A DNA stretch of 64,000 nt from Neorhizobium galegae (GTDB lineage Bacteria; Pseudomonadota; Alphaproteobacteria; Rhizobiales; Rhizobiaceae), in contig NZ_JAGIPG010000003.1 of the NCBI RefSeq assembly GCF_017877055.1, forward strand, positions 496,001-560,000. Reading direction: 5' to 3'. Positions within the stretch are counted from its first letter, which is position 1; each line of letters starts with the position of its first letter. Below are positions 1-64,000 of this stretch, in pieces. Position numbers and translations under genes: made by a program. The notes beneath the pieces are model-generated. The model searched no databases, was not told the DNA's origin, and worked only from the letters and a program-made list of their open reading frames with translations.

Positions 1-145
1 GCCGCTCGATGCCGGCGAAGGGCTTGAATGCGGAACCGGTGGTGCGGCGGCAATTAGAGCAATGGCAATTGGCGGCGTAGACGAAGGCGTCCTCCACCTC
101 GTAGGCGACCGCGCCGCAATAACATTTCCCGGTTAACCTCGTCAT
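1..145 (-). CDS. GFA/CENP-V family zinc protein (N-terminal part)
   Basis: Only the first 48 codons are present; the gene runs off the left edge. Read leftwards from the ATG at 145, the protein begins MTRLTGKCYCGAVAYEVED and continues with NCHCSNCRRTTGSAF. The CxCGAVxY and CxCxxCRR blocks are the zinc ligands of the GFA (glutathione-dependent formaldehyde-activating) fold. The founding member acts on the glutathione adduct of formaldehyde, but most members have no known substrate, so no reaction is assigned. The 194 bases between this start and the next gene hold no other gene I can support and must carry both divergent promoters. Confidence 0.85.
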   Translation of the reverse strand, partial: MTRLTGKCYCGAVAYEVEDAFVYAANCHCSNCRRTTGSAFKPFAGIER

Positions 146-339
146 GTCGCCGATCTCGTCCAGATACCAATTGATAGGTGGAGCTCCAGGCCGCAGCCGA
201 AGCAGCAGCGGGTTCCCATCGCAGATTACGCAGGGCAGCTGCGCAGAAAAGTCCCATCACCGAAAGTTGAAGGCCTGCTCGCGGAGGAGAGTCGCCCTCG
301 GTCGCCTCTGTGTTACAGTTTTAAGAAATCGATAACGCA

Positions 340-1140
340 GTGATTGGATTGCCAATGCTTACAACACTCGCGATGCTCATGAGCCTTTCCGCCACTGCCA
401 CCGCCCCGATGGTCGCGCAACAGAGGGGAGGTGAAGTCGATGTGGAACTGGTCCTCGCGGTCGATACATCCCGCTCCATGGATTACGAGGAGGTCCGTGT
501 CCAGCGCGAGGGTTATGTCGAGGCGCTCAAGCACAAGGAATTCATCGACGCAGTCAAGACCGGGCTGACGGGCCGCATCGCCATCAGCTATTTCGAATGG
601 GCGGGTGACGTGGTGCCGGATTCGATCATCGATTGGACCGTCATCGAAAACGAGCAAGACGCAATCAATTTTGCCGCCAAGCTCGAAGCCCGGCCGATCA
701 ATACCCAGCGCCGCACGTCGATTTCGGCCGCGATCGCCCAGGGAGCGACGATGATCGTCGCCAATTCCTATCGTGGCATGCGGCAGGTGATCGATGTTTC
801 GGGCGACGGCCCGAACAATTCCGGCAACCCGGTCGTGCCGGCTCGCAACAAGGCCATGGAGGCAGGCATCGTCATCAACGGCCTGGCGATCATGCTGCGC
901 CCTTCGGGCGCGGCCGGTGGGCTCGACAAATATTACGGCGACTGCGTCATCGGCGGACCTGGTTCCTTCGTGCTGCCGGTTAACAAAATCGAGGATTTTG
1001 CCGTCGCCGTGCGCCGCAAGCTTGTGCTCGAGATCAGCGGGCTCACGCCGCGCACAACCGTGCAGAAGGCGGCCGCCAACCAGCCTTCCAGCGACTGTCT
1101 GGTTGGTGAAAAGCAGTGGCAGGACCTGTTCGATAGGTGA
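340..1140 (+). CDS. DUF1194 protein with von Willebrand factor A fold
   Basis: The protein has 266 residues with a hydrophobic N-terminus that looks like a signal peptide, followed by a vWA-type domain. The metal-binding motif DTSRSM (DxSxS) lies near residue 43, and VIDVSGDGPNN near residue 152 supplies a second conserved loop. The length and the GDGPNNSG block are typical of the DUF1194 family, which is common in rhizobia and has no established function; a periplasmic binding or adhesion role is inference. The start taken is GTG at 340. An in-frame ATG at 355 would leave a shorter signal peptide and is a real alternative. No clear operon partner precedes it. Confidence 0.8.
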   Translation: MIGLPMLTTLAMLMSLSATATAPMVAQQRGGEVDVELVLAVDTSRSMDYEEVRVQREGYVEALKHKEFIDAVKTGLTGRIAISYFEWAGDVVPDSIIDWTVIENEQDAINFAAKLEARPINTQRRTSISAAIAQGATMIVANSYRGMRQVIDVSGDGPNNSGNPVVPARNKAMEAGIVINGLAIMLRPSGAAGGLDKYYGDCVIGGPGSFVLPVNKIEDFAVAVRRKLVLEISGLTPRTTVQKAAANQPSSDCLVGEKQWQDLFDR

Positions 1141-1229
1141 CGCCTTTCCCAAGTCCTCAATTGGCCGGAACATTCCACCCGATTTGCGAGTTTCTTTCCG
1201 CTTTTTCGTAAAAGGGGAGGGAGCCGGCG

Positions 1230-2120
1230 TTGAACGGTGTCAGGGCGGAACGGGGCGATGGCGCAAGCGAAAGCCGAAGTTTCCTGATCGGTCTCGGACG
1301 TGGCGCTGCCGGCGCCATGCTGTTCGGCATCCCGATGCTGATGACAATGGAGCTCTGGCAGCTCGGTTTCTACATCGAACGCTGGCGCCTGTTCCTGCTG
1401 CTGATCGTCAACATTCCGCTACTTATACTGCTCGCCCACCGGATCGGTTTCGAGCGTACCTCCACCGTAGCGGAAGCCTGTCGCGACGCGACCATCGCCT
1501 ATGGCCTGGGCATCGTCATAAGCGCGGCGGTCCTCATCATGCTCGGGGATATCAAGCCCCACATGCCGCTCTCCGAAATACTCGGCAAGATCGCGATACA
1601 GTCCGTGCCGGCAAGCATCGGTGCGCTGCTCGGCCGTTCCCAGCTCGGCGGACAGGCCGGGAAGGAGGAAGACCAGGACGACGAGGAGGAGGATGAGGAG
1701 GAAGGCGCGGTGCCTGACGAAATTTCCACCAGCTACAGCCGTGAACTTTTCCTGATGGCGGTCGGTGCACTCTTCCTCAACCTCAACGTCGCGCCGACAG
1801 AGGAGATCATCCTGATCGCCTATAAGATGACACCCTCGCATGCGCTCGTCACCATCTGCGTATCGATCGCCATCATGCACGGGTTTGTCTATGCCGTCGC
1901 CTTCAAGGGCACCCATGAAATTTCGGAGGAGACGCCGTGGTGGCACGCCTTCTTCCGCTTTACCCTGCCAGGCTACATGGTCGCCATGCTGATCAGCCTC
2001 TACGTGCTGTGGACCTTCGGCCGGCTGGACGATACGGGGCCGACCCAGATGCTGATGTCGGCGATCGTCCTGAGTTTCCCCGGTGCCATCGGGGCTGCCG
2101 CCGCCCGCCTCATCCTGTAG
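1230..2120 (+). CDS. TIGR02587 family integral membrane protein
   Basis: The protein has 296 residues and about seven hydrophobic segments. A strongly acidic loop near residues 148-170, with a long run of Asp and Glu, splits the first membrane half from the second. The sequence agrees with the TIGR02587 (DUF2391-like) membrane family, which is usually found next to a TIGR02588 gene, as here. Function is unknown. Translation probably starts at TTG 1230, because GGGGAGGG lies about nine bases upstream and no ATG is well placed. The next gene starts 13 bases after the stop, so the two are almost certainly cotranscribed. Confidence 0.85.
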   Translation: MNGVRAERGDGASESRSFLIGLGRGAAGAMLFGIPMLMTMELWQLGFYIERWRLFLLLIVNIPLLILLAHRIGFERTSTVAEACRDATIAYGLGIVISAAVLIMLGDIKPHMPLSEILGKIAIQSVPASIGALLGRSQLGGQAGKEEDQDDEEEDEEEGAVPDEISTSYSRELFLMAVGALFLNLNVAPTEEIILIAYKMTPSHALVTICVSIAIMHGFVYAVAFKGTHEISEETPWWHAFFRFTLPGYMVAMLISLYVLWTFGRLDDTGPTQMLMSAIVLSFPGAIGAAAARLIL

Positions 2121-2133
2121 CGAGTGAACTCCC

Positions 2134-2544
2134 ATGACAACCACAGCCAACAAACGCCACAGAGAAGTCAAGGAACCGCACTGGATCGAATGGGCGACCG
2201 GCGTGATTTCGGCGCTCGTTGTCGTCGCCACGATCGCCTGGGTCGCCTATGAGGCCTGGACGTACGCGGATATGCAGCCGGAATTCTCAATCGCCATCAC
2301 CGAGAGGCGCCAGACCGAAGGCGGCTACCGTATCGCCTTCGATATCGCCAACAAGGCGACGGCGACGGCTGCTGCCGTTACCGTACGTGGCGAAATCCTG
2401 GATGGCGGCAACATAGTCGAAGACGCCGACGTCACCTTCGACTATGTGCCGGCGGAATCCAAATCCTCCGGCGCCATCCTGTTTTCTCAGGATCCGGGCG
2501 CTCGGGAGGTACGGGTCCGGGCGGTCGGATTTATCGAGCCGTGA
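2134..2544 (+). CDS. TIGR02588 family protein
   Basis: This 136-residue protein has one membrane segment near residues 24-45 and a beta-rich domain with the pattern SIAITERRQTEGGYRIAFDI, presumably outside the membrane. It matches the TIGR02588 family, whose members are found next to TIGR02587 membrane proteins. The two are likely a membrane complex of unknown role. It converges on the PAP2 gene, with only 35 bases between the two stops and no convincing terminator in that gap. Confidence 0.8.
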   Translation: MTTTANKRHREVKEPHWIEWATGVISALVVVATIAWVAYEAWTYADMQPEFSIAITERRQTEGGYRIAFDIANKATATAAAVTVRGEILDGGNIVEDADVTFDYVPAESKSSGAILFSQDPGAREVRVRAVGFIEP

Positions 2545-2579
2545 GGGATTGTAGGGGGCATTCCCAGCAGGTCGCCGGG

Positions 2580-3287
2580 TTACCCCGGCGCCGCGGAGAT
2601 GTAGCGTCTGGCGATCATCCAGCACGCCAGTGCCCAGGTCGCGCCGGCGCACCAGCCGCCGAGGACGTCGGTCGGGTAGTGGACGCCGAGATAGACACGG
2701 CTGAAACCGATGATGAATGTCAGGAAGATCGCCGCGCCGAGCAGGAAGATGCGGGTCGAACGGTAAGGTTGGGCGCGCGACAGCAGAGCGCCGAGCGTCA
2801 GATACGTAACGGCCGACAGCATGGCGTGGCCGCTCGGGAAACTGAGGTCGTGCACCTCGACCAGGTGCGGCACGATATCCGGCCGCGGACGTGCCACGCC
2901 GAGCTTCAGCAGCGAACTCAAAAGCCAGCCGCCGGCGATCGACAGGAACATGAAGAGAGCGATCGCCTTTTGCCGCGACAGCAGGAGGAAGACGGCTCCC
3001 ATTGCGGTCATCAGGGTCAGCACGGTGACCCCGCCGAGCGCCGTGATGTCTCCCATCGCATGATTGAGCCAATAGGGGCCGAGCGGCGTCGCAAGATCTG
3101 TGGCATTGCGCAGGGCCAGAAGGATTTTTTCGTCGAAGGCGTGAGTCTCGCCTTCCAGCACCTCGTCGGTCAATCTGAAGAAAACGAAAAGCCCACCTGC
3201 CAGAAAGGCGATCATCATCAAGCCGATCGGCTCGAAAGTCATGACCCTTTCGACCACTCTGCGTGTGATGCGCTGATGAAATGCCAT
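2580..3287 (-). CDS. PAP2 superfamily lipid phosphatase
   Basis: This is a 235-residue integral membrane phosphatase with about six membrane segments. All three PAP2 signatures are present: KLGVARPRP near residue 130, PSGHAM near residue 152 (catalytic histidine) and SRVYLGVHYPTDV near residue 198 (nucleophilic histidine). Family members remove phosphate from phosphatidic acid, undecaprenyl diphosphate or related lipids; which one cannot be decided here. The gene lies 19 bases downstream of the DUF1206 gene on the same strand, so it is probably the second gene of a two-gene operon. Confidence 0.9.
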   Translation of the reverse strand: MAFHQRITRRVVERVMTFEPIGLMMIAFLAGGLFVFFRLTDEVLEGETHAFDEKILLALRNATDLATPLGPYWLNHAMGDITALGGVTVLTLMTAMGAVFLLLSRQKAIALFMFLSIAGGWLLSSLLKLGVARPRPDIVPHLVEVHDLSFPSGHAMLSAVTYLTLGALLSRAQPYRSTRIFLLGAAIFLTFIIGFSRVYLGVHYPTDVLGGWCAGATWALACWMIARRYISAAPG

Positions 3288-3306
3288 CCAAACTCCCTGT
3301 CCAATT

Positions 3307-4134
3307 TCAGTTTACGACCGACCGCATCGCGCGAAGCGGCCGATCCATCGAAGGCGGCTGAACGATCCTGTACCGGGCCTCGATCAATCCGTAGAGACCG
3401 AAGGCGAAAAGTCCGATCGCCGCCAATCCGTAGAGGATCGCCCCGAAGGGAAGCGCGCGCACCCACGCGAGCGCATCCGCCAACCCGCCGGCCTGGTTTG
3501 GATCCACGGTGAAGGCGGCATAAACGAAGAACCCGCCGATAATGAGGAATATAATGCCGCGCGCCACGAGGCCGTAGGTGCAGATGCCGTTGAGCACGGT
3601 CCGCTGTTCGAAGCCGCTTTCGAGATAGCGAAGATACCCCCGTTTTATGCCCTTGGCCGCCTGGGCGCAGCCGGTACCGATGATTGCAAGGCCCACGCCT
3701 GCGACGAGATAGCGCCCGAACGGCTGCTGCATCAACCAGGCGGTCCAGCTTTCGCGGTCGCCGGACGATCCTGCGCCGAAGCCGAGATGCAGGGCCTGAC
3801 CGACCGCATAGAAGGCGAGACCTGTATAGGTCGCGGCACTGACGAGAAGACCAACCCTGACCAGATATCCCTTCGCATTGTTCTGATGTCGGTCGGTGTT
3901 GAGGATCGATTGCGCCACTCTCCAGAGGATGAAGCCGATCAGGCCGATGCCGATCACGCCGAGCCAGATTTGCCCAAGAGGCTGTCCCAATACGATCTGC
4001 AGCGCGGATTTTGAATCCGGCTCCCCGCCGCCGAGGGTCGAGAGCGATGCCATGCCGGCGATCAGGACATATACGATCCCCCTGGCTGCATACCCGGACC
4101 TCGCCAGCCATTCCAGTTTCCTGTCCTTGTCCAT
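3307..4134 (-). CDS. DUF1206 family membrane protein
   Basis: The protein has 275 residues and six hydrophobic segments in three pairs, each pair opening with a version of ARxGYAARGIVY, the internal triplicate repeat typical of DUF1206. Function is unknown. The start is set at ATG 4134 (MDKDRKLEW), because GAGGAG lies seven bases before it; the open frame continues 30 codons further upstream but that part has no family character. PAP2 follows in the same direction. About 290 bases separate this start from the DUF992 gene and must hold both promoters; no other gene is visible there. Confidence 0.85.
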   Translation of the reverse strand: MDKDRKLEWLARSGYAARGIVYVLIAGMASLSTLGGGEPDSKSALQIVLGQPLGQIWLGVIGIGLIGFILWRVAQSILNTDRHQNNAKGYLVRVGLLVSAATYTGLAFYAVGQALHLGFGAGSSGDRESWTAWLMQQPFGRYLVAGVGLAIIGTGCAQAAKGIKRGYLRYLESGFEQRTVLNGICTYGLVARGIIFLIIGGFFVYAAFTVDPNQAGGLADALAWVRALPFGAILYGLAAIGLFAFGLYGLIEARYRIVQPPSMDRPLRAMRSVVN

Positions 4135-4424
4135 CCCGGTCTCCTCGAAAGATCCAGGAACGTGCCTGGATGACCGCGGTTCCGGAAGGTTTGTCGAGGC
4201 CCCGGTTTCTCTTTCCGACCGCAAGCCCGACCACGCCTATCCAAATACGGTGAAACGCTGGCGCAGGTGGCGGCGGAACAGAGCCAACTCACGCTTGGAA
4301 CAATTCAGTGATAATTCGTGTGCAGCGGACGTTGGATCATTCTTCCGCCACATGCGTTTCCCAACTCTGCCAAACCCGCTCGAGTCTCAACCAAGGGCGG
4401 CTGAATAATTAAAGGAGTATAGGG

Positions 4425-4958
4425 ATGAAGAAGATTGTTGCCGTGGCGCTCGCCGCTTTACCGGTCGTGACCAGCGCCGGAGCCGCCTTCTCCGCTGATG
4501 TGATCGCCCGCCGGGATCGTGTCCCGGTTTATGAGGAGCAGGATCAGCGCGGTGGCGTTCGTATCGGATACCTCGATTGCTCGATCGGCGGTGGCGTCGG
4601 TTACGTGCTCGGTTCCGCCAAGGAAGCCGACTGCGTCTTCACCACTGCAATCGGCAGCGAGCCGCTCGACCGTTACACCGGCGTCGTGCGCAAGATGGGT
4701 GTTGATCTCGGCTTCACCACCCGTTCGCGGCTGATCTGGGCGGTCTTTGCCCCGACCGCCGGTTACCACCACGGTTCGCTCGGCGGCCTCTATCAGGGTG
4801 CAACCGCGGAGGCTACCGTCGGAGCCGGCATCGGCGCCAACATCCTCGTCGGTGGTACCGCCGGCTCGATCCACCTGCAGACGGTGAGCGTCACCGGCCA
4901 GCTCGGCCTGAATGTCGCCGCCACCGGGACCTCGGTCACGCTGACGCCGGCGGGCTGA
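4425..4958 (+). CDS. DUF992 domain secreted protein
   Basis: The protein has 177 residues with a signal peptide ending near residue 23 (AAFSA/DV). The rest is the DUF992 domain: GYLDCSIGGGVGYVLGS, SRLIWAVFAPT and GATAEATVGAGIGANILVGG are its conserved blocks. Members are secreted or periplasmic beta-rich proteins of unknown function. AAAGGAG lies eleven bases before the ATG. A possible hairpin (CCTCCCC at 4972 with GGGGAGG at 4992) follows the stop but has no T-run, so a terminator is not claimed. Confidence 0.85.
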   Translation: MKKIVAVALAALPVVTSAGAAFSADVIARRDRVPVYEEQDQRGGVRIGYLDCSIGGGVGYVLGSAKEADCVFTTAIGSEPLDRYTGVVRKMGVDLGFTTRSRLIWAVFAPTAGYHHGSLGGLYQGATAEATVGAGIGANILVGGTAGSIHLQTVSVTGQLGLNVAATGTSVTLTPAG

Positions 4959-5150
4959 GCATCATTCCATGCCTCCCCCTTCCCGAGACACGGGGAGGGG
5001 CCTAGATATAAGGTAGACACGTTGTGGGCATGAGCTCTCTGGCCTCTTGCTCCACGCTGTTCACATTCATACCTTAAAGAGGTTATGATACGCCTCTTGC
5101 AGACCCTTGCGGGGCTCCGGACCGCGTATTGCCTCATCAGGATTTGCGTC

Positions 5151-6056
5151 ATGGATATCGCGAAAAGTTTACGGTCGGTCGTGGCCGTGCGTGCTTCAAT
5201 TCCGGACAACGCCTTTACGGCCAATACCCTCGGCACCCGCCGGGAGGGAAGCGGCGTGGTGATCCGCGAAAACGGGTTGGTTCTGACGATCGGTTACCTG
5301 ATCACTGAAGCAGAAGACGTCTGGCTGACACGCCAGGACGGCCGCGTCGTACCGGCCCATGCGCTTGCCTATGATCAGGAAAGCGGCTTCGGCCTCGTGC
5401 AGGCCATGGCGCCGCTCGATCTGCCGGCGCTTCAGATCGGCGATTCCGCAACCGCGACGCTTGGCGATCCAATCATCTTCGCCGATGGCGAGGGAGAATA
5501 TGTGCGCGGCAATATCGTCGCCAAGCAGGAATTCGCCGGATATTGGGAATATCTGCTGGATGAGGCTATTTTCATCGCGCCCGCTCATCCTTCATGGGGA
5601 GGTGCTGCGCTGATCGATACGGAAGGCAAGCTGCTTGGGGTCGGATCACTGCGCCTGCAGATGAGCCGCGGCGGCGAGATCGCCGACATCAACATGGTCG
5701 TGCCGGTCAATCTTCTGAAGCCGATCCTCGACGATCTCCTCAATCGAGGCGAGTTCAATCGCCCGCCGCGCCCCTGGCTCGGCGCCATGTCGGCCGAAAG
5801 CAATGGCGAAGTGGTGGTCATGAGCGTCACCGAAAACGGCCCGGCAGCAAAGGCTGGCCTCAAGCGCGGCGACGTTATTTCGGAGATACGCGACGGTGAA
5901 GTCGATGGGCTCGCGGACTTCTACCGCAAGATCTGGGAGAGTGGCCCCCCAGGTGCGGAAATCCCCATGCGCATCCTGCGCGACGGGCGGGAGGCCTGGC
6001 TTCGGGTGAAGTCCGCCGATCGGAACGATTTTCTGAGGAAGCCGCAGCTGCAGTAA
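5151..6056 (+). CDS. HtrA/S1C-like protein with PDZ domain, catalytic residues missing
   Basis: The 301-residue protein has a trypsin-like N-terminal part and a C-terminal PDZ domain (VTENGPAAKAGLKRGDVISE near residues 227-246). At the three catalytic positions it differs from DegP/HtrA: the histidine loop TNAHVV reads TIGYLI, the aspartate segment reads DQESGFGLV, and GNSGGPL reads PSWGGAAL. It is therefore probably not a protease and may bind peptides or act as a chaperone. No export signal is obvious. The start is placed at ATG 5151 (MDIAKSL), with AGGA eight bases upstream. A longer start at 5085 has its ribosome site too close to the codon. Confidence 0.75.
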   Translation: MDIAKSLRSVVAVRASIPDNAFTANTLGTRREGSGVVIRENGLVLTIGYLITEAEDVWLTRQDGRVVPAHALAYDQESGFGLVQAMAPLDLPALQIGDSATATLGDPIIFADGEGEYVRGNIVAKQEFAGYWEYLLDEAIFIAPAHPSWGGAALIDTEGKLLGVGSLRLQMSRGGEIADINMVVPVNLLKPILDDLLNRGEFNRPPRPWLGAMSAESNGEVVVMSVTENGPAAKAGLKRGDVISEIRDGEVDGLADFYRKIWESGPPGAEIPMRILRDGREAWLRVKSADRNDFLRKPQLQ

Positions 6057-6101
6057 GCACTGGGCGTGTTTAAGGGCGAGGAGCAAACGCCGGGCGTTTG
6101 G

Positions 6102-7358
6102 CTACCGCACCAGGATTGCCCGGAAATCATTGACGTTGGTCCCGGTTGGTCCCGTCTCGAACACGTCGCCAATTGCGGAAAACCCGGAAAAGCTGTCGTT
6201 CCCGTCGAGCAGTTTGCGGCCGTCCAACCCGCTTGCCCGCAGACGCCTTGCCGTCGTGCCATCCGCAAACGCGCCAGCATTGGTCTCGGAGCCGTCGATA
6301 CCATCCGTATCGGCAGCGAGTGCGGTGATCTCGTGTCCGTCGATCGCCAGCGCCAGAGCGAGCGCGAATTCACCGTTACGTCCGCCCTTGCCGGCCTTGC
6401 TTCGCAGCGTCACCGTCGTCTCGCCTCCGGACAGGAGAACCGCCGGCTTTGCGAACGGCCGGTCGCGGAGCGACACCTCGCGCGCAATGGCTGCATGCAC
6501 CAGAGCGACGTCGCGGGCTTCACCTTCGATGGAGTCGGAGAGGATATAAGGCGTAACGTCATGGGCGCGGGCGACTTCGGCGGCGGCTTCCAACGACACG
6601 CCGGCCGACGCGATGACGAAATGTTCGTGCCGGGCAAAGCCCGGGTCCTCCGGCTTCGGCGCGTCGGCAGCCGGCGAGTTCAGATGCACGATCATCGCCT
6701 CGGGCAGTTTCAGCTTGTATTGCTCGACGATGGCGAGCGCATCGTGACGCGTCGAGGCATCCGGAATGGTTGGGCCGGAGGCGACGAAGGCTGGGTTGTC
6801 GCCAGGGATGTCCGAAACGATCAGGCTGACGACACGCGCCCGGGTCGCGGTCGCAAGCCGGCCGCCCTTGATGGTGGAGAGATGTTTGCGAACCACGTTC
6901 ATGGCGGAGATCGGCGCGCCGGAGGCAAGCAGCATCTCGTTCAACGCGATCTCGTCCTCCAGCGTCAGGCCTTCCGGCGGCGCGGGCAGCAGGGCCGAGC
7001 CGCCGCCGCAGACAAGCGCGATGACGAGGTCGTTTTCGGACAGGCCGGAAATCGTCTCGACCAGCCGTTTTGCGCCGGCAAGGCCGGCGGCATCGGGCAC
7101 CGGATGCGAGGCTTCCAGGATCTCGATCGACGTCGTTTCGCAGCCATAACCGTAACGGGTCACGACCACACCGGTGAGCGGTCCGGTCCACACGCCCTCG
7201 AGCGCGGCGGCCATCTGGGCCGCGCCCTTACCCGCGCCGATGACCACGGTACGGCCGTTCGCCGGCGGGGCGGGCAGGTGTTTCACGATGCCAGTCAGCG
7301 GATCGGCGGCCTTCACGGCTGCGGCAAACAACGCCTCAAGCAGTTCCCGGTCGATCAT
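6102..7358 (-). CDS. gckA: Glycerate 2-kinase (MOFRL/GckA family)
   Basis: The protein has 418 residues with the DUF4147 N-terminal domain (VIGAGKGAAQMA near residue 40, CGGGSALLP near residue 117) and the C-terminal MOFRL domain (SGGETTVT, GGRNGEFALALA, ADTDGIDG). The family phosphorylates D-glycerate to 2-phosphoglycerate and was formerly annotated hydroxypyruvate reductase (TtuD). In methylotrophs and rhizobia it serves glycerate, tartrate or serine use. It stands alone here: its neighbours are on the other strand and unrelated. Confidence 0.9.
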   Translation of the reverse strand: MIDRELLEALFAAAVKAADPLTGIVKHLPAPPANGRTVVIGAGKGAAQMAAALEGVWTGPLTGVVVTRYGYGCETTSIEILEASHPVPDAAGLAGAKRLVETISGLSENDLVIALVCGGGSALLPAPPEGLTLEDEIALNEMLLASGAPISAMNVVRKHLSTIKGGRLATATRARVVSLIVSDIPGDNPAFVASGPTIPDASTRHDALAIVEQYKLKLPEAMIVHLNSPAADAPKPEDPGFARHEHFVIASAGVSLEAAAEVARAHDVTPYILSDSIEGEARDVALVHAAIAREVSLRDRPFAKPAVLLSGGETTVTLRSKAGKGGRNGEFALALALAIDGHEITALAADTDGIDGSETNAGAFADGTTARRLRASGLDGRKLLDGNDSFSGFSAIGDVFETGPTGTNVNDFRAILVR

Positions 7359-7508
7359 CGCGACTTCCTCTTCTCCTCACGCGAGCCCTTTCGATCACGG
7401 CAGGCAACAGCCGTCAACCGGGCTTGATCGCGCCAGGAGCTTTGACGCGGAACAAAGCGAGCGAGTGTCGGTTGTCCCACGGGCTCAGCGAAATGAAGGA
7501 GCGAAGAT

Positions 7509-7841
7509 ATGGGTGAACATCTGAAAGAAGCCGGTTACCCGGGCCAGATCGACATCGGCGGCGACAGGTCGCCCGTGACTTACAAGTTGAAAGCCAGCAA
7601 GGAGGACGACGGCGCGTTCCATGTGGCGGTGAGCCTCAGCGCCCCGCGCGACTGGCTGCTGAAGCACGGGTTTCGTAAAGAGGCGACGCTGGTACGCCAG
7701 GGCGGCGCCGAGATGCCGGTGCATTTCGAGGAAACCCTGAACGTCGCCGACAATATCTCGGTCACGCTGCGTGCCGACGACGCCGTGATCGCCTCGATGG
7801 ACGAACTGCGCCGCACGTTCCCGGAGCTGCGGCCGACATAA
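7509..7841 (+). CDS. Conserved hypothetical protein, 110 residues
   Basis: I do not recognise this protein. It is soluble, with no signal peptide or membrane segment, and alternates charged and beta-forming residues. It is supported by a good ribosome site (AAGGAG about ten bases before the ATG), by codon use like its neighbours, and by a clear terminator hairpin starting 49 bases after the stop. It is probably a single-gene transcript. The 150 bases between it and the divergent glycerate kinase gene hold nothing else I can name. Confidence 0.6.
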   Translation: MGEHLKEAGYPGQIDIGGDRSPVTYKLKASKEDDGAFHVAVSLSAPRDWLLKHGFRKEATLVRQGGAEMPVHFEETLNVADNISVTLRADDAVIASMDELRRTFPELRPT

Positions 7842-7889
7842 AATCGCCCGTCCCCGTTTGCGCGGAAGAACCGCAGCGTATACTCGCTG

Positions 7890-7918
7890 GCCCGGCCGAT
7901 CGTTCGGTCGGGCATTTT
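7890..7918 (+). terminator. Rho-independent terminator after the 110-residue protein
   Basis: The arms GCCCGGCCGA (7890-7899) and TCGGTCGGGC (7904-7913) form a ten-pair stem with one G-T pair around a TCGT loop, followed by ATTTT. It ends the preceding transcript. Confidence 0.7.
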
Positions 7919-7939
7919 GGCAGTTGAGGCGACGAGATT

Positions 7940-8362
7940 TTGGAGACAGCTGAACAGACGGCGCGATCCTGCGGCACCTGCACGCTCTGCTGCCGGCTAC
8001 CGGAAATAGCGGCACTGGAAAAGCCGGCCGACGCCTGGTGCGGGCACTGCTCGGAAGGGCAGGGCTGCGCAATCTATCCCGACCGCCCTCAGCTTTGCCG
8101 GGATTTCCTCTGTCGGTGGATGAGGGATCCCGACGTCTCCGAGGCGTGGAAGCCGCTGACGTCTAAAATGCTGGTCTATGATCAGGGGCCGCAGGTGACG
8201 GTCCTGGTCGATCCCGACCATCCGACGATCTGGCAACAGGAGCCGTATTCTTCCGATCTCAAGGAGTGGGCTCAGGCCGCCGAGGCGCGCGGCCACTATG
8301 TCATCCTGTTCTGCGGTGACGATGTGGTGAAGATCGAGCCGGGAGTCACCGCATGGGCATGA
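7940..8362 (+). CDS. YkgJ-like cysteine-cluster protein
   Basis: This 140-residue protein carries many cysteines in its first half: CGTCTLCC near residue 11, WCGHC near residue 34, GCAIY near residue 42 and CRDFLCRW near residue 53. That spacing matches the YkgJ/zinc-or-iron-chelating family, whose members probably bind an iron-sulfur cluster or zinc; the function is not established. The start used is TTG 7940, as no ATG precedes the cysteine motif in frame. Its 3' end overlaps the 3' end of pcaQ by 17 bases on the opposite strand. Confidence 0.75.
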   Translation: METAEQTARSCGTCTLCCRLPEIAALEKPADAWCGHCSEGQGCAIYPDRPQLCRDFLCRWMRDPDVSEAWKPLTSKMLVYDQGPQVTVLVDPDHPTIWQQEPYSSDLKEWAQAAEARGHYVILFCGDDVVKIEPGVTAWA

Positions 8363-9272
8363 TTTCCGCGGCCGCCTGGCGGATGGTCTGCATCAGGATC
8401 GACAGTGGCGTGGAGGGACTGGCGTCGGCGCGGATGGTGAGGCCGACCGGGCCGCGGGTCTCGCTGGTTTCGATCGGCAGCGTCGCCAGAATCCCATCCT
8501 CGATGTCGGCGGCGACCACTCCGGCCGAGATGATCCAGATCGCATCGCTCGACCGTACGAAAGCACGGCCGAAGGCGTCCGAGACGGTTTCCACCTGGGT
8601 TGGAATGCTCGCGACGCCGTTGGCGATCAGGAACTGTTCGACTGAAGGCCGGATGATCGAACCACGCGTCGGCATCAGCACCGGGTAGTCGGCGAAACCC
8701 TCGAATATCGATCGCTTGCCGTCGAGCAGAGGGTGCCGGGTACGGACGGCGAACACGACCTGTTCCGAATAGAGATGTTCGAAAGACAGGCCGGTCATCT
8801 TTTCGGGCAACGCCAGACGGCCCACCACGAGGTCGAGCTCGCCGACACGGAGCTGTTCCATCAAAACGGCATTATCTCCCGTCACGATCTTGACGCGGCT
8901 ACCGGTCTTTTCGGCGAGGAACAGCGCCATGGCGCGCGGCATAATGCGGGTGGAAACGGTCGGAAGTGCACCGATTCGGACCGGCGGCGCGGAATCGAAC
9001 AGTTCCTGCGAGACGGAATCCACGCCTTGCCGGAGCGCCGTTAGCGCCGCGCCCGCGTGGCGCAGGAACACCTCGCCATAGCGGGTGATCCGGATGCCGC
9101 GGCCGTCGCGCTCGAACATGGCGACACCCAGCGCCTCTTCGAGCTCGCGTATGGTCTTGGTGACAGCCGGCTGGCTAACATGCAGGATTTCGGCTGCCTT
9201 GACCACGCTTTTCTGGCGCGCGACCTCGACGAATGTATGCAAGTGCCGAAACTTGACTCGGGAATTGATCAA
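8346..9272 (-). CDS. pcaQ: LysR-type activator of the pca operon, PcaQ
   Basis: The protein has 308 residues with an N-terminal winged helix-turn-helix (FRHLHTFVEVARQKSVVKAA, then VSQPAVTKTIRELEE) and a LysR effector domain. The RQKSVVKAAEILHVSQPAVT block and the divergent position before pcaD identify it as PcaQ, which activates pcaDCHGB with beta-carboxy-cis,cis-muconate or gamma-carboxymuconolactone as coinducer in Agrobacterium. The start is one of two nearby TTG codons (9278 or 9272). MINSRVKF from 9272 fits the family better, and AGGG lies ten bases before it. The gene start lies directly beside its operator. Confidence 0.9.
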   Translation of the reverse strand: MINSRVKFRHLHTFVEVARQKSVVKAAEILHVSQPAVTKTIRELEEALGVAMFERDGRGIRITRYGEVFLRHAGAALTALRQGVDSVSQELFDSAPPVRIGALPTVSTRIMPRAMALFLAEKTGSRVKIVTGDNAVLMEQLRVGELDLVVGRLALPEKMTGLSFEHLYSEQVVFAVRTRHPLLDGKRSIFEGFADYPVLMPTRGSIIRPSVEQFLIANGVASIPTQVETVSDAFGRAFVRSSDAIWIISAGVVAADIEDGILATLPIETSETRGPVGLTIRADASPSTPLSILMQTIRQAAAEIMPMR

Positions 9273-9278
9273 GATCAA

Positions 9279-9294
9279 ATAACCCTGTGGTTAG
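9279..9294. promoter_or_regulatory. PcaQ binding site
   Basis: The sequence ATAACCCTGTGGTTAG fits the PcaQ operator ATAACC-N4-GGTTAA described in Sinorhizobium and Agrobacterium, with one mismatch at the last base. It lies 72 bases before the pcaD start and directly at the start of pcaQ, so it can serve both activation of the operon and autoregulation. Confidence 0.8.
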
Positions 9295-9365
9295 GGGATT
9301 ATGCTGAAATATCATTTTACCTAACCGGAAACTAGTGCAATCTATCAAAGCGAGAGGAGGCGCTG

Positions 9366-10160
9366 ATGCAGTTTGTACACATCGACGACATTGTGATCCA
9401 CTACGACATCCAGCGCGCAGGTGACGACAAGCCCGTCCTCGTGTTCATCAATTCGCTCGGAACCGACAGCCGCATCTGGCATCACGAACTGCCGAAGCTT
9501 GCCGGGGACTATACGATCCTCACCTACGACAAGCGCGGCCACGGGCTTTCCGGCCTTGGCAGTCCGCCCTATTCGATCGCTGACCATGCGGCGGATCTCG
9601 CCGGTCTGCTCGATCACCTGCAGCTTAGCCAGGTCATCGTTTGCGGCCTTTCGGTCGGCGGGCTGATTGCTCAGGGGCTGTATGCGACCCGCCCGGACCT
9701 GGTGAAAGCGCTGATCTTCTCTAACACCGCCCATAAGATCGGCACGGGTGAGTCCTGGGCGGCGCGCATTACCGCGGTGGAGACGAACGGCATAGGCAGC
9801 ATTCTCGACGCGATCATGGAGCGGTGGTTCACCGCGCCGTTCCGCAGACCGGAGAATGCCGCCTACCAAGCCTATTGCAACATGCTCGTGCGCCAGCCGA
9901 CCTTCGGCTACAGCGGCACTTGCGCGGCGATCCGCGACGCGGATTTCACCGAGGCCGCGAAGAAGATCGCCGTGCCGGTGCTCTGCATCGTCGGTCGCGA
10001 GGACGGTTCGACGCCGCCCGAAGTCGTCAAATCGCTCGCCGACCTGATCCCCGGCGCACGTTACGAAATCATCGAGGGCGCGGCGCATATCCCCTGCGTC
10101 GAGGCGCCTGCCGCCCATGCCGCGCTGATCCGCGGTTTCATCGAACAACTCGAGGAATAG
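9366..10160 (+). CDS. pcaD: 3-oxoadipate enol-lactonase
   Basis: This is a 264-residue alpha/beta hydrolase. The nucleophile elbow is GLSVGG near residue 98; DKRGHG and the late histidine in GAAHIP complete the typical pattern. It hydrolyses 3-oxoadipate enol-lactone to 3-oxoadipate, the last ring-derived step before CoA activation. It is first in the pcaDCHGB operon, and pcaC follows after four bases. The enzymes for 3-oxoadipate onwards (pcaIJF) are not in this window. Confidence 0.95.
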   Translation: MQFVHIDDIVIHYDIQRAGDDKPVLVFINSLGTDSRIWHHELPKLAGDYTILTYDKRGHGLSGLGSPPYSIADHAADLAGLLDHLQLSQVIVCGLSVGGLIAQGLYATRPDLVKALIFSNTAHKIGTGESWAARITAVETNGIGSILDAIMERWFTAPFRRPENAAYQAYCNMLVRQPTFGYSGTCAAIRDADFTEAAKKIAVPVLCIVGREDGSTPPEVVKSLADLIPGARYEIIEGAAHIPCVEAPAAHAALIRGFIEQLEE

Positions 10161-10164
10161 ATAT

Positions 10165-10581
10165 ATGGCCGATCCTGCCGCGCCATCGCAACGTTACGCT
10201 CAGGGCATGAAGACCCGCCGCTCGGTGCTGGGCGATGCCCATGTGGACCGCGCCCAGGCAAACCAGACGCCGTTCGACGAGCCGTTCCAGGAGATGATCA
10301 CCGAGGGCGCCTGGGGCACGGTCTGGTCGCGACCGAACTGGAGCAAGCGCGAGCGCTCGATGGTGACGATCGCGCTTCTGGCCGCACTCGGCCATCATGA
10401 CGAGGTTGCCATGCATATCCGCGCAACCGCCAATACGGGTGCGACGAAGGACGATATCCGCGAAGCTCTGATGCATGTGGCGATCTATGCCGGCGTTCCG
10501 GCTGCCAACCATGCCTTCAAAATCGCCAAAGCCACTTATGCTGAAATGGACGCGGACAAGGCCGCGGGAGAGCAAAAATGA
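10165..10581 (+). CDS. pcaC: 4-carboxymuconolactone decarboxylase
   Basis: This 138-residue protein is of the AhpD/CMD fold, with [20 protein letters not shown] near residues 55-74 and [22 protein letters not shown] near residues 93-114. It decarboxylates gamma-carboxymuconolactone to 3-oxoadipate enol-lactone. The length is normal for single-domain PcaC. Its stop overlaps the start of pcaH by four bases, indicating translational coupling. Confidence 0.95.
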
Positions 10582-11318
10582 AAAACACACCCCCAGAAAC
10601 GACACCCTTCTTCGCCCGTGACAGGGATTGGCATCCGCCGGCATTCACGCCGGGCTACAAGACCTCGGTGCTGCGCTCGCCCCAACGCGCGCTGATTTCG
10701 CTCGAAGGCACCAAGAGCGAGATCACCGGCCCGGTCTTCGGCCATAACATCCTCGGCGAGTTCGACAACGACCTGATCGTCAATTACGCCAAGCCCGGCG
10801 AAATGGCGCTCGGCGAACGCATCCTCGTCTACGGGCGCGTCATCGACGAGCGCGGCCATGGCGTTCCGGGCGCATTGGTGGAATTCTGGCAGGCCAATGC
10901 CGGCGGCCGCTACCGTCATAAGAAGGAAACCTATCTCGCGCCGCTCGACCCGAACTTCGGCGGTTTCGGCCGCACGATCACCGACGAGAACGGCGGTTAC
11001 GCCTTCAAGACCATCAAGCCCGGCCCGTATCCGTGGCCGAACGGCGTCAACGACTGGCGCCCGGCGCATATTCACTTCTCGGTCTTCGGCCACGGCTTTG
11101 CCCAGCGCCTGATCACCCAGATGTATTTCGAGGGCGATCCGATGATCTGGATTTGTCCCATCGTGAAGACCATCCCGGATGAGAACGCGATCAAGGGCCT
11201 GATCGCCGCGCTCGACATGCAGAACACCATCCCGCACGACATGCGGGCCTATAAATTCGATATCGTCCTGCGCGGCCGCCGCTCGACATTCTTCGAGAAC
11301 CGTAAAGAGGGCAACTGA
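10578..11318 (+). CDS. pcaH: Protocatechuate 3,4-dioxygenase beta subunit
   Basis: The protein has 246 residues. It carries the non-haem Fe(III) ligands of the intradiol dioxygenases: tyrosine in GGRYRH, tyrosine in GPYPW, and the two histidines of RPAHIHFS. This subunit holds the iron and, with PcaG, opens the ring of protocatechuate to 3-carboxy-cis,cis-muconate. It overlaps pcaC by four bases and pcaG starts one base after its stop. Confidence 0.95.
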
Positions 11319-11319
11319 G

Positions 11320-11937
11320 ATGGTCCAGCCGCTCACCTATTTCAAGGAATCCGCTTCGCAGACCGCGGGTCCGTATGTCCATATCGGCTGCACGCCGAAT
11401 TTCTCCGGCATTACCGGCGTCTACGACACCGATCTCGGCTCCGGCTCGATGGTCAATGACCAGACGCGCGGCGAACGCATCACCATCCGCGGCTTCATCT
11501 ATGACGGCACGATGACGCCGCTCAAGGATGCGATGATCGAGATCTGGCAGGCGGATGCCGACGGCTTTTACAACAGCCCGTCGGAAACGCGTGGCAAGGC
11601 CGACCCGAACTTCTTCGGCTGGGCCCGTCAGCCGGGCGACATGGCGACCGGCGAATTCGCCTTCGAAACGATCAAACCCGGCAAGGTGCCATTCCGCGAC
11701 GGCCGCCTGATGGCACCGCACGTCACCTTCTGGGTCGTCGCCCGGGGCATCAATCTGGGCCTCAACACCCGCATGTACTTTTCCGACGAGGAAGAGGCCA
11801 ATGCGGTGGATCCGATCCTGTCGCGCATCGAGCACCGGGTTCGCGTTCCCACCCTGATCGGCAAGCGTGAGGGTAATACCGTCACCTTCAACATCTATCT
11901 TCAGGGCGAAAACGAAACCATATTCTTCGATATCTAG
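11320..11937 (+). CDS. pcaG: Protocatechuate 3,4-dioxygenase alpha subunit
   Basis: The 205-residue protein shares the intradiol fold with PcaH (IEIWQADADGFY near residue 67, GEFAFETIKPG near residue 108) but lacks the paired iron-binding histidines, as expected for the alpha subunit. It forms part of the substrate pocket in the alpha-beta complex. It lies immediately after pcaH, and pcaB follows after a 33-base gap. Confidence 0.95.
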   Translation: MVQPLTYFKESASQTAGPYVHIGCTPNFSGITGVYDTDLGSGSMVNDQTRGERITIRGFIYDGTMTPLKDAMIEIWQADADGFYNSPSETRGKADPNFFGWARQPGDMATGEFAFETIKPGKVPFRDGRLMAPHVTFWVVARGINLGLNTRMYFSDEEEANAVDPILSRIEHRVRVPTLIGKREGNTVTFNIYLQGENETIFFDI

Positions 11938-11970
11938 GATCGAAGAATCAGGGTTCGCCCAGGAGTAGAT

Positions 11971-13041
11971 ATGAGCGTCTCGGCTTTCGAGCATCCATTC
12001 CTGTCCGGTCTCGTCGGTGACGACGAGACCGGACAGCTGTTTTCAGTAAAAGCCGAGATCGAGGCGATGCTGGCCTTCGAAACGGGGCTTGCCAAGGCCG
12101 AGGCGTCCTGTGGCATCATCACGGCCGAGACTGCGGAGCGCATTTCCGCAGCCTTGACAGCATTTGAACCGGACATGGCCGAGTTGCGAAGCGGAACCGC
12201 GCGCGACGGCGTCGTTGTCGCCGAACTCGTCAAGCAGCTTCGCGATGCCGTCAAACAGCAGGCGGGCGGCGGCGAGGCCGCCAAGCACGTGCATTTCGGC
12301 GCCACCAGCCAGGATGTCATCGACACGGCGCTGGTGATCCGCCTGAAGCAGGCCTGCTCTTTGTTCATCGAGCGGCTCGCGGTCCTCGAAAAGGCTTTCG
12401 AAGACATCGATCGGGCGTTCGGCAGCCGGCGGCTGATGGGCCATACCCGCATGCAGGCGGCGATCCCGATCACGGTTTCGGACCGTATCCGCGCCTGGAA
12501 AGAACCGTTGACCCGGCATCGCCAGCGGCTGGATATTTTTTCCGAGACCGGTTTCGCCGTGCAATTCGGCGGCGCTGCCGGCAGCCTCGAAAAATTCGGC
12601 GACAAGGCCGCCGAAGTGCGCAAGGCTCTGGCCTGGGAACTGTTCCTTTCCGACGCACCGCAATGGCAGAGCCAGCGCGACCGGCTGGCGGAATTCGCGA
12701 ACATCCTCGCACTGATCTCCGGCTCGCTCGGCAAACTCGGCCAGGACGTGGCACTTCTCGCCCTGATGGGCGGGGAGATGGAACTTTCGGGCGGCGGCAG
12801 CTCCTCCGCCATGGCCCACAAGCAGAACCCGGTGGCCGCCGAAGTGCTGGTGTCGCTCGCGCGCTTCAACGCGGTGCAGCTTTCCGGCATGCAGCAATCG
12901 ATGGTGCATGAACAGGAACGCTCAGGTGCGGCCTGGACGCTCGAATGGCTCGTCCTGCCTTCCATGGTGGTCGCGACCGGCGCCGCACTACGGCTCGCAG
13001 CGGAGCTTGCCGGCAACGTTAGGTCGCTGGGCAAGGGCTGA
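11971..13041 (+). CDS. pcaB: 3-carboxy-cis,cis-muconate cycloisomerase
   Basis: The protein has 356 residues and belongs to the fumarase/aspartase superfamily. It shows HFGATSQDVIDTA near residue 109 and the signature GGGSSSAMAHKQNP near residue 272. It converts 3-carboxy-cis,cis-muconate to gamma-carboxymuconolactone. The length is that of the short alphaproteobacterial PcaB rather than the roughly 450-residue Pseudomonas type. It is the last gene of the pca operon. Confidence 0.95.
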   Translation: MSVSAFEHPFLSGLVGDDETGQLFSVKAEIEAMLAFETGLAKAEASCGIITAETAERISAALTAFEPDMAELRSGTARDGVVVAELVKQLRDAVKQQAGGGEAAKHVHFGATSQDVIDTALVIRLKQACSLFIERLAVLEKAFEDIDRAFGSRRLMGHTRMQAAIPITVSDRIRAWKEPLTRHRQRLDIFSETGFAVQFGGAAGSLEKFGDKAAEVRKALAWELFLSDAPQWQSQRDRLAEFANILALISGSLGKLGQDVALLALMGGEMELSGGGSSSAMAHKQNPVAAEVLVSLARFNAVQLSGMQQSMVHEQERSGAAWTLEWLVLPSMVVATGAALRLAAELAGNVRSLGKG

Positions 13042-13116
13042 TCGCATCTGCATCGAAGGACGGGAAAGCCTAGCATATTTTCGAAGAAAGATACTAGACT
13101 TGCTCCGGAGGTCCTG

Positions 13117-13248
13117 ATGATCCTTTCATCCATGACCACCGCCTCCTTCAATCAGAACCTGAGCAAAGCGCGTCAGGCGGCGAACGAGAATCCGCTGGTC
13201 ATCACCGATCACGGCAAGCCGACGCATGTCCTGCTGCGCCGGACCGGA
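13117..13248 (+). pseudogene. Phd/YefM-type antitoxin remnant (N-terminal half)
   Basis: The first 44 codons read as a type II antitoxin of the Phd/VapB kind: SFNQNLSKARQAANENPLVITDHGKPTHVLLRR. The family similarity stops at residue 44, exactly where the stop codon of the convergent VOC gene begins. The reading frame then continues as meaningless antisense to that gene, and no toxin gene follows. The ribosome site (GGAGG, five bases before the ATG) and an upstream inverted repeat, CTAGCAT at 13070 with ATACTAG ending at 13097, resemble an intact autoregulated antitoxin promoter. The gene has evidently lost its 3' half and its partner. Confidence 0.7.
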
Positions 13249-13629
13249 TCACTCCGTGATCTCCACCGGATTACCGTCGGGGTCGGATATCACCGCCTCG
13301 TAAAACCCGTCGCCGGTCATGCGGGCCGGGGAAACGAGGATGCCCATGGCCGCCGCCTTGGTCGCCATGTCGTCGACCGCCTTCCGGTTGCCGAGCGAGA
13401 TCGCCATATGCGCGTAACCGGCCCGTTCGCGTGGCGTTTCCGGCGCGATCCAGGGGCCGCTCATGATCTCGATCGTCGCTCCTTCGGAAAGGGTGACGAA
13501 TTTCGAGGAGAAGCCGGCGCGCCGGTGGCTCTCATAGAGCGGGCTGGCGGTGGCGCCGAACATGTCCTCGAAGAACGCGACGAGCCTGTCGAGTTCAGTC
13601 GTCCAAAGCGCGACATGGGCAAGTTTCAT
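13249..13629 (-). CDS. VOC family (glyoxalase/dioxygenase-like) protein
   Basis: This 126-residue protein has the vicinal oxygen chelate fold: LAHVALWTTELDRLVAFFED at the start, FVTLSEGATIEIM in the middle and VISDPDGNPVEITE at the end. His6, Glu53 and the late glutamate are candidate metal ligands, as in lactoylglutathione lyase, but the substrate is unknown. The start is ATG 13629, preceded by GGGAGATGGATC; an upstream extension of 18 codons has no family character. Its stop abuts the truncated antitoxin. Confidence 0.8.
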   Translation of the reverse strand: MKLAHVALWTTELDRLVAFFEDMFGATASPLYESHRRAGFSSKFVTLSEGATIEIMSGPWIAPETPRERAGYAHMAISLGNRKAVDDMATKAAAMGILVSPARMTGDGFYEAVISDPDGNPVEITE

Positions 13630-13833
13630 GATCCATCTCCCTGATGCTGTCCGGTTGGAATGGCGGGCGGCTGTTCGATGCAAGCAACTTCATTTCCAGG
13701 CGGACGGACCGCCGCCTGTGCCATTCCTTGTCGGCTGCTGTTAAGCATATCCTCAGCATTTTACGTAATCCTTAAATATAGAAGGCCAAGCGGATTTGGC
13801 CGTTACCTCGAATTCAGCAACGGGACCCTGTCG

Positions 13834-15645
13834 ATGACTATTAAATTCAAGCTCGTCGCCAGCGTTGTCGGCCTTGCGCTTGCACTTGCGGCCACCACGA
13901 CAGTCGCATTCATCGGAATGGACACGCTGTCGGCCCGCACTCGCATGATCGTCGAAGATCGGGTCGAGCCTATGGCACAGATCAAGACGGTCTCCGACGC
14001 CTATGCGGTCACCATCGTCGACACCGCTCACAAGACACGCAGCGGCGCATTCGGCTGGGAACTCGGCGAGCAGACTGTTCGCGTAGCGCTCGCCACCGCC
14101 AACCGCGAATGGGCGACCTACCAAGCGACCTACCTGACTGATCAGGAAAAAAGCCTTGTCCAGCGTTACCTTAGCGCGCGTACCGAAAGCACCAAGGCGG
14201 TCGACGAGCTTCTGGCGATCATGGGCAAGCGCGATCAGGCGGCTCTCGATACTTATGTGACGAAGCGGCTCTACCCGGCTATCGAACCGCTTGCCGAACC
14301 GCTGAACGCGCTGACCAAGCTGCAGCTCGATGTCGCGCACAAGAGCTACGAGGATGCCTTGAAGGACAAGGCCAATCTCTCCGTTTGGATGACGGTGATC
14401 GGCATCATCTCGCTGATCGTGGTTGGCTTCTCGATCCGAGTCGTGCTGTCAGGCGTTGTCGGACCACTGCAACGCCTGCAGGATTGCATGCGACGCCTGG
14501 CCGGCGGCGAACTGACGCTGACTATTTTCGGCGTGGACCGCAAGGACGAGGTCGGCGGGATGGCAGCCGCCGTGGAGATATTCCGCCAGGCGGCAATCGA
14601 CAACAAACGGCTGGAAGACGAGGCGATCGAAGCCCGCAACCGGTCGGAAGCGGAGCGCATCGCCGCGCAGGAAAAGGCCGAAGCCGATGCATCCCAACGG
14701 CTCCGCATCGCGACATCGGGTCTTGGCGGTGGCCTGCGCCGGCTCGCTGCAGGCGATCTCTCCTTCCAGCTTGACGAAGCCTTCTCGGCGGATTTCGAAG
14801 CTCTGCGCCACGACTTCAACACCTCGATCGCCCAACTCGCCAGCACCTTGACGCAGATCGCCGGCAGCGCCGAGGCAATCGATGGCGGGACCCAGGAAAT
14901 CAGCCAGTCCGCCAGCGACCTGTCACGACGCTCCGAGCAGCAGGCCTCTTCGCTCGAAGAGACGGCGGCAGCGCTCGATCAGATCACCGCGAATGTCAGT
15001 TCCGCCTCCAAGAAGGCCGACGAGACACGCAAGATCGCCGCGGAAGCCAATTCGTCCGCGGCTCGTTCCGGCGAAGTTGTGGCCAATGCCGTGGAAGCGA
15101 TGCGCCGCATCGAGGAAAGCTCCAACCAGATCTCCAACATCATCGGGGTCATCGACGAGATTGCCTTCCAGACCAACCTCCTGGCCCTCAATGCCGGCGT
15201 CGAGGCGGCGCGGGCCGGCGAGGCAGGCAAGGGCTTTGCGGTCGTCGCGCAGGAAGTGCGGGAACTCGCTCAGCGTTCGGCCAACGCGGCGAAGGAAATC
15301 AAGTCGCTGATCCAGAACTCGACCGTAGAAGTTGGCCACGGCGTGAAATATGTCCGCGACGCTGGCGAATCGCTGAAGTCGATCGAGGGCTATATCGTCA
15401 CCATTAATAGCCACGTGGACGATATCGCCCGCTCGGCCCGCGAACAGTCGACCGGGCTTTCGGAGATCAATTCGGCCGTCAACCAGATGGACCAGGTGAC
15501 CCAGCAGAATGCCGCAATGGTCGAGGAGACGACGGCGGCGAGCTCCGGTCTTGCCGACGAGGCCTCGAAGCTGCGCCAGATGGTCGGCCGGTTCCAGCTC
15601 GGCGCCGGCTCCTCCCAGGCCCAGCGTCACCGCCGGGCCGCTTGA
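13834..15645 (+). CDS. Methyl-accepting chemotaxis protein
   Basis: The 603-residue protein starts with a membrane segment at about residues 7-27. A periplasmic helical sensor domain of about 160 residues follows, then a second membrane segment near residues 187-210 and a HAMP linker. The C-terminal signalling domain contains the highly conserved hairpin tip [20 protein letters not shown] near residues 441-460. The C-terminus ends [12 protein letters not shown] and lacks the NWETF-type CheR/CheB pentapeptide, so adaptation probably depends on other receptors. The start chosen is ATG 13834 (MTIKFKL), because the longer frame upstream has no signal-like character. The ligand is unknown. Confidence 0.9.
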
Positions 15646-15771
15646 TACGACGGTACGTTCACTTTGGCGGCCTGAACCAGGTTCATTCAGATGCCGGGCA
15701 ACGGTTTCAGGCATTTCTAGCGGCGCGAGGGCCGAACTGATAAGCCGTCGGAAGGCAATGGAGAGGGCTGG

Positions 15772-16278
15772 ATGGCTGCGGGTGTTGGGCAGGAGCTTTG
15801 GGATTTCGCAGTCGGGCTTTATGGCGCGCCCGATGTCGGCGATGCCTGCCTGGTGCTTCAGGATGAAAGTGGCGTGGATGTACCGGTGCTGTTATTTTCC
15901 GCCTGGCTCGCCAGCAATTCCGTGGCGCTTTCGCCAGCCGATATTGCCCGTCTCGACGGCCTCGTGGCCGGCTGGCGCAATGAGGTGGTCAAACCGCTGC
16001 GTGCTGTGCGCCGGCGGTTGAAGAGCGGGCCGCATCCGGCACCCACCAAAGAGACGGAAATGCTGCGCAACGGCGTGAAGGGTGCCGAGCTCAATTCGGA
16101 AAGGATCGAGCTGGCGGTGTTGGAGACCGAAGGGCGGGCGCTATTGGGCGCCGATGGATCAACGGGCGATGCAACTGGCAACCTCAGAAGTGTCGTAAGG
16201 TTTTTCCGTGGGGCGGAGCCGGATGAGCGGACTGCCACCGCGCTGGCCGTGATCGAAAACGCCCTCGCTGCTTTTTAG
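15772..16278 (+). CDS. TIGR02444 family protein
   Basis: This 168-residue soluble protein begins LWDFAVGLYGAPDVGDACLVLQD after nine residues, the hallmark of the TIGR02444 family, which has no known function. The second half is charged and probably helical. It converges with ubiX, 22 bases separating the stops. The 126 bases between the chemoreceptor gene and this start contain a short TGAACC/GGTTCA palindrome but no recognisable gene. Confidence 0.8.
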   Translation: MAAGVGQELWDFAVGLYGAPDVGDACLVLQDESGVDVPVLLFSAWLASNSVALSPADIARLDGLVAGWRNEVVKPLRAVRRRLKSGPHPAPTKETEMLRNGVKGAELNSERIELAVLETEGRALLGADGSTGDATGNLRSVVRFFRGAEPDERTATALAVIENALAAF

Positions 16279-16300
16279 GATCGACATCCGGAGCACCAGA

Positions 16301-16885
16301 TCAGTGCTGGCCGGGTGAGCCAGGGCCATCCTTCCAGCGCTTGACCATCGGCAGGTGGATATCGAAGAGATCAAGCGCCCGGCCGACGGTCTGGGTCACC
16401 ATCTCGTCCAGTGAATTAGGCTTCGAATAGAAGGCGGGCACAGGCGGCATGACGATTGCCCCGTTGCGGGTCGCCTGGTCCATCAGCGCGATATGGCCGG
16501 CATGCAGCGGCGTTTCGCGAAACAAGAGCACGACACGCCGGCGTTCCTTCAGGCAGACGTCGGCCGCGCGCACGATCAGCTCGTCATTGTAGCAGTTGGC
16601 GATGCCGCTCAGCGTCTTCACCGAACAGGGTGCGACAAGCATGCCGGCGGTGCGGAACGAGCCGGAGGAGAGCGCCGCGCCGATATCCTTGTGATTATAG
16701 AGCACGTCAGCCAGGCTCTTGATCTCTTCGGCACTCATGTCGATTTCGTCGATCGCCGTGCGGAAAGCGGAGGGCGAGATCACCGCATGGGTCTCGACAT
16801 CCTCGACTTCCTTCAAAAGCTGCAGGGCGCGAACGCCATAGACGACACCGGAAGCTCCAGTGATGGCGATGATAATGCGGCGCAT
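16301..16885 (-). CDS. ubiX: Flavin prenyltransferase UbiX
   Basis: The protein has 194 residues. It shows IIIAITGASGVVYGVRALQ at the start (FMN-binding loop), CSVKTLSGIANCYNDELIVRAADV near residue 92 and RRVVLLFRETPLH near residue 120, all typical of UbiX/Pad1. It attaches a dimethylallyl unit to FMN to make the prenyl-FMN cofactor of UbiD-type decarboxylases. No ubiD gene is present in the window. The start is ATG 16885; upstream the same frame contains an unrelated regulator fragment, described separately. Confidence 0.9.
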   Translation of the reverse strand: MRRIIIAITGASGVVYGVRALQLLKEVEDVETHAVISPSAFRTAIDEIDMSAEEIKSLADVLYNHKDIGAALSSGSFRTAGMLVAPCSVKTLSGIANCYNDELIVRAADVCLKERRRVVLLFRETPLHAGHIALMDQATRNGAIVMPPVPAFYSKPNSLDEMVTQTVGRALDLFDIHLPMVKRWKDGPGSPGQH

Positions 16886-16993
16886 GGGACTTTTTTCCCT
16901 GAACAATGTATCGCGACGCCTTAGCGCCACTTTCCGATGGGCGCAATGTGCCGCTCGTCGGATTGCTCGCATGTTTTCGGTAGCGGCCCCTCC

Positions 16994-17090
16994 TACCAGC
17001 CGGGTGCCGGGCTTGAGCGCGCCGGTTTGGATCGCCCGCCGCATGGAGTTCATGATCTCGTTGTGCGCAAGAATGCCGGCGCGTGGACGG
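16994..17090 (-). pseudogene. GntR-type regulator fragment (DNA-binding helix only)
   Basis: Read leftwards, this stretch encodes ILAHNEIMNSMRRAIQTGAL followed by KPGTRLV, the opening helix and beta-turn of GntR winged helix domains. The expected recognition helix (xxSRTPVREAL) is absent and the frame continues with arginine-rich noise into ubiX. No start codon with a ribosome site precedes it. I read it as the remains of a GntR regulator cut by deletions on both sides. The match is short, so this is tentative. Confidence 0.4.
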
Positions 17091-17121
17091 GCGGACCAGG
17101 CGATGCTGTGATCGGAACAGG

Positions 17122-17425
17122 GGTTCGTGGCGGATTGATTCCACGGCGAAAAAAATTCGCCGACGAGTTCTTCGAAAAGCTTGCGGCGCGGGCCGTGATG
17201 GTTGATCATGCGGCCGATGCCGGAGTAGCGGAGGCTATTGCGACGGCGGCGGTTGCCGCGCCAGTCATGTCAGCTGCACCATCGGCACCCATTTCCCCCG
17301 CGGCTCCAGAAGCTGCCGGACCGTCTGTCGCGTCTGCGGCGCCGGCCGTGCAGCCTTCCAGCCGTATGTCCTATGTCGTCGCCGGTCTCGTCGCTGTCAT
17401 TGCCATCGCAGCGCTCGCCGCCTGA
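17122..17425 (+). pseudogene. CoxG-like (SRPBCC) C-terminal remnant
   Basis: Just before the molybdenum hydroxylase genes, one frame reads IDSTAKK and the next frame reads KFADEFFEKLAA. Together these give the end of a CoxG protein (normally SRLIDSTAKKLADEFF), broken by one extra base in the A7 run near 17150. The rest, rich in alanine and proline and ending in one membrane helix ([18 protein letters not shown]), is the usual CoxG tail. The N-terminal 130 or so residues are missing. CoxG proteins anchor or mature CO-dehydrogenase-type enzymes at the membrane, which fits the next two genes. Confidence 0.5.
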
Positions 17426-17445
17426 GTTTTAAAGAGGAGGGGCCT

Positions 17446-17937
17446 TTGTCCCGCATCACCATTACCGTCAACGGCACACCGCAGACGCGCGACGTCGAAG
17501 ACCGGACGCTGCTCGTGCAGTTCATCCGCGAGCATCTCGGCCTCACCGGTACACATGTGGGCTGCGACACCACCCAGTGCGGCGCCTGTACGATCCATCT
17601 CGACGGGGAGGCCGTCAAGAGCTGTACGGTGCTTGCCGTCGCGGCTGACGGTTCCCAGGTGACGACGATCGAAGGGCTGGCCGAAGGCGGCAAGCTGCAT
17701 GACGTGCAGCAGGCTTTTCACGAACATCACGGTCTGCAGTGCGGTTATTGCACGCCGGGCATGATCATGGCCTCGGTCGACATGATCCGCCGCCATGACG
17801 GCATGCTTGACGAGCACACCGTTCGTCACGAACTCGAGGGCAATATCTGCCGCTGCACCGGTTACCACAACATCGTCAAGGCGGTGCTCGACGCTGCCGA
17901 AAAGCATCGCGCGGCGCATGCCGTCGCGGCCGAGTAA
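17446..17937 (+). CDS. Molybdenum hydroxylase small subunit, two [2Fe-2S] clusters (CoxS-like)
   Basis: The 163-residue protein has an N-terminal plant-type ferredoxin domain ([15 protein letters not shown] near residue 44) and a C-terminal all-helical domain ([11 protein letters not shown] near residue 101, [11 protein letters not shown] near residue 135). This is the electron-transfer subunit of xanthine dehydrogenase/CO dehydrogenase-type enzymes. The start is TTG 17446, with GAGGAGGGG nine bases before it. The FAD subunit follows after 16 bases, but no molybdopterin-binding large subunit is encoded next to it. Confidence 0.9.
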
Positions 17938-17953
17938 GCGGGAGGACCACATC

Positions 17954-18769
17954 ATGTACGCAACGACCTACCACAAGCCGAAGACACTCACCGAAGCCGT
18001 CGAACTCTTTGAGAGTTCCGAGGAGCCCTCCTATCTTTCCGGCGGCCACACGCTGATCCCGACGTTGAAGAGCCGGCTTGCCGCGCCCGCGCACCTGATC
18101 GACGTCCGCAACATTCCGGACCTGTCGGGCATCGAAGTCACCGCCGACAGTGTGATCATCGGCTCGGCGACCAAACACGCCGTCGTCGCCGCTTCGAAGG
18201 AAATCAAAGCCGCCATCCCGGCGCTCTCGGGCCTCGCCGGCTCGATCGGCGACGTGCAGGTGCGCCACATGGGCACGATCGGCGGCTCGACCGCCAATAA
18301 CGACCCGGCCGCCGACTATCCGTCCGCGGTGCTGTCGCTCGATGCGATCGTCCATACCGATCGCCGCGAAATCCCCGCCGACGAATATTTCCAGGGCCTC
18401 TACGCGACTGCATTGGAGCCAGGCGAAATCCTCGTCCGCGTCGAGTTCAAGATCCCGGAAATCGCCGGTTATGCGAAATTCCGCAATCCGGCCTCGCGCT
18501 ATTCGATGGCAGCTTCCTTCGTCGCCAAACATCGCGACGGCCACGTCCGCGTCGCGATCACCGGTGCCGGCAACGAGGGGGTGTTTCGCTGGCCTGAGGC
18601 CGAGGAGTTACTGACCGAGAACTTTTCGGCCGAAGCGCTGGAGGGCCTGACCATCGACCCGTCGCGGATGATGGGCGACATGCATGCGCCGGCCGATTAC
18701 CGCGCCCATCTCGTCGCCGTCATGACACGCCGCGCGATGCAGAACCTTGGTGGCACGCACATCCTCTGA
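17954..18769 (+). CDS. Molybdenum hydroxylase FAD subunit (CoxM-like)
   Basis: The protein has 271 residues. The FAD-binding motifs of the CoxM/XdhB family are present: YLSGGHTLIP near residue 31 (AGGHSLLP in CoxM) and MGTIGGSTANNDPAADYP near residue 101, followed by the C-terminal CO_deh_flav domain. It passes electrons from the iron-sulfur subunit to the acceptor. GGGAGGA lies before the ATG at 17954. A strong hairpin ends the transcript just after this gene, so the operon seems to be only these two genes. The substrate cannot be stated because the large subunit is not here. Confidence 0.88.
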   Translation: MYATTYHKPKTLTEAVELFESSEEPSYLSGGHTLIPTLKSRLAAPAHLIDVRNIPDLSGIEVTADSVIIGSATKHAVVAASKEIKAAIPALSGLAGSIGDVQVRHMGTIGGSTANNDPAADYPSAVLSLDAIVHTDRREIPADEYFQGLYATALEPGEILVRVEFKIPEIAGYAKFRNPASRYSMAASFVAKHRDGHVRVAITGAGNEGVFRWPEAEELLTENFSAEALEGLTIDPSRMMGDMHAPADYRAHLVAVMTRRAMQNLGGTHIL

Positions 18770-18795
18770 GGACAGATGTTCTGCCCGGAGACTGA

Positions 18796-18825
18796 AATGG
18801 CCGGCGGGGCGACCCGCCGGCCATT
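18796..18825. terminator. Strong hairpin between convergent genes
   Basis: AATGGCCGGCGGG (18796-18808) and CCCGCCGGCCATT (18813-18825) form a perfect thirteen-pair stem with a GCGA loop. It lacks a long T-run on either strand but sits between the FAD subunit gene and the convergent MarR gene, where it can stop transcripts from both sides. Confidence 0.6.
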
Positions 18826-18864
18826 GCTTGAAAGGCTGGCTGGCTCACCAAGGACCGTTCGAAA

Positions 18865-19401
18865 TCATTGCGGCAGGTCTCGCAACGGCGATACCGCATC
18901 TTCAAGATGTTGGGGCGTGCCGAAGGTCGCGGCGATCCGGCCGAGCACAGCGATCAGCACCGCTTTGTCCTTGCCGGCGATCTCGTCAAGATGGCGGTCG
19001 TATACGACGGCGATCGCGTGCAAACGCTCCTGCATTTTGCGACCGTTTTCGGTGAGCCTGACGCTGTAGCTGCGTTGATCGTCGGGGTTCGCTCGCCGTT
19101 CGATCAGTCCGCGATGGGACAATGCCTTGAGACTGGAGGTAAGCGTCGAGCGGTCGCGGCCACAGATTCGGCTGAGCTCCGACGGTGTCATGCTCTCCCG
19201 GTCGGCAAGCACCGTCAGTAGCGAATACCATCCGGGCTTCAGATCCGCCTTGCCGGCCGCCCTGGCAAACGCCTGGAAGGACATCTCCTGTGCCACCCTC
19301 AGATGATATCCGATCAGATTCTGGAACATGGCCGGGACAAGCATCTCGCCCTCCGCAGGCGTTGCTTGCGCGTCCTGTCGTATCGATGATTCAACCGTCA
19401 T
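18865..19401 (-). CDS. MarR family transcriptional regulator
   Basis: This 178-residue winged helix regulator shows MTPSELSRICGRDRSTLTSS and HRGLIERRANPDDQRSYSVR, the recognition helix and wing of MarR proteins. The start is ATG 19401 (MTVESSI), preceded by GGGAGGAG at eight bases. Its position after the molybdenum hydroxylase pair and a palindrome in its own promoter suggest autoregulation and perhaps control of a nearby aromatic or exporter gene. The ligand is unknown. Confidence 0.85.
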   Translation of the reverse strand: MTVESSIRQDAQATPAEGEMLVPAMFQNLIGYHLRVAQEMSFQAFARAAGKADLKPGWYSLLTVLADRESMTPSELSRICGRDRSTLTSSLKALSHRGLIERRANPDDQRSYSVRLTENGRKMQERLHAIAVVYDRHLDEIAGKDKAVLIAVLGRIAATFGTPQHLEDAVSPLRDLPQ

Positions 19402-19457
19402 TCCTGCACTCCTCCCGCTGTGGAAGCTATTAGGAATGGGGAGATGCGGCAATATAG

Positions 19458-19469
19458 TTTGATGTCAAA
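19458..19469. promoter_or_regulatory. Probable MarR operator
   Basis: TTTGATGTCAAA is an inverted repeat inside a wider, nearly symmetrical AT-rich element (ATATAG before, TTATAT after). It lies 57 bases upstream of the MarR start, where an autorepressor site is expected. The assignment rests on position and symmetry only. Confidence 0.5.
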
Positions 19470-19574
19470 TTTATATTCCTCAGTCTCATTGTCCGACAAA
19501 GCCGGGCGGACTGCAAGCGAAGCGATGGACATACCCTGCCGCGCAGACGCTCTGCTATTGGGCTGAGGTATCCG

Positions 19575-19606
19575 AAAAAGAAACCCGCGCCGAGCGGTGG
19601 CGCGGG
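19575..19606 (-). terminator. Rho-independent terminator of the MFS gene
   Basis: On the minus strand the arms CCCGCGCC and GGCGCGGG (plus-strand 19584-19591 and 19599-19606) enclose a seven-base loop and are followed by TTTCTTTTTC. The hairpin begins 31 bases past the stop of the MFS transporter gene. Confidence 0.75.
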
Positions 19607-19637
19607 CGAAGAGCAGGACTCCGGTTTACTGGCAGAT

Positions 19638-21035
19638 CTATTCGGCGGCCTGGTACCGGTCGACTGCCGGCGAAGGTTTCGGCCCGAGCGCTGCGATCAG
19701 CGTGATCACCACCGCGAGCGTCGCGACAAAGGCGATGGCGGCGGAATAGGGTTCCCAGCCTAAGCTGGGAGCGCCGCTGAACACGGCAGACGTTGCCGCC
19801 AGCACCACGCCGCCGCCGATCTGGAAGGCGGCGAAGAACATGCCGGAGGCAAGCCCCGATTTATCCTCCTCGATATCGGCCAGCGCCGCGACCTGGATCG
19901 ACGGGAAGGTCATGGCATAACCGAGGCCGAGCGGAATCTGCGAGAGCACGACCAGCAGGATCGGGTCGATATGGCCGACCGACAGGACCCAGAAGATGTA
20001 GCTTATTGCCTGCAACGCCACGCCCGCTGTCATGAAGCCGGTCGTGCCGCGGTTCTGGGCGAGCGTCGCGAAACGAGGGGCCAGGAACATCACGAAGGCG
20101 CCAGCGCCGGCAAAGCAGAAGCCAGTCACAAAGGCCGACCAGCCGTAGACGGCCTGATAATAGAGCGTGGCGGTGAACTGGAAGCCGATATAGGCACCCT
20201 GATAGAGGAAACCGACAATATTGGCATGGGTAAGTCTAGCGCGGCGGAACATCGCGAGCGGCACCATCGGGTCCTTATGGCGGGCTTCGATGGCGAGGAA
20301 GGCGAGGATCAGCACGACTGCGGCCACCAGCGAGCCCCAGGTGAGGAGGTCGGCCCAGCCGGCTGAGGCCGCATTGGTGATGCCGAACACGAAGAGCAGC
20401 AGGCCGGGGGTGATGGTGATCGCGCCGGCCCAGTCGAAGCCGGGGCGCGGTCCGGTACGGCGTGCGTCGAGCGGCAGGGCTATCGGCGCAAGGAGCAGGG
20501 TCAGGATCGCGACCGGCGCCCCCATCACCAGCGTTGCCCGCCAGCTGATCAGCGTCGCAGCGCCGCCGAGCACCATGCCGAGCACAAAGCCGGCTGCCCC
20601 GGTGGAGGCAAAGAGGCCAAGCGCCTTGGCACGCTGTGGCCCTTCGCCGAACACTGCCAGCAGGAGTGCCAGCGCTGCGGGTGCCGTGAAGGCAGCGGCG
20701 ATTCCCTTGATGAGGCGGGCGGCGATCAGCGTGGGACCGCTGTCGACGAAACCGCCGGCGATGCTGGCCGCTGCAAAGATCGCCAGCGACCAGAGGAACA
20801 CGCGACGATGCCCGAAAATGTCGGCGACGCGGCCTCCGAGCAGCAAAAAGCCGCCATAACCGAGCACATACGCGCTGACCGCCCATTGCAGGGAGGTGGG
20901 CTGCATGCCGAGCTCGGCCTGGATGGCGGGAAGTGCGACGCCGATAGTAGAGACATCCATCGCGTCGAGAAAATTGGCGGTGCAGAGCAGCAGCAATGCG
21001 AGCCCCGCAGCCCCTCGGAATTGAGGATTGCTCAT
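19638..21035 (-). CDS. MFS transporter, DHA2 (14-TM drug exporter) type
   Basis: The 465-residue protein is almost wholly hydrophobic, with about fourteen membrane segments. It shows LDAMDVSTIGVALPAIQAEL at residues 23-42 (motif D1 of the DHA2 family), GGRVADIFGHRRVF near residue 67 (motif A) and GxxxGPxxGG-like GFVLGMVLGGA near residue 149 (motif C, proton antiport). The family exports drugs or other small hydrophobic compounds. The gene is transcribed away from a LysR gene that probably regulates it. Confidence 0.88.
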   Translation of the reverse strand: MSNPQFRGAAGLALLLLCTANFLDAMDVSTIGVALPAIQAELGMQPTSLQWAVSAYVLGYGGFLLLGGRVADIFGHRRVFLWSLAIFAAASIAGGFVDSGPTLIAARLIKGIAAAFTAPAALALLLAVFGEGPQRAKALGLFASTGAAGFVLGMVLGGAATLISWRATLVMGAPVAILTLLLAPIALPLDARRTGPRPGFDWAGAITITPGLLLFVFGITNAASAGWADLLTWGSLVAAVVLILAFLAIEARHKDPMVPLAMFRRARLTHANIVGFLYQGAYIGFQFTATLYYQAVYGWSAFVTGFCFAGAGAFVMFLAPRFATLAQNRGTTGFMTAGVALQAISYIFWVLSVGHIDPILLVVLSQIPLGLGYAMTFPSIQVAALADIEEDKSGLASGMFFAAFQIGGGVVLAATSAVFSGAPSLGWEPYSAAIAFVATLAVVITLIAALGPKPSPAVDRYQAAE

Positions 21036-21128
21036 GGGATTCTAATCCTTGTGTATGCTGCCCCCGGAGCGGGGAGGTCGAACCGGGCCGGCAGAGGATC
21101 GAGAAAGTGTCCATCTTCGAGACCCATT

Positions 21129-21144
21129 GCAAATTGATAATTGC
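21129..21144. promoter_or_regulatory. Possible LysR operator between MFS and LysR genes
   Basis: GCAAATTGATAATTGC is a near-palindrome with T-N11-A geometry in the 126-base divergent promoter region. LysR proteins typically bind such sites next to their own genes. No footprint-type evidence exists here, so this is only a candidate. Confidence 0.35.
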
Positions 21145-21161
21145 CATGGCAGGTATTACTG

Positions 21162-22127
21162 ATGATGATGAATGATGCGACCCTTCGAAAGATCGACCTC
21201 AACCTGCTTCTGGCCTTCGCGGTGCTGATGCAGGAACGGAACGTCAGCCGCGCCGCCGAGCGGCTACTCCTCGGACAACCGGGCCTGTCGGCAGCCTTGA
21301 AGCGATTGCGCGAGGCACTGGACGACGACCTGTTCGTGCGTGTCGGTCGCGGCCTGCAGCCGACGCCCCGGGCGCTGGCAATCGCGCCTGTGATCGAGGA
21401 TGCGCTTTCGAACATCGAACGGGCGATCCGTCCGCCGGCCGCATTCGATCCCAAAAGCTGGGAAGGCGAGTTCCGCATCGGCATGTGCGACAATCTCGAA
21501 TCGGCTTTTTTCGGCCCGCTGGCCGCTCGTCTGCGGCAGTTCTCGCCCGGTTCGCGGCTGATCGGAGTCGCCTCGGACCGGCGTGACGTTTCGCGCATGC
21601 TGGATGACGGCGCGTTCGATTTCAGCGTCGCGGTGCATGGCGATCCGGCCTCCTGGCACGTCCGCGCACCGCTCTTCACCCAGTCGTCCGTCTGCGTCTA
21701 CGACCCCGCGCAGATCAAGCTCAATGCGCCGCTCGGCCTCAACGACTACGCGGATGCGCCGCATGTGGCCGTCTCCTTCGAGGGCAATTCCTCGACCAGC
21801 ATCGACGTTGCGCTCGCCCGTCACGGGAAAACCCGCAATGTCGTGGCGACTGTGCCGCGTTTTTCGGCGCTGCCGACGGCACTTCGGGCGATGCCGGCCA
21901 TCGCCACTATTCCGGAATCGATCGCCCGCTGCATGGCCCAACTCCATAATCTAACGATCGACCTGCCGCCGATCAACCTGCCCGCCGAGCCGGTGAGCAT
22001 GCTCTACCGGCGCGTCGACCATGCGGACAGCCGTGCCTCATGGTTCCGCACCCTCTTCGTGGAGGTCGCCGGCGCGGCGCTCGAAGCCTCCGGCTGCAAG
22101 ATGGGAATCTCGCGGATCGCAGCTTAA
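21162..22127 (+). CDS. LysR family transcriptional regulator
   Basis: The protein has about 321 residues with the LysR helix-turn-helix (IDLNLLLAFAVLMQERNVSR followed by AAERLLLGQPGLSAALKRLR) and a two-lobed effector domain. It belongs to the NodD/LinR-like branch (RKIDLNLL opening). The start is one of three tandem ATG codons at 21162-21170; a TTG at 21141 would add seven residues. Neither has a clear ribosome site. It is divergent from the MFS exporter, the classic arrangement for a LysR gene and its target. Confidence 0.85.
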   Translation: MMMNDATLRKIDLNLLLAFAVLMQERNVSRAAERLLLGQPGLSAALKRLREALDDDLFVRVGRGLQPTPRALAIAPVIEDALSNIERAIRPPAAFDPKSWEGEFRIGMCDNLESAFFGPLAARLRQFSPGSRLIGVASDRRDVSRMLDDGAFDFSVAVHGDPASWHVRAPLFTQSSVCVYDPAQIKLNAPLGLNDYADAPHVAVSFEGNSSTSIDVALARHGKTRNVVATVPRFSALPTALRAMPAIATIPESIARCMAQLHNLTIDLPPINLPAEPVSMLYRRVDHADSRASWFRTLFVEVAGAALEASGCKMGISRIAA

Positions 22128-22281
22128 GCCCGGATGGGCCAGTATCGCGATATGCCTAACATTCCGAGATGGCAATCAACGCATTGACCCGGCAATTTCA
22201 TGCTCGCCTACCGCCATTCGAAATGGCACGTTGGAGGCGGGCGTCAAGTTTGATGCATGACCCTATCAGGGAGGTCACGAC

Positions 22282-23874
22282 ATGAGAGACTTCGAATTAC
22301 CCGGCCGTTCGCTCGCCGTCGGCCGCACTGCGATGGCCGCAACCTCACAGCCGCTGGCGACGCTCACCGCCATCGACACCCTGCGCAATGGCGGCAATGC
22401 CGTGGATGCGGCGGTCGCCGCCTGCGCCGTGCAATGCGTGGTCGAGGCGGGTTCGACCGGCATCGGCGGCGATTGCTTCGCTCTCCTGTCGCTCGGCGGC
22501 ACGGACGAGGTGCTGGCCTATAATGGATCAGGCCGCGCACCGGCTGCCACAACCGTCGCACATCTCCGTTCGCTCGGCGTCACCAGCCTCACCCGCACCT
22601 CGCCGCATACGATCACCGTGCCGGGCGCGGTGGATGCCTGGACGCGGCTGGTGGCCGATCACGGCCGTTTGAAGATGGCCGATATCCTTGCGCCGGCGAT
22701 CAAGCTGGCGCGAGATGGATACGTCCTGCCTCCGCGCACGGCGCACGACCTTGCCGCCCAGGCGGAGTTCTTGAAGGGCGACCCGGCCGCGAGCCGCGTC
22801 TTCCTCATCAACGGTGAAGCGCCGCCGGCCGGTTCGATCCAGTATCAGAAACAACTCGCCGATACGCTCGAAGCCATCGGCCGGGAGGGCAGGGATGCCT
22901 TCTATCGCGGCCCGATCGCGGAAGGCATGGTGAGCTACCTGAACGGCATCGGGGCGCTGCATACGCTCGAGGATTTCGCCAACGCCCGTGGTGAATACGT
23001 AACGCCGATCAAGACGACATTCCGTGGCCACGAAATCCACGAATGCCCGCCGAACGGCCAAGGCATCATCGCGCTGATGATCCTCAACATCCTGTCGCAT
23101 TTTCCCGGCAAAGGCGATCCGCTGGCGCCTGAACGCCTGCATATCGAGGTCGAGGCGACGCGTCTGGCCTATGCAGCGCGTAACCGTTTGCTCGCCGATC
23201 CGGCCAAGGTCGATGTGCCGGTCGATTACCTGCTCTCGGACGAACTCGCCAGTGAATTGGCTGGTATGATCGATCCCGAAAAAGCGATAGAGAACCTGCC
23301 GCCCTTCGACGAAGTGCCGCACAAGGACACGATCTATCTCTCGGTCGTCGATGGCGACCGCAATGCAATCAGCTTCATCAACTCGATCTTTTTCGTTTAC
23401 GGCAGCGGCCACATGGACCCCAAGAGCGGGGTGATGTTCCACAACCGGGGTTTCAGCTTCTCGCTCGACCCGGACCATCCGAACGCGATCGCGCCGGGCA
23501 AGCGACCGATGCACACGATCATCCCCGGCATGGTGACGAAGGATGGCCGCGCGATTATGCCCTTCGGCGTCATGGGCGGCCAGTATCAGGCGATGGGCCA
23601 CGCCCATTTCCTCTCGAAGGTCTTCGACTACGGCATGGACCTCCAGAGCGCCATCGACCTTCCGCGCCTTTTCCCGCTGCCCGGCACCAATCAGGTCGAA
23701 ATGGAAGCCCGGCTGCGCAGCACGGTCAGCCCAGAGTTCACCAAGCGTGGTTTCGAGGTGAAGGCGCCAGAATCGGCGATGGGTGGTGCCCAGGCGATCT
23801 GGATCGACTGGGAGACTGGCGTGCTGAGGGGCGGCTCCGACCCTCGCAAAGACGGCATGGCGCTCGGCATCTGA
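22282..23874 (+). CDS. Gamma-glutamyltransferase family protein
   Basis: The protein has 530 residues without a clear signal peptide. The Ntn-hydrolase nucleophile of the family is Thr350 in KDTIYLSVVDGD, where autocleavage would separate large and small chains. Other GGT blocks are GGNAVDAAVAACAVQCVVEA near residue 36, NGQGIIALMILN near residue 255 and GVMGGQYQAMGHAHFLS near residue 430. Cytoplasmic members of this branch often act on substrates other than glutathione, so the reaction is left open. GGGAGG precedes the ATG. The 154 bases upstream hold no other gene. Confidence 0.85.
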   Translation: MRDFELPGRSLAVGRTAMAATSQPLATLTAIDTLRNGGNAVDAAVAACAVQCVVEAGSTGIGGDCFALLSLGGTDEVLAYNGSGRAPAATTVAHLRSLGVTSLTRTSPHTITVPGAVDAWTRLVADHGRLKMADILAPAIKLARDGYVLPPRTAHDLAAQAEFLKGDPAASRVFLINGEAPPAGSIQYQKQLADTLEAIGREGRDAFYRGPIAEGMVSYLNGIGALHTLEDFANARGEYVTPIKTTFRGHEIHECPPNGQGIIALMILNILSHFPGKGDPLAPERLHIEVEATRLAYAARNRLLADPAKVDVPVDYLLSDELASELAGMIDPEKAIENLPPFDEVPHKDTIYLSVVDGDRNAISFINSIFFVYGSGHMDPKSGVMFHNRGFSFSLDPDHPNAIAPGKRPMHTIIPGMVTKDGRAIMPFGVMGGQYQAMGHAHFLSKVFDYGMDLQSAIDLPRLFPLPGTNQVEMEARLRSTVSPEFTKRGFEVKAPESAMGGAQAIWIDWETGVLRGGSDPRKDGMALGI

Positions 23875-23935
23875 GCCTGCCCTCCAACCCGATCAAGATA
23901 TTTTGCGGAATATAACGCTAGTCAAAACCTCGCCA

Positions 23936-23961
23936 GCGAGATATCCAAAGGAATATCTCGC
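23936..23961. promoter_or_regulatory. Palindromic operator before modA
   Basis: GCGAGATAT (23936-23944) and ATATCTCGC (23953-23961) are perfect nine-base inverted arms around CCAAAGGA, ending 21 bases before the modA start. A weaker ATATT/AATAT repeat lies at 23898-23913. The core GATATCCAA is repeated before modB (25796-25804). Position and symmetry suggest a molybdate-responsive regulator site (ModE or a similar protein); no modE gene is in the window. Confidence 0.6.
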
Positions 23962-23982
23962 TCAAGGATTGGAGAGGAAATC

Positions 23983-24783
23983 ATGAACATTGATCTGCAT
24001 TCCTGGATCAGGCTCGCGGTGACGTCGGTCGCCGCCGCCTTCGTATCACTCGCCTCCTTTGCTGCTCCCGCAGGAGCGCAAGAAAAAGTTACCGTCTTTG
24101 CGGCAGCCAGCATGAAGAACGCACTCGACAACGCCAACAAGGGATGGGCCGCCCAGGGTGGCAGGGAAGTCATCGTTTCCTACGCCGCAAGTTCGGCGCT
24201 CGCCAAGCAGATCGAAAGCGGCGCGCCTGCCGATATCTTCATTTCGGCCGATCTCGACTGGATGAAGTATGTTTCCGACAGGAAGCTCGTCAAGGAAGAC
24301 ACCAGGTTCAACTGGCTCGGCAACAGCATCGTGCTGGTCGCCGCCAAGGATGCCGCCAAGCCGGTCGACATCGGGCCGGGCTTCGATCTCGCGGGCCTGC
24401 TCAAAGGTGGCAGGCTTGCCATGGGTGAGCCGAATGCGGTTCCGGCAGGCAAGTACAGCAAAGCCTCGCTCGAAAAACTTGGGCTCTGGTCGTCGGTCGA
24501 AAAGAGCATAGCAACTGCCGAAAGCGTCCGGGCGGCACTCGCGTTCGTCTCGCGCGGCGAAGCGCCTTACGGCATCGTCTACCAGACGGATGCGGCGGCC
24601 GATCCGGGTGTTGCCATCGTCGGCACCTTCCCAGCCGACACCCATCCGCCGATCATCTATCCGATCGCTATCCTGTCGGAATCGAAGTCCACGGATGCGG
24701 CCGCCTATCTCGACTATCTGAAGTCGGCCAAGGCAGCGCCGTTCTTTGAAAAGGAAGGTTTTACGGTTCTGAAGCAACCGTAA
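23983..24783 (+). CDS. modA: Molybdate ABC transporter, periplasmic binding protein
   Basis: The 266-residue protein has a signal peptide to about residue 29 (APAGA/QEKVTV). It then shows VFAAASMKNALDNANKGW, SYAASSALAKQIESGAPADI and FISADLDWMKYV, the oxyanion-binding signatures of ModA. It delivers molybdate (or tungstate) to ModBC. Unusually, modB starts 1.06 kb downstream, after two unrelated small genes. The nearby molybdenum hydroxylase genes need the metal this system imports. Confidence 0.92.
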   Translation: MNIDLHSWIRLAVTSVAAAFVSLASFAAPAGAQEKVTVFAAASMKNALDNANKGWAAQGGREVIVSYAASSALAKQIESGAPADIFISADLDWMKYVSDRKLVKEDTRFNWLGNSIVLVAAKDAAKPVDIGPGFDLAGLLKGGRLAMGEPNAVPAGKYSKASLEKLGLWSSVEKSIATAESVRAALAFVSRGEAPYGIVYQTDAAADPGVAIVGTFPADTHPPIIYPIAILSESKSTDAAAYLDYLKSAKAAPFFEKEGFTVLKQP

Positions 24784-25075
24784 GGACTCCCGCAAGGGGT
24801 CATCGAAACGATCCCTCTCCGGGCTGCGTTTCGCTTGCCGTCGGCGGTTCTCAAGAGGGAGCCGGTCCGGTCAGCCTGACCCGAATCTCGATTTCAACCC
24901 ATCTCACACGATCGTTTGTTCTCGAATCCCGAACATTCCGTTTGGAAATCAGACCCTAGCGACCTCGATCAGGCTCCCCATCTCCATGACCGGAAGCAAA
25001 CAATGCGCTTCCCCAATACCACTTAGCGGACGCCGGCTCCCAAACGGCTCCGTCCATCAATTGAGGAATACGACA

Positions 25076-25306
25076 ATGAAAACCGTTCTATCCACACTTG
25101 CCGCTGCCATGATCGCTTCGGCTTCCTTCGCCGGCGTCGCCCTTGCAGAAGGCGATTACTATCAGGGTGCGACTAAGGGACAGGCAGCGGTGCAGACCAA
25201 CGACAAGGTCGACAATGTCAGGACCGGCAGCATCGACCAGGTTCGCACCAACGATAATCGCGGTGACCAGCCGATCTTCAGGCATGAAAGCCGCGACAAC
25301 CGCTAA
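25076..25306 (+). CDS. Small secreted protein, paralogue 1
   Basis: The protein has 76 residues: a signal peptide to about residue 24 (AGVALA/EGDYYQG), then a short hydrophilic chain with VRTGSIDQVRTNDNR and a terminal RDNR. I do not recognise the family beyond resemblance to short periplasmic proteins common in rhizobia. It is a paralogue of the next gene, sharing AEGDYY, VRTGSI and RDNR. TTGAGGAATA before the ATG supplies the ribosome site. The 292 bases between modA and this gene hold no gene I can support. Confidence 0.7.
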   Translation: MKTVLSTLAAAMIASASFAGVALAEGDYYQGATKGQAAVQTNDKVDNVRTGSIDQVRTNDNRGDQPIFRHESRDNR

Positions 25307-25401
25307 CCGGCACAAACCGCAGCTCATTCAAGATACCGAACATCGTCCGCCAGGCAGGTCGCAAACTTGAGCCCCGGACGAACTCTGAAAGGACTAGGAC
25401 A

Positions 25402-25629
25402 ATGAAGACTTCCATCTCCGCTATCGCCGCCATGATCGCCGCCGCTTCCTTCGCAGGTTCGGCCCTCGCCGAAGGCGACTATTATGAAGGCACCTCGAAG
25501 ACCCATGCTTCCGCCAGGGTCAACGGCGGCAATGTGGACAGCGTCCGCACCGGCAGCATCCAGATCCGCGACAACGATCGCCAGGAAAGCCAGTCGATCT
25601 TCGGCGACACGACCCGCGACAACCGCTAA
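25402..25629 (+). CDS. Small secreted protein, paralogue 2
   Basis: This 75-residue protein is organised like the preceding gene: a signal peptide to residue 23 (GSALA/EGDYYEG), VDSVRTGSIQIRDNDR in the middle and TTRDNR at the end. AAAGGA lies 11 bases before the ATG. About a third of the mature residues are shared with paralogue 1, so the pair arose by tandem duplication. A role in the envelope is inferred only from the signal peptide. The pair separates modA from modBC. Confidence 0.7.
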   Translation: MKTSISAIAAMIAAASFAGSALAEGDYYEGTSKTHASARVNGGNVDSVRTGSIQIRDNDRQESQSIFGDTTRDNR

Positions 25630-25700
25630 CCCGTCGCGCACGAGAACCGAGGCTCCACGGGCCTTCGTTCAGCAAACCATCTTGTAAATGCGATGGTGTA

Positions 25701-25731
25701 GGGAGAGCAGCGGTAGACCCGGCGCTCTCCC
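25701..25731. terminator. Hairpin upstream of modB
   Basis: GGGAGAGC (25701-25708) and GCTCTCCC (25724-25731) form an eight-pair stem with a 15-base loop. There is no T-run. It lies between the second small gene and modB and may limit read-through into modBC. Confidence 0.4.
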
Positions 25732-25794
25732 ACCGCCGTTTCCCGAATCCTCCAGTAACTTTTCCGCCAGGACCTAGCCATTAGACCCGTCCCG

Positions 25795-25816
25795 ATATAT
25801 CCAATGCGATATATTG
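25795..25816. promoter_or_regulatory. Repeat element before modB resembling the modA operator
   Basis: CGATAT at 25795 and again at 25807 flank CCAATG, and the far end ATATTG nearly mirrors the first arm. The core GATATCCAA is identical to that of the modA palindrome. This suggests modBC have their own promoter under the same regulator as modA. Confidence 0.5.
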
Positions 25817-25844
25817 CATGGCGGCTACGGATGGGGATCGGCGT

Positions 25845-26546
25845 TTGGACTGGCTGGCATTGAGCGACGAGGAATGGACCGCGATCAGGCTCAGCCTGAA
25901 GGTTTCCGCCGTCGCGATGATCGTCAGCCTGCCGTTCGGCATTTTCGTCGCTTACCTGCTCGCCCGCGGAAAGTTCTGGGGCAAGTCGATCTTGAACGGC
26001 ATCGTCCACTTGCCGCTCATCCTGCCGCCGGTCGTCACCGGTTTTCTGCTGTTGATACTGTTCGGACGACGAGGCGTCATCGGTGCCTTTCTCAGCGAAT
26101 ATCTCGGCATCGTTCTCTCCTTCCGCTGGACAGGTGCAGCACTTGCCTGCGGCGTCATGGGCTTTCCGCTGATGGTACGCTCCATCCGGCTGTCGATCGA
26201 GTCCGTCGACCGCAAGCTGGAAGAGGCGGCCGGCACACTCGGCGCAGGACCCGCCTGGGTTTTCATCACCGTGACGCTGCCGCTTATCCTGCCGGGCGTG
26301 ATCGCCGGCATGATCCTCGCATTCGCAAAGGCGATGGGCGAGTTCGGCGCGACGATTACCTTCGTCTCCAATATTCCCGGTGAAACCCAGACCCTTTCCG
26401 CAGCGATCTACACGTTCACGCAGGTGCCGGGCGGAGATGCCGGCGCGATGCGGTTGACGCTGGTCGCGATCGCCATCTCGTTTGCCGCGCTGCTTGCCTC
26501 GGAGTTCCTGGCCTATCTGATTGGCAAGAGGGTCCATATCGAATGA
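25845..26546 (+). CDS. modB: Molybdate ABC transporter permease
   Basis: This is a 233-residue permease with five or six membrane segments. The EAA loop is [20 protein letters not shown] near residues 140-159, and [20 protein letters not shown] near residue 175 is the conserved ModB block. The start taken is TTG 25845 ([11 protein letters not shown]), because GGGGA lies six bases before it and homologues begin at this point. An ATG at 25818 would add nine residues but has no ribosome site and overlaps the operator-like repeat. It overlaps modC by four bases. Confidence 0.9.
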
Positions 26547-27604
26547 CCCTCACCGTCAAGGCACGGCAGACGCTGGGAGAGTTTGTCCTCGATGCGGGCT
26601 TCACCTCGGATGGCGGCGTGACCGCCCTGTTCGGACCTTCGGGCTCCGGCAAGACGTCGCTCGTGCGAGTGATCGCGGGACTGTCGAAGCCGGAACACGG
26701 GCGGTTGGTGGTCGACGGCGAAACGCTGCTCGATACTGAAAGCCGCATTTTCGTGCCGAAGCACAGACGGCGGTTCGGCTACGTCTTCCAGGAGAGCCGG
26801 CTTTTCCCTCACCTCTCGGTGCGTCAGAACCTCGCTTATGGCCGCTGGTTCGCGCCGAAGACAGCGGCGCCGGAAAATTTCGATCGGATCGTCGAACTAT
26901 TGGGTATCGGCCTGCTCCTCGACCGGCGGCCGGGGAAGCTTTCAGGTGGCGAAAAACAGCGCGTCGCGATCGGGCGGGCGCTGCTCTCTGCTCCGCGTCT
27001 CCTTCTGATGGATGAGCCGCTCGCCGCGCTCGATGACCTGCGCAAGGCCGAAATCCTGCCCTATCTCGAACGCCTGCGCGACGAGACCTCGACGCCGATC
27101 GTCTATGTCAGCCATTCGGTTTCGGAAGTGGCGCGGCTTGCCGACAACGTGGTGATTATGAAGGACGGCCAGGTCGAGGCCGTCGGCACGCCGTCGGAGG
27201 TCCTCTCAATGCCATCGACGGAACGCCGCGATGCCGGGGTCGTGCTGACTGGCACGGTCGAGACGATCGATATCCCGCATCGGTTGGCGACGATCCGGCT
27301 TGCGCAGGCGCAGATCGTCGTGCCGAATGCTCGGGTCGAAGAGGGGAGAAGCGTCCGGGTGCATATCCCCGAACGCGACGTCATGGTCGCCACCCAGCGG
27401 CCGGAGGGGTTGAGCGCCCTCAACATCCTGGAAGGCGCGATTGCGGCGATCGAGCCGGACGGCGACGGCATGGTTCGCATCCGCATCCGCTGCGGCGGGG
27501 ACATGGTGCTCGCCCGCATCACCGCGCTTTCGGCGGACCGCCTCGACCTGAGGCTCGAAAAGCCGGTATTTGCGGTGATCAAGACGGTGGCTCTGGAGCG
27601 GTAG
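26543..27604 (+). CDS. modC: Molybdate ABC transporter ATP-binding protein
   Basis: The 353-residue protein carries the Walker A motif GPSGSGKTS near residue 32, the signature [15 protein letters not shown] near residue 133, Walker [13 protein letters not shown] near residue 153 and the switch histidine in YVSHSVSE. The C-terminal 130 residues, including a Mop/TOBE domain, are the molybdate-sensing part typical of ModC. It energises ModB, and the four-base overlap with modB shows coupling. Confidence 0.92.
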
Positions 27605-27645
27605 CGTGGACTGATCTTCAGCGAGTTGTGAACTATGGATTACAA

Positions 27646-27934
27646 ATGATCCAAGTTCGCAAAACGGCAGCTTTCTCAAAGTGGTTCGGGGAACTTCGCG
27701 ACGATAATGCCCGAATGCGAATAGTTGCACGCATTCGCCGTACGGAGATTGGCAATCTTGGCGATGTGAAGCCCCGTCGGCGAGGGGTAGGAGGCGCGTA
27801 TTGCTTACGGTCCCGGCTACCGGCTCTATTTCACTCAGCAGGGCCGAGAAATCGTTGTCCTGCTCTGCGGTGGGGACAAGAGCATCCAAAGCAAGGACAT
27901 CGCTTCGGCAAAACAGATGGCGAAGGAGATATGA
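27646..27934 (+). pseudogene. RelE/HigB-type toxin, disrupted
   Basis: The frame from ATG 27646 reads IQVRKTAAFSKWFGELRDDN and ARIRRTEIGNLGDVKP, the start of a RelE/HigB killer protein of the phage Gp49 type. After the CCCC run near 27773 the similarity moves to another frame: VGEG, then a TAG codon, then EARIAYGPGYRLYFTQQG and the rest of the toxin to TGA 27934. One extra base plus the TAG abolish the product. The paired antitoxin begins two bases later and is also truncated. Confidence 0.75.
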
Positions 27935-27936
27935 CA

Positions 27937-28044
27937 ATGCCTATCGAAACGGCGAAATGGGACGTTCAGGATTATCTGAAGACGTGTGAAGCGTCTTCTG
28001 AAACAAATTTTGCACACGCGTACATTTTGTCATCCGGGTGTTAA
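27937..28044 (+). pseudogene. HigA-like antitoxin remnant
   Basis: This 35-codon frame starts MPIETAKWDVQDYLKT, the opening of the antidote proteins paired with RelE/HigB toxins, which normally have about 95 residues and a helix-turn-helix. After residue 17 the similarity is lost and the frame ends at TAA 28044, so the DNA-binding part is missing. AAGGAG lies nine bases before the ATG. Together with the broken toxin it marks a dead module. Confidence 0.65.
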
Positions 28045-28154
28045 GGAGCGTCGCTAGACCGCTTCCTGTTGATGATCTTCAGCGCTTCCGCAGCTCCGGC
28101 CGATAGGCCTCTCAGGGTTCGGAAGAAGCCATTTCGCTCTTCGGGGAGTAAACC

Positions 28155-29501
28155 ATGACTGTTCTTCCGATACTCAAGTCCGCCACGCTTGCGGCAGTTC
28201 TCTTCGCCTCGACCGCGGTCTTCGCCTCCGCCAAGGATGTAACCATTTCCGTCTGGTCCGGCGGTTCCGGGCCGAACGATAACTATCGTACCGATGCGTT
28301 CGACATCGCTGCCGATATTCTCGAACGCGAAGCCGCCATCCGCGGCGAGCAACTCAACATCATCGTACAGAAGACGCCGTATTCCGGCTGGGAGGATTTC
28401 AAGCAGGCCCTGACGCTCGCCGCCGAGGCCAAGAAGGCTCCGAACATTGTCGCCACCGGCCATGAAGACATCGGCCCCTGGGCGCAGGCCGGCCTCATCG
28501 TTCCGGTCGAGAATTTCATCGACCTCGATAGCTGGCCGATCAGCGATATCTATCCGAACCTGATGGAGATCACCTCCTTCAACGGCGCCGTCTACGGCAT
28601 CCCGCAGGACGCAGAATCCCGGCCGTTCTTCTTCTGGAAGCCCTACATGAAGGCGATCGGTTATAGCGATGCGGATATCGAAGCTCTGCCGGCCAAGGTC
28701 GAAAAGGGCGAGTACACGCTGAAGAACGTCCTGGAAGACGCCAAGAAGATGCAGGACAAGGGCCTCGTCCAGGCCGGCTACGGCTTTTATCCGCGCACCA
28801 ATAACGGCCCGGACTACTGGCAGTTCTACACGTCCTTCGGCGGCGTGATGGAAGAGGAAGGCAAACTCGTCTTCGACAAGGCTGCGATGAAGCGCACCTA
28901 CCAGTATTTCGCCGATCTCGTGAAGGCCGGCGTCACCAAGAAGAACCATATCGGCATGCCGGGCGACCAGTGGTGGAAGGAAGTCGCCACCGGCAAGGCC
29001 GGCATCTGGCACGGCGGCACCTGGCATTATGCCCGTCTCGTCAACCAGGAAGGCCTGAAGGACTTCTTCGCCAACGTTCAGTTCACGCTGGTACCGGCCG
29101 GTGAAGGCGGCAAGGCCAACACGCTGACCCATCCGCTGGCCTACCTGCTGATGGCCGGCCATACCGAAGAAGAGACCCAGATCGCGGCCGACCTGATCAA
29201 GATCGCCTCTGAGCCGCGTATCAATGCGCTGCATGCGATCAAGTCCGCCCATCTCGGCATCTCGCCTTCCGAAACCAAGGTCGACCTCTATGCGGCCAAC
29301 CGCTGGGCTTCGGAAGCCACCGAACGTCTTCTGCCGCATGCCAACGCCATGCCGAACAATGCCGATTTCGGCAAGTACTGGACGATCATGTGGAAGAATT
29401 TCGAAGCCTCCTGGACGGGTGCGAAGACGGCCGATGTCGCAGTCAACGATGCCGAAGCCGAGCTGAAGTCGGCGCTCGGCGCAGCGATCATCATCCGCTG
29501 A
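28155..29501 (+). CDS. ABC transporter substrate-binding protein, family 1 (carbohydrate type)
   Basis: The 448-residue protein has a signal peptide to about residue 26 (VFASA/KDVTIS). It is a cluster-B solute-binding protein: TISVWSGGSGPNDNYR, GHEDIGPWAQAGLIVPVENF and YGIPQDAESRPFFFWKPYMK are its visible landmarks. It belongs with the two permeases and the UgpC-type ATPase downstream. The ligand is not known; the phosphodiesterase and inositol-phosphatase-like genes in the same operon suggest a sugar or polyol phosphodiester. GGGGAG precedes the ATG. Confidence 0.88.
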   Translation: MTVLPILKSATLAAVLFASTAVFASAKDVTISVWSGGSGPNDNYRTDAFDIAADILEREAAIRGEQLNIIVQKTPYSGWEDFKQALTLAAEAKKAPNIVATGHEDIGPWAQAGLIVPVENFIDLDSWPISDIYPNLMEITSFNGAVYGIPQDAESRPFFFWKPYMKAIGYSDADIEALPAKVEKGEYTLKNVLEDAKKMQDKGLVQAGYGFYPRTNNGPDYWQFYTSFGGVMEEEGKLVFDKAAMKRTYQYFADLVKAGVTKKNHIGMPGDQWWKEVATGKAGIWHGGTWHYARLVNQEGLKDFFANVQFTLVPAGEGGKANTLTHPLAYLLMAGHTEEETQIAADLIKIASEPRINALHAIKSAHLGISPSETKVDLYAANRWASEATERLLPHANAMPNNADFGKYWTIMWKNFEASWTGAKTADVAVNDAEAELKSALGAAIIIR

Positions 29502-29579
29502 TACCAAGCGGCTTATCTCGCTCGCACAGGGCAGGATAAGTCGTTGACTGTTCGGGCGAGACTCCTCGCCCCAAACTGT

Positions 29580-29602
29580 GGGCGGCGCTCGCTCCGCCGC
29601 CC
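29580..29602 (+). terminator. Intercistronic hairpin after the binding-protein gene
   Basis: GGGCGGCG (29580-29587) and CGCCGCCC (29595-29602) form a perfect eight-pair stem with a seven-base loop in the 131-base gap before the first permease. No T-run follows. Such hairpins usually raise binding-protein mRNA over permease mRNA by partial termination or 3' protection. Confidence 0.5.
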
Positions 29603-29632
29603 ATACCCCATCCGTCTCCCAAGGCTTCACCC

Positions 29633-30934
29633 ATGCGAACGTCACGAACGCTCGGACTGGTGATGATTGCACCTGCTGCAGTCATGATCTCCCTGTTCTT
29701 CCTGATGCCGGTCATCCTGACCGCCATCTTCGCCATGACCAATATGAGCACCGCGACCGGCATTTCCGGCGGGGCCTGGCAGGTCACGCAAGGCGCCGTC
29801 AACCGCCTGAAGACCGCCATGCCGGAGCTCGCCAACGGTATTGCCGAGCCGCGCTTCGTGGTCGACGAGGAAGGGCTTGCAGCGCTGGAGGCCTTGAAGC
29901 TCAAGGCCGGGTTCACCACCGAACTGCGCACCAGCCACATGGGCGAGGTATTTCCCTCGCGGCGGGAGGCGGAGCGCGTGATCAAGGCGCTGAAGGACCG
30001 ACCCTCGACCCGCGAGGTCAAGCAGATTTCCGACCTCTTCAATCGCTCGGTTCTCAATACCCGTTTCGAGACCCGCGACGAGCTGATGGCGAGCCTCAAG
30101 AAGCTCGGCTTCACGCTGACGCCGGCCGAACAGGATACGGTCGCCAAAGCCACCTATACCGGCTGGGTCTGGACGACGGAAAACTTCCGGATCATTGGCA
30201 ATTCGCCGGACATGGCGCAGATCTTCTTGAACACCGCCTTCTATGTCTCGGTGACGCTGCTCCTATTCAACGTCAGCTACGCGCTCTTCCTCGCTATCAC
30301 CACCCATTACATGCCGGCTTCGACCGCATCCATCTTCCGCGCCATCTGGCTGCTGCCGCGCATCACGCCGGTCGTCATCTATGTGCTGCTGTGGAAATGG
30401 CTGACCTGGGACAGCGGTTTCATCTCGATGTTCGTGGGCCAGTTCGGTTATCCGCCGAAAAACTACCTGCTCGACAGCGCCTATAACGCCTGGTTCTTCG
30501 TGATCCTGATCAACGGCTTCATCGGCGCCTCGATGGGCATGCTGGTCTTCTCTTCCGCGATCAAGGCGATCCCGCAGACTCAGTTCCATGCAAGCGAGGT
30601 GGACGGCGCCAGCCGCTGGCAACAGGTCCGCCACGTCATCCTGCCGCAGCTGCGCTGGCCGATCCTGTTCGTTACCTGCTACCAGACGCTGTCGCTCCTG
30701 GCGTCCTTCAACGAAATCCTCCTATCGACCCGCGGCGGGCCGGGGAAGGCGACGGAAGTCTGGTCTCTCGCCGCCTTCCACACCGCGCTCAACAACTATA
30801 CCGGCAATCTGGAATACGGCCTGGGCGCCGCTATGGCGCTGGTGCTGGTGGTGGTCGGCATCGTGCTGTCGCTCATCTACCTGCGCATCTTCCGTTACGA
30901 TACGCTGATCTCCAAGCCGCTGATCGAGGATTGA
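29633..30934 (+). CDS. Sugar ABC transporter permease with enlarged periplasmic domain
   Basis: The protein has 433 residues against about 300 for the MalF/UgpA family. After the first membrane helix (residues 10-35) there is a hydrophilic insertion of roughly 130 residues (about 45-185), then the normal five-helix core with the EAA loop EVDGASRWQQVRHVILPQLR near residues 322-341. MalF of enterobacteria has a comparable extra domain that contacts the binding protein, so this loop may do the same. It is followed by the second permease with a two-base gap. Confidence 0.88.
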   Translation: MRTSRTLGLVMIAPAAVMISLFFLMPVILTAIFAMTNMSTATGISGGAWQVTQGAVNRLKTAMPELANGIAEPRFVVDEEGLAALEALKLKAGFTTELRTSHMGEVFPSRREAERVIKALKDRPSTREVKQISDLFNRSVLNTRFETRDELMASLKKLGFTLTPAEQDTVAKATYTGWVWTTENFRIIGNSPDMAQIFLNTAFYVSVTLLLFNVSYALFLAITTHYMPASTASIFRAIWLLPRITPVVIYVLLWKWLTWDSGFISMFVGQFGYPPKNYLLDSAYNAWFFVILINGFIGASMGMLVFSSAIKAIPQTQFHASEVDGASRWQQVRHVILPQLRWPILFVTCYQTLSLLASFNEILLSTRGGPGKATEVWSLAAFHTALNNYTGNLEYGLGAAMALVLVVVGIVLSLIYLRIFRYDTLISKPLIED

Positions 30935-30936
30935 CC

Positions 30937-31794
30937 ATGGTCGAAAAACCACAAATTTCGTCAAGCATGGTCTCGGCGAATTTCTCGAGCCTCCCCGTGA
31001 TCTTGCTGCTCGGCCTTTTCAGCCTGCCGCTGCTGGTAATGTATGCCTATCTCTTCATCGACACGATCAGCGATACGGAAGTCGGCTCGCTGATTCCGAG
31101 CGAGTTCACCCTCCGCCATTGGAGCTTCCTCTGGGAGACCAAGACCGGCAAGCCGAACATCTGGCTCGTCACGCTCAACACCTTCATCTTCGCAAGCTGC
31201 ATCACCGGCGTCATCCTCATCGTCTCGTCGATGGCGGGTTACGTGCTCTCGCGCCTCAACGTGCCGGCGCGTGGCTTCTTCCTCGCCGGCGTCATGGTGC
31301 TGCACGCCTTTCCGTCGGTGACGCTGATCATCGCCATCTTCATCGTGCTGCAGTGGATCGGCCTCTACAATTCGCTGATCGGGGTGATCCTGGTGAAGGC
31401 TGCGGTCGAACTTCCGCTCGGCATCTGGCTGATGAAGGGGTTCTACGACACCGTGCCCTGGGAGATCGAGATGGCCGGGACAGTTGACGGCGCGTCGCGC
31501 TTCACGGTCTGGCGCCGGCTCGTGCTGCCGCAGATCAAGCCGGCGGTGATGGCGCTCGGGCTCTTTTCCTTCCTCACCGGCTGGAGCGAGTTCATCATGC
31601 CGCAGGTGCTGGCGCCAGGCGCGAAGGTGCAGGTCCTGTCGGTCTATCTGGCCAGCCTGATCATCGACGACAACAATTTCGATTTCGGCACCTTCAAGGC
31701 CGTCGGCGTCTTCTACGTCGTGCCGGTGCTGATCCTGTACGTCTTTTTCCAGAAGCATCTCATGAACATCTATGGCGGAGGCAGCAAGGGCTGA
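30937..31794 (+). CDS. Sugar ABC transporter permease (MalG/UgpE type)
   Basis: This 285-residue permease has six membrane segments. The EAA loop is MAGTVDGASRFTVWRRLVLP near residues 180-199. It starts at ATG 30937, two bases after the previous stop; a TTG at 30931 is also in frame but less likely. Its stop overlaps the start of the ATPase gene, indicating coupled translation. It forms the membrane pore with the preceding permease. Confidence 0.9.
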   Translation: MVEKPQISSSMVSANFSSLPVILLLGLFSLPLLVMYAYLFIDTISDTEVGSLIPSEFTLRHWSFLWETKTGKPNIWLVTLNTFIFASCITGVILIVSSMAGYVLSRLNVPARGFFLAGVMVLHAFPSVTLIIAIFIVLQWIGLYNSLIGVILVKAAVELPLGIWLMKGFYDTVPWEIEMAGTVDGASRFTVWRRLVLPQIKPAVMALGLFSFLTGWSEFIMPQVLAPGAKVQVLSVYLASLIIDDNNFDFGTFKAVGVFYVVPVLILYVFFQKHLMNIYGGGSKG

Positions 31795-32849
31795 TGCGTA
31801 TCCTGCTCGACAAGTTTTCCAAGAGTTTCGGCTCCACCAATATCATCGAGGACATGAACCTCGAGGTCGGTTCCGGCGAAATGCTGGCCCTGCTCGGGCC
31901 TTCCGGCTGCGGCAAGTCGACGACGCTGTTTGCCGTCTGCGGCATCCACCGGCCGACCTCCGGCCGCATCCTGTTCGGCACACGGGATGTCACCGACCTG
32001 CCGAGCCAGGAGCGCAATGTCGGCGTCGTCTTCCAGTCCTATGCGCTTTATCCGCATATGACGGTCGAGGAAAACATTGGTTTCCCGCTGATGGTGAGGC
32101 GGATAGCCTCGGCAGACATCAAGAAACAGGTCGCCGATATCGCAGACCTCGTCCATATCGGCGATCTCCTGGGCCGGCGCCCCGCTCAGCTTTCCGGCGG
32201 CCAGCAGCAGCGCGTGGCGCTCGCCCGCGCCTTGATCCGCCGCCCGGATGTGCTGCTCCTCGACGAACCGCTCGCCAATCTCGACGCGAAACTCCGCCTC
32301 GAAATGCGCTCGGAAATTCGAAGGCTGCAGAAGGAGACCGGTATCACGGCGATCCTTGTCACCCATGATCAGGTGGAGGCGATGTCAATGTGCGATCGCA
32401 TCGCCATCATGAAATCGGGCGAAATCGTCCAGATCGCCACCCCGTCGGAAATGTACAAGGATCCGCGGACATCCTTCGTCGCCAGCTTCCTCGGAAACCC
32501 ACCGATCTCCTTCCTAAAGGGCAAGGCTCAGCAGGGGGCTTTCGTGCTCGGCGAAAATGGCCTGTGCCTGCCGATCGCCGCGCTTTCGGGCATTCCGGAC
32601 GGCACGACGCTCAGCCTCGGCGTCCGCCCGGAGCATTTCGGGACGGCGGGAGGCATACCGGTCGAAGGCAAGGTCGTGTTTGCGGAAACGCAAGGACGCG
32701 AGAACCTCTACGACGTCGTTCTGCCGGACGGTTCCGTGCTGCGGTCGATCCAGCCGGTACGCGACGACGTGAAGCCGGGCGACAGCGTGCGCTGGAACCT
32801 CGACAGCGCCTCGACCTTCGTTTTCGCCGAAGACGGCCGGAGATTGTGA
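31794..32849 (+). CDS. ABC transporter ATP-binding protein (UgpC/MalK type)
   Basis: The 351-residue protein has Walker A GPSGCGKST near residue 34, signature [15 protein letters not shown] near residue 132, Walker B VLLLDEPLANLD near residue 153, and a C-terminal regulatory OB/TOBE part ending VFAEDGRRL. The length and C-terminal domain are those of the carbohydrate-type MalK/UgpC group. Its stop codon overlaps the ATG of the following fusion gene (TGATG), so the two are translationally coupled. Confidence 0.9.
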   Translation: MRILLDKFSKSFGSTNIIEDMNLEVGSGEMLALLGPSGCGKSTTLFAVCGIHRPTSGRILFGTRDVTDLPSQERNVGVVFQSYALYPHMTVEENIGFPLMVRRIASADIKKQVADIADLVHIGDLLGRRPAQLSGGQQQRVALARALIRRPDVLLLDEPLANLDAKLRLEMRSEIRRLQKETGITAILVTHDQVEAMSMCDRIAIMKSGEIVQIATPSEMYKDPRTSFVASFLGNPPISFLKGKAQQGAFVLGENGLCLPIAALSGIPDGTTLSLGVRPEHFGTAGGIPVEGKVVFAETQGRENLYDVVLPDGSVLRSIQPVRDDVKPGDSVRWNLDSASTFVFAEDGRRL

Positions 32850-34600
32850 TGGACGCTTTGACGCGCGACTTTTCCGCCTTCTTCGGCAAGTTCGGCTGGC
32901 CGGAAAACAAGGGCCGGTTGCCGTTCTGCATCGGCCATCGCGGCGCGAGCGGCCATGAGCGGGAAAACACGCTCACCGCCTTTCGCCGCGCCGCCGAACT
33001 CGGCGCCGAAATGTGGGAACTCGATACCCAGATGACATCCGACGGCGTGGTCGTCGTCTCCCATGACGACCATCTGCAGCGCGTCTTCCAGCAGGATCTG
33101 CATATCTCGCAGATGACCTTTGCCGAGCTGCGCGAGGCTGTGCCGGATGTGCCGAGCTTCGCGGAAGTCGCCGCACTCGGTCGCGAGACCGGCTGCGGGC
33201 TGTATGTCGAGCTGAAGCGTCCGGGAACCGGCCCTCTCTGCTGGCAACACCTGAGGGACATGAACCAGCGCTTCGCCTGCCTCGGTTCCTTCGATGTCGC
33301 ACAAGTGCGCGAACTCCGCGACGTGGGTTGCGACTATCCGCTTTCGGTGTTGATCCGCGTCGGCCACGATCCGCACGCGGCAGGTGAGACGACCGGCGCC
33401 GATATCCTGCATCTCTGCTGGGAAAAGGCGAGCGACACGCCGCAGGAATTCGTCACCGAGGAACTGATCGACAGGGCTTTTGCGGACGGGAAGGAAATCG
33501 TGCTCTGGCACGAGGAGCGGCCGGATGTGCTCAAAGACATCATGGCTCTGCCCGTGCTCGGCATCTGCACCGACCTGCCGGATTTGATGCGTCCCAAAGA
33601 GACGAACGGCATGTCTCGCGAGCCCCGCCGCGTCACCTCCTTCGACGTCGCGCGTGCGGCGGGCGTTTCCCGAGCCGCGGTGTCGCGCGCCTTCACGCCG
33701 GATGCGAGCGTCTCGGAAAAAACCCGGCAGAAGGTGTATCAGGCGGCCAAGGAGCTCGGCTACCGGGTCAACTATCTCGCCCGCAGCCTCACCAACAAGC
33801 GCTCCGATTTCGTTGGCCTGGTGGCGGCCGGCCTCGACAACCCGTTCCGCACCCAGCAGCTCGAAAACCTGGCCCGGGCACTGATCGCCCGCAATTACCG
33901 GCCGATCCTGTTGCCGACCTCCAAGGAAGCGGACAGCGCCACCGTCATCGGCCAATTGCTGCATTACGCCGTTTCCGGCGTCATCATCACCTCGGATGCA
34001 CCGCCCTCGCATATTTTCGAGGAATGCGCGGTCGAGGGCGTGCCGATCGTGCTGGTCAACAAGGGCGAGGATTTTCCCTTCGTCGATCGGGTCGTCTCCG
34101 ATGACCGGATGTCGGGTTACACCGCCGTCGATCATCTCGTCGAAGCGGGTGCCAAGAAGCTCGCCGTCATCGCGGGCACGGCCGTTTCCTATTCCTCGCG
34201 CCGCCGTGCCGAGGCCTTTCAGAGCCGCTGCCAGATGCTCGGGCTCGACGCGCCGCTGATCCCGGTCGCCATCAACGACTACGCCCATGGCCAGGAGGCG
34301 GCACAGGCGCTGATCGACATGGGCATCGACGGGGTCTTTTCGGTCAACGACTACATGGCCTGCGGCGTACTCGACGGACTCGCAAAGGCTGGGCGGAACT
34401 ACGGTTCGGTCAAAGTCATCGGTCATGACGACATCCCTCAGGCAAGCTGGTCGGCCTATGACCTCACCACATTCGTACAGCCCTGCGACGTGCAGGCGGA
34501 GCAGGTGATCGATCTCCTGACCAGCCGCATGTCAGAACCGGACGCCGTCGCGCGGGTAGAGTTCACACCGGTGACGCTGATCAAAAGAAGAAGTGCATAA
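32849..34600 (+). CDS. Glycerophosphodiester phosphodiesterase fused to LacI-type regulator
   Basis: One uninterrupted frame of 583 codons encodes two proteins usually made separately. Residues 1-254 are a GDPD domain: GHRGASGHERENT near residue 30, ELDTQMTSDGVVVVSHDD near residue 57 and VELKRPG near residue 118 keep the His, Glu, Asp and metal-binding residues. Residues 255-583 are a full LacI regulator: TSFDVARAAGVSRAAVSRAF, then a periplasmic-binding-protein-like effector domain. The join is only RPKETNG followed by MSREPRR, so an internal start at ATG 33611 (AAGAGA about ten bases before it) may also yield the regulator alone. It is coupled to the ATPase gene before it and touches the phosphatase gene after it. 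Confidence 0.85.
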   Translation: MDALTRDFSAFFGKFGWPENKGRLPFCIGHRGASGHERENTLTAFRRAAELGAEMWELDTQMTSDGVVVVSHDDHLQRVFQQDLHISQMTFAELREAVPDVPSFAEVAALGRETGCGLYVELKRPGTGPLCWQHLRDMNQRFACLGSFDVAQVRELRDVGCDYPLSVLIRVGHDPHAAGETTGADILHLCWEKASDTPQEFVTEELIDRAFADGKEIVLWHEERPDVLKDIMALPVLGICTDLPDLMRPKETNGMSREPRRVTSFDVARAAGVSRAAVSRAFTPDASVSEKTRQKVYQAAKELGYRVNYLARSLTNKRSDFVGLVAAGLDNPFRTQQLENLARALIARNYRPILLPTSKEADSATVIGQLLHYAVSGVIITSDAPPSHIFEECAVEGVPIVLVNKGEDFPFVDRVVSDDRMSGYTAVDHLVEAGAKKLAVIAGTAVSYSSRRRAEAFQSRCQMLGLDAPLIPVAINDYAHGQEAAQALIDMGIDGVFSVNDYMACGVLDGLAKAGRNYGSVKVIGHDDIPQASWSAYDLTTFVQPCDVQAEQVIDLLTSRMSEPDAVARVEFTPVTLIKRRSA

Positions 34601-35425
34601 ATGGCATCTGCATTCGATCTCTCCTCCCTGCAAGCCCGCGCCAGGAGCGCAATCGAGGTTGCCCGCCGGGTCGGCATGGAGGCTGCCGCCTTCCGCGCCG
34701 AGGCTCTTCCCGAAACGCTCGGTGTCGAGAACAAGGGCCTGCAGGACTTCGTCACCGTCGCCGACAAACGGGCCGAAGAAGCGATCCGCGCAGCACTGCT
34801 CGGCGAATTCCCCGACGATTCCTTCATGGGCGAGGAGGGTGGGGGGCATTCCGGAGAACGCGGTACCTGGGTGGTCGATCCGATCGACGGCACCACCAAT
34901 TTCATCCGAGGCTTTCGCCATTGGGGCGTCTCGATCGCCTTCGTCTCCAGCGGCAAGATCCTGGTGGGCGTGATCTATGACGCCGCGCAGGATCGGGTTT
35001 TCCACGCGATCCGCGGTGAGGGCGCCTTCAAGGAAGGCAAGCCGATCGCAGCAGCCAAGACCAGCGATCCCAACCACGCGATCGCCATTCTCGGCCATTC
35101 CCGCCGCACCGATTTCGAGGACTACCTCGCGATCTCCCGAAAACTCTACGAGCGCGGCATCGATTACCGCCGCATGGGGGCCGCCGCGATCGGCCTCATC
35201 CGCGTTGCCGAGGGTGTATCCGATCTCTATTACGAACGGCACCTCTCATCCTGGGACATGCTGGCCGGGGTGCTGATCGCCTCGGAGGCCGGCGCAACGA
35301 TCGCCGTGCCGCCGCTGGGGGAGTTGCTTTCACGCGGCGGGCCGGTGGTCGCCTGCTCGCCTGGGCTTACTGGCGAATTCGCCTTCCTGATGGAAATGGA
35401 AGGCCTGTTCGTGGCGGCTGAATGA
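34601..35425 (+). CDS. Inositol monophosphatase family protein
   Basis: The 274-residue protein has the metal-dependent sugar phosphatase motifs EEGG near residue 80, WVVDPIDGTTNFIRGF near residue 88 and SSWDMLAGVLIASEAGA near residue 215. Members remove phosphate from myo-inositol phosphate, histidinol phosphate or related compounds. It begins at the base after the stop of the GDPD-LacI gene and is the last gene of the importer operon. With the phosphodiesterase, it suggests stepwise breakdown of an imported glycerophospho-polyol; that substrate is inference. Confidence 0.88.
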   Translation: MASAFDLSSLQARARSAIEVARRVGMEAAAFRAEALPETLGVENKGLQDFVTVADKRAEEAIRAALLGEFPDDSFMGEEGGGHSGERGTWVVDPIDGTTNFIRGFRHWGVSIAFVSSGKILVGVIYDAAQDRVFHAIRGEGAFKEGKPIAAAKTSDPNHAIAILGHSRRTDFEDYLAISRKLYERGIDYRRMGAAAIGLIRVAEGVSDLYYERHLSSWDMLAGVLIASEAGATIAVPPLGELLSRGGPVVACSPGLTGEFAFLMEMEGLFVAAE

Positions 35426-35520
35426 GGTGAAGATAGCAGGTGGATTGACCGCGCACATGTCGAGGTCGATGTATAGAAGGGATCCGTTCGGGTTCCTGAT
35501 ACCTCTGCTAAGTGATTTTG

Positions 35521-36552
35521 ATGCCATTCGAAGACAAAAAGAAAAGCCGCGTGACGCTTCTCGACGTGGCGCGGCGCGCCAATGTCTCCCGCGCCACTGC
35601 CTCGCTGGTCATCCGCAAGAGCCCGCTGGTCGGCGCTGATACGCGGGCGCGGGTCGAGGAGGCGATGCGCGAGCTCGGTTATGTCTACAACATGGGTGCT
35701 GCCCGGCTCAGGGCCGAGCGCAGCCACACCGTCGGCGTCATCGTGCCCAATCTGACGAACCCGTTCTTCGCCGAACTGCTCTCGGGCATCGAGGCGGTGA
35801 TCGATTCGGCCGGCATGGTGGTGATCCTTGCCAATAGCGGCGATCTCGTCGAACGGCAGGACATGGTGATGCGGCGGATGCGCGAGCATGGCGTCGATGG
35901 CGTCATCGTCTGCCCGGCGGCCGGCACCGAGCCGGCCTTCCTTCACCAGCTCGCAGAATGGGATCTGCCCCTGGTGCAGGTGCTCCGGCAGATCTCCGAG
36001 GAAGTCGACTATGCTGGTGCCGATTATGCGGCGGGCATGCGCCAGGCGGTTGATTACCTTGCCTCGCTCGGTCACCGGACGATCGCTTTTGCCGTCCAGG
36101 GGCCGATCCATTCCGCCTATCGCGAACGCGTCGAAGGGTTTTGCGACGCCATGCAGTCGCGCGGGCTCGATCCGAACCTGATCGTGCGCGTACCGACCCA
36201 GATCGGTGAAATCGCCGATGCGGCGCATCTTCTCTTCGGCCAAGTCGAACAGCCGTCAGCGGTGATCTGCTTCAATGACGTGATCGCGCTCGGCCTTTCC
36301 GCCGGCCTCTACGACCGGGGCGTTCAGGTAGGCCAGAATTTTTCGCTGATCGGTTTCGACGACGTGACCGACGCGGAGGCGATGCGGCCGAGGCTCACTT
36401 CCGTTTCCACCGCACCGGTGACGATCGGCGCGAATGCTGCCAGGCTTCTCCTCGATCGGTTGGCCGATCCCACTCGCCCGGCTCGAAGGGTTGTTAATGA
36501 AACGATTTTGCATATCCGCCAATCCTGCGGGCCGATGGCCATTTCGGCCTGA
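35521..36552 (+). CDS. LacI family transcriptional regulator
   Basis: The 343-residue protein has the LacI headpiece VTLLDVARRANVSRATASLV near residue 12, the hinge LRAERSHTVGVIVPNLTNPFF, and a sugar-binding-protein-like core. The start is placed at ATG 35521; GTG 35512 would add three residues. A perfect palindrome with the CG centre typical of LacI operators lies just after this gene, before the importer operon, and is its likely target. The 95 bases before the gene contain a possible -35 TTGACC but no gene. Confidence 0.88.
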   Translation: MPFEDKKKSRVTLLDVARRANVSRATASLVIRKSPLVGADTRARVEEAMRELGYVYNMGAARLRAERSHTVGVIVPNLTNPFFAELLSGIEAVIDSAGMVVILANSGDLVERQDMVMRRMREHGVDGVIVCPAAGTEPAFLHQLAEWDLPLVQVLRQISEEVDYAGADYAAGMRQAVDYLASLGHRTIAFAVQGPIHSAYRERVEGFCDAMQSRGLDPNLIVRVPTQIGEIADAAHLLFGQVEQPSAVICFNDVIALGLSAGLYDRGVQVGQNFSLIGFDDVTDAEAMRPRLTSVSTAPVTIGANAARLLLDRLADPTRPARRVVNETILHIRQSCGPMAISA

Positions 36553-36573
36553 CAACAATCCGCCAGCTTCCGG

Positions 36574-36610
36574 TTGACGTCCGGGCGAAAAGCTTTTAGA
36601 TCGATCTAAA
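36574..36610 (+). promoter_or_regulatory. Promoter with overlapping LacI-type operator
   Basis: A -35 element TTGACG at 36574 is followed after 17 bases by TAGATC (36597) as the -10 region. The -10 lies inside the perfect 16-base palindrome TTTAGATCGATCTAAA (36595-36610), whose central CG is the LacI-family hallmark. A repressor there would block RNA polymerase directly. It lies 56 bases before the first importer gene. Confidence 0.7.
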
Positions 36611-36665
36611 TGGAAAGGCGCCGCAGAGGAGCGGCCTCTTTCGACATCGTTGGGGAGGTCCCAAG

Positions 36666-37334
36666 TTGTATAATTTCAATTTCGAACCCGTGTTTGCGGG
36701 TTTCGACCAGCTTCTGCTCGGCGCCTGGCTGACGATCCAGCTTTCGGTGGCGGCAATGATCATCGGCCTGATCGTCTCGATCGCCTGCGCTGCGGGCAAG
36801 ACCTCGGGCATTGCGCCGCTGCGCTGGGTCATCGACGCCTATATCGAGATCATCCGCAACACGCCGTTCCTGGTGCAGATCTTCTTCATCTTTTTTGGCC
36901 TGCCGTCGCTCGGGATTTTTCTGACGCCGAACAGTGCGGCGCTCGTGGCGCTCGTAGTGAATTTCGGCGCCTACGGTACGGAAATCATCCGCGCCGGCAT
37001 CGAATCGATCCAGAAGGGACAGATCGAGGCGGGCACCGCGCTCGGCCTCTCGAAACTGCAAATCTTTCGCTACATCATCATGAAGCCGGCTCTGCGCACC
37101 GTCTATCCGTCGCTGACCAGCCAGTTCATCTACCTGATGCTGACCTCCAGCGTCGTCTCGGCCATCTCGGCCGACGACCTCGCCGCCGCCGGTAACAATC
37201 TGCAGTCGCAGACCTTTGCGAGTTTCGAGGTCTATATCGTCATCACGATCATGTATCTCGTCATGTCCGTCGGTTTCTCGACGATCTTCTCGGCGATCGA
37301 GAAGGCCGCCTTCAAATATCCGCTGAGCCGATAG
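36666..37334 (+). CDS. Polar amino acid ABC transporter permease 1
   Basis: The 222-residue HisM/GlnP-type permease contains YIEIIRNTPFLVQIFFIFFG near residues 59-78 and the EAA loop EAGTALGLSKLQIFRYIIMK near residues 121-140. Translation starts at TTG 36666, with GGGGAGG eight bases upstream. The next permease begins ten bases after its stop. It forms a heterodimeric pore with that protein. The imported compound is unknown but probably an amino acid or a related carboxylate. Confidence 0.88.
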   Translation: MYNFNFEPVFAGFDQLLLGAWLTIQLSVAAMIIGLIVSIACAAGKTSGIAPLRWVIDAYIEIIRNTPFLVQIFFIFFGLPSLGIFLTPNSAALVALVVNFGAYGTEIIRAGIESIQKGQIEAGTALGLSKLQIFRYIIMKPALRTVYPSLTSQFIYLMLTSSVVSAISADDLAAAGNNLQSQTFASFEVYIVITIMYLVMSVGFSTIFSAIEKAAFKYPLSR

Positions 37335-37344
37335 GAGCCTGACC

Positions 37345-38007
37345 ATGCCATTGATCAGGCCTTTCGGCATCAACGAATTCTGGATCATCGTGCTTGCGGC
37401 GCAGTGGACGATCGCGCTGTCGGCGATCGCATTTGCGGGCGGCGGCATCGGCGGGCTGCTGATCGCGCTCATGCGCGTCTCGGATGCGAAATGGCCGCGG
37501 CTGATCGCCACCGGCTTCATCCGCGTCTTCCAGGGAACGCCGCTGCTCATGCAGCTCTTCCTGGTGTTCTTCGGCATGAACATCCTCGGGTTTGCCATCA
37601 ATCCCTGGCTTGCCGCAACCGTCGCGCTCACCCTGCATGCCAGCGCCTTCCTCGGCGAAATCTGGCGTGGCTGCATCGAAGCCGTGCCGCCGGGCCAGCG
37701 GGAAGCCGCGACCGCGCTCGGCCTGCGCTACTATAACAGGATGCGCTACATCGTGCTCCCACAGGCCTCGAAGATCGCAGTGGCGCCGACGGTCGGCTTC
37801 CTGGTACAGCTGATCAAGGGCACTTCGCTTGCGGCGATCATCGGTTTTACCGAGCTCACCCGCCAGGGCCAGATCATCAACAATGCAACGTTCAGCCCGT
37901 TCATGGTGTTCGGCACGGTGGCAGCGGTCTATTTCGTCCTCTGCTGGCCGCTTTCGGTGCTGGCGCGACGCATGGAACTCAGATTTTCCCGCGCAACGGC
38001 ACGTTGA
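37345..38007 (+). CDS. Polar amino acid ABC transporter permease 2
   Basis: The 220-residue HisQ/GlnP-type permease has GFIRVFQGTPLLMQLFLVFF near residues 57-76 and the EAA loop REAATALGLRYYNRMRYIVL near residues 117-136. It has about five membrane segments and is the partner of the preceding gene. A 52-base gap leads to the binding-protein gene. Confidence 0.9.
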   Translation: MPLIRPFGINEFWIIVLAAQWTIALSAIAFAGGGIGGLLIALMRVSDAKWPRLIATGFIRVFQGTPLLMQLFLVFFGMNILGFAINPWLAATVALTLHASAFLGEIWRGCIEAVPPGQREAATALGLRYYNRMRYIVLPQASKIAVAPTVGFLVQLIKGTSLAAIIGFTELTRQGQIINNATFSPFMVFGTVAAVYFVLCWPLSVLARRMELRFSRATAR

Positions 38008-38059
38008 CGGGACCCGAGCCGGAGGGAGGAAAACCGGCGCAACAGAAAAGGGTAGGAAA

Positions 38060-38854
38060 ATGAATATTTCTAGACGCATGGTTATGGCCGTCATCGGCGC
38101 AGGCCTGATGATGGGTGCCTCCGCCGCATCGGCCCAGACCGTCGAAAGCATCAAGTCCGCAGGCACCGTCAAGATCGGCATGCTGGTCGACTTCCCGCCA
38201 TTCGGCATCATGAACACGTCGAATGAGCCGGACGGTTATGACGCCGACGTGGCAAAGCTGCTTGCCAAGGAATTCGGCGTGAAGGTGCAGATCGTTCCGG
38301 TCACCGGCCCGAACCGCATTCCTTACCTCCAGAGCAACCAGGTGGACCTGCTCGTCGCCTCGCTTGGCATCACGGAGGAGCGCGCCAAGAGCGTCGACTT
38401 CTCCCAGCCCTATGCTGGCATCTCGATCGGCGTATTCGGCGCCAAGGCGACCGAGGTCTCCAAGCCGGAAGACCTGTCCGGCAAGACGATCGGCGTCGCT
38501 CGCGCCTCGACCCAGGATACCGGCGTCACCAAGATCGCGCCGAAGGATGCCAAGATCCAGCGTTTCGATGATGATGCCAGCGCCGTCCAGGCCCTGCTGT
38601 CCGGCCAGGTTCAGCTGATCGGCGTCTCGAACGTCGTCGCAGCCCAGATCGAAAAGGCAGCTCCGGGTCGTTTCACCCAGAAGCTGCAGCTCAGCCAGCA
38701 GGTGCAGGGCATCGCTGTGCGCAAGGGCTCGGCGGAGTTGTTGACGGCCGTCAACGCCTTCATCGCCAAGGTCAAGGCCAATGGCGAGCTCGGCAAGATC
38801 CATGAAAAGTGGCTCGGCGCTCCGCTGCCGGACTTCGTCGCCAACGCCAAGTAA
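38060..38854 (+). CDS. Polar amino acid ABC transporter substrate-binding protein
   Basis: This 264-residue protein has a signal peptide to about residue 25 ([10 protein letters not shown]). It has the family 3 fold: [40 protein letters not shown] and [20 protein letters not shown]. It captures the substrate for the two upstream permeases. The start is ATG 38060, preceded by GGTAGGAAA. The order permease-permease-binding protein-ATPase is complete in this operon. Confidence 0.9.
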
Positions 38855-38889
38855 GACCAGAACTGACGATCGAAAGGGAGTTCCTCGCA

Positions 38890-39669
38890 ATGACTGAGGT
38901 GAACGCAAACGCATCGGCCGCGGCCACGCGAGGAACTTCCGAACTCGCCGTCAGGATGGAAGGCGTCAACAAGTGGTATGGCGGCTTTCACGCGCTGAAG
39001 GACGTCGAATTGTCGGTCAATCGGGGGGAGCGGATCGTCATCTGCGGCCCTTCCGGCTCCGGCAAGTCGACCCTGATCCGCTGCATCAACCAGCTGGAAA
39101 CGATCCAGAAGGGCACGATCGTCGTCGACGGACATGACCTGACCGCCGGCGGCAAGAATGTCGATATCGTCCGCCAAGAGACCGGCATGGTCTTCCAGCA
39201 GTTCAATCTTTTCCCGCATATGACGGTTCTGGAAAACTGCACGCTGGCGCCGATGAAGGTGCGCGGCATTTCCAAGGTCGAGGCGGAAAAGACCGCCCGC
39301 AAATACCTGGAGCGGGTGCGCATTCCCGAGCAGGCGGAGAAATACCCCGCCCAGCTTTCCGGCGGCCAGCAGCAGCGCGTCGCGATCGCCCGCGCACTCT
39401 GCATGAACCCGAAGATCATGCTGTTCGACGAGCCGACCTCGGCGCTCGACCCGGAAATGGTCAAGGAAGTGCTCGACACCATGATCGACCTCGCCAAGGA
39501 GGGCATGACCATGCTCTGCGTCACCCACGAAATGGGCTTTGCCCGCCAGGTTGCCGACCGGGTGATCTTCATGGACCGCGGCGAGATCCTCGAAACAGCG
39601 GCGCCGGAGGAATTCTTCGGCAATCCCAAGAACGAACGCCTGAAAATCTTCCTCGGGCAGATATCCTGA
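38890..39669 (+). CDS. Amino acid ABC transporter ATP-binding protein
   Basis: The 259-residue GlnQ/HisP-type ATPase shows Walker [10 protein letters not shown] near residue 50, Q-loop [16 protein letters not shown], signature [15 protein letters not shown] near residue 156 and Walker [17 protein letters not shown]. The start is ATG 38890, with AAAGGGAG before it; a longer frame reaching into the previous gene is not used. It powers the importer. The hydroxyacid dehydrogenase gene follows 38 bases later. Confidence 0.92.
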
Positions 39670-39707
39670 GGGCTTACGGCCATTCATAGAAATACGGAGT
39701 TCCGGAC

Positions 39708-40643
39708 GTGAAACCAGATATCCTGCTTGTGGAACCGATGATGCAGTTCATCGAGGACCAGCTCGACGCCGCCTATACGGTGCATCGGATGTACGACCCG
39801 GCGCAGAAGGAAAGCCTGGAAGCGGCGTTGCCGAACATCCGCGCCGTTGCGACAGGCGGCGGCTCCGGCCTCTCCAACGAGTGGATCGGGAAGCTGCCGG
39901 CGCTCGGCGTCATCGCCATCAACGGTGTCGGCACCGACAAGGTGGACCTGAAATTCACCCGCAGCCGCAATATCGACGTGACCACCACGCCCGGCGTACT
40001 GACCGATGACGTGGCAGACATGGGCATCGCGCTGATGCTCGGCGTGCTGCGCCATATCGCCAAGGGCGACGCATTCGTGCGCGCCGGCAAGTGGGGCAGG
40101 GAAGGTTTTCCGCTGGGCAACAGCCCCAAGGGCAAGCGCCTCGGCATTCTGGGCCTCGGCCAGATCGGCAAGGCCTTCGGCCGCCGCGCTGAAGCCTTCG
40201 GCATGGATGTGCGCTTCTGGAACCGCTCACCGGTCAAGGACACCGCCTGGAAATCCTGTGCCTCGCCGGTAGCTCTGGCGGAAGACAGCGATGTGCTCTG
40301 CGTCATCGTTGCCGCAAACGCCGCGACCCAGAATATCGTCAATGCCGGGGTGCTGAAGGCGCTGGGGCCGAAGGGCATTCTAATCAACATCGCGCGCGGC
40401 AGCGTCGTCGATGAGGATGCCCTGCTCGCCGCCCTGAACGACGGCACGATCGCCGCCGCTGGCCTCGACGTCTATCTCAATGAACCGCGCATCCGCGAAG
40501 ATTTCTTCACCGCGCCGAACACGGTGCTGATGCCGCATCAGGGCAGCGGTACGGTCGAGACCCGCGTTGCAATGGGCGAACTGGTGCTTGCCAATATCGC
40601 CGCGCACTTCGCCGGCGAAAAGCCGCCGACCACCGTCAACTGA
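39708..40643 (+). CDS. D-2-hydroxyacid dehydrogenase (glyoxylate/hydroxypyruvate reductase-like)
   Basis: The 311-residue protein has the NAD(P)-binding LGILGLGQIGKAFGRRAEAF near residue 144, the catalytic arginine region NIARGSVVDEDALL near residue 227, the glutamate in GLDVYLNEPRI and the catalytic histidine in LMPHQGSGT. It reduces 2-oxoacids such as glyoxylate or hydroxypyruvate, or oxidises D-2-hydroxyacids. The start is GTG 39708, with CGGAG seven bases upstream. Its place in the importer operon suggests it acts on the imported compound or a product of it. Confidence 0.88.
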   Translation: MKPDILLVEPMMQFIEDQLDAAYTVHRMYDPAQKESLEAALPNIRAVATGGGSGLSNEWIGKLPALGVIAINGVGTDKVDLKFTRSRNIDVTTTPGVLTDDVADMGIALMLGVLRHIAKGDAFVRAGKWGREGFPLGNSPKGKRLGILGLGQIGKAFGRRAEAFGMDVRFWNRSPVKDTAWKSCASPVALAEDSDVLCVIVAANAATQNIVNAGVLKALGPKGILINIARGSVVDEDALLAALNDGTIAAAGLDVYLNEPRIREDFFTAPNTVLMPHQGSGTVETRVAMGELVLANIAAHFAGEKPPTTVN

Positions 40644-40657
40644 GCCGGAGAAGCAGA

Positions 40658-40981
40658 ATGATCATCCGTCAGGCCTTTTTCGAAGGCGCGATCCACACCG
40701 GCCAGGAAGACGCCTTCAAGACCTATGTGGCCGAGAAGCTGATGCCGATGTGGCTCGCTTTTCCGGGCATCAAGGAAGTGCGCGTGCTTTATAATATCGA
40801 ACGCGACGAAGGTGCTCCGTCTTACCCGATGGTGCTGTCGACCATGTACGAAAGCCGCGAAGCACTGGCCGCGGCCCTGGAATCGCCGGTTCGCTACGAA
40901 AGCCGGGACATGACCAAGGGTCTGCTCGAAATGTTCGACGGACGCATCCATCATCACGTCTTCGATCTGGTCCCGAGCTGA
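40658..40981 (+). CDS. Small dimeric alpha/beta-barrel-like protein
   Basis: This 107-residue soluble protein has a ferredoxin-like pattern (beta strand, helix KTYVAEKLMPMWLAF, strand EVRVLYNI, helix SREALAAALESPVRYESRDM), as in EthD and Dabb proteins. No exact family is recognised. It starts 14 bases after the dehydrogenase with a good ribosome site (GCCGGAGAAGC) and is probably the last gene of the operon. Its function is unknown; such proteins often act on small metabolites or carbonyl compounds. Confidence 0.65.
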   Translation: MIIRQAFFEGAIHTGQEDAFKTYVAEKLMPMWLAFPGIKEVRVLYNIERDEGAPSYPMVLSTMYESREALAAALESPVRYESRDMTKGLLEMFDGRIHHHVFDLVPS

Positions 40982-41039
40982 ATTCGTCGTCGGCCCGTCA
41001 AGCCCGGCAGTCTTTGTGCCCGATCCAGGGGCGCGATAA

Positions 41040-41370
41040 GCGGGCGTATTCGGCTTGAACGGTTCGATCAGGTTCCCCGACGGCTCTTCGAGCAGGATCT
41101 GTTTGCCGCCGGTCCCCTGGATGATCTCGTTGCGGAAGCCGCAGCCCGCCAGTTTCAGCCGCTCAACCATCCCTTCCCGGTTCTCGACGGTGCGATGGAT
41201 GCGGGTCCAGCCGCTAGGCGTTTGCTGCTCTCCGGACGGCATGGGCGCGCCCCGCCACTCCCCGGGTTCGGCTGACTGAGATAGAGATACATGTCACCCC
41301 GCGAGATTTCCGCGAAGGGCGGGGCGGGTGGATATCCGAAACGGAAAGCCTGATACTCCCGCGACAGAGG
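41040..41370 (-). pseudogene. VOC family gene, frameshifted and truncated
   Basis: On the minus strand one frame reads FGYPPAPPFAEISRGDMYLY LS and the next reads GWTRIHRTVE, MVERLKLAGCGFRNEIIQG and GGKQILLEEPSGNLIEPFKP. Joined, they form the body of a glyoxalase/bleomycin-resistance-like VOC protein. The frames meet near 41245, where one base appears lost. The first beta-alpha unit of the domain is missing and there is no stop codon at the expected end, so the gene is dead. Confidence 0.65.
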
Positions 41371-41390
41371 GCAAGCGTCATCCGCCTTCC

Positions 41391-42227
41391 TCAGCAAGGG
41401 CCGCCGGACGCCTGCGGTGGACGCACGGCAACGGCATAAAGGTGTGGGGAAAGCCCGAAACTGCGGGTGAAGATGCGGGTCATATGGCTCTGGTCGGCAA
41501 AGCCGCTGGCCAGCGCCGCCTCCGCAAGTCCCGCCCCGCCGGCGATCAGTTTTCGCGCCAGCTGGACACGCCGCTGGATCAGGTAGGCGTGTGGCGTGAA
41601 CCCGGTCGCCTTGTCGAAAGCGCGCAAGAGCTGGAATTGACTGAGGCCGGCAAGGCCTGCCAGAGTGGCAAGGCTGACCGCTTTGGCCGGATCGTCATCA
41701 ATCCGCTCGCGCGCCGCCCGAATCCCTTGCGAAACCGGTTTCGGCTCCGGCACCTCCCGCATCGCCTCGGCCAGCAGCGTCAGCAGTAATTCCTGTCCGC
41801 GGAGTTCGGCGCCGGATTGCTCGGTGGTCATCGCCGTAAAGAGCTGCCGCATCGTCGCGACATGCGGCGGTTGCCGCAGCACCGGATCGGCAAACTCGAA
41901 ATCGCCGGGCCGGCCCTGGCGGATATCCGCGACCGCGACCGCAATCACGTCCGGCTCGAAATAAAGCATCTGCCAGAAACGGCCCTCGTCCCCGATCGGC
42001 GCGCCGTCATGCACTTCGCCCGGGTTGACGGTAATGACGTCGCCTGGTCCGGCTTCCACCGGACCCCGTCCGCTTGCGGATTTCTGGGCTCCGCTCTCGA
42101 TTACGCCGATGCCGAACTGGTCGTGGGTGTGACGGGCGAAATGGTGGTCGGAGCGAGCCACGACCGCCTGCACGCCGGCCATGCGGCATCGAAACATCCG
42201 AAACCCGTTTTGTCCCTTCGCCCGCAT
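41391..42227 (-). CDS. AraC family transcriptional regulator
   Basis: The protein has 278 residues. An N-terminal cupin (HTHDQFGIGVIESG near residue 33, GPGDVITVNPGEVHDG near residue 60) is followed by two C-terminal helix-turn-helices (LATLAGLAGLSQFQLLRAF near residue 192 and EAALASGFADQSHMTRIF near residue 238). The regulator lies downstream of kynA on the same strand, separated by a hairpin. Its target is unknown; LysE-type exporters and amino acid genes are common targets of this cupin-AraC group. Confidence 0.85.
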   Translation of the reverse strand: MRAKGQNGFRMFRCRMAGVQAVVARSDHHFARHTHDQFGIGVIESGAQKSASGRGPVEAGPGDVITVNPGEVHDGAPIGDEGRFWQMLYFEPDVIAVAVADIRQGRPGDFEFADPVLRQPPHVATMRQLFTAMTTEQSGAELRGQELLLTLLAEAMREVPEPKPVSQGIRAARERIDDDPAKAVSLATLAGLAGLSQFQLLRAFDKATGFTPHAYLIQRRVQLARKLIAGGAGLAEAALASGFADQSHMTRIFTRSFGLSPHLYAVAVRPPQASGGPC

Positions 42228-42288
42228 CCGCCCCTCACGTTGGGATGAGCATACCTTGATTGGAAAAAATCCCCAAGGCAGCTTGTAG

Positions 42289-42305
42289 ACCGCCTCGGGC
42301 GGTCC
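42289..42305 (-). terminator. Hairpin downstream of kynA
   Basis: GACCGCC (42289-42295) and GGCGGTC (42299-42305) form a perfect seven-pair stem with a three-base loop about 47 bases past the kynA stop. A TTTTTT run follows on the minus strand, but some 20 bases further on, so termination is likely but not textbook. Confidence 0.45.
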
Positions 42306-42351
42306 AAGCCGACTAGCGGGCTCCTCGTAGAGAAGGTCGAGCCTGGCAGTC

Positions 42352-43191
42352 TTACAGGACGGTGCGCACCCGCCACAATTCGGGAAACAGCTCGACCTCC
42401 AGCATTTTCTTGAGATACGAAGTTCCCGACGTGCCGCCGGTGCCGCGCTTGAAGCCGATCACCCGTTCCACCGTGGTCACGTGATTGAACCGCCAGCGGC
42501 GGAAATAATCCTCGAAATCGACCAGTTTTTCCGCGAGTTCGTAAAGCTCCCAATGGGTGCCGGGTGAGCTGTAGACCTGTTTCCAGGCCTCCAGCACCTG
42601 CTCGTTCTCAGGGCGTTTCGCGCGCCAGGCGGTTCGTCTTGCGTCCTCGCCGATATCGAATCCGCGTCGGGAAAGCAGCATCAGGGCCTCGTCGTAAAGG
42701 CTCGGGCGGGCGAGGATGCCCTCCAGCATCTCGATGATATCAGGCCGATGCGCGTGAGGCCCGAGCATGGCAATGTTGCGGTTTCCGGCAAGGAACTCGA
42801 TCGCCCGGTATTGATAGGACTGGAAGCCGGACGACTGGCCGAGCGAGGCGCGGAACTCCGTATACTCGCTGGGCGTCATGGTGCGCAGCACGTCCCAGGC
42901 ATTGTTGAGCTGTTCGAAGATGCGGGCGACGCGGCTGAGCATCTTGAAGGCCGGCTGCGGATTGTCGTCGCGGATCGCTGAGATCGCCGAGGCGATCTCG
43001 TGGATCGCAAGCTTCATCCACAGTTCGGAGGTCTGGTGCTGGATGATGAAGAGCAGTTCGTCATGCGCCGCCGAAATCGGTGCCTGCGCGTCGAGCACTT
43101 TTTCGAGATGCAGATAGTCGGAATAGGACATCTTCTCGCGAAAGGACATTTCCGCGCCGTCTTCGCTGGGATCGTAGGGTTTCGAGCTCAT
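42352..43191 (-). CDS. kynA: Tryptophan 2,3-dioxygenase
   Basis: The 279-residue haem dioxygenase shows [16 protein letters not shown] near residue 21, [20 protein letters not shown] near residue 45 (substrate-pocket histidine), [17 protein letters not shown] near residue 120 and [20 protein letters not shown] near residue 233 (haem-ligand histidine). It opens the indole ring of tryptophan to N-formylkynurenine. Kynureninase and formamidase genes are not next to it. The GST gene lies 24 bases upstream on the same strand and may be cotranscribed. Confidence 0.95.
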
Positions 43192-43215
43192 GATGTCCGA
43201 TATGTCTTTCGCCAG

Positions 43216-43869
43216 TTAGAATTCCACTTCCAACTCGACGATTTCGTCCGGTTCTGCAAGCGCGCCTTCGGTCCATTCGAGCATGAGCGGCCAGGCGAGA
43301 ACCGTCTCCGCGTATGCCGCGAGCCTCGGCGAGAGTTCGACCGCGTAGGTGCGGAAGCGGGTGCAGACCGGCGCATACATGGCATCGGCGACAGTCGGAT
43401 TTGCGCCGAACAGCCAAGGGCCGCCGCTTGCCTCCAGGCATTCGGCCCAGATCGTCTTGACCCGCTCAACATCCGGGCGCGCGCCGGAAAAGATCTTGAA
43501 GCGCTCGTGCCGGGCCTTGAGGTTCATCGGCAGGGCAGAGCGAAGATTGTGGAAACCGGAATGCATCTCCCCTGAAACCGCGCGACAGCGGGCGCGGTCG
43601 GCGATGTCGGCTGGCCATAGGCCGGCATCAGGCCTGATCTCGTTCAGGTATTCGGCTATCGCCAACGTATCCCAGACGATGACGCCATCATGGGTCAGCC
43701 GCGGCACCAGCACGGAGGGCGACAGGAGCAGCAGTTCCTGGCGCGCATCGTCGTTCATCTCGACCAGCAGTTCCTGGAAATCGAGGCCTGCCATGCGGCA
43801 AAGGAGCCAACCGCGAAGCGACCACGAGGAATAGTTTTTCGACGAAATCGTCAGTGTCGCCTGTACCAT
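43216..43869 (-). CDS. Glutathione S-transferase family protein
   Basis: The protein has 217 residues. The thioredoxin-like N-terminal domain opens TISSKNYSSWSLRGWLLCRM; the serines there are candidate glutathione activators. The loop VLVPRLTHDGVIVWDTLAIA is the cis-proline and glutathione-binding SNAIL-like region. The C-terminal half is helical. The substrate is unknown. It precedes kynA on the same strand. The 114 bases separating it from the PHB depolymerase gene contain only the two divergent promoters. Confidence 0.85.
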   Translation of the reverse strand: MVQATLTISSKNYSSWSLRGWLLCRMAGLDFQELLVEMNDDARQELLLLSPSVLVPRLTHDGVIVWDTLAIAEYLNEIRPDAGLWPADIADRARCRAVSGEMHSGFHNLRSALPMNLKARHERFKIFSGARPDVERVKTIWAECLEASGGPWLFGANPTVADAMYAPVCTRFRTYAVELSPRLAAYAETVLAWPLMLEWTEGALAEPDEIVELEVEF

Positions 43870-43983
43870 CGTTCAAAACTCCTGCCGGACAATCATGCAT
43901 CCTATGACAATCTTCTCGCATCGCGAGACATATTGCACTAGCATTTTTGCACTGCCGCATATCTGCGGCGCGGGGGTCCATTC

Positions 43984-45198
43984 ATGCTCTATCAGGCCTA
44001 TCAACTCCAGGATGATTTCCTCGCTCCGATGCGCGATCTTGCCCGGCGCCTGCAACTGATGTCCTCCACCTTGTTCTTCGGCGCCGGCAGCGATATGGGT
44101 CGGCATGCCGCCGCGGCACTCGAGTTGATGTCGCGCTTCAAGATCACCCACGAGCGACCGGAATTCGAGATTACCTCGGTCACGATCGGCAATCGCGACG
44201 TGCCGATATCAGTCGAGACTGCACTCGACCTGCCCTTCGGCCGCCTCCTGCATTTCGTCGCCGATGTCGATACGCCCCGCCCGCGGGTTCTGGTGGTCGC
44301 GCCGCTCTCCGGTCATTTCGCGACGCTGTTGCGCGGCACGGTCCAGACGCTGTTGAAGGATCACGACGTCTATATCACCGACTGGGCCAATGCGCGGGAC
44401 GTTTCCACGGCCGCCGGCCGCTTCGGCATGGACGATTATGTCGACTACATCATCCGTTTCCTGGAAGAGATCGGACCGCGCGGACACATCCTCGCAGTCT
44501 GCCAGCCCTGCGTTCAGGCGCTGGTTGCCGTCGCCGTCATGTCGGAGGCGAAGAACCCGGCAACCCCGCGCACCATGACGCTCATGGCCGGGCCGGTCGA
44601 TACGCGCGAGAGCCCGACCAAGGTCAACGAACTTGCGGTCTCGAAGCCGCTGTCCTGGTTCAAGAGCGAGCTGATCACCGGCGTTCCGATGGGCTTTCCG
44701 GGCAGCGGACGGCGCGTCTATCCCGGCTTCCTGCAGCTCGTCGCCTTCATGAGCATGAACATGGAGCGCCATGTCGACGCGCACCGCAAGCTCTACCGCC
44801 ACCTCGCCCAGGGCGAGACGGCCGAGGCGAACAAGATCAAGCATTTCTACGACGAATATTTCGCCGTGCTCGACATGACCGAGGAATTCTACATCGAGAC
44901 CATCGACCGGGTGTTCCAGAGGGCGGAACTGGCGAGCGGCACCTACACCCACCATGGCCGGAAGGTGGATCCGAACCATATCCACGCCACGGCGCTTCTG
45001 ACCGTCGAGGGCGGGCGCGACGATATCTGCGGGCTCGGCCAGACTTCGGCGGCCCACGAACTCTGTCACTCGCTGCGGCCGCACCTGCGCCGCCACCATC
45101 TGCAGGCCAATGTCGGGCACTATGGTGTCTTCAGTGGGCGCCGGTGGGAGAAGGAAATCTATCCCGTCGTGCGCAACCTGATCCTCGCAATGGAATGA
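43984..45198 (+). CDS. phaZ: Intracellular polyhydroxybutyrate depolymerase
   Basis: The 404-residue alpha/beta hydrolase has a lipase-box-like VCQPCVQA near residue 179, in which cysteine replaces the usual serine nucleophile, as in the Ralstonia-type PhaZ1 family. YQAYQLQDDFLAPMR at the start, ITDWANARDVS near residue 131 and a late histidine in HLQANVGHYGVFSG complete the family pattern. It degrades stored poly-3-hydroxybutyrate granules to oligomers. It is a single gene here, but stands beside the malonyl-CoA genes. Confidence 0.9.
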   Translation: MLYQAYQLQDDFLAPMRDLARRLQLMSSTLFFGAGSDMGRHAAAALELMSRFKITHERPEFEITSVTIGNRDVPISVETALDLPFGRLLHFVADVDTPRPRVLVVAPLSGHFATLLRGTVQTLLKDHDVYITDWANARDVSTAAGRFGMDDYVDYIIRFLEEIGPRGHILAVCQPCVQALVAVAVMSEAKNPATPRTMTLMAGPVDTRESPTKVNELAVSKPLSWFKSELITGVPMGFPGSGRRVYPGFLQLVAFMSMNMERHVDAHRKLYRHLAQGETAEANKIKHFYDEYFAVLDMTEEFYIETIDRVFQRAELASGTYTHHGRKVDPNHIHATALLTVEGGRDDICGLGQTSAAHELCHSLRPHLRRHHLQANVGHYGVFSGRRWEKEIYPVVRNLILAME

Positions 45199-45223
45199 CG
45201 GCAAAGGCGCCGAGTCTCATACC

Positions 45224-45259
45224 TTGACTTGCATACGATCCTCTATCTGCTGTATGCAA
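45224..45259 (+). promoter_or_regulatory. matA promoter region with GntR-type inverted repeat
   Basis: A -35-like TTGACT begins at 45224. The eight-base arms TTGCATAC (45229-45236) and GTATGCAA (45252-45259) are perfect inverses 21 bases apart start to start for the GCATAC/GTATGC cores, two helical turns. The same TTGCATACGA half-site occurs before the UGSC gene. The likely protein is the FCD-type GntR encoded at 50920. Confidence 0.6.
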
Positions 45260-45280
45260 TGAACGGGTAGGAGAAAAAAG

Positions 45281-46654
45281 ATGAGCAGCAGGGATCCGGT
45301 TTTTGGCTGGTGGGACGCTCCACCGTTTATCGGAGAGCTGATCCAGTCCTTGTCCGGTCGCGGCCGGGCCTTGTTCGGCCTCTCATCACCGCCGGTGCAG
45401 AACCGCGATCTCGTGGGGCTTGCGGAGATGATCCTGTCGCGCCGCGGCGAAGTCTCCGGCGCCATCCTCGCCGAAGCCTTCCTCGAGGCCTACCGACAGG
45501 TCAGCGCCTCGGACCGAGACGCCTTCATGCGCGCGCTTCTGGATCGTTTCGGCCCCGACCGAACGGTCTTGGATGGCGCGGCCGCAGCCTATAACACCGA
45601 GCCCAGCGCAGAAAATATTGCCAGGCTGCACGAGGCGGCTGAACCGCGCCGGCAGGAGCTTTTCCGCCGTATCAATTTCGCCAAGCGCGGCACCGCGACG
45701 TTGGTCGAGATGCGCGAACATCTGATGGACATGTTGTCCAAGGAGCCGGCGCTGCAGCCGGTCGACCTCGATTTCTGCCATCTCTTCTCCTCATGGTTCA
45801 ACCGGGGTTTCCTGATGTTGCGATCGATCGACTGGACCACGCCCGCCAATATCCTGGAGGCGCTGATCCGCTATGAAGCCGTGCACGATATTGATGGCTG
45901 GGATGACCTGCGCCGGCGACTGGCGCCGGCTGACCGGCGTTGCTTCGGCTTCTTCCATCCCCAACTTGAAGACGAGCCGCTGATCTTCGTCGAGGTGGCG
46001 TTGACCGACCATCTGCCTGCCTCGGTCGATGCGCTTCTCGCCCGCGACCGCCAGCCGCTGGAAGTGCAGCAGGCGACGACGGCGGTGTTTTATTCGATTT
46101 CCAACTGCCAGCGCGGCCTTGCCGGCATTTCACTCGGCAATTTCCTCATCAAACAGGTGGTGAACGACCTGAAGCGCGACTTGCCGCGGCTCGAAAATTT
46201 CGTGACTTTATCCCCCATCCCGGGCTTCGGCGCATGGTTGCGCGGCGAAAGCCGCGTGACCGACAGCGAGGAGATCAGCCAAGAAAAGCAGCGGCTTATC
46301 GCCAGGCTTGAAGGTGACTGGGCCTCTGCCGGCGAACACGAACTCGACCAGGTCCGGCGCGCCATGCTGCCGCTCGGGGCACATTACCTGTTGAACGTCC
46401 GGCGCGGCAATGGCCGACCGGTGGATCCCGTTGCCCGTTTCCATCTCGGCAACGGGGCGCAGGCCGAGAGGCTCAATTTCCTCGGCGACCGGTCGCCGAA
46501 GGGCATGCGCCAGTCATACGGCCTGATGGTCAACTATCGCTACCGGCTCGGCGAAATCGAGAAAAATCACGAGGCTTATGCCGAAAACGGCCATATCGCG
46601 GCGACGCCGGCGCTGCGCAAGCTGGCCCAACCGGTTTCCCAGGAGGTGTTTTAA
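45281..46654 (+). CDS. matA: Malonyl-CoA decarboxylase
   Basis: The 457-residue protein has the MCD helical N-terminal domain and the acetyltransferase-like catalytic domain. HPQLEDEPLIFVEVALTDHL near residue 226 and FYSISNCQRGLAGISLGNFL near residue 271 are conserved blocks, and YRLGEIEKNHEAYAENG lies near the C-terminus. It turns malonyl-CoA into acetyl-CoA and CO2. It overlaps matB by one base (TAATG), so the two are coupled, as in Rhizobium trifolii matAB. No matC carrier gene is adjacent. Confidence 0.93.
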   Translation: MSSRDPVFGWWDAPPFIGELIQSLSGRGRALFGLSSPPVQNRDLVGLAEMILSRRGEVSGAILAEAFLEAYRQVSASDRDAFMRALLDRFGPDRTVLDGAAAAYNTEPSAENIARLHEAAEPRRQELFRRINFAKRGTATLVEMREHLMDMLSKEPALQPVDLDFCHLFSSWFNRGFLMLRSIDWTTPANILEALIRYEAVHDIDGWDDLRRRLAPADRRCFGFFHPQLEDEPLIFVEVALTDHLPASVDALLARDRQPLEVQQATTAVFYSISNCQRGLAGISLGNFLIKQVVNDLKRDLPRLENFVTLSPIPGFGAWLRGESRVTDSEEISQEKQRLIARLEGDWASAGEHELDQVRRAMLPLGAHYLLNVRRGNGRPVDPVARFHLGNGAQAERLNFLGDRSPKGMRQSYGLMVNYRYRLGEIEKNHEAYAENGHIAATPALRKLAQPVSQEVF

Positions 46655-48183
46655 TGGCTGGTAACCTCTACGACGCGCTGCTCGGCGGGCTCGACCGGGA
46701 GGATCGGCTGCTCCTGACGGACGAAACGGTGGGCACGATGAGCTACCGCGCCTTCGCCGATCAATGCGCGAAGCTTGCCGGAGCACTTCTCGAAGCCGGC
46801 CTGCGGCCAGGCGACCGAGTCGCCGTCCAGGCGGAAAAGTCGGTCGCGGCGCTGGCGCTGTATCTGGCGACAGTCCGCGCAGGCGGCATCTATCTGCCAC
46901 TCAACATCGCCTACACGCCGGCAGAAATCGAATATTTCCTGACCGATGCCGAGCCCGCGATCTTCGTCTGCGACCCGTCGAAGCTCGATGCGCTCCAGCC
47001 GATCGCCAAGGCCGCCGGCGCGAAAATCCTGACACTCGACCCAGTGGGGAAGGGGACGCTGAGCGATGCTGCCGCCATCGCCACGCCGATTGCCGAAACC
47101 TCGGCGCGGGGCGGAGCGGATATTGCCGCAATCCTCTACACGTCCGGCACGACGGGGCGCTCCAAGGGCGCCATGCTCAGCCACGACAATCTCCTGTCGA
47201 ACGCGACGTCGCTGGTCGAAAGCTGGCGTTTCACCGACAAGGACGTACTGATCCACGCGCTGCCGATCTTCCACACCCACGGGCTTTTCGTCGCGACCAA
47301 CGTGGTGCTCGCCTCGCGCGCCTCGATGATTTTCCAGCCGAAATTCGATCCGAACAAGATCATGGAGGCGATGCCAAAGGCGACCGTGCTGATGGGCGTG
47401 CCGACCTTCTACACCCGGTTGCTGCAACATCCGGGGCTCGACAAGGGTAGCACCGCGCATATGCGCCTCTTTGTCTCCGGATCGGCGCCGCTTCTGTCTG
47501 AGACCCACGAGGAATGGCAGGCGCGCACCGGCCACGCCATCCTCGAGCGCTACGGCATGACCGAGACCAACATGAACACCTCGAATCCCTATGAGGGACG
47601 GCGTGTGGCCGGCACGGTGGGTTTCCCGCTGCCGGGCGTTGAAGTGCGGGTCACGGATCCCGAAACCGGTGCCTTATTCGGCACGGAAGAAATCGGCATG
47701 ATCGAGGTGCGTGGCCCGAACGTGTTTTCGGGCTATTGGCGCATGCCGGAAAAAACGGCCTCAGAATTCCGCAAGGACGGGTTCTTCATCACCGGCGACC
47801 TCGGGAAGATCGACAAGGATGGTTATGTCCACATCGTCGGCCGCGGCAAGGACCTCATCATCACCGGCGGCTACAATGTATACCCGAAAGAGGTGGAAAT
47901 GGAGATCGACGCCATGCCGGGCGTCACGGAAAGCGCCGTCTTCGGCGTCAAGCATCCGGATTTCGGTGAGGGCATCATTGCCGCGATCGTCCTGAAACCA
48001 GGTGCCCATTTGACCGAACAGGAGGTCATCAAGGCATTGGACGGCCGTCTGGCAGGCTATAAGCGCCCGAAAAAGGTGGCGTTCATGGCTGAACTGCCGC
48101 GCAATACGATGGGCAAGGTCCAGAAGAATATACTCCGCGATCAGTTTTCCGGAACTTTCGAGCCCGCGGCAATCGCAAAATAG
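46654..48183 (+). CDS. matB: Malonyl-CoA synthetase
   Basis: The 509-residue ANL-superfamily ligase has the AMP-binding motif ILYTSGTTGRSKGAMLSHDN near residue 161, ERYGMTETNMNTSNPY near residue 300 and the C-terminal GRGKDLIITGGYNVYPKEVE near residue 399 with a catalytic lysine in RNTMGKVQKN. It makes malonyl-CoA from malonate, CoA and ATP. Together MatB and MatA convert malonate to acetyl-CoA. The binding-protein-dependent importer downstream may supply the substrate. Confidence 0.92.
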   Translation: MAGNLYDALLGGLDREDRLLLTDETVGTMSYRAFADQCAKLAGALLEAGLRPGDRVAVQAEKSVAALALYLATVRAGGIYLPLNIAYTPAEIEYFLTDAEPAIFVCDPSKLDALQPIAKAAGAKILTLDPVGKGTLSDAAAIATPIAETSARGGADIAAILYTSGTTGRSKGAMLSHDNLLSNATSLVESWRFTDKDVLIHALPIFHTHGLFVATNVVLASRASMIFQPKFDPNKIMEAMPKATVLMGVPTFYTRLLQHPGLDKGSTAHMRLFVSGSAPLLSETHEEWQARTGHAILERYGMTETNMNTSNPYEGRRVAGTVGFPLPGVEVRVTDPETGALFGTEEIGMIEVRGPNVFSGYWRMPEKTASEFRKDGFFITGDLGKIDKDGYVHIVGRGKDLIITGGYNVYPKEVEMEIDAMPGVTESAVFGVKHPDFGEGIIAAIVLKPGAHLTEQEVIKALDGRLAGYKRPKKVAFMAELPRNTMGKVQKNILRDQFSGTFEPAAIAK

Positions 48184-48202
48184 GCGATCGTGATTTTAGG
48201 AC

Positions 48203-48243
48203 TTGACGGCTGATGTATACGCGTGGACTATGAATTGCATACG
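48203..48243 (+). promoter_or_regulatory. Promoter and GntR-type half-sites before the UGSC gene
   Basis: TTGACG (48203-48208), 17 bases, then GACTAT (48226-48231) gives a plausible sigma-70 promoter. GTATAC (48215-48220) lies in the spacer and TTGCATACGA (48235-48244) just after the -10. Their starts are 22 bases apart, close to the matA spacing, and the second half-site is identical to that of matA for ten bases. Confidence 0.6.
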
Positions 48244-48271
48244 AGCACGGATCATTTCGGGAGGAAATGGG

Positions 48272-49939
48272 ATGTTGCAACAGGGGAAGCCGGAGAGCGC
48301 TCAGCCGCTTGCCACCGTCCACAACCCGATGGGTTATCCGCCAAAGGTCAGCCGCAAACAGCCGGCTGATCGGCCCGCCAGCCTCGACGGCAAGGTCGTC
48401 TATCTCGTTGACAGCCGCTTTGACGATTCGGTCGAGCTCCTGAAGGAGGTCGAGGCCTGGTTTGCACGCAATATGCCGTCCGTCGACATACGCATCCGCC
48501 AGATGGCGAACACCTATTCCAAGGACGATCCGCAGCTCTGGGAAGAGATCAGGGCGAACGGAGATGCCGCGATCATCGGCGTCGGCCATTGCAGCACCTG
48601 CGCACCGGCTGTCACCACCCACGCGATCACGCTCGAAACCAAATACGGCGTGCCGACCGCGGCGATCCATACCGATAAGTTCGACAAGGTGGTCCGCTCG
48701 GTCGCCAAGATGGGCGGGCTTTCCCAGCAGCCGCTCGTCTTCGTGCCGCAGCCGGTCATGGGTAAAACGCCAGAAGAGCTGCGTGCGTATGTGGAAGGCC
48801 TCGATCCGATCAGTGGCAAGCCGGTCATGAAGGAGATCGTCGAGGCACTCACCGTCGGGCTCTCGGCAAGCGCCGAGGACGCGCAGTTCGAGCGCAGCAC
48901 GCCGCGTTTCGTCGAGCCGGACACCGAGGACAACCTCCACGCCGCCTTCCTGCGCAACAGCTGGACCGACAAGCTGCCGATCATCCTGCCGACCGATGCC
49001 CGCGTGGCCGACATGCTGGCCGGCACGAAACGTAAGCCGGACGAGGTCGTCGGGCACATGCAGCCGACCACCAATCGCGGCCTCTGGGAATATACGGTCG
49101 AAAAGGTCGCGGTAAACGCCGTCATGGCCGGCGCATCGCCGGAATATTTCCCCGTGATCCTAGCGCTGGCGGCGGCACAGGTCTCCGCCCGCGGATCGAC
49201 CTCCAGCTCGGCTGCAGCGATGGCCGTCGTCAACGGGCCTGTTCGCAACGAGATCGGCATGAACTGCGGCGTCGGCGCGCTCGGCCCCTATAGTCATGCC
49301 AATGCCACGATCGGCCGCGCCTTCGGGCTCCTGTCTCAGAACCTGCAGGGCGGCTCGGTTGTGGGCGAAACCTTCATGGGGTCGCTCGGCAACAACTATA
49401 CCTACAACAACCTCACCTTCGCGGAAAACGAGGAGCGCAGCCCGTGGGAGCCGCTGCATGTGCAGAAAGGTTTCGACGCCAAGGCGAGCACCGTCAGCCT
49501 CTTCCACGGCTGCCGTTCCACGACATTCAGCCTCGGCCTGCGCAAGGAATACTGGCGGGAGCACGTGCGCGACATGCTGCTCGGCACCGATGCGATCACA
49601 GCGCCCACGTTGGTGCTCGACCCGATCTGCGCAAGGCAGTTCATCGACCGCGGCGGGTTCGTCAACAAACAGGACCTGCTCGATTTCATCTACGAGACGG
49701 CGCAGATGCCGGCCGGCCGTTACTGGGACCTGCAGCTCGTCCAAAACTACATCTATCCCCGCGCCACGTTCGGCGAGGAGCCGATGGCCGGCAAGCTGAA
49801 GGCCGGCAAGGACGAGCTCATCCATATCTTCCGCCCGCAGGACATCAACGTCGTGGTCGTCGGTGGCGAGTCCAACGGCTACTGGCAGATCTACGGCGCG
49901 CATTACCGCACCACCGTTTCCATCGACGATTGGCGCTGA
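48272..49939 (+). CDS. UGSC-family protein, cysteine form
   Basis: The 555-residue protein shows VYLVDSRFDDSVELLKEVEA near residue 42 and DPQLWEEIRANGDAAIIGVG near residue 85, immediately followed by HCSTCAPA. Cys107-Ser-Thr-Cys110 occupies the position of the Sec-Gly-Ser-Cys motif that names the UGSC selenoprotein family, so this is a selenium-free homologue. The C-terminal 350 residues (HMQPTTNRGLWEYTVEKVAV, GSTSSSAAAMAVVNGPVRNE, INVVVVGGESNGYWQIYG) form a second, conserved region I cannot name. There is no signal peptide, so it is cytosolic. GGGAGG precedes ATG 48272. A thioredoxin-reductase-like gene follows one base after its stop and is its likely electron donor. The reaction is unknown. 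Confidence 0.75.
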   Translation: MLQQGKPESAQPLATVHNPMGYPPKVSRKQPADRPASLDGKVVYLVDSRFDDSVELLKEVEAWFARNMPSVDIRIRQMANTYSKDDPQLWEEIRANGDAAIIGVGHCSTCAPAVTTHAITLETKYGVPTAAIHTDKFDKVVRSVAKMGGLSQQPLVFVPQPVMGKTPEELRAYVEGLDPISGKPVMKEIVEALTVGLSASAEDAQFERSTPRFVEPDTEDNLHAAFLRNSWTDKLPIILPTDARVADMLAGTKRKPDEVVGHMQPTTNRGLWEYTVEKVAVNAVMAGASPEYFPVILALAAAQVSARGSTSSSAAAMAVVNGPVRNEIGMNCGVGALGPYSHANATIGRAFGLLSQNLQGGSVVGETFMGSLGNNYTYNNLTFAENEERSPWEPLHVQKGFDAKASTVSLFHGCRSTTFSLGLRKEYWREHVRDMLLGTDAITAPTLVLDPICARQFIDRGGFVNKQDLLDFIYETAQMPAGRYWDLQLVQNYIYPRATFGEEPMAGKLKAGKDELIHIFRPQDINVVVVGGESNGYWQIYGAHYRTTVSIDDWR

Positions 49940-49940
49940 G

Positions 49941-50915
49941 ATGGCGAACGACTACGACATCGCAGTCATCGGTGCCGGCGTGGCGGGCCTCAATGCGGCG
50001 ATCGCCGCTGCCCGGCATGGAGCCCGCACGATCGTCATCGACATGCTCGGCGCCGGCGGCCAGGTGATCAATGTCGACCGCATCGACAATTTTCCGGGTC
50101 CGAGCGAGGGCATGTCCGGTTTCGAACTCGGCCCGATGCTGCAGATGCAGGCGGACGAGGCCGGCGTCGAATTCGCGCTCGACACGATCGAGATCGTCTC
50201 GAAGACGGATACTGGCTTCCGCATCGCCGGTGCCGATCTCGATCTTAACGTCGGCGCGGTGATCATCGCCGCAGGATCGGCCAAGCGCACGCTCGGCATT
50301 CCGGGCGAAACGGAATTCGAAGGCCGCGGCGTTTCCCATTGCGCCTCCTGTGACGGACCGCTGATGCGCGGCAAGGACGTTTGCATCGTCGGCGGCGGGG
50401 ATTCCGCACTCGACGAGGCGCTGGCGCTTGTCCCGCACGCCGCCCGCATCACCGTCATTCATCGCGGCCCGCGCCTCGGGGCAAGCGCCGCCCTGCAGGC
50501 GAAAGCGCGGGAGGCCTCCAATATCGAAGTGAGACTCAACACGATGGCGACCGCAGTTCGCGGCGAAGGCGGCGTCAACGCCTTAACCGTCCGCGATCTT
50601 TCGACTGGCGCCGAGGACGACATACCCTGCCATGGCGTCTTTGTTTATGTCGGGCTGGAGCCTAATACCTCTTTCCTCGGCGATACGGTGACGCTCGCCC
50701 CGGACGGCAGGATCGTCGTCGATCTCGACATGCAGACGTCGGTGCCGGGCATTTTCGCGGCCGGCGACATCCGCGACCGCTCGGTTGCACATCTGGCGGC
50801 CTCCGCTGGTGACGGCGTGACGGCGGCAATTTACGCCGTGCGTTATCTCGCGGAACAGGGCGGGAATACCCAACAGGCGGAGCTGCTTTTTGCGGCGGTC
50901 GCATCGGCAGGATAG
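49941..50915 (+). CDS. Thioredoxin-reductase-like FAD/NAD(P) oxidoreductase
   Basis: The 324-residue protein has the FAD fold IAVIGAGVAGLNAAIAAARH at residues 8-27, the NAD(P) fold CIVGGGDSALDEALALV near residue 148 and the C-terminal FAD motif VPGIFAAGDIRDRSVAHLA near residue 280. The redox-active pair is Cys134-Ala-Ser-Cys137 (CASCDGP), a variant of the usual CATC. All features of low-molecular-weight thioredoxin reductase are kept, yet it lies between the UGSC gene and a regulator rather than near a thioredoxin. I infer that it reduces the CSTC site of its neighbour. Confidence 0.88.
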   Translation: MANDYDIAVIGAGVAGLNAAIAAARHGARTIVIDMLGAGGQVINVDRIDNFPGPSEGMSGFELGPMLQMQADEAGVEFALDTIEIVSKTDTGFRIAGADLDLNVGAVIIAAGSAKRTLGIPGETEFEGRGVSHCASCDGPLMRGKDVCIVGGGDSALDEALALVPHAARITVIHRGPRLGASAALQAKAREASNIEVRLNTMATAVRGEGGVNALTVRDLSTGAEDDIPCHGVFVYVGLEPNTSFLGDTVTLAPDGRIVVDLDMQTSVPGIFAAGDIRDRSVAHLAASAGDGVTAAIYAVRYLAEQGGNTQQAELLFAAVASAG

Positions 50916-50919
50916 GCCT

Positions 50920-51609
50920 ATGAACGTGCAAATCAAAGGCAAGCAGGGCAAACCAAGCGTTCGCGATGCGATCGAGCAGGATATCGTCACCGGATTCTAT
51001 GCCCCCGGCGACCGGCTCGACGAGGCGGGGCTTGCCGCGCGGCATCAGGTTTCCCGCACGCCGGTGCGTGAGGCGCTGATCCAGCTCAGCACCATGGGTC
51101 TCGTCAAGATGGTGCCCAATCGCGGCGCTTTCGTCACTCAGCTGACGATCACCGAGCTTGTCGAAATGTTCGAGGTGATGGGCGAACTTGAGGCCATGTG
51201 CGCCCGGCTTGCCGCTCGCCGCATCCGCCCGGAACAGCTCAAACTGCTCGAGGAGGCGCAAGCTGCCTGCGCCACGGCCCAGCAGGCCGGCAATTCGGAC
51301 GATTATTATTACGCAAACGCCGAATTTCACCGGGTGATCTACGAGGCGAGCGGTAACGGGTTTCTGGCGGAAAACGCCCATGCGCTGCAGCGCCGGCTGA
51401 AACCCTATAGGCGCCTGCAGTTGCGGGTCCCCGGGCGCGTCAACAGTTCGTTGTCCGAGCACGAGGAGGTGCTCGCGGCGATCCGTGCCCGCGACGACGC
51501 CCGCGCCCGGGATGCGATGCGCAACCACGTGGTCATCCAGGGCGAATATTTCAGCGACTTCCTGGCGCTGATGCGCCCGGTGGAACGCCAGTTGATCCCC
51601 GGTGAATGA
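50920..51609 (+). CDS. GntR family regulator, FCD subgroup
   Basis: This 229-residue protein has an N-terminal winged helix (VRDAIEQDIVTGFYAPGDRL, HQVSRTPVREALIQLSTMGL) and a C-terminal all-helical FCD domain; its metal-site histidines are in NAEFHRVIY, LSEHEEVL and MRNHVV. FCD regulators usually bind carboxylic acids through this metal site. The gene is third in the operon and starts four bases after the flavoprotein. It is the obvious candidate for the GCATAC half-sites before matA and the UGSC gene. Confidence 0.88.
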   Translation: MNVQIKGKQGKPSVRDAIEQDIVTGFYAPGDRLDEAGLAARHQVSRTPVREALIQLSTMGLVKMVPNRGAFVTQLTITELVEMFEVMGELEAMCARLAARRIRPEQLKLLEEAQAACATAQQAGNSDDYYYANAEFHRVIYEASGNGFLAENAHALQRRLKPYRRLQLRVPGRVNSSLSEHEEVLAAIRARDDARARDAMRNHVVIQGEYFSDFLALMRPVERQLIPGE

Positions 51610-51722
51610 TGAGGAGCATAATCGGTGAGGATCGATTGCGGCGGAAGGAAAACATGAAGTTTTAAGCTCGGGAGGGTCGGGCTTTTTGCCGGCAATGGGC
51701 CGGATCAAAGGGAGGAGAGATC

Positions 51723-52772
51723 ATGAAGCATGCCATTACCTATGTGGCTGGCCTGGTTCCGGCATTCTTGCTGGCGGCCGGTCTTGCCGGCGCGGCTGAA
51801 ATGACGGCCGGCGAAAAACAGCTCTACGACGCCGCCAAGAAGGAAGGCTCCGTCACCTGGTACGTCTCCCAGACGACTACCGAGTTCGCCGACGGCATGT
51901 GCGGCCTGTTCAAGAAGAAATATGCCGGCGTCGAGTGCAACGTCGTGCGCGCCTCCGGCCAGGTCATCTTCCAGCGCCTCGTGCAGGAACTTCAGGCCAA
52001 GGCCGTCCAGGGCGACCTGATGTCGACCAATGACGACGGCCAGATGCTGCAGCTCAAAGAACAGGGCGCGCTTGCCCAGTTCGCACCGGAAAACCTCAAG
52101 GACATGGTGCCGGAACTTCGGGCGCTCGCCGACAAGGAAAACTACTGGATCACGTCGGGCGTCTCGCCTCTCGTCATCGCCTACAACACCAAGCTGGTGA
52201 CCGAGGCGGAAGCGCCGAAGAACTGGACCGATCTTGCCGATCCGAAGTGGAAAGGCCAGGTCGCCATCGGCCATCCGAGCTTCTCCGGCAGCGTCGGGCT
52301 CTGGACGGTGCTGATGAACGATCTCTACGGCTGGGACTTCTTCAAGAATATCGAGAAAAACAAGCCCCAGATCGGCCGTTCAGTGGCCGACGGGCATAAC
52401 CTCGTCGCCTCGGGGGAACGTAAGGTGGCGCTGGCACCGCTGCCGCTGATCCTGTCGGACGCGATCCTCAAAAAGGTGCCGATCGGCGTCGTCTACCCGA
52501 CCGACGGTGCCCTGCTGCCGCCCTCGGCAACCGCAATCCTGAAGGACGCACCGCATCCCAACGCAGCAAGGCTGTTCGAGAATTTCCTGCTCGGACCGGA
52601 GATCGCCGAATACTTCGCCAAGGATTACCGCTATCCGCTTCGGGCCGGCGTGCCGCTGGCAGACGGCATGCGTCCGCTCAGCAGCTACAAGACGAAGTCG
52701 ATTGCGACGGCCGATGGCATCAAAAAGCTGCCTGAGGTCCAGGAGAAGTTCCGCGACACGTTCGGGATCTGA
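51723..52772 (+). CDS. ABC transporter substrate-binding protein, Fe(III)/polyamine type
   Basis: The 349-residue protein has a signal peptide to about residue 22 (GLAGA/AEMTA), then EGSVTWYVSQTTTEFADGM, NDDGQMLQLKEQGALAQFAP and the typical TDGALLPPSATAILKDAPHP near residue 260. This is the AfuA/FbpA/PotD-like fold. Because the tyrosines of iron binders are not clearly present and the neighbours are metabolic genes, an organic ligand is as likely as ferric iron. GGGAGGAG precedes the ATG. Tandem hairpins follow it. The 113 bases before it contain no gene. Confidence 0.85.
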   Translation: MKHAITYVAGLVPAFLLAAGLAGAAEMTAGEKQLYDAAKKEGSVTWYVSQTTTEFADGMCGLFKKKYAGVECNVVRASGQVIFQRLVQELQAKAVQGDLMSTNDDGQMLQLKEQGALAQFAPENLKDMVPELRALADKENYWITSGVSPLVIAYNTKLVTEAEAPKNWTDLADPKWKGQVAIGHPSFSGSVGLWTVLMNDLYGWDFFKNIEKNKPQIGRSVADGHNLVASGERKVALAPLPLILSDAILKKVPIGVVYPTDGALLPPSATAILKDAPHPNAARLFENFLLGPEIAEYFAKDYRYPLRAGVPLADGMRPLSSYKTKSIATADGIKKLPEVQEKFRDTFGI

Positions 52773-52782
52773 ACCGTAACCG

Positions 52783-52836
52783 GGAGGCCGGCACCTGCCG
52801 GCCTCCGCCCATCACGCCCGACGGCGTGATTTGTTT
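52783..52836 (+). terminator. Tandem hairpins between binding-protein and permease genes
   Basis: First hairpin: GGAGGCCGGC (52783-52792), loop ACCT, GCCGGCCTCC (52797-52806), ten perfect pairs. Second: ATCACGCC (52811-52818), loop CGAC, GGCGTGAT (52823-52830), then TTGTTT, a good Rho-independent terminator. They should make permease and ATPase levels much lower than binding-protein levels. Confidence 0.75.
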
Positions 52837-52869
52837 CCGACGCCTCCAGTGACAAAGCGAGCGCCGATC

Positions 52870-54618
52870 ATGACGAGTGTTTCCCATTCCGCGGCGACCA
52901 CCTGGTCGGAAGACCAGCCGGTGAAGATGCGTGTGCCCTGGCACCAGCGGCTGCAGCCGGCCAACCTGCTCTGGCTCTTCCTGGCCGGCATTCTGGTCGT
53001 TTTGATCGTCGCGCCGATGTGGACGCTCGTCGTCTCCAGCTTCACCGACGCCAAGACCGGCGGCTGGACGCTTCACAACTATGTCGAAGCCTATGGCAAG
53101 GAACGGCACATCACGGCGCTCACCAATACGCTGAAGATGGGCGCCGTGGTCGTGGTGCTGAAACTGGCCTTCGGCGTGCCGCTCGCCTGGGCCTGCACCC
53201 GCACCGACATGCCTGGGCGCAATTTCGTTCGCTACAGCGTGTTTGGCGCCTTCATCATGCCCCCCTATCTGGCAGGCGTCGGCTGGATCCTGCTCGCCGG
53301 CCCGAATACCGGCTGGATCAATCGCGTCTGGCACAGCCTTTCCGGTTCGACAGAACCGCTGGTCAACATTTTCTCCTTCGGTGGACTTGTGCTGGTCACC
53401 GCGATCGGCGGCTTTTTCCTCGTCTTCGTGCTGGTGAGCTCGGCTTTCGAGATGATCAATTCGGAGATGGAGGACGCGGCCAATATCCTTGGCGCGGGTC
53501 CGTTCAAGACAGCGATGAAGGTCACGTTTCCGCTGGTCATGCCGGCAATCATCGGCTCGGCGCTTCTGTCTTTCCTCGGCGCGATCGCGCTGTACGGCGT
53601 GCCGGCCTTGATCTCGATCCCGGCGCGATATCCGGTGGTGGTGATCCAGCTCACCGAATTTTTCTCGTTCCCGCTTAGAATCCAGGTGGCGGCCGCCTAT
53701 TCGATCCCGCTGCTGCTGATCACTGCCGCGATGCTCGGGCTGCAGAAGCTGATCCTGCGCCGCAAGGGTTATGTCTCGGTCAGCGGCAAGGGCGGCGAGC
53801 GCCGCATCGTCAAGCTCGGTAGATGGCGCTGGGTGCTGTTCGGCTATTGCTTCGTCGTCGTCGCGCTGTCGGTGCTGATGCCTCTGTTCGTGCTGCTTCT
53901 CGCCGCCTTCTCCGACTCCTGGACGACAGGCTTCTCGTTCAGCAACCTGACGCTTTCCAATTTCCACTATGTGCTGTTCGAGCATTCGAGCTCGCAGAAG
54001 GCGCTGGTCGGCAGTATCGGCCTCGGCATTGTTGCGGCCACCGTCGCGATCACGCTGGCGCTGTTCATCGCTTATATCGTGCAGCGCAAGCTGATCCCGT
54101 TCTCGGGCCTGCTCGCATTCCTCGCGGTCTCGCCCTATGTGGTGCCCGGTATCGTGCTTGCCATCGGCTTCTACGCGGCCTACGCGCTGCCACCGATCGC
54201 CCTCTACGGCACCTATACGATCATGGCGCTCGCCTTTATCACTCGCTTCCTGCCGATCGCCTTCACCACCAGCTCGGCCGGTGTGCGCAGCATCCATCCG
54301 GAAATGGAGGAGGCGGTGCGGATCCTCGGCGGCGGCCGCGTGACCGCGCTCAGGCATGTGGTCGGCCCACTGTTGAAGCGCACGCTGGCCGGCGGCTGGC
54401 TGCTGATCTTCGTGCCGGCGGCACAGGAACTCTCGACCGCCATCTTCCTGGTCGGTCCCACCACGCGCGTCGTTTCCGTCGTGCTGCTCGATCTCAGCGA
54501 GGAGGGCGAGCTCGAAAAGCTCGCGGCGTTGGGCTCTCTGTTATTGATTATCATTGTCGCAGTCGTCGCCCTCGGGATGCGCTATCTCGGACGCGACTTC
54601 ATGTTGAGGAGAAGCTAA
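52870..54618 (+). CDS. ABC transporter permease, fused two-domain type
   Basis: The 582-residue protein is two permeases in one chain with about twelve membrane segments. EAA loops occur twice: MEDAANILGAGPFKTAMKVT near residue 200 and MEEAVRILGGGRVTALRHVV near residue 480. This is the FbpB/SfuB arrangement. The start is ATG 52870 (MTSVSHSA); the frame extends 13 codons upstream into the terminator, which is not credible. Its stop overlaps the ATPase start (TAATG). Confidence 0.9.
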   Translation: MTSVSHSAATTWSEDQPVKMRVPWHQRLQPANLLWLFLAGILVVLIVAPMWTLVVSSFTDAKTGGWTLHNYVEAYGKERHITALTNTLKMGAVVVVLKLAFGVPLAWACTRTDMPGRNFVRYSVFGAFIMPPYLAGVGWILLAGPNTGWINRVWHSLSGSTEPLVNIFSFGGLVLVTAIGGFFLVFVLVSSAFEMINSEMEDAANILGAGPFKTAMKVTFPLVMPAIIGSALLSFLGAIALYGVPALISIPARYPVVVIQLTEFFSFPLRIQVAAAYSIPLLLITAAMLGLQKLILRRKGYVSVSGKGGERRIVKLGRWRWVLFGYCFVVVALSVLMPLFVLLLAAFSDSWTTGFSFSNLTLSNFHYVLFEHSSSQKALVGSIGLGIVAATVAITLALFIAYIVQRKLIPFSGLLAFLAVSPYVVPGIVLAIGFYAAYALPPIALYGTYTIMALAFITRFLPIAFTTSSAGVRSIHPEMEEAVRILGGGRVTALRHVVGPLLKRTLAGGWLLIFVPAAQELSTAIFLVGPTTRVVSVVLLDLSEEGELEKLAALGSLLLIIIVAVVALGMRYLGRDFMLRRS

Positions 54619-55688
54619 TGGACGGACTTGTCCTCAGGAAACTCGGCCGCCGCTTCGGTGCCGTCGATGCGGTTCTGGATTTCGACCTGCATATCAGGCC
54701 CGGCGAATTCGTCTCGCTGCTCGGTCCTTCCGGCTGCGGCAAGACGACGACGCTCAGGATGATAGCAGGCTTCATCGACCCGACCTCCGGTTCGATCGAG
54801 CTCGACGGCAAGGTGCTCTCGGCACCATCAGGCTCGGTGCCGCCGGAAAAGCGTGGCATGTCGATGATCTTCCAGTCCTACGCGATCTGGCCGAACATGA
54901 CGGTCTCGCAGAACGTCGCCTTCGGTCTCAACCTGCGCAAATTGCCTTCCGACGAGATCAAGAAACGCGTCGGCGCGGTGCTGGAAACCGTGCGGATGAG
55001 CCATCTCGCCGACCGTTATCCGGCCGAACTTTCCGGAGGCCAGCAGCAGCGCGTGGCGCTCGCCCGTGCCGTCGTCATCCGCCCGGCGGTGCTGCTGCTC
55101 GACGAGCCGCTCTCGAATCTCGACGCAAACCTGCGCGAAGAAATGCGTTTCGAGATCAAGCGCATGCATGACGAATTCAAGATCACGTCGGTCTATGTCA
55201 CCCACGACCAGGGGGAGGCGATGGTGACTTCGGACCGTATCGCCGTGATGAACAACGGCCGCCTTGAGCAGATCGACAGCCCTTACGCGCTCTACAGCCG
55301 GCCGAAGACCCGGTTCGTGGCGAGCTTCATCGGCCGTACGAATTTCCTCTCCGGCAATTGCGGTAACCACATGATCGACTTTGCCGGCTTCAGCGTGCCG
55401 CTGGCAATGATCGGTGAGGAAGTGACCAGCTCCGGACCGGTCACCGTCTCGATCCGGCCGCAGGCGATGAAGCTTTCGGCGACGGAGGCTCCCAAGGACA
55501 AGGCCATCAACCTGGAGGGTTTGGTTCGGCAGTCCGCATTCCTCGGCGAGACCTGGGACTACGTCTTCCAGCCGAAGGACAGCGGGCTGCAGTTCCGCGT
55601 CGCAGCGCCGCCGGCCGATGTCTTCCAGGTCGGCGCTCCGGCCTGGCTGCAGATCGATCCGACCCAGATCGTCCCGATCGCGGATTGA
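54618..55688 (+). CDS. ABC transporter ATP-binding protein (PotA/FbpC type)
   Basis: The 356-residue protein has Walker A GPSGCGKTT near residue 36, Q-loop IFQSYAIWPNMTVSQN, signature [15 protein letters not shown] near residue 138, Walker B VLLLDEPLSNLD near residue 158 and a C-terminal TOBE_2 domain. It is translationally coupled to the permease and completes the importer. It is the last gene of the UGSC operon; a convergent nitroreductase gene follows 15 bases later. Confidence 0.92.
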   Translation: MDGLVLRKLGRRFGAVDAVLDFDLHIRPGEFVSLLGPSGCGKTTTLRMIAGFIDPTSGSIELDGKVLSAPSGSVPPEKRGMSMIFQSYAIWPNMTVSQNVAFGLNLRKLPSDEIKKRVGAVLETVRMSHLADRYPAELSGGQQQRVALARAVVIRPAVLLLDEPLSNLDANLREEMRFEIKRMHDEFKITSVYVTHDQGEAMVTSDRIAVMNNGRLEQIDSPYALYSRPKTRFVASFIGRTNFLSGNCGNHMIDFAGFSVPLAMIGEEVTSSGPVTVSIRPQAMKLSATEAPKDKAINLEGLVRQSAFLGETWDYVFQPKDSGLQFRVAAPPADVFQVGAPAWLQIDPTQIVPIAD

Positions 55689-55703
55689 GGCCTGCCTCGC
55701 CCG

Positions 55704-56558
55704 CTATTTCACTTTGAAACCCATGCGTCGCACCACATCGAGCAGCACGTGCCGGCCTTTCAGGGCCGGTGCGTCGGCAATGCGGCTGGCGACGACGCTG
55801 GTCCAGCCGCGCACTGCCATGCCCTGCCCGATCTGAAAGGACCTCATCGTGGCATCGTAGGTGGCGAGATCCGCTTCCGGTGGCGCTGCCTGATATTGCT
55901 CGCGATGAAGCACGACGGATTTCGGCAGGCGCGGCTTGACCTCAGTCGCGACTGCCGGGTCGGGATAACCGACGGTCATCCCGAACACCGCGAAGGCTTC
56001 CGGCGGCAGGCCGAGGATTTCGCCAACATCGGCCGGATGGTTACGGATGCCGCCGATATAGCAGGAGCCGAGGCCGAGCGATTCCAGTGCTACCAGCGCA
56101 TTCTGGGCGGCCAGCGACGCATCGATCGTCGCCAGCAGGAAACTTTCCAGGTAATCGAGACCTTCACCGGTCTTGCCGTGCTCGGCAGAAATTTTCCTCA
56201 GCCGCGAGAGGTCGGCGATCCAGACGAGAAACAACGGTGCCGAGATGATCTGCGGATTGGGGGAGGCGAATTCGGCGAGCTTTGCCCGTCGCTCCGCATC
56301 CTCCACCGCGATCACGCTCCAGGCCTGCAGGCTGGAAGATGTCGGAGCGGACTGGGCCGCCGCGACGATCAATTGCAGCACGTTTTCAGGCACTGGTTTC
56401 GGCAGGTAGGTGCGGACGGAGCGGTGTGAAAGGATGGCGTCGAGCGCAGCATTCCATTCCGGCGTCGCGGCCGGCTGATCCGAACCGTAGCGCTGGCGCA
56501 CAAGATCGGCTGGGGTCGGAGAGTTCTCTAGGGCTGAAGCAAAGCGAGAGACGGACAT
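55704..56558 (-). CDS. NADPH-dependent nitroreductase-family oxidoreductase
   Basis: The 284-residue FMN protein has HRSVRTYLPKPVPENVLQLI near residue 43, QSAPTSSSLQAWSVIAVED near residue 68 and LGSCYIGGIRNHPADVGEIL near residue 162, all typical of the NfsA/Frp branch. It reduces nitroaromatics, quinones or flavins with NADPH; the natural substrate is open. The start is ATG 56558, with AAAGGAG eight bases upstream; the eleven upstream codons in frame are not used. A flavin-reductase role for the nearby LLM monooxygenase is possible but unproven. Confidence 0.85.
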   Translation of the reverse strand: MSVSRFASALENSPTPADLVRQRYGSDQPAATPEWNAALDAILSHRSVRTYLPKPVPENVLQLIVAAAQSAPTSSSLQAWSVIAVEDAERRAKLAEFASPNPQIISAPLFLVWIADLSRLRKISAEHGKTGEGLDYLESFLLATIDASLAAQNALVALESLGLGSCYIGGIRNHPADVGEILGLPPEAFAVFGMTVGYPDPAVATEVKPRLPKSVVLHREQYQAAPPEADLATYDATMRSFQIGQGMAVRGWTSVVASRIADAPALKGRHVLLDVVRRMGFKVK

Positions 56559-56743
56559 CGAAGAACTCCTTTGAATAGGAAAAGGGACCAAGCCGGCATG
56601 CAGGGAATGCTGGCCAACAGTTTCCGCGTATAGGCATGGCTTGGAGCGGCGAGGATATTGCGGGTTTTACCGCTCTCGACGACCGGCCGCGTTCGAGACA
56701 GCCGCGCATTCAAGACGGTCGGATCCGAACGCCCCGTGTGATG

Positions 56744-57061
56744 CTATTGTAAATTGCGCACCCACCATAATGAGACTTGGTGTCGCCCTTTTCCATAATC
56801 GAAATAATCCACCGGCAGACGAGCCGCGAGCTTAGCATCCGACATTGCCTTTCTTTCGGCCATGCATGCGTTATCAAGCATTGAAGCGACTTTTTCCGCA
56901 TCTTTGTTGGAAACGAGATACGATTTAGTGGACCGCTCCAAGCACTTGCCCAATGCGCTCCCGGCTGACCCGACACGGCGGATCTCTGGCGTGTCATAGG
57001 GTGAAGTAGCGCACGACGCTAGAGCCGTTACAAAGCTCAGAATAATGACCGTATATCGCAA
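56744..57061 (-). CDS. Small hypothetical lipoprotein
   Basis: This 105-residue protein begins MRYTVIILSFVTALASCATS, a short lipoprotein signal with lipobox ALASC, so Cys17 would be lipidated. The rest is hydrophilic with two further cysteines (GKCLER, DNACMAER) that could form a disulfide. I do not recognise a family. The start is TTG 57061, with GCGGAA about eight bases before it. The region has lower GC and weaker codon bias than its surroundings, which may mean recent acquisition. Confidence 0.55.
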   Translation of the reverse strand: MRYTVIILSFVTALASCATSPYDTPEIRRVGSAGSALGKCLERSTKSYLVSNKDAEKVASMLDNACMAERKAMSDAKLAARLPVDYFDYGKGRHQVSLWWVRNLQ

Positions 57062-57390
57062 TGTTATTTCCGCTTAGATTGAAGTTGAGTCTCAGCGTTG
57101 CCATCGCTACCACTGAAGCCTATGTTTCAACACATAAATCGTTTGGCTGATCTTCGCCATCTACGAAACCCCTCACAACACGGTGCAATAAGCTCCCCAC
57201 GCACCGCCGATATCGTGGAAGACTAGTATCAAAGTCCCTGTCAACTGGAAGGCTGGCGGAGGATGATTTTGGGCGCAAGCGGGAAACGCTCTTCGCCACT
57301 ACCAAGGCATTGCGGAATTTTGTTCCAGCCGCTGGCGATTTCATTTGATGCCGGCTAAGGCATTGAGAAAAGACGGATTTGGAGAGTACC
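57062..57390. other. Intergenic stretch without a recognised gene
   Basis: These 329 bases have lower GC than the flanking genes. I see no convincing reading frame, RNA or repeat in them; short open frames here lack ribosome sites and family character. The region carries the promoter of the small lipoprotein on one side and of the M24 peptidase on the other. Confidence 0.5.
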
Positions 57391-58623
57391 ATGAGCGATA
57401 TCGACCGCCGCTATGCGGAGCGCCTGATGGGGCAAGCCCGCCTCGACGCGCTGGTGATCTTCCAGCCTGAAGCCTTTCGGTACGCGATCGGCGCGGCGGC
57501 CGGCGTCGCGACCATGTGGGGCAGGGCGGGTGCGGCGATCGCGCTCGTACCGGCCGATGCCTCGGCGGGGCTTGCCGCAGTCGCCAGTGACCACGCCGCC
57601 GGATCAATCCGCAAGGCCGTGCCGGATGTCGATCTGCGCACCCATCGCGTCTGGATCGACATGCTCGATCTTACGGGGGCCGGGAACGTCGATCAGATCA
57701 ACGAGGCCTATCGCCAGCTCGGCTCGGCCGGTCCGCGGCCGGAAACGTTCGATCGATCCGCCTGTTTTGGCCTGCTCGGTGATCTGCTGAAGGAGCGCGG
57801 CCTCGAGCGGTCAAAGATCGGCGCCGACCTCGAATTCATGCCGGCCGCCGATTTCGAGGCGTTGAAACTGGCTTTGCCGACTGTGAGCTGGGCTGACGGC
57901 TCGGAAGTGCTGCGGCGTCTGCGGGCCGTTAAAACGCCGGGCGAGATCGAACGCCTGCGCCGCGCAGCGAGAGCGGCAGAAGCCGGGCTCGTGCGGATGG
58001 TGGCGGTGGTGAAGCCCGGCGCATCGCTCGCCGAGCTCTCTTCCGCATGGAAGGCCGGCGCCCAGGCGGATGCGGCGGAAGGCGGCTTCGGCCTCAGCAG
58101 CCACTGGGATTTCATCTCGGTCGGCACCGACCTCTCCGACATGGCCGCGGTGGTGACACCAGGCGCACTGATCAAGGCGGATGTCGGGGCGCTGGTCGAT
58201 GGCTATTCCTCCGACGGCGCGCGCACTTTTACCCATGGCCCAGCATCGCCGTTGGCGCGCGAAATCTTCAAGGCGCTGGAGAGTGCCTTCGCCGCCGGCC
58301 TCGATGAGCTTCGCCCGGGCAATACGTTCGGCGCCGTGCATGCAGTCATGCTGGCCTCGATGCGCAGGGATGGCTTTGCGGAATATTATCGCGGCCATTT
58401 CGGCCATTCCGTCGGCGGCAGCGTCGGTATCGAGGAATGGCCGTTCTTTTCCGCCGGCAATCCGGAAATCATCCAACCGAACATGGTGGTGGCGCTGGAG
58501 ACGCCGTTCTATGGCCAAGGTATCGGCGCGCTGATGATCGAGGATCAGTTCCTGATCACCGAAACGGGGGCTGAATGCATGAATTCGCTGCCGCGGACAT
58601 TGCGCGATCTTTCGGCAGAATAG
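57391..58623 (+). CDS. M24 family metallopeptidase (Xaa-Pro aminopeptidase-like)
   Basis: The 410-residue protein has a creatinase-like N-terminal domain and a pita-bread catalytic domain. The five metal ligands are intact: Asp near 264 (KADVGALVDG), Asp near 275 (SSDGAR), His near 338 (GHFGHSVG), Glu near 369 (VALETPFYG) and Glu near 383 (MIEDQFLIT). It probably removes N-terminal residues next to proline, or acts on a small creatine-like substrate. The start is ATG 57391, preceded by GGAGAG. The Rrf2 gene follows in the same direction after 110 bases. Confidence 0.87.
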   Translation: MSDIDRRYAERLMGQARLDALVIFQPEAFRYAIGAAAGVATMWGRAGAAIALVPADASAGLAAVASDHAAGSIRKAVPDVDLRTHRVWIDMLDLTGAGNVDQINEAYRQLGSAGPRPETFDRSACFGLLGDLLKERGLERSKIGADLEFMPAADFEALKLALPTVSWADGSEVLRRLRAVKTPGEIERLRRAARAAEAGLVRMVAVVKPGASLAELSSAWKAGAQADAAEGGFGLSSHWDFISVGTDLSDMAAVVTPGALIKADVGALVDGYSSDGARTFTHGPASPLAREIFKALESAFAAGLDELRPGNTFGAVHAVMLASMRRDGFAEYYRGHFGHSVGGSVGIEEWPFFSAGNPEIIQPNMVVALETPFYGQGIGALMIEDQFLITETGAECMNSLPRTLRDLSAE

Positions 58624-58733
58624 GACAAGAGAAGGAAAGCGGCGTTGAACCTTTGTCGCCGGTCCTGTATCGGTGTCATACCTCCGGCGGTCTCGCCGGG
58701 AAGGATACCAGTCAGGCGGAATTTCGATCCTCA

Positions 58734-59186
58734 ATGCTTACGAAAAAGGGAAAATACGGGCTCAAGGCGCTTGTCCATCTTGCCCAGCTTGAACCCGGCA
58801 AAACCGCCTTCGTCAGCGACATCGCCCAACAGAACAATATTTCCAAGAAATTCCTCGATGCAATCCTGCTCGAACTGCGCAAGGGCGGCATGCTGCGCTC
58901 CAAAAAGGGACCCGGCGGTGGTTATGCACTTTCCAAGCCCGCGTCGCAGATTTATGTCGGCCAGGCGGTCCGCATCCTCGACGGTCCGCTCGCCCCGATC
59001 CGCTGCGCCAGCAAGACGGCGTTCGAGCCTTGCGACGATTGCGATCACCCGGAAGATTGTCAGATCCGCCACTCGATGACGGAGGTGCGCGACGCGATCG
59101 CATCGGTGCTCGACAACATGACGCTGGAGCAGATGGTCGCCAAGCGCTCGAGCGGCCTTGACGACGCCCAGGTCAGCAGCAAGTAG
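58734..59186 (+). CDS. Rrf2 family regulator with cysteine cluster
   Basis: The 150-residue winged helix protein opens MLTKKGKYGLKALVHLAQLE and has the recognition region NNISKKFLDAILLELRKGGM. CASKTAFEPCDDCDHPEDC near residues 87-105 gives four cysteines in a layout like the Fe-S ligands of IscR and RsrR-type proteins, so it may sense redox or iron-sulfur status. Its place beside an SfnB/LLM pair suggests control of organosulfur use, as CymR/Rrf2 proteins do in other bacteria. This link is inference. The start is ATG 58734. Confidence 0.85.
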   Translation: MLTKKGKYGLKALVHLAQLEPGKTAFVSDIAQQNNISKKFLDAILLELRKGGMLRSKKGPGGGYALSKPASQIYVGQAVRILDGPLAPIRCASKTAFEPCDDCDHPEDCQIRHSMTEVRDAIASVLDNMTLEQMVAKRSSGLDDAQVSSK

Positions 59187-59207
59187 ATCGCAAGCCGCAG
59201 CGGACTT

Positions 59208-60425
59208 CTAGAACTGTCCGTTCGGCCGCGGCACATTGCCGTTCAGGTGAAAATCGCCGATCGCGTGATGTTTCCAGCGCACCGGATCGTGCACCGTATG
59301 GGTTCGGGCATTGCGCCAGTGCCGGTCGAGGTTGAGGTCCTCCTTGGTCGCAGAAGTTCCGGCAAGTTCGAACAGGCCGTTGGTCGCGTCAAGCGCGGCC
59401 TCCGTGGTCAGGATCTTTGCGGCAGCGACGATGAGCGATGCCTCGATCGCCGTCTCGGATGACGGGTTGATCTGGGCGACATCGACCTTGCGACCGGCGC
59501 GCTCAAGAACCGCACTTGCCGCCTCCAGCTTCACCGCGATCGAACCAGTCCGCGCGATGGTCAGAGGGTCGGCGCTCGCGACCTCCACGCCGACATTGCG
59601 GATACCCCGGGATTTGCTGCGCACGAAGCCGATCATGTCGGCAAAGGCGGCGCGTGCGATCCCAAGATCGACCGCAGCGTGCAGCAGCTGGCCGAGCGAG
59701 CCGAGAGGCGCGTGCCGCTCGAAACTCCGGTAATAGCTGATGACCGAATCCGGCGAAACGTAGACATTGTCGATCACCACGGTACCGCTTGCGGTGGTTC
59801 GTTGACCGAACCCATCCCAGTCGTCGATGATCGATAATCCTTCCGCATCGCGCGGCACGATCGCCATCACTGCTCTTCCCTGGGGGTCGAGACCGAAGAC
59901 AGCCACCCAATCGGCAAACAACGCGCCGGTCGAATAATATTTGCGGCCGGTGATGCGATAGCCGAGCCCATCGGCTACCAGCCGGGTTTCGATGTCGCCG
60001 GCCGCCTTCGTTCCCGATTCCGCCAGGGCATTGCCGAAATGCTCCCCGGCCAGCGCCCGTGCAAAGAAGTATTTCTTCTGCTCCTCACTGCCGGAAAGGC
60101 GCAGGGCTTCAAGAATGGAATAATGGTTCTGCGGGATCTGTCCAACCGATGCATCGGCCTCGGACAGAATGGCGATCACCTCCGCCAGGAAGGCGTTGGA
60201 AATGTCGGCGCCGCCATATTCGGCGGGCACGGTGATCCCCAGCAGCCCCGATTGGGCTACCAGTTCCATCTCGTCGTGCGGAAGAAGCCGCTCCCGGTCG
60301 CGAAGGCTCGAACCTTCGGCGATACGCGCCGAAAGACCCGTCGCCACCTCGATCGCCTGGTCCTCTGTCGCGAGGTATGGAGCCACCGCCCTGATCTTTT
60401 CTGCCAAATGGAAAACCCTGCTCAT
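59208..60425 (-). CDS. SfnB-type acyl-CoA dehydrogenase-like monooxygenase
   Basis: The protein has 405 residues of the acyl-CoA dehydrogenase fold: LLGITVPAEYGGADISNAFL near residue 61, GNALAESGTKAAGDIETRL near residue 130 and WDGFGQRTTASGTVVIDNVY near residue 204. SVGQIPQNHYSILEALRLSG is characteristic of the SfnB/DszC group, flavin-dependent oxygenases used to obtain sulfur from sulfones and related compounds. GGGAGG precedes the ATG. It is divergent from the LLM oxidoreductase, with which it probably shares regulation; the 271-base promoter region between them holds no gene. Confidence 0.85.
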   Translation of the reverse strand: MSRVFHLAEKIRAVAPYLATEDQAIEVATGLSARIAEGSSLRDRERLLPHDEMELVAQSGLLGITVPAEYGGADISNAFLAEVIAILSEADASVGQIPQNHYSILEALRLSGSEEQKKYFFARALAGEHFGNALAESGTKAAGDIETRLVADGLGYRITGRKYYSTGALFADWVAVFGLDPQGRAVMAIVPRDAEGLSIIDDWDGFGQRTTASGTVVIDNVYVSPDSVISYYRSFERHAPLGSLGQLLHAAVDLGIARAAFADMIGFVRSKSRGIRNVGVEVASADPLTIARTGSIAVKLEAASAVLERAGRKVDVAQINPSSETAIEASLIVAAAKILTTEAALDATNGLFELAGTSATKEDLNLDRHWRNARTHTVHDPVRWKHHAIGDFHLNGNVPRPNGQF

Positions 60426-60696
60426 GTACCGCCTCCCGGATCAAGTCTGTCATTGAGCCACGCCACGAAGGCCGGGAGAAGGAATAAAGCTTCAATTGCA
60501 CGCGTCGAACGAAGTGAATTTTCTCTTTTCAGCGGCCACATCGAGAGATTCGCCGATTGTCACGCCAAGTTGAGCGGAAGAAGAGAGAATTTCTCCGGCG
60601 CGATGCAATCGGCGCAACAACTTTCCTTAGCGCACCGGACAGGAGTGCCTAGTTTATGGGACCTAGACCGTTTCTCCTCTCAACAGAGCAACTCCC

Positions 60697-62016
60697 ATGG
60701 CAAGATCGCTACACCTTACCGCCTTCATGCGTCCCGTCAGCCTGCATACCGGAGCCTGGCGTTATCCCGGAGCCTATCCGGACGCCAATTTCAATTTCGG
60801 GCATATCAAGTCCTTTATCCAGAAGCTGGAGGCCGCCAAGTTCGATGCTTTTTTCATGGCCGATCACCTGGCTGTGCTGAACATGCCGGTCGAAGCGCTG
60901 AAGCGCAGTCATACGGTAACGTCGTTCGAGCCGTTCACGCTGCTGTCGGCGCTTGCCGCGGTCACCGAGAAGATCGGTCTTGCGGCGACCGCCTCGACCA
61001 CTTTCGACGAGCCCTATCACGTCGCTCGCCGGTTTGCCTCGCTCGACCATATCAGCAACGGCCGCGCCGCCTGGAACATCGTCACGACCTCCAATCCGGA
61101 TTCCGCCCGCAATTTCGGTCTCGACGAGCATGTCGAGCACGGCGAGCGCTACAAGCGGGCGCGTGAGTTCTATGACGTCGTGACCGGGCTGTGGGACAGT
61201 TTCGCCGACGACGCCTTTATCAGGGACCAGCAAAGCGGCATTTTCTTCGATCCGGAAAAGATGCATGTGCTCGATCATAGAGGCGAAGAACTCAGCGTAC
61301 GCGGGCCACTCAACATTGCCCGTCCGGTACAGGGCTGGCCGGTGATCGTGCAGGCGGGGCAGTCGGAACCGGGACGCCAGCTTGCCGCCGAGACCGCCGA
61401 ACTGGTCTTCTGCTCGCCACGCGATCTCGCAGCTTCCAAGGTGCTCTATGGGGATATCAAGGGCCGCATGGTCGCCGCCGGGCGAAATCCCGACCATTTG
61501 AAGATCCTACCGGCCGCCTTCATCGTCGTCGGCGATACGGCGGAGGAAGCGAAGGCCAAGCGTGCGGTGCTCGACAGCCTGGTGCATTACGACAGCGCTA
61601 TCGCCTCGCTGTCGATTGCGCTCGGCCACGACGCGTCGGCGTTCGATCCGGACGGTCCGCTGCCGGACATTCCGGAGACCAATGCCAGCAAGTCCGGCCG
61701 CGCCCAGGTCCTCAAGCTCGCCGAGCAGGAAAAACTGACGGTGCGCCAGCTTGCCCAGCGTTATGGCGGTTATTCGGGCCTCGCCTTCGTCGGCACGCCG
61801 GCAACCATCGCCGACGAGATGCAGAGCTGGCTTTCGGAAGAGGCAAGCGACGGCTTTACGGTCGTCTTCCCCTATCTGCCGCAGGGTCTGGACGACGTCA
61901 CGCAACGGGTCATTCCGGAACTCCAGCGCCGCGGCATCTTCCGCCACGACTATGAGGGAACGACGCTTCGGGAGCATCTCGGCCTGCCGCGGCCTGCCAA
62001 CCGCTTCTTTGCCTGA
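60697..62016 (+). CDS. LLM class flavin-dependent monooxygenase (NtaA/DszA/SnaA type)
   Basis: The 439-residue bacterial-luciferase-like protein shows GAWRYPGAYPDANFNFGHIK near residue 20, AATASTTFDEPYHVARRFAS near residue 93, SNGRAAWNIVTTSNPDSARN near residue 117 and VIVQAGQSEPGRQLAAETAE near residue 213. These place it with NtaA, SnaA and DszA, two-component monooxygenases needing reduced FMN from a partner reductase. With the divergent SfnB gene it likely serves organosulfur or aminopolycarboxylate use. The ribosome site before ATG 60697 is weak. No dedicated flavin reductase is adjacent. Confidence 0.87.
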   Translation: MARSLHLTAFMRPVSLHTGAWRYPGAYPDANFNFGHIKSFIQKLEAAKFDAFFMADHLAVLNMPVEALKRSHTVTSFEPFTLLSALAAVTEKIGLAATASTTFDEPYHVARRFASLDHISNGRAAWNIVTTSNPDSARNFGLDEHVEHGERYKRAREFYDVVTGLWDSFADDAFIRDQQSGIFFDPEKMHVLDHRGEELSVRGPLNIARPVQGWPVIVQAGQSEPGRQLAAETAELVFCSPRDLAASKVLYGDIKGRMVAAGRNPDHLKILPAAFIVVGDTAEEAKAKRAVLDSLVHYDSAIASLSIALGHDASAFDPDGPLPDIPETNASKSGRAQVLKLAEQEKLTVRQLAQRYGGYSGLAFVGTPATIADEMQSWLSEEASDGFTVVFPYLPQGLDDVTQRVIPELQRRGIFRHDYEGTTLREHLGLPRPANRFFA

Positions 62017-62191
62017 GGGAATGCAACCGCAAGCTGGCAGAGATCTCTATTTCGCCGATTGCCACATTTTGGACATAACAATTTCAAATGTGTCAACGAA
62101 TTAGTATAGAGTTTTGATAGACTACATTGACCGGAAGGGGGTTTGGCCTGAAAGTTGGGAGGTATGACGTTCAACCAACTGGAGGCTGACG

Positions 62192-62383
62192 ATGATTGCT
62201 GGTGGCTTATCCCTGTTTGGATTTGATCTGTTCGGGGCGACTCGGCGCGTGCCGGATAAAACAGGCGTAGACAGCGCCGAACGCAAGCCCCTTGAAAAAG
62301 GGCGCGAGGATCGTGATGAAAACCGCGATCCTGACCGCGAACATTCGGAAAGCTTCTTCTGGGGCATGTATCCAGTCTATTGA
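62192..62383 (+). CDS. Small hypothetical charged protein, 63 residues
   Basis: The gene has a strong ribosome site (GGAGG, six bases before ATG 62192) and is followed by a terminator. The product starts with a short hydrophobic stretch (MIAGGLSLFGFDLFGATRR), continues with an acidic/basic run rich in Glu, Asp and Arg (GREDRDENRDPDREHSES), and ends FFWGMYPVY. I do not recognise it. The aromatic tail and charged middle are unusual. An inverted repeat, CACATTT (62063) with AAATGTG (62086), lies in the 175-base region upstream. Confidence 0.5.
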   Translation: MIAGGLSLFGFDLFGATRRVPDKTGVDSAERKPLEKGREDRDENRDPDREHSESFFWGMYPVY

Positions 62384-62418
62384 GACAACGCGCTGCAAGG
62401 CGATATCCAGAAATACAT

Positions 62419-62453
62419 AAAGGCCGGCGAAGCGATCCGCTCCACCGGCCTTT
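62419..62453. terminator. Bidirectional terminator
   Basis: AAAGGCCGG (62419-62427) and CCGGCCTTT (62445-62453) form a nine-pair stem with a 17-base loop, itself able to pair further (AGCG with CGCT). TTTT follows on the plus strand. It lies between the convergent small-protein and peroxiredoxin genes. Confidence 0.7.
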
Positions 62454-62473
62454 TACGTTTGATCCAACCGATA

Positions 62474-63133
62474 TCAGGCCGTGGGCTGCTTGGTCTTGCG
62501 CAGGTAAGGCAGGACCGTGTCGAACGAACCGAAGCGGGTGATCGCGTCCTCATTGGAAACGGCGGCGGTAATGATCACGTCCTCACCCTGCTTCCAGTTG
62601 GCCGGCGTCGCCACCTGGTGCTTGGCGGTGAGCTGGATCGAGTCGATCGCCCGCAGGATCTCGTTGAAGTTACGGCCGGTGGTCATCGGATAGGTGAGGA
62701 TCAGCTTGATCTTCTTGTCCGGGCCGATGACGTAGACCGAGCGGACCGTCGCGTTGTCGGCGGGCGTGCGGCCTTCCGAGCTTTCGCCGGCTGCGGCCGG
62801 CAGCATGTCGTAAAGCTTGGCGACCTTGAGGTCTCGGTCGCCGATCAGCGGGTATTCCACTTCGAAGCCGGTCGCGGTCTTGATGTCGTCCTTCCACTTG
62901 CCGTGGCTTTCGACCGGATCGACGGAGATGCCGATGATCTTGACGCCACGCTTTTTGAATTCGCCCTCAAGGCCGGCCATGGCGCCGAGCTCAGTCGTGC
63001 AGACCGGCGTAAAGTTCTTCGGGTGGGAAAACAGCACGGCCCAGCCGCTGCCGATCCAGTCGTGGAAATGGATCGTGCCCTGGGTGGTTTCGGCGGTGAA
63101 ATCCGGTGCTATGTCGTTGATACGAAGGCTCAT
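62474..63133 (-). CDS. 1-Cys peroxiredoxin (Prx6 type)
   Basis: The 219-residue protein has the peroxidatic Cys45 in FTPVCTTELG with the conserved Thr and Pro, and the Prx6-type C-terminal dimerisation part (YPMTTGRNFNEILRAIDSIQ, then ANWKQGEDVIITAAV). There is no resolving cysteine. It reduces hydrogen peroxide and organic hydroperoxides with an external thiol. The gene is single, with its terminator just downstream. Confidence 0.93.
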   Translation of the reverse strand: MSLRINDIAPDFTAETTQGTIHFHDWIGSGWAVLFSHPKNFTPVCTTELGAMAGLEGEFKKRGVKIIGISVDPVESHGKWKDDIKTATGFEVEYPLIGDRDLKVAKLYDMLPAAAGESSEGRTPADNATVRSVYVIGPDKKIKLILTYPMTTGRNFNEILRAIDSIQLTAKHQVATPANWKQGEDVIITAAVSNEDAITRFGSFDTVLPYLRKTKQPTA

Positions 63134-63452
63134 GTTTCAGCTCCCTTGAATTGTTGTGTCTGCAGCGATCGGGACTTCAAAGCCGGCCCGATCAAGCGGC
63201 CGGTTGGGTCGCCTGTCAGTTATAGAGTATTTCGCGGATGCCTGCCTGCTCTTCCGGCGGACCGCTTCCTATGGTTGGCCAAAAGCAAGGAGCGACCATT
63301 GAAAACTCCGGATCCGTGTCAGCGAGAAGGATATAGCCGCTCCAAGATTGCGGGCCGACGCAGTTTGTTCCAAAATGCCGGCAGGAAAGAGTGTAGCTTT
63401 CCAAATCACGCCGTACCTGCACCGGTTCCATCATCCGCATCAGAAATGAGCC
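63134..63452. other. Intergenic stretch without a recognised gene
   Basis: These 319 bases separate the peroxiredoxin start from the IclR stop. An open frame of 74 codons on the minus strand (63216-63440) has no ribosome site, odd composition and no family character, so I do not call it. The peroxiredoxin promoter must lie here. Confidence 0.5.
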
Positions 63453-64000
63453 TCAGCGACGGTATCCAAGCGCCCGGCTGATATCGTCGGCTGCACTGCG
63501 GACCATCAGCAGAAAGCCCTCGCGCTGCTCGTTGTAACGCACGGTCGGAACGCCGAGATTGAGGGCCGCGACGGCCGCGCCGTTGCCATCGAAGATCGGC
63601 GCGGCAATACCGGTCGAGCCGGTGACGAACTCCTGATCGTTCAGTGCGTAGCCGTCCCGACGGACCTTTACCAGCATCTCGCGAATGCGCTCGATATCGG
63701 TGACGGTATAGCGGGTATAGGAGAGAAGCTGGACACGGGAAAGATAGTGCTCCAGCGCCTCCCTCGGGGTGAAGGCGAGCAATACGCGGCCGGTCGCGGT
63801 GCAATAGGCGGCGATCGCCGCATCGAGGTTTACGTCGTAGCGTACACGATGGCGGCTGACGCATTTCGCCAGCCGCCTGATGTCGCAATGGGCGTTCATC
63901 GTCGCCAGCAGGATGGTCTCGCCGGACTCGTCGCGCAGCTTTTCCATGAACGGTTTTGCCACGACGACCAGCGGCTCTTCGTGGCGCCGGAACGGAAAGC
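63453..64000 (-). CDS. IclR family transcriptional regulator (C-terminal part)
   Basis: The gene enters from the right edge; about 181 C-terminal codons are visible. They contain the IclR effector domain: LRDESGETILLATMNAH, AAYCTATGRVLLAFTPREAL, GYALNDQEFVTGSTGIAAPI and FDGNGAAVAALNLGVPTVRY, in which AxPIFDxxG and the LNLGxP segment line the ligand pocket. The DNA-binding domain lies outside the window. The ligand and target are unknown. Confidence 0.88.
   Translation of the reverse strand, partial: FPFRRHEEPLVVVAKPFMEKLRDESGETILLATMNAHCDIRRLAKCVSRHRVRYDVNLDAAIAAYCTATGRVLLAFTPREALEHYLSRVQLLSYTRYTVTDIERIREMLVKVRRDGYALNDQEFVTGSTGIAAPIFDGNGAAVAALNLGVPTVRYNEQREGFLLMVRSAADDISRALGYRR

Follow-up and report, generated by a model that had tools for sequence, protein, structure and literature searches.

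A CoxS-CoxM pair of Neorhizobium galegae stays under purifying selection after deletion of its linked molybdenum hydroxylase large subunit

The stretch of Neorhizobium galegae DNA analysed here, called the window, comprises 64 kb (C3:496001-560000) of a 6.35-Mb genome (G000; 99.97% complete, 11 contigs). It contains two genes for molybdenum hydroxylase subunits, the iron-sulfur subunit CoxS (S) and the FAD subunit CoxM (M), located between ubiX and a marR-family regulator gene (Table 1). A preliminary description of the locus regarded both genes as intact and 16 bases apart, which is borne out: both are open reading frames with a gap of this length, and their Pfam domains are matched. CoxS matches Fer2_2 (109.8 bits) and Fer2 (31.1 bits) above cut-off, and the FAD-binding domain of CoxM is clearly matched, with its C-terminal CO_deh_flav_C domain at 23 bits, below the 25.5-bit cut-off. 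The eight cysteines of CoxS (40, 45, 48, 60, 99, 102, 135, and 137) fit a two-cluster pattern and CoxM carries the motifs SGGHTL and TIGGSTAN, all of which we take to be cofactor motifs. Solved structures matched by CoxM include CO dehydrogenase medium chains and 4zoh_B. The molybdopterin-binding large subunit (L) was likewise correctly described as absent beside the pair, as no MoCoBD_1 (PF02738) match was found within the 64-kb window; the coxSM operon thus lacks an L gene. Among the neighbouring genes, ubiX matches both of its NCBIfam models above cut-off and is 95-99% identical to its counterparts in N. galegae HAMBI 540 (G014), Rhizobium sp. CF080 (G001), and the related genome G022, and ModA, ModB, and ModC are 78-90% identical to those of N. 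petrolearium.

Table 1. Features of the coxS-coxM locus and its surroundings (positions in the window).
Feature	Position	Strand	Remarks
ubiX, flavin prenyltransferase, kept, left deletion edge	16301..16885	-	PRK06029 255 bits, TIGR00421 229 bits
gntR remnant, 3' part	16907..16988 (bounds approximate)	-	window to 16988 aligns with L119 to 1053
gntR remnant, inner to 5' part	16995..17095	-	L119 1543-1641, 84%
coxG 3' remnant (frame 17147-17425, start lost)	17122..17425	+	N. petrolearium coxG and following spacer, 82%
coxS, [2Fe-2S] subunit, 163 aa, TTG start	17446..17937	+	Fer2_2 and Fer2; best solved match 4zoh_C
coxM, FAD subunit, 271 aa, ATG start	17954..18769	+	FAD_binding_5 148.7 bits
13-pair hairpin, between converging coxM and marR	about 18796..18825	+	no T-run in window
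marR-family regulator gene	18865..19452	-	same place in N. petrolearium
ggt, conserved cluster neighbour	22282..23874	+	
modA, modB, modC (molybdate transporter), conserved neighbours	23983..27610	+	N. petrolearium orthologues
modB	25845..26543	+	bounds approximate
modC	26543..27610	+	bounds approximate

The thirteen-pair hairpin noted earlier downstream of coxM is also real. Its folding has a z-score of -2.57, none of 200 shuffled sequences folds equally well, and a stem of 8 to 13 pairs is predicted at the same site in all eight sequences folded (the window and seven relatives). A T-run 3' of the hairpin is present in G001, G004, G022, and N. petrolearium and absent from the window, G014, VafX2, and 7g, and a terminator scan of the window did not call the hairpin among its sites.

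Comparison with intact clusters reveals what the locus has lost. In CF080 and N. petrolearium OS53 (L181), the order is ubiX, gntR, a gene for a large subunit (L798), and ubiD, followed on the opposite strand by a second large-subunit gene, coxL823, an NMT1-like gene, coxG, coxS, and coxM, with coxG present in OS53 and absent in CF080 and G004. The G004 cluster is intact from gntR to coxM; ubiX was not found beside its gntR. The order coxL823-NMT1-coxG-coxS-coxM also occurs in S. fredii NGR234 and CCBAU 45436, S. meliloti LMB1, R. jaguaris, R. mayense, P. trifolii, T. mesophila, A. brevis, and the genome G212. Orthologues of ubiX, coxS, coxM, marR, ggt, and modABC are shared between the window and the OS53 and CF080 clusters, whereas gntR, L798, ubiD, coxL823, and the NMT1-like gene (and, in OS53, coxG), which these two keep, are lost from the window or present only as fragments. 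The 560-base spacer between ubiX and coxS (16886-17445) holds two pieces of gntR and a 3' remnant of coxG. In the comparison stretch L119, gntR spans 972-1703, and about 490 bases are missing between the two pieces in the window; the protein of the coxG remnant corresponds to residues 130-208 of the 222 residues of N. petrolearium CoxG (82% identity). These alignments show that a deletion of about 8 kb took most of coxG together with coxL823, L798, ubiD, and the NMT1-like gene; the window locus thus lacks a large subunit because coxL823 was lost in this event. While ubiX was retained across the scar, ubiD was lost; two UbiD genes are found elsewhere in G000.

The same scar is present in G014. 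In the records of N. galegae 7g, VafX2, HAMBI 1141, and HAMBI 540, a single unbroken match (89-90%) covers window positions 16300-18778, and the positions of ubiX, the coxG remnant, coxS, and coxM agree with those in the window. As this junction recurs uninterrupted in four N. galegae plasmid records, of which those of 7g, VafX2, and HAMBI 1141 are described as complete sequences, we give practically no credence to an assembly artefact as the source of the missing subunit gene.

coxL823 is also gone from G022 and Neorhizobium sp. EC2-8, with scars that differ from that of the window. They keep the very end of the NMT1-like gene and a coxG-less spacer of the G001 type, both lost from the window, whereas the coxG piece kept in the window scar is absent from theirs. 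Since neither scar type can be derived from the other, there must have been at least two deletions, and G022 and EC2-8 may share one of them. In a tree of UbiX, GGT, and MarR, G000 groups with G014, and G022 with the intact G001 (100% of 200 bootstraps, four species); trees of S+M, L812, L800, and L812+L800 (the latter two being large subunits discussed below) did not resolve the five species (supports 36-67). The EC2-8 stretch (L180) has two matches each to marR, ggt, and modC and three to L812, reflecting sequencing errors or decay. Another difference lies to the right of the pair, where the window and G014 carry genes for an MFS transporter and a LysR regulator (19638-22127) between marR and ggt; they were not found at this place in G001 and G022, indicating a later insertion or loss.

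Despite the loss of the linked catalytic gene, the remaining pair does not decay. Between the scar-sharing genomes G000 and G014, identity is 91% for coxS and 90% for coxM; neither gene differs in length or contains gaps, and changes are mostly at third codon positions (omega 0.029 and dS 0.47 for coxS; omega 0.089 and dS 0.40 for coxM). A branch test on the 426 codons of coxS+coxM, using a GY94-type codon model with F3x4 frequencies and the fixed tree (G000,G014),(G022,G001),G004 with the G000 and G014 end branches as foreground, gave an omega of 0.040 on the post-deletion branches vs. 0.0425 elsewhere (p=0.8), and omega=1 on the post-deletion branches was rejected (LRT 257.8). For comparison, a second S+M pair of the same five genomes, encoded on C5 in G000, has an overall omega of 0.053. 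As judged from these codon comparisons, purifying selection on coxS-coxM was not relaxed after the deletion. Gene exchange with intact relatives could be another route by which the pair was kept functional. A functionless relic whose decay is still to come would fit the loss of the large subunit, the upstream genes, and most of coxG, as well as a promoter scan that found no promoter-like site upstream of coxS, its single match sitting inside coxM. We nevertheless consider a relic highly improbable, given the rejection of omega=1, the synonymous divergence accumulated between scar-sharing species, and the state of the adjoining ubiX-to-coxS spacer, which is 83% identical between G000 and G014 and has seven gaps, each of one or two bases, over an alignment of 552 bases, compared to none in coxS and coxM.

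If the pair is functional, a catalytic partner may be encoded elsewhere. The genome contains 12 large, 11 Fe-S, and 7 FAD subunits; 13 large-subunit match rows were obtained, of which two are parts of one frame, and all lie outside the window. When a large subunit was counted as paired if an S gene lay no more than 5 kb away on its strand, as judged by eye, ten of the 12 were paired. The search for orphan CoxL/XdhB-like subunits proposed in the preliminary description thus returned two without S or M, L812 (C3:742560-744995, on the same contig as the window pair) and L800 (C1, about 291.5-293.9 kb), and the window S and M are the only such subunits in G000 without an L. The same definition was applied to G014 (two unpaired L and one unpaired S among 10 L and 9 S), G022 (two and one among 8 L and 7 S), G001 (three and one among 10 L and 8 S), and G004 (three and none among 11 L and 8 S). 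The unpaired S of G001 is a lone gene at C7:98807 (L178:4595-5068), 38-40% identical to CoxS and distinct from the coxL823-linked S; no large subunit was detectable in 12 kb around it. L812 shares a contig with the S/M pair in each of the five species, and no CoxS- or CoxM-like sequence was found around L812 and L800 in stretches of 13-18 kb. The single CoxS/CoxM match in this neighbourhood search came from an extra stretch (L151, genome G021), where it lies beside another large subunit. In all five species, L812 is preceded on its strand by a gene for a luciferase-like monooxygenase, and a GntR regulator gene lies farther upstream.

L812 is the closest of the 12 large subunits to coxL823, at an identity of 48%. 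A relocated cognate subunit in G000 was therefore rejected, and the earlier suggestion that the large subunit is encoded elsewhere does not hold for the cognate subunit, whose gene was deleted. The L812 group is joined to the CoxL823 group with supports of 99/90 in a large-subunit tree for which the program warns of long branches. Both groups have the unusual loops YRS[AS]GRPE (with Ser) and GGEGGTTP, present in 5/5 L812 and 9/9 CoxL823 rows, and the L812 homolog of G415 has the first loop and lacks the second.

A precedent for large subunits without their own S and M comes from the glyceraldehyde oxidoreductases (GAOR) of the archaeon Sulfolobus tokodaii. Among solved structures, the S chain 4zoh_C is matched best by the window CoxS, and 4zoh, which we take to be GAOR2, is the sole entry of this family in the list of matches. 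The report on the purified and crystallised S. tokodaii enzymes describes one M/S pair (STK05620/STK05610) as common to the two large subunits of GAOR2 and GAOR3, STK23390 and STK24840, which are encoded far from it (PMC4726530). The window resembles this system in its adjacent S and M genes and the unpaired L genes elsewhere in the genome. In contrast to GAOR2/GAOR3, S and M of the window became separated when the cognate L gene beside them was deleted, and their sharing by other large subunits is presumed.

The pair is the surviving end of a molybdenum-hydroxylase/UbiD gene cluster, and the unrelaxed selection shows that it is still needed. We consider it probable that, like the S. tokodaii pair, it acts in trans on a distant large subunit, most likely L812. 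The deletion of about 8 kb stripped the locus of its own catalytic subunit, with CoxS and CoxM remaining in demand. They would then bind a large subunit encoded elsewhere and pass electrons from it through the two [2Fe-2S] clusters to FAD and on to an acceptor. L812 is the prime candidate, being on the same contig, the closest relative of the lost subunit in the genome, and without S/M genes of its own; L800 might be a further partner, with less to recommend it. The suggestion in the preliminary description that the two proteins serve another partner thus gains support from the unrelaxed purifying selection and the two large subunits without S or M. Taken together, this suggests that the helper subunits, kept under strong selection, now serve other, distantly encoded catalytic proteins.

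Orthologs of L812 (88-100%) are found in 5 of 36 genomes of the genus, and the same five have an orthologous CoxM (at least 87%), although this co-occurrence is within one clade and therefore not independent evidence. L812 is present in all seven genomes or records lacking coxL823 at the locus: G000, G014, G022, and the plasmid records of HAMBI 1141, 7g, VafX2, and EC2-8 (in three pieces). It is also found in three genomes that keep coxL823 (G001, G004, and N. petrolearium) and so does not depend on the loss. L812 was not found in four other coxL823-intact genomes (R. mayense, P. trifolii, T. mesophila, and A. brevis), where the best match, at 49-50%, is CoxL823 itself. Among 397 genomes of the order, only five, including G000, reached an E-value of 1e-200 with L812; the other matches are a 61% homolog without S/M nearby in G415, CoxL823-type subunits with S/M in G169 and G212, and an unpaired subunit (46%) in G052. 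In G415 and in G021, which has a 79% homolog of L800, CoxS is matched at no more than 69%. Such orphans can therefore exist alongside other S/M pairs, and the dependence of L812 and L800 on this particular pair may be loose. The G415 homolog (L156:7298-13516) is flanked by genes resembling those for enoyl-CoA hydratase and acyl-CoA synthetase, a hint that its substrate may be CoA-linked.

Selection on the candidate partners themselves was not informative. In the three genomes without coxL823, L812 (p=0.00019) and L800 (p=0.004) appear more constrained, but the controls (the C5 L, the C5 S+M, XdhB, and XdhA) shift in the same direction (XdhB p=0.04). Moreover, G001 keeps coxL823 yet resembles the deleted lineages, the signal coming from G004 and the inner branches. 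Tighter selection on L812/L800 was thus rejected as partner evidence because it is not specific.

The preliminary description named, as a finding that would speak against its reading, a complete coxMSL set elsewhere that leaves the window pair silent. A complete paralogous S-L-M set exists on C5 (L123), but coxS and coxM of the window bear no marks of decay. The C5 CoxS and CoxM are 67% and 57% identical to those of the window and belong to the same subunit family; they differ in that the L gene lies between S and M and in their position on another branch of both the S+M and L trees. This paralogous set opens the alternative that the window pair mainly joins the C5 L as a spare or alternative module, with L812 and L800 using the C5 S/M or none. 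The C5 set could indeed supply the orphans, and the occurrence of L812 and L800 homologs in genomes without the window-type pair is compatible with this. We regard it as rather unlikely, since identity to the lost CoxL823 is only about 39% for the C5 L, less than for L812, and a mere spare would be expected to relax, whereas omega is not raised.

A new role independent of molybdenum subunits, such as that of a small flavin/iron-sulfur carrier delivering electrons to another enzyme, would also account for the retention of the pair without a linked L, and the monooxygenase encoded near L812 in the five species could need electrons. However, coxS and coxM are as constrained after the loss as they were before it, so that a change of function is not indicated, and unpaired large subunits are available in the genome. 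We therefore judge a carrier role to be decidedly improbable, and acting in trans on a large subunit such as L812 remains our preferred explanation.

As for the reaction catalysed, S and M are homologous to those of the CoxLMS CO dehydrogenases of the Oligotropha/Hydrogenophaga type (1n5w, 1ffu), from which the window locus differs in having no linked L. The loop AYxCSFR, presumably the active-site loop of form I (CO-oxidising) CO dehydrogenase, was found in 0 of 14 large subunits (L812, L800, and the C5 L out of the 12 of G000, CoxL823, L798, and nine from the metagenome-derived genomes G436-G438). Form I CO dehydrogenase was accordingly rejected among the subunits checked, and CO as a substrate is unsupported.

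Unlinked S/M pairs are not confined to Neorhizobium. Among the best 80 CoxM loci of at least 574 relatives, a set that may omit the genome of the window itself, 73 encode a large subunit nearby whose alignment extends over at least 600 residues. Of the other seven, three (L048, L057, and L114) are short or close to the end of a contig, and L068 has its L in broken pieces. The remaining three, L071, L113, and L116, contain S and M, with no L in about 12 kb. L071 and L116 have the order coxG-coxS-coxM, and coxG is 1.6 kb away in L113. In the S+M tree, L071 groups with L116 (100/100) and L113 with L114 (99/96), apart from the window clade. Unpaired subunits were counted in the genomes of L071, L113, and L116, three metagenome-assembled alphaproteobacteria in which genes may therefore be missing: one L and one S in G436 (5 L, 5 S), three L and one S in G437 (10 L, 8 S), and five L and one S in G438 (L169-L173, L116; 6 L, 2 S, 2 M). 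No bacterial case of an S/M pair acting in trans was recognised in the open-licence literature searched. Trans-sharing as such is already known from the archaeal GAOR2/GAOR3; in Neorhizobium, the pair became unlinked by deletion of its L.

It is an evenly balanced proposition that some alphaproteobacterial molybdenum hydroxylases are modular, with one S/M pair (often accompanied by coxG) serving several scattered and exchangeable large subunits. The linked catalyst was deleted at least twice in Neorhizobium with the chassis under strong selection, and G438 combines five unpaired L with one unpaired pair. If these enzymes are modular, catalytic subunits could be lost and gained without losing the chassis. 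The pairing of molybdenum hydroxylase subunits is usually assigned by gene neighbourhood. If S and M act in trans, “orphan” large subunits would be working enzymes, and many bacteria would have an oxidative repertoire that is currently underestimated. The Neorhizobium deletions offer a natural experiment in which the linked catalytic subunit is present in some close relatives and absent from others, making trans-assembly directly testable in culturable root symbionts.
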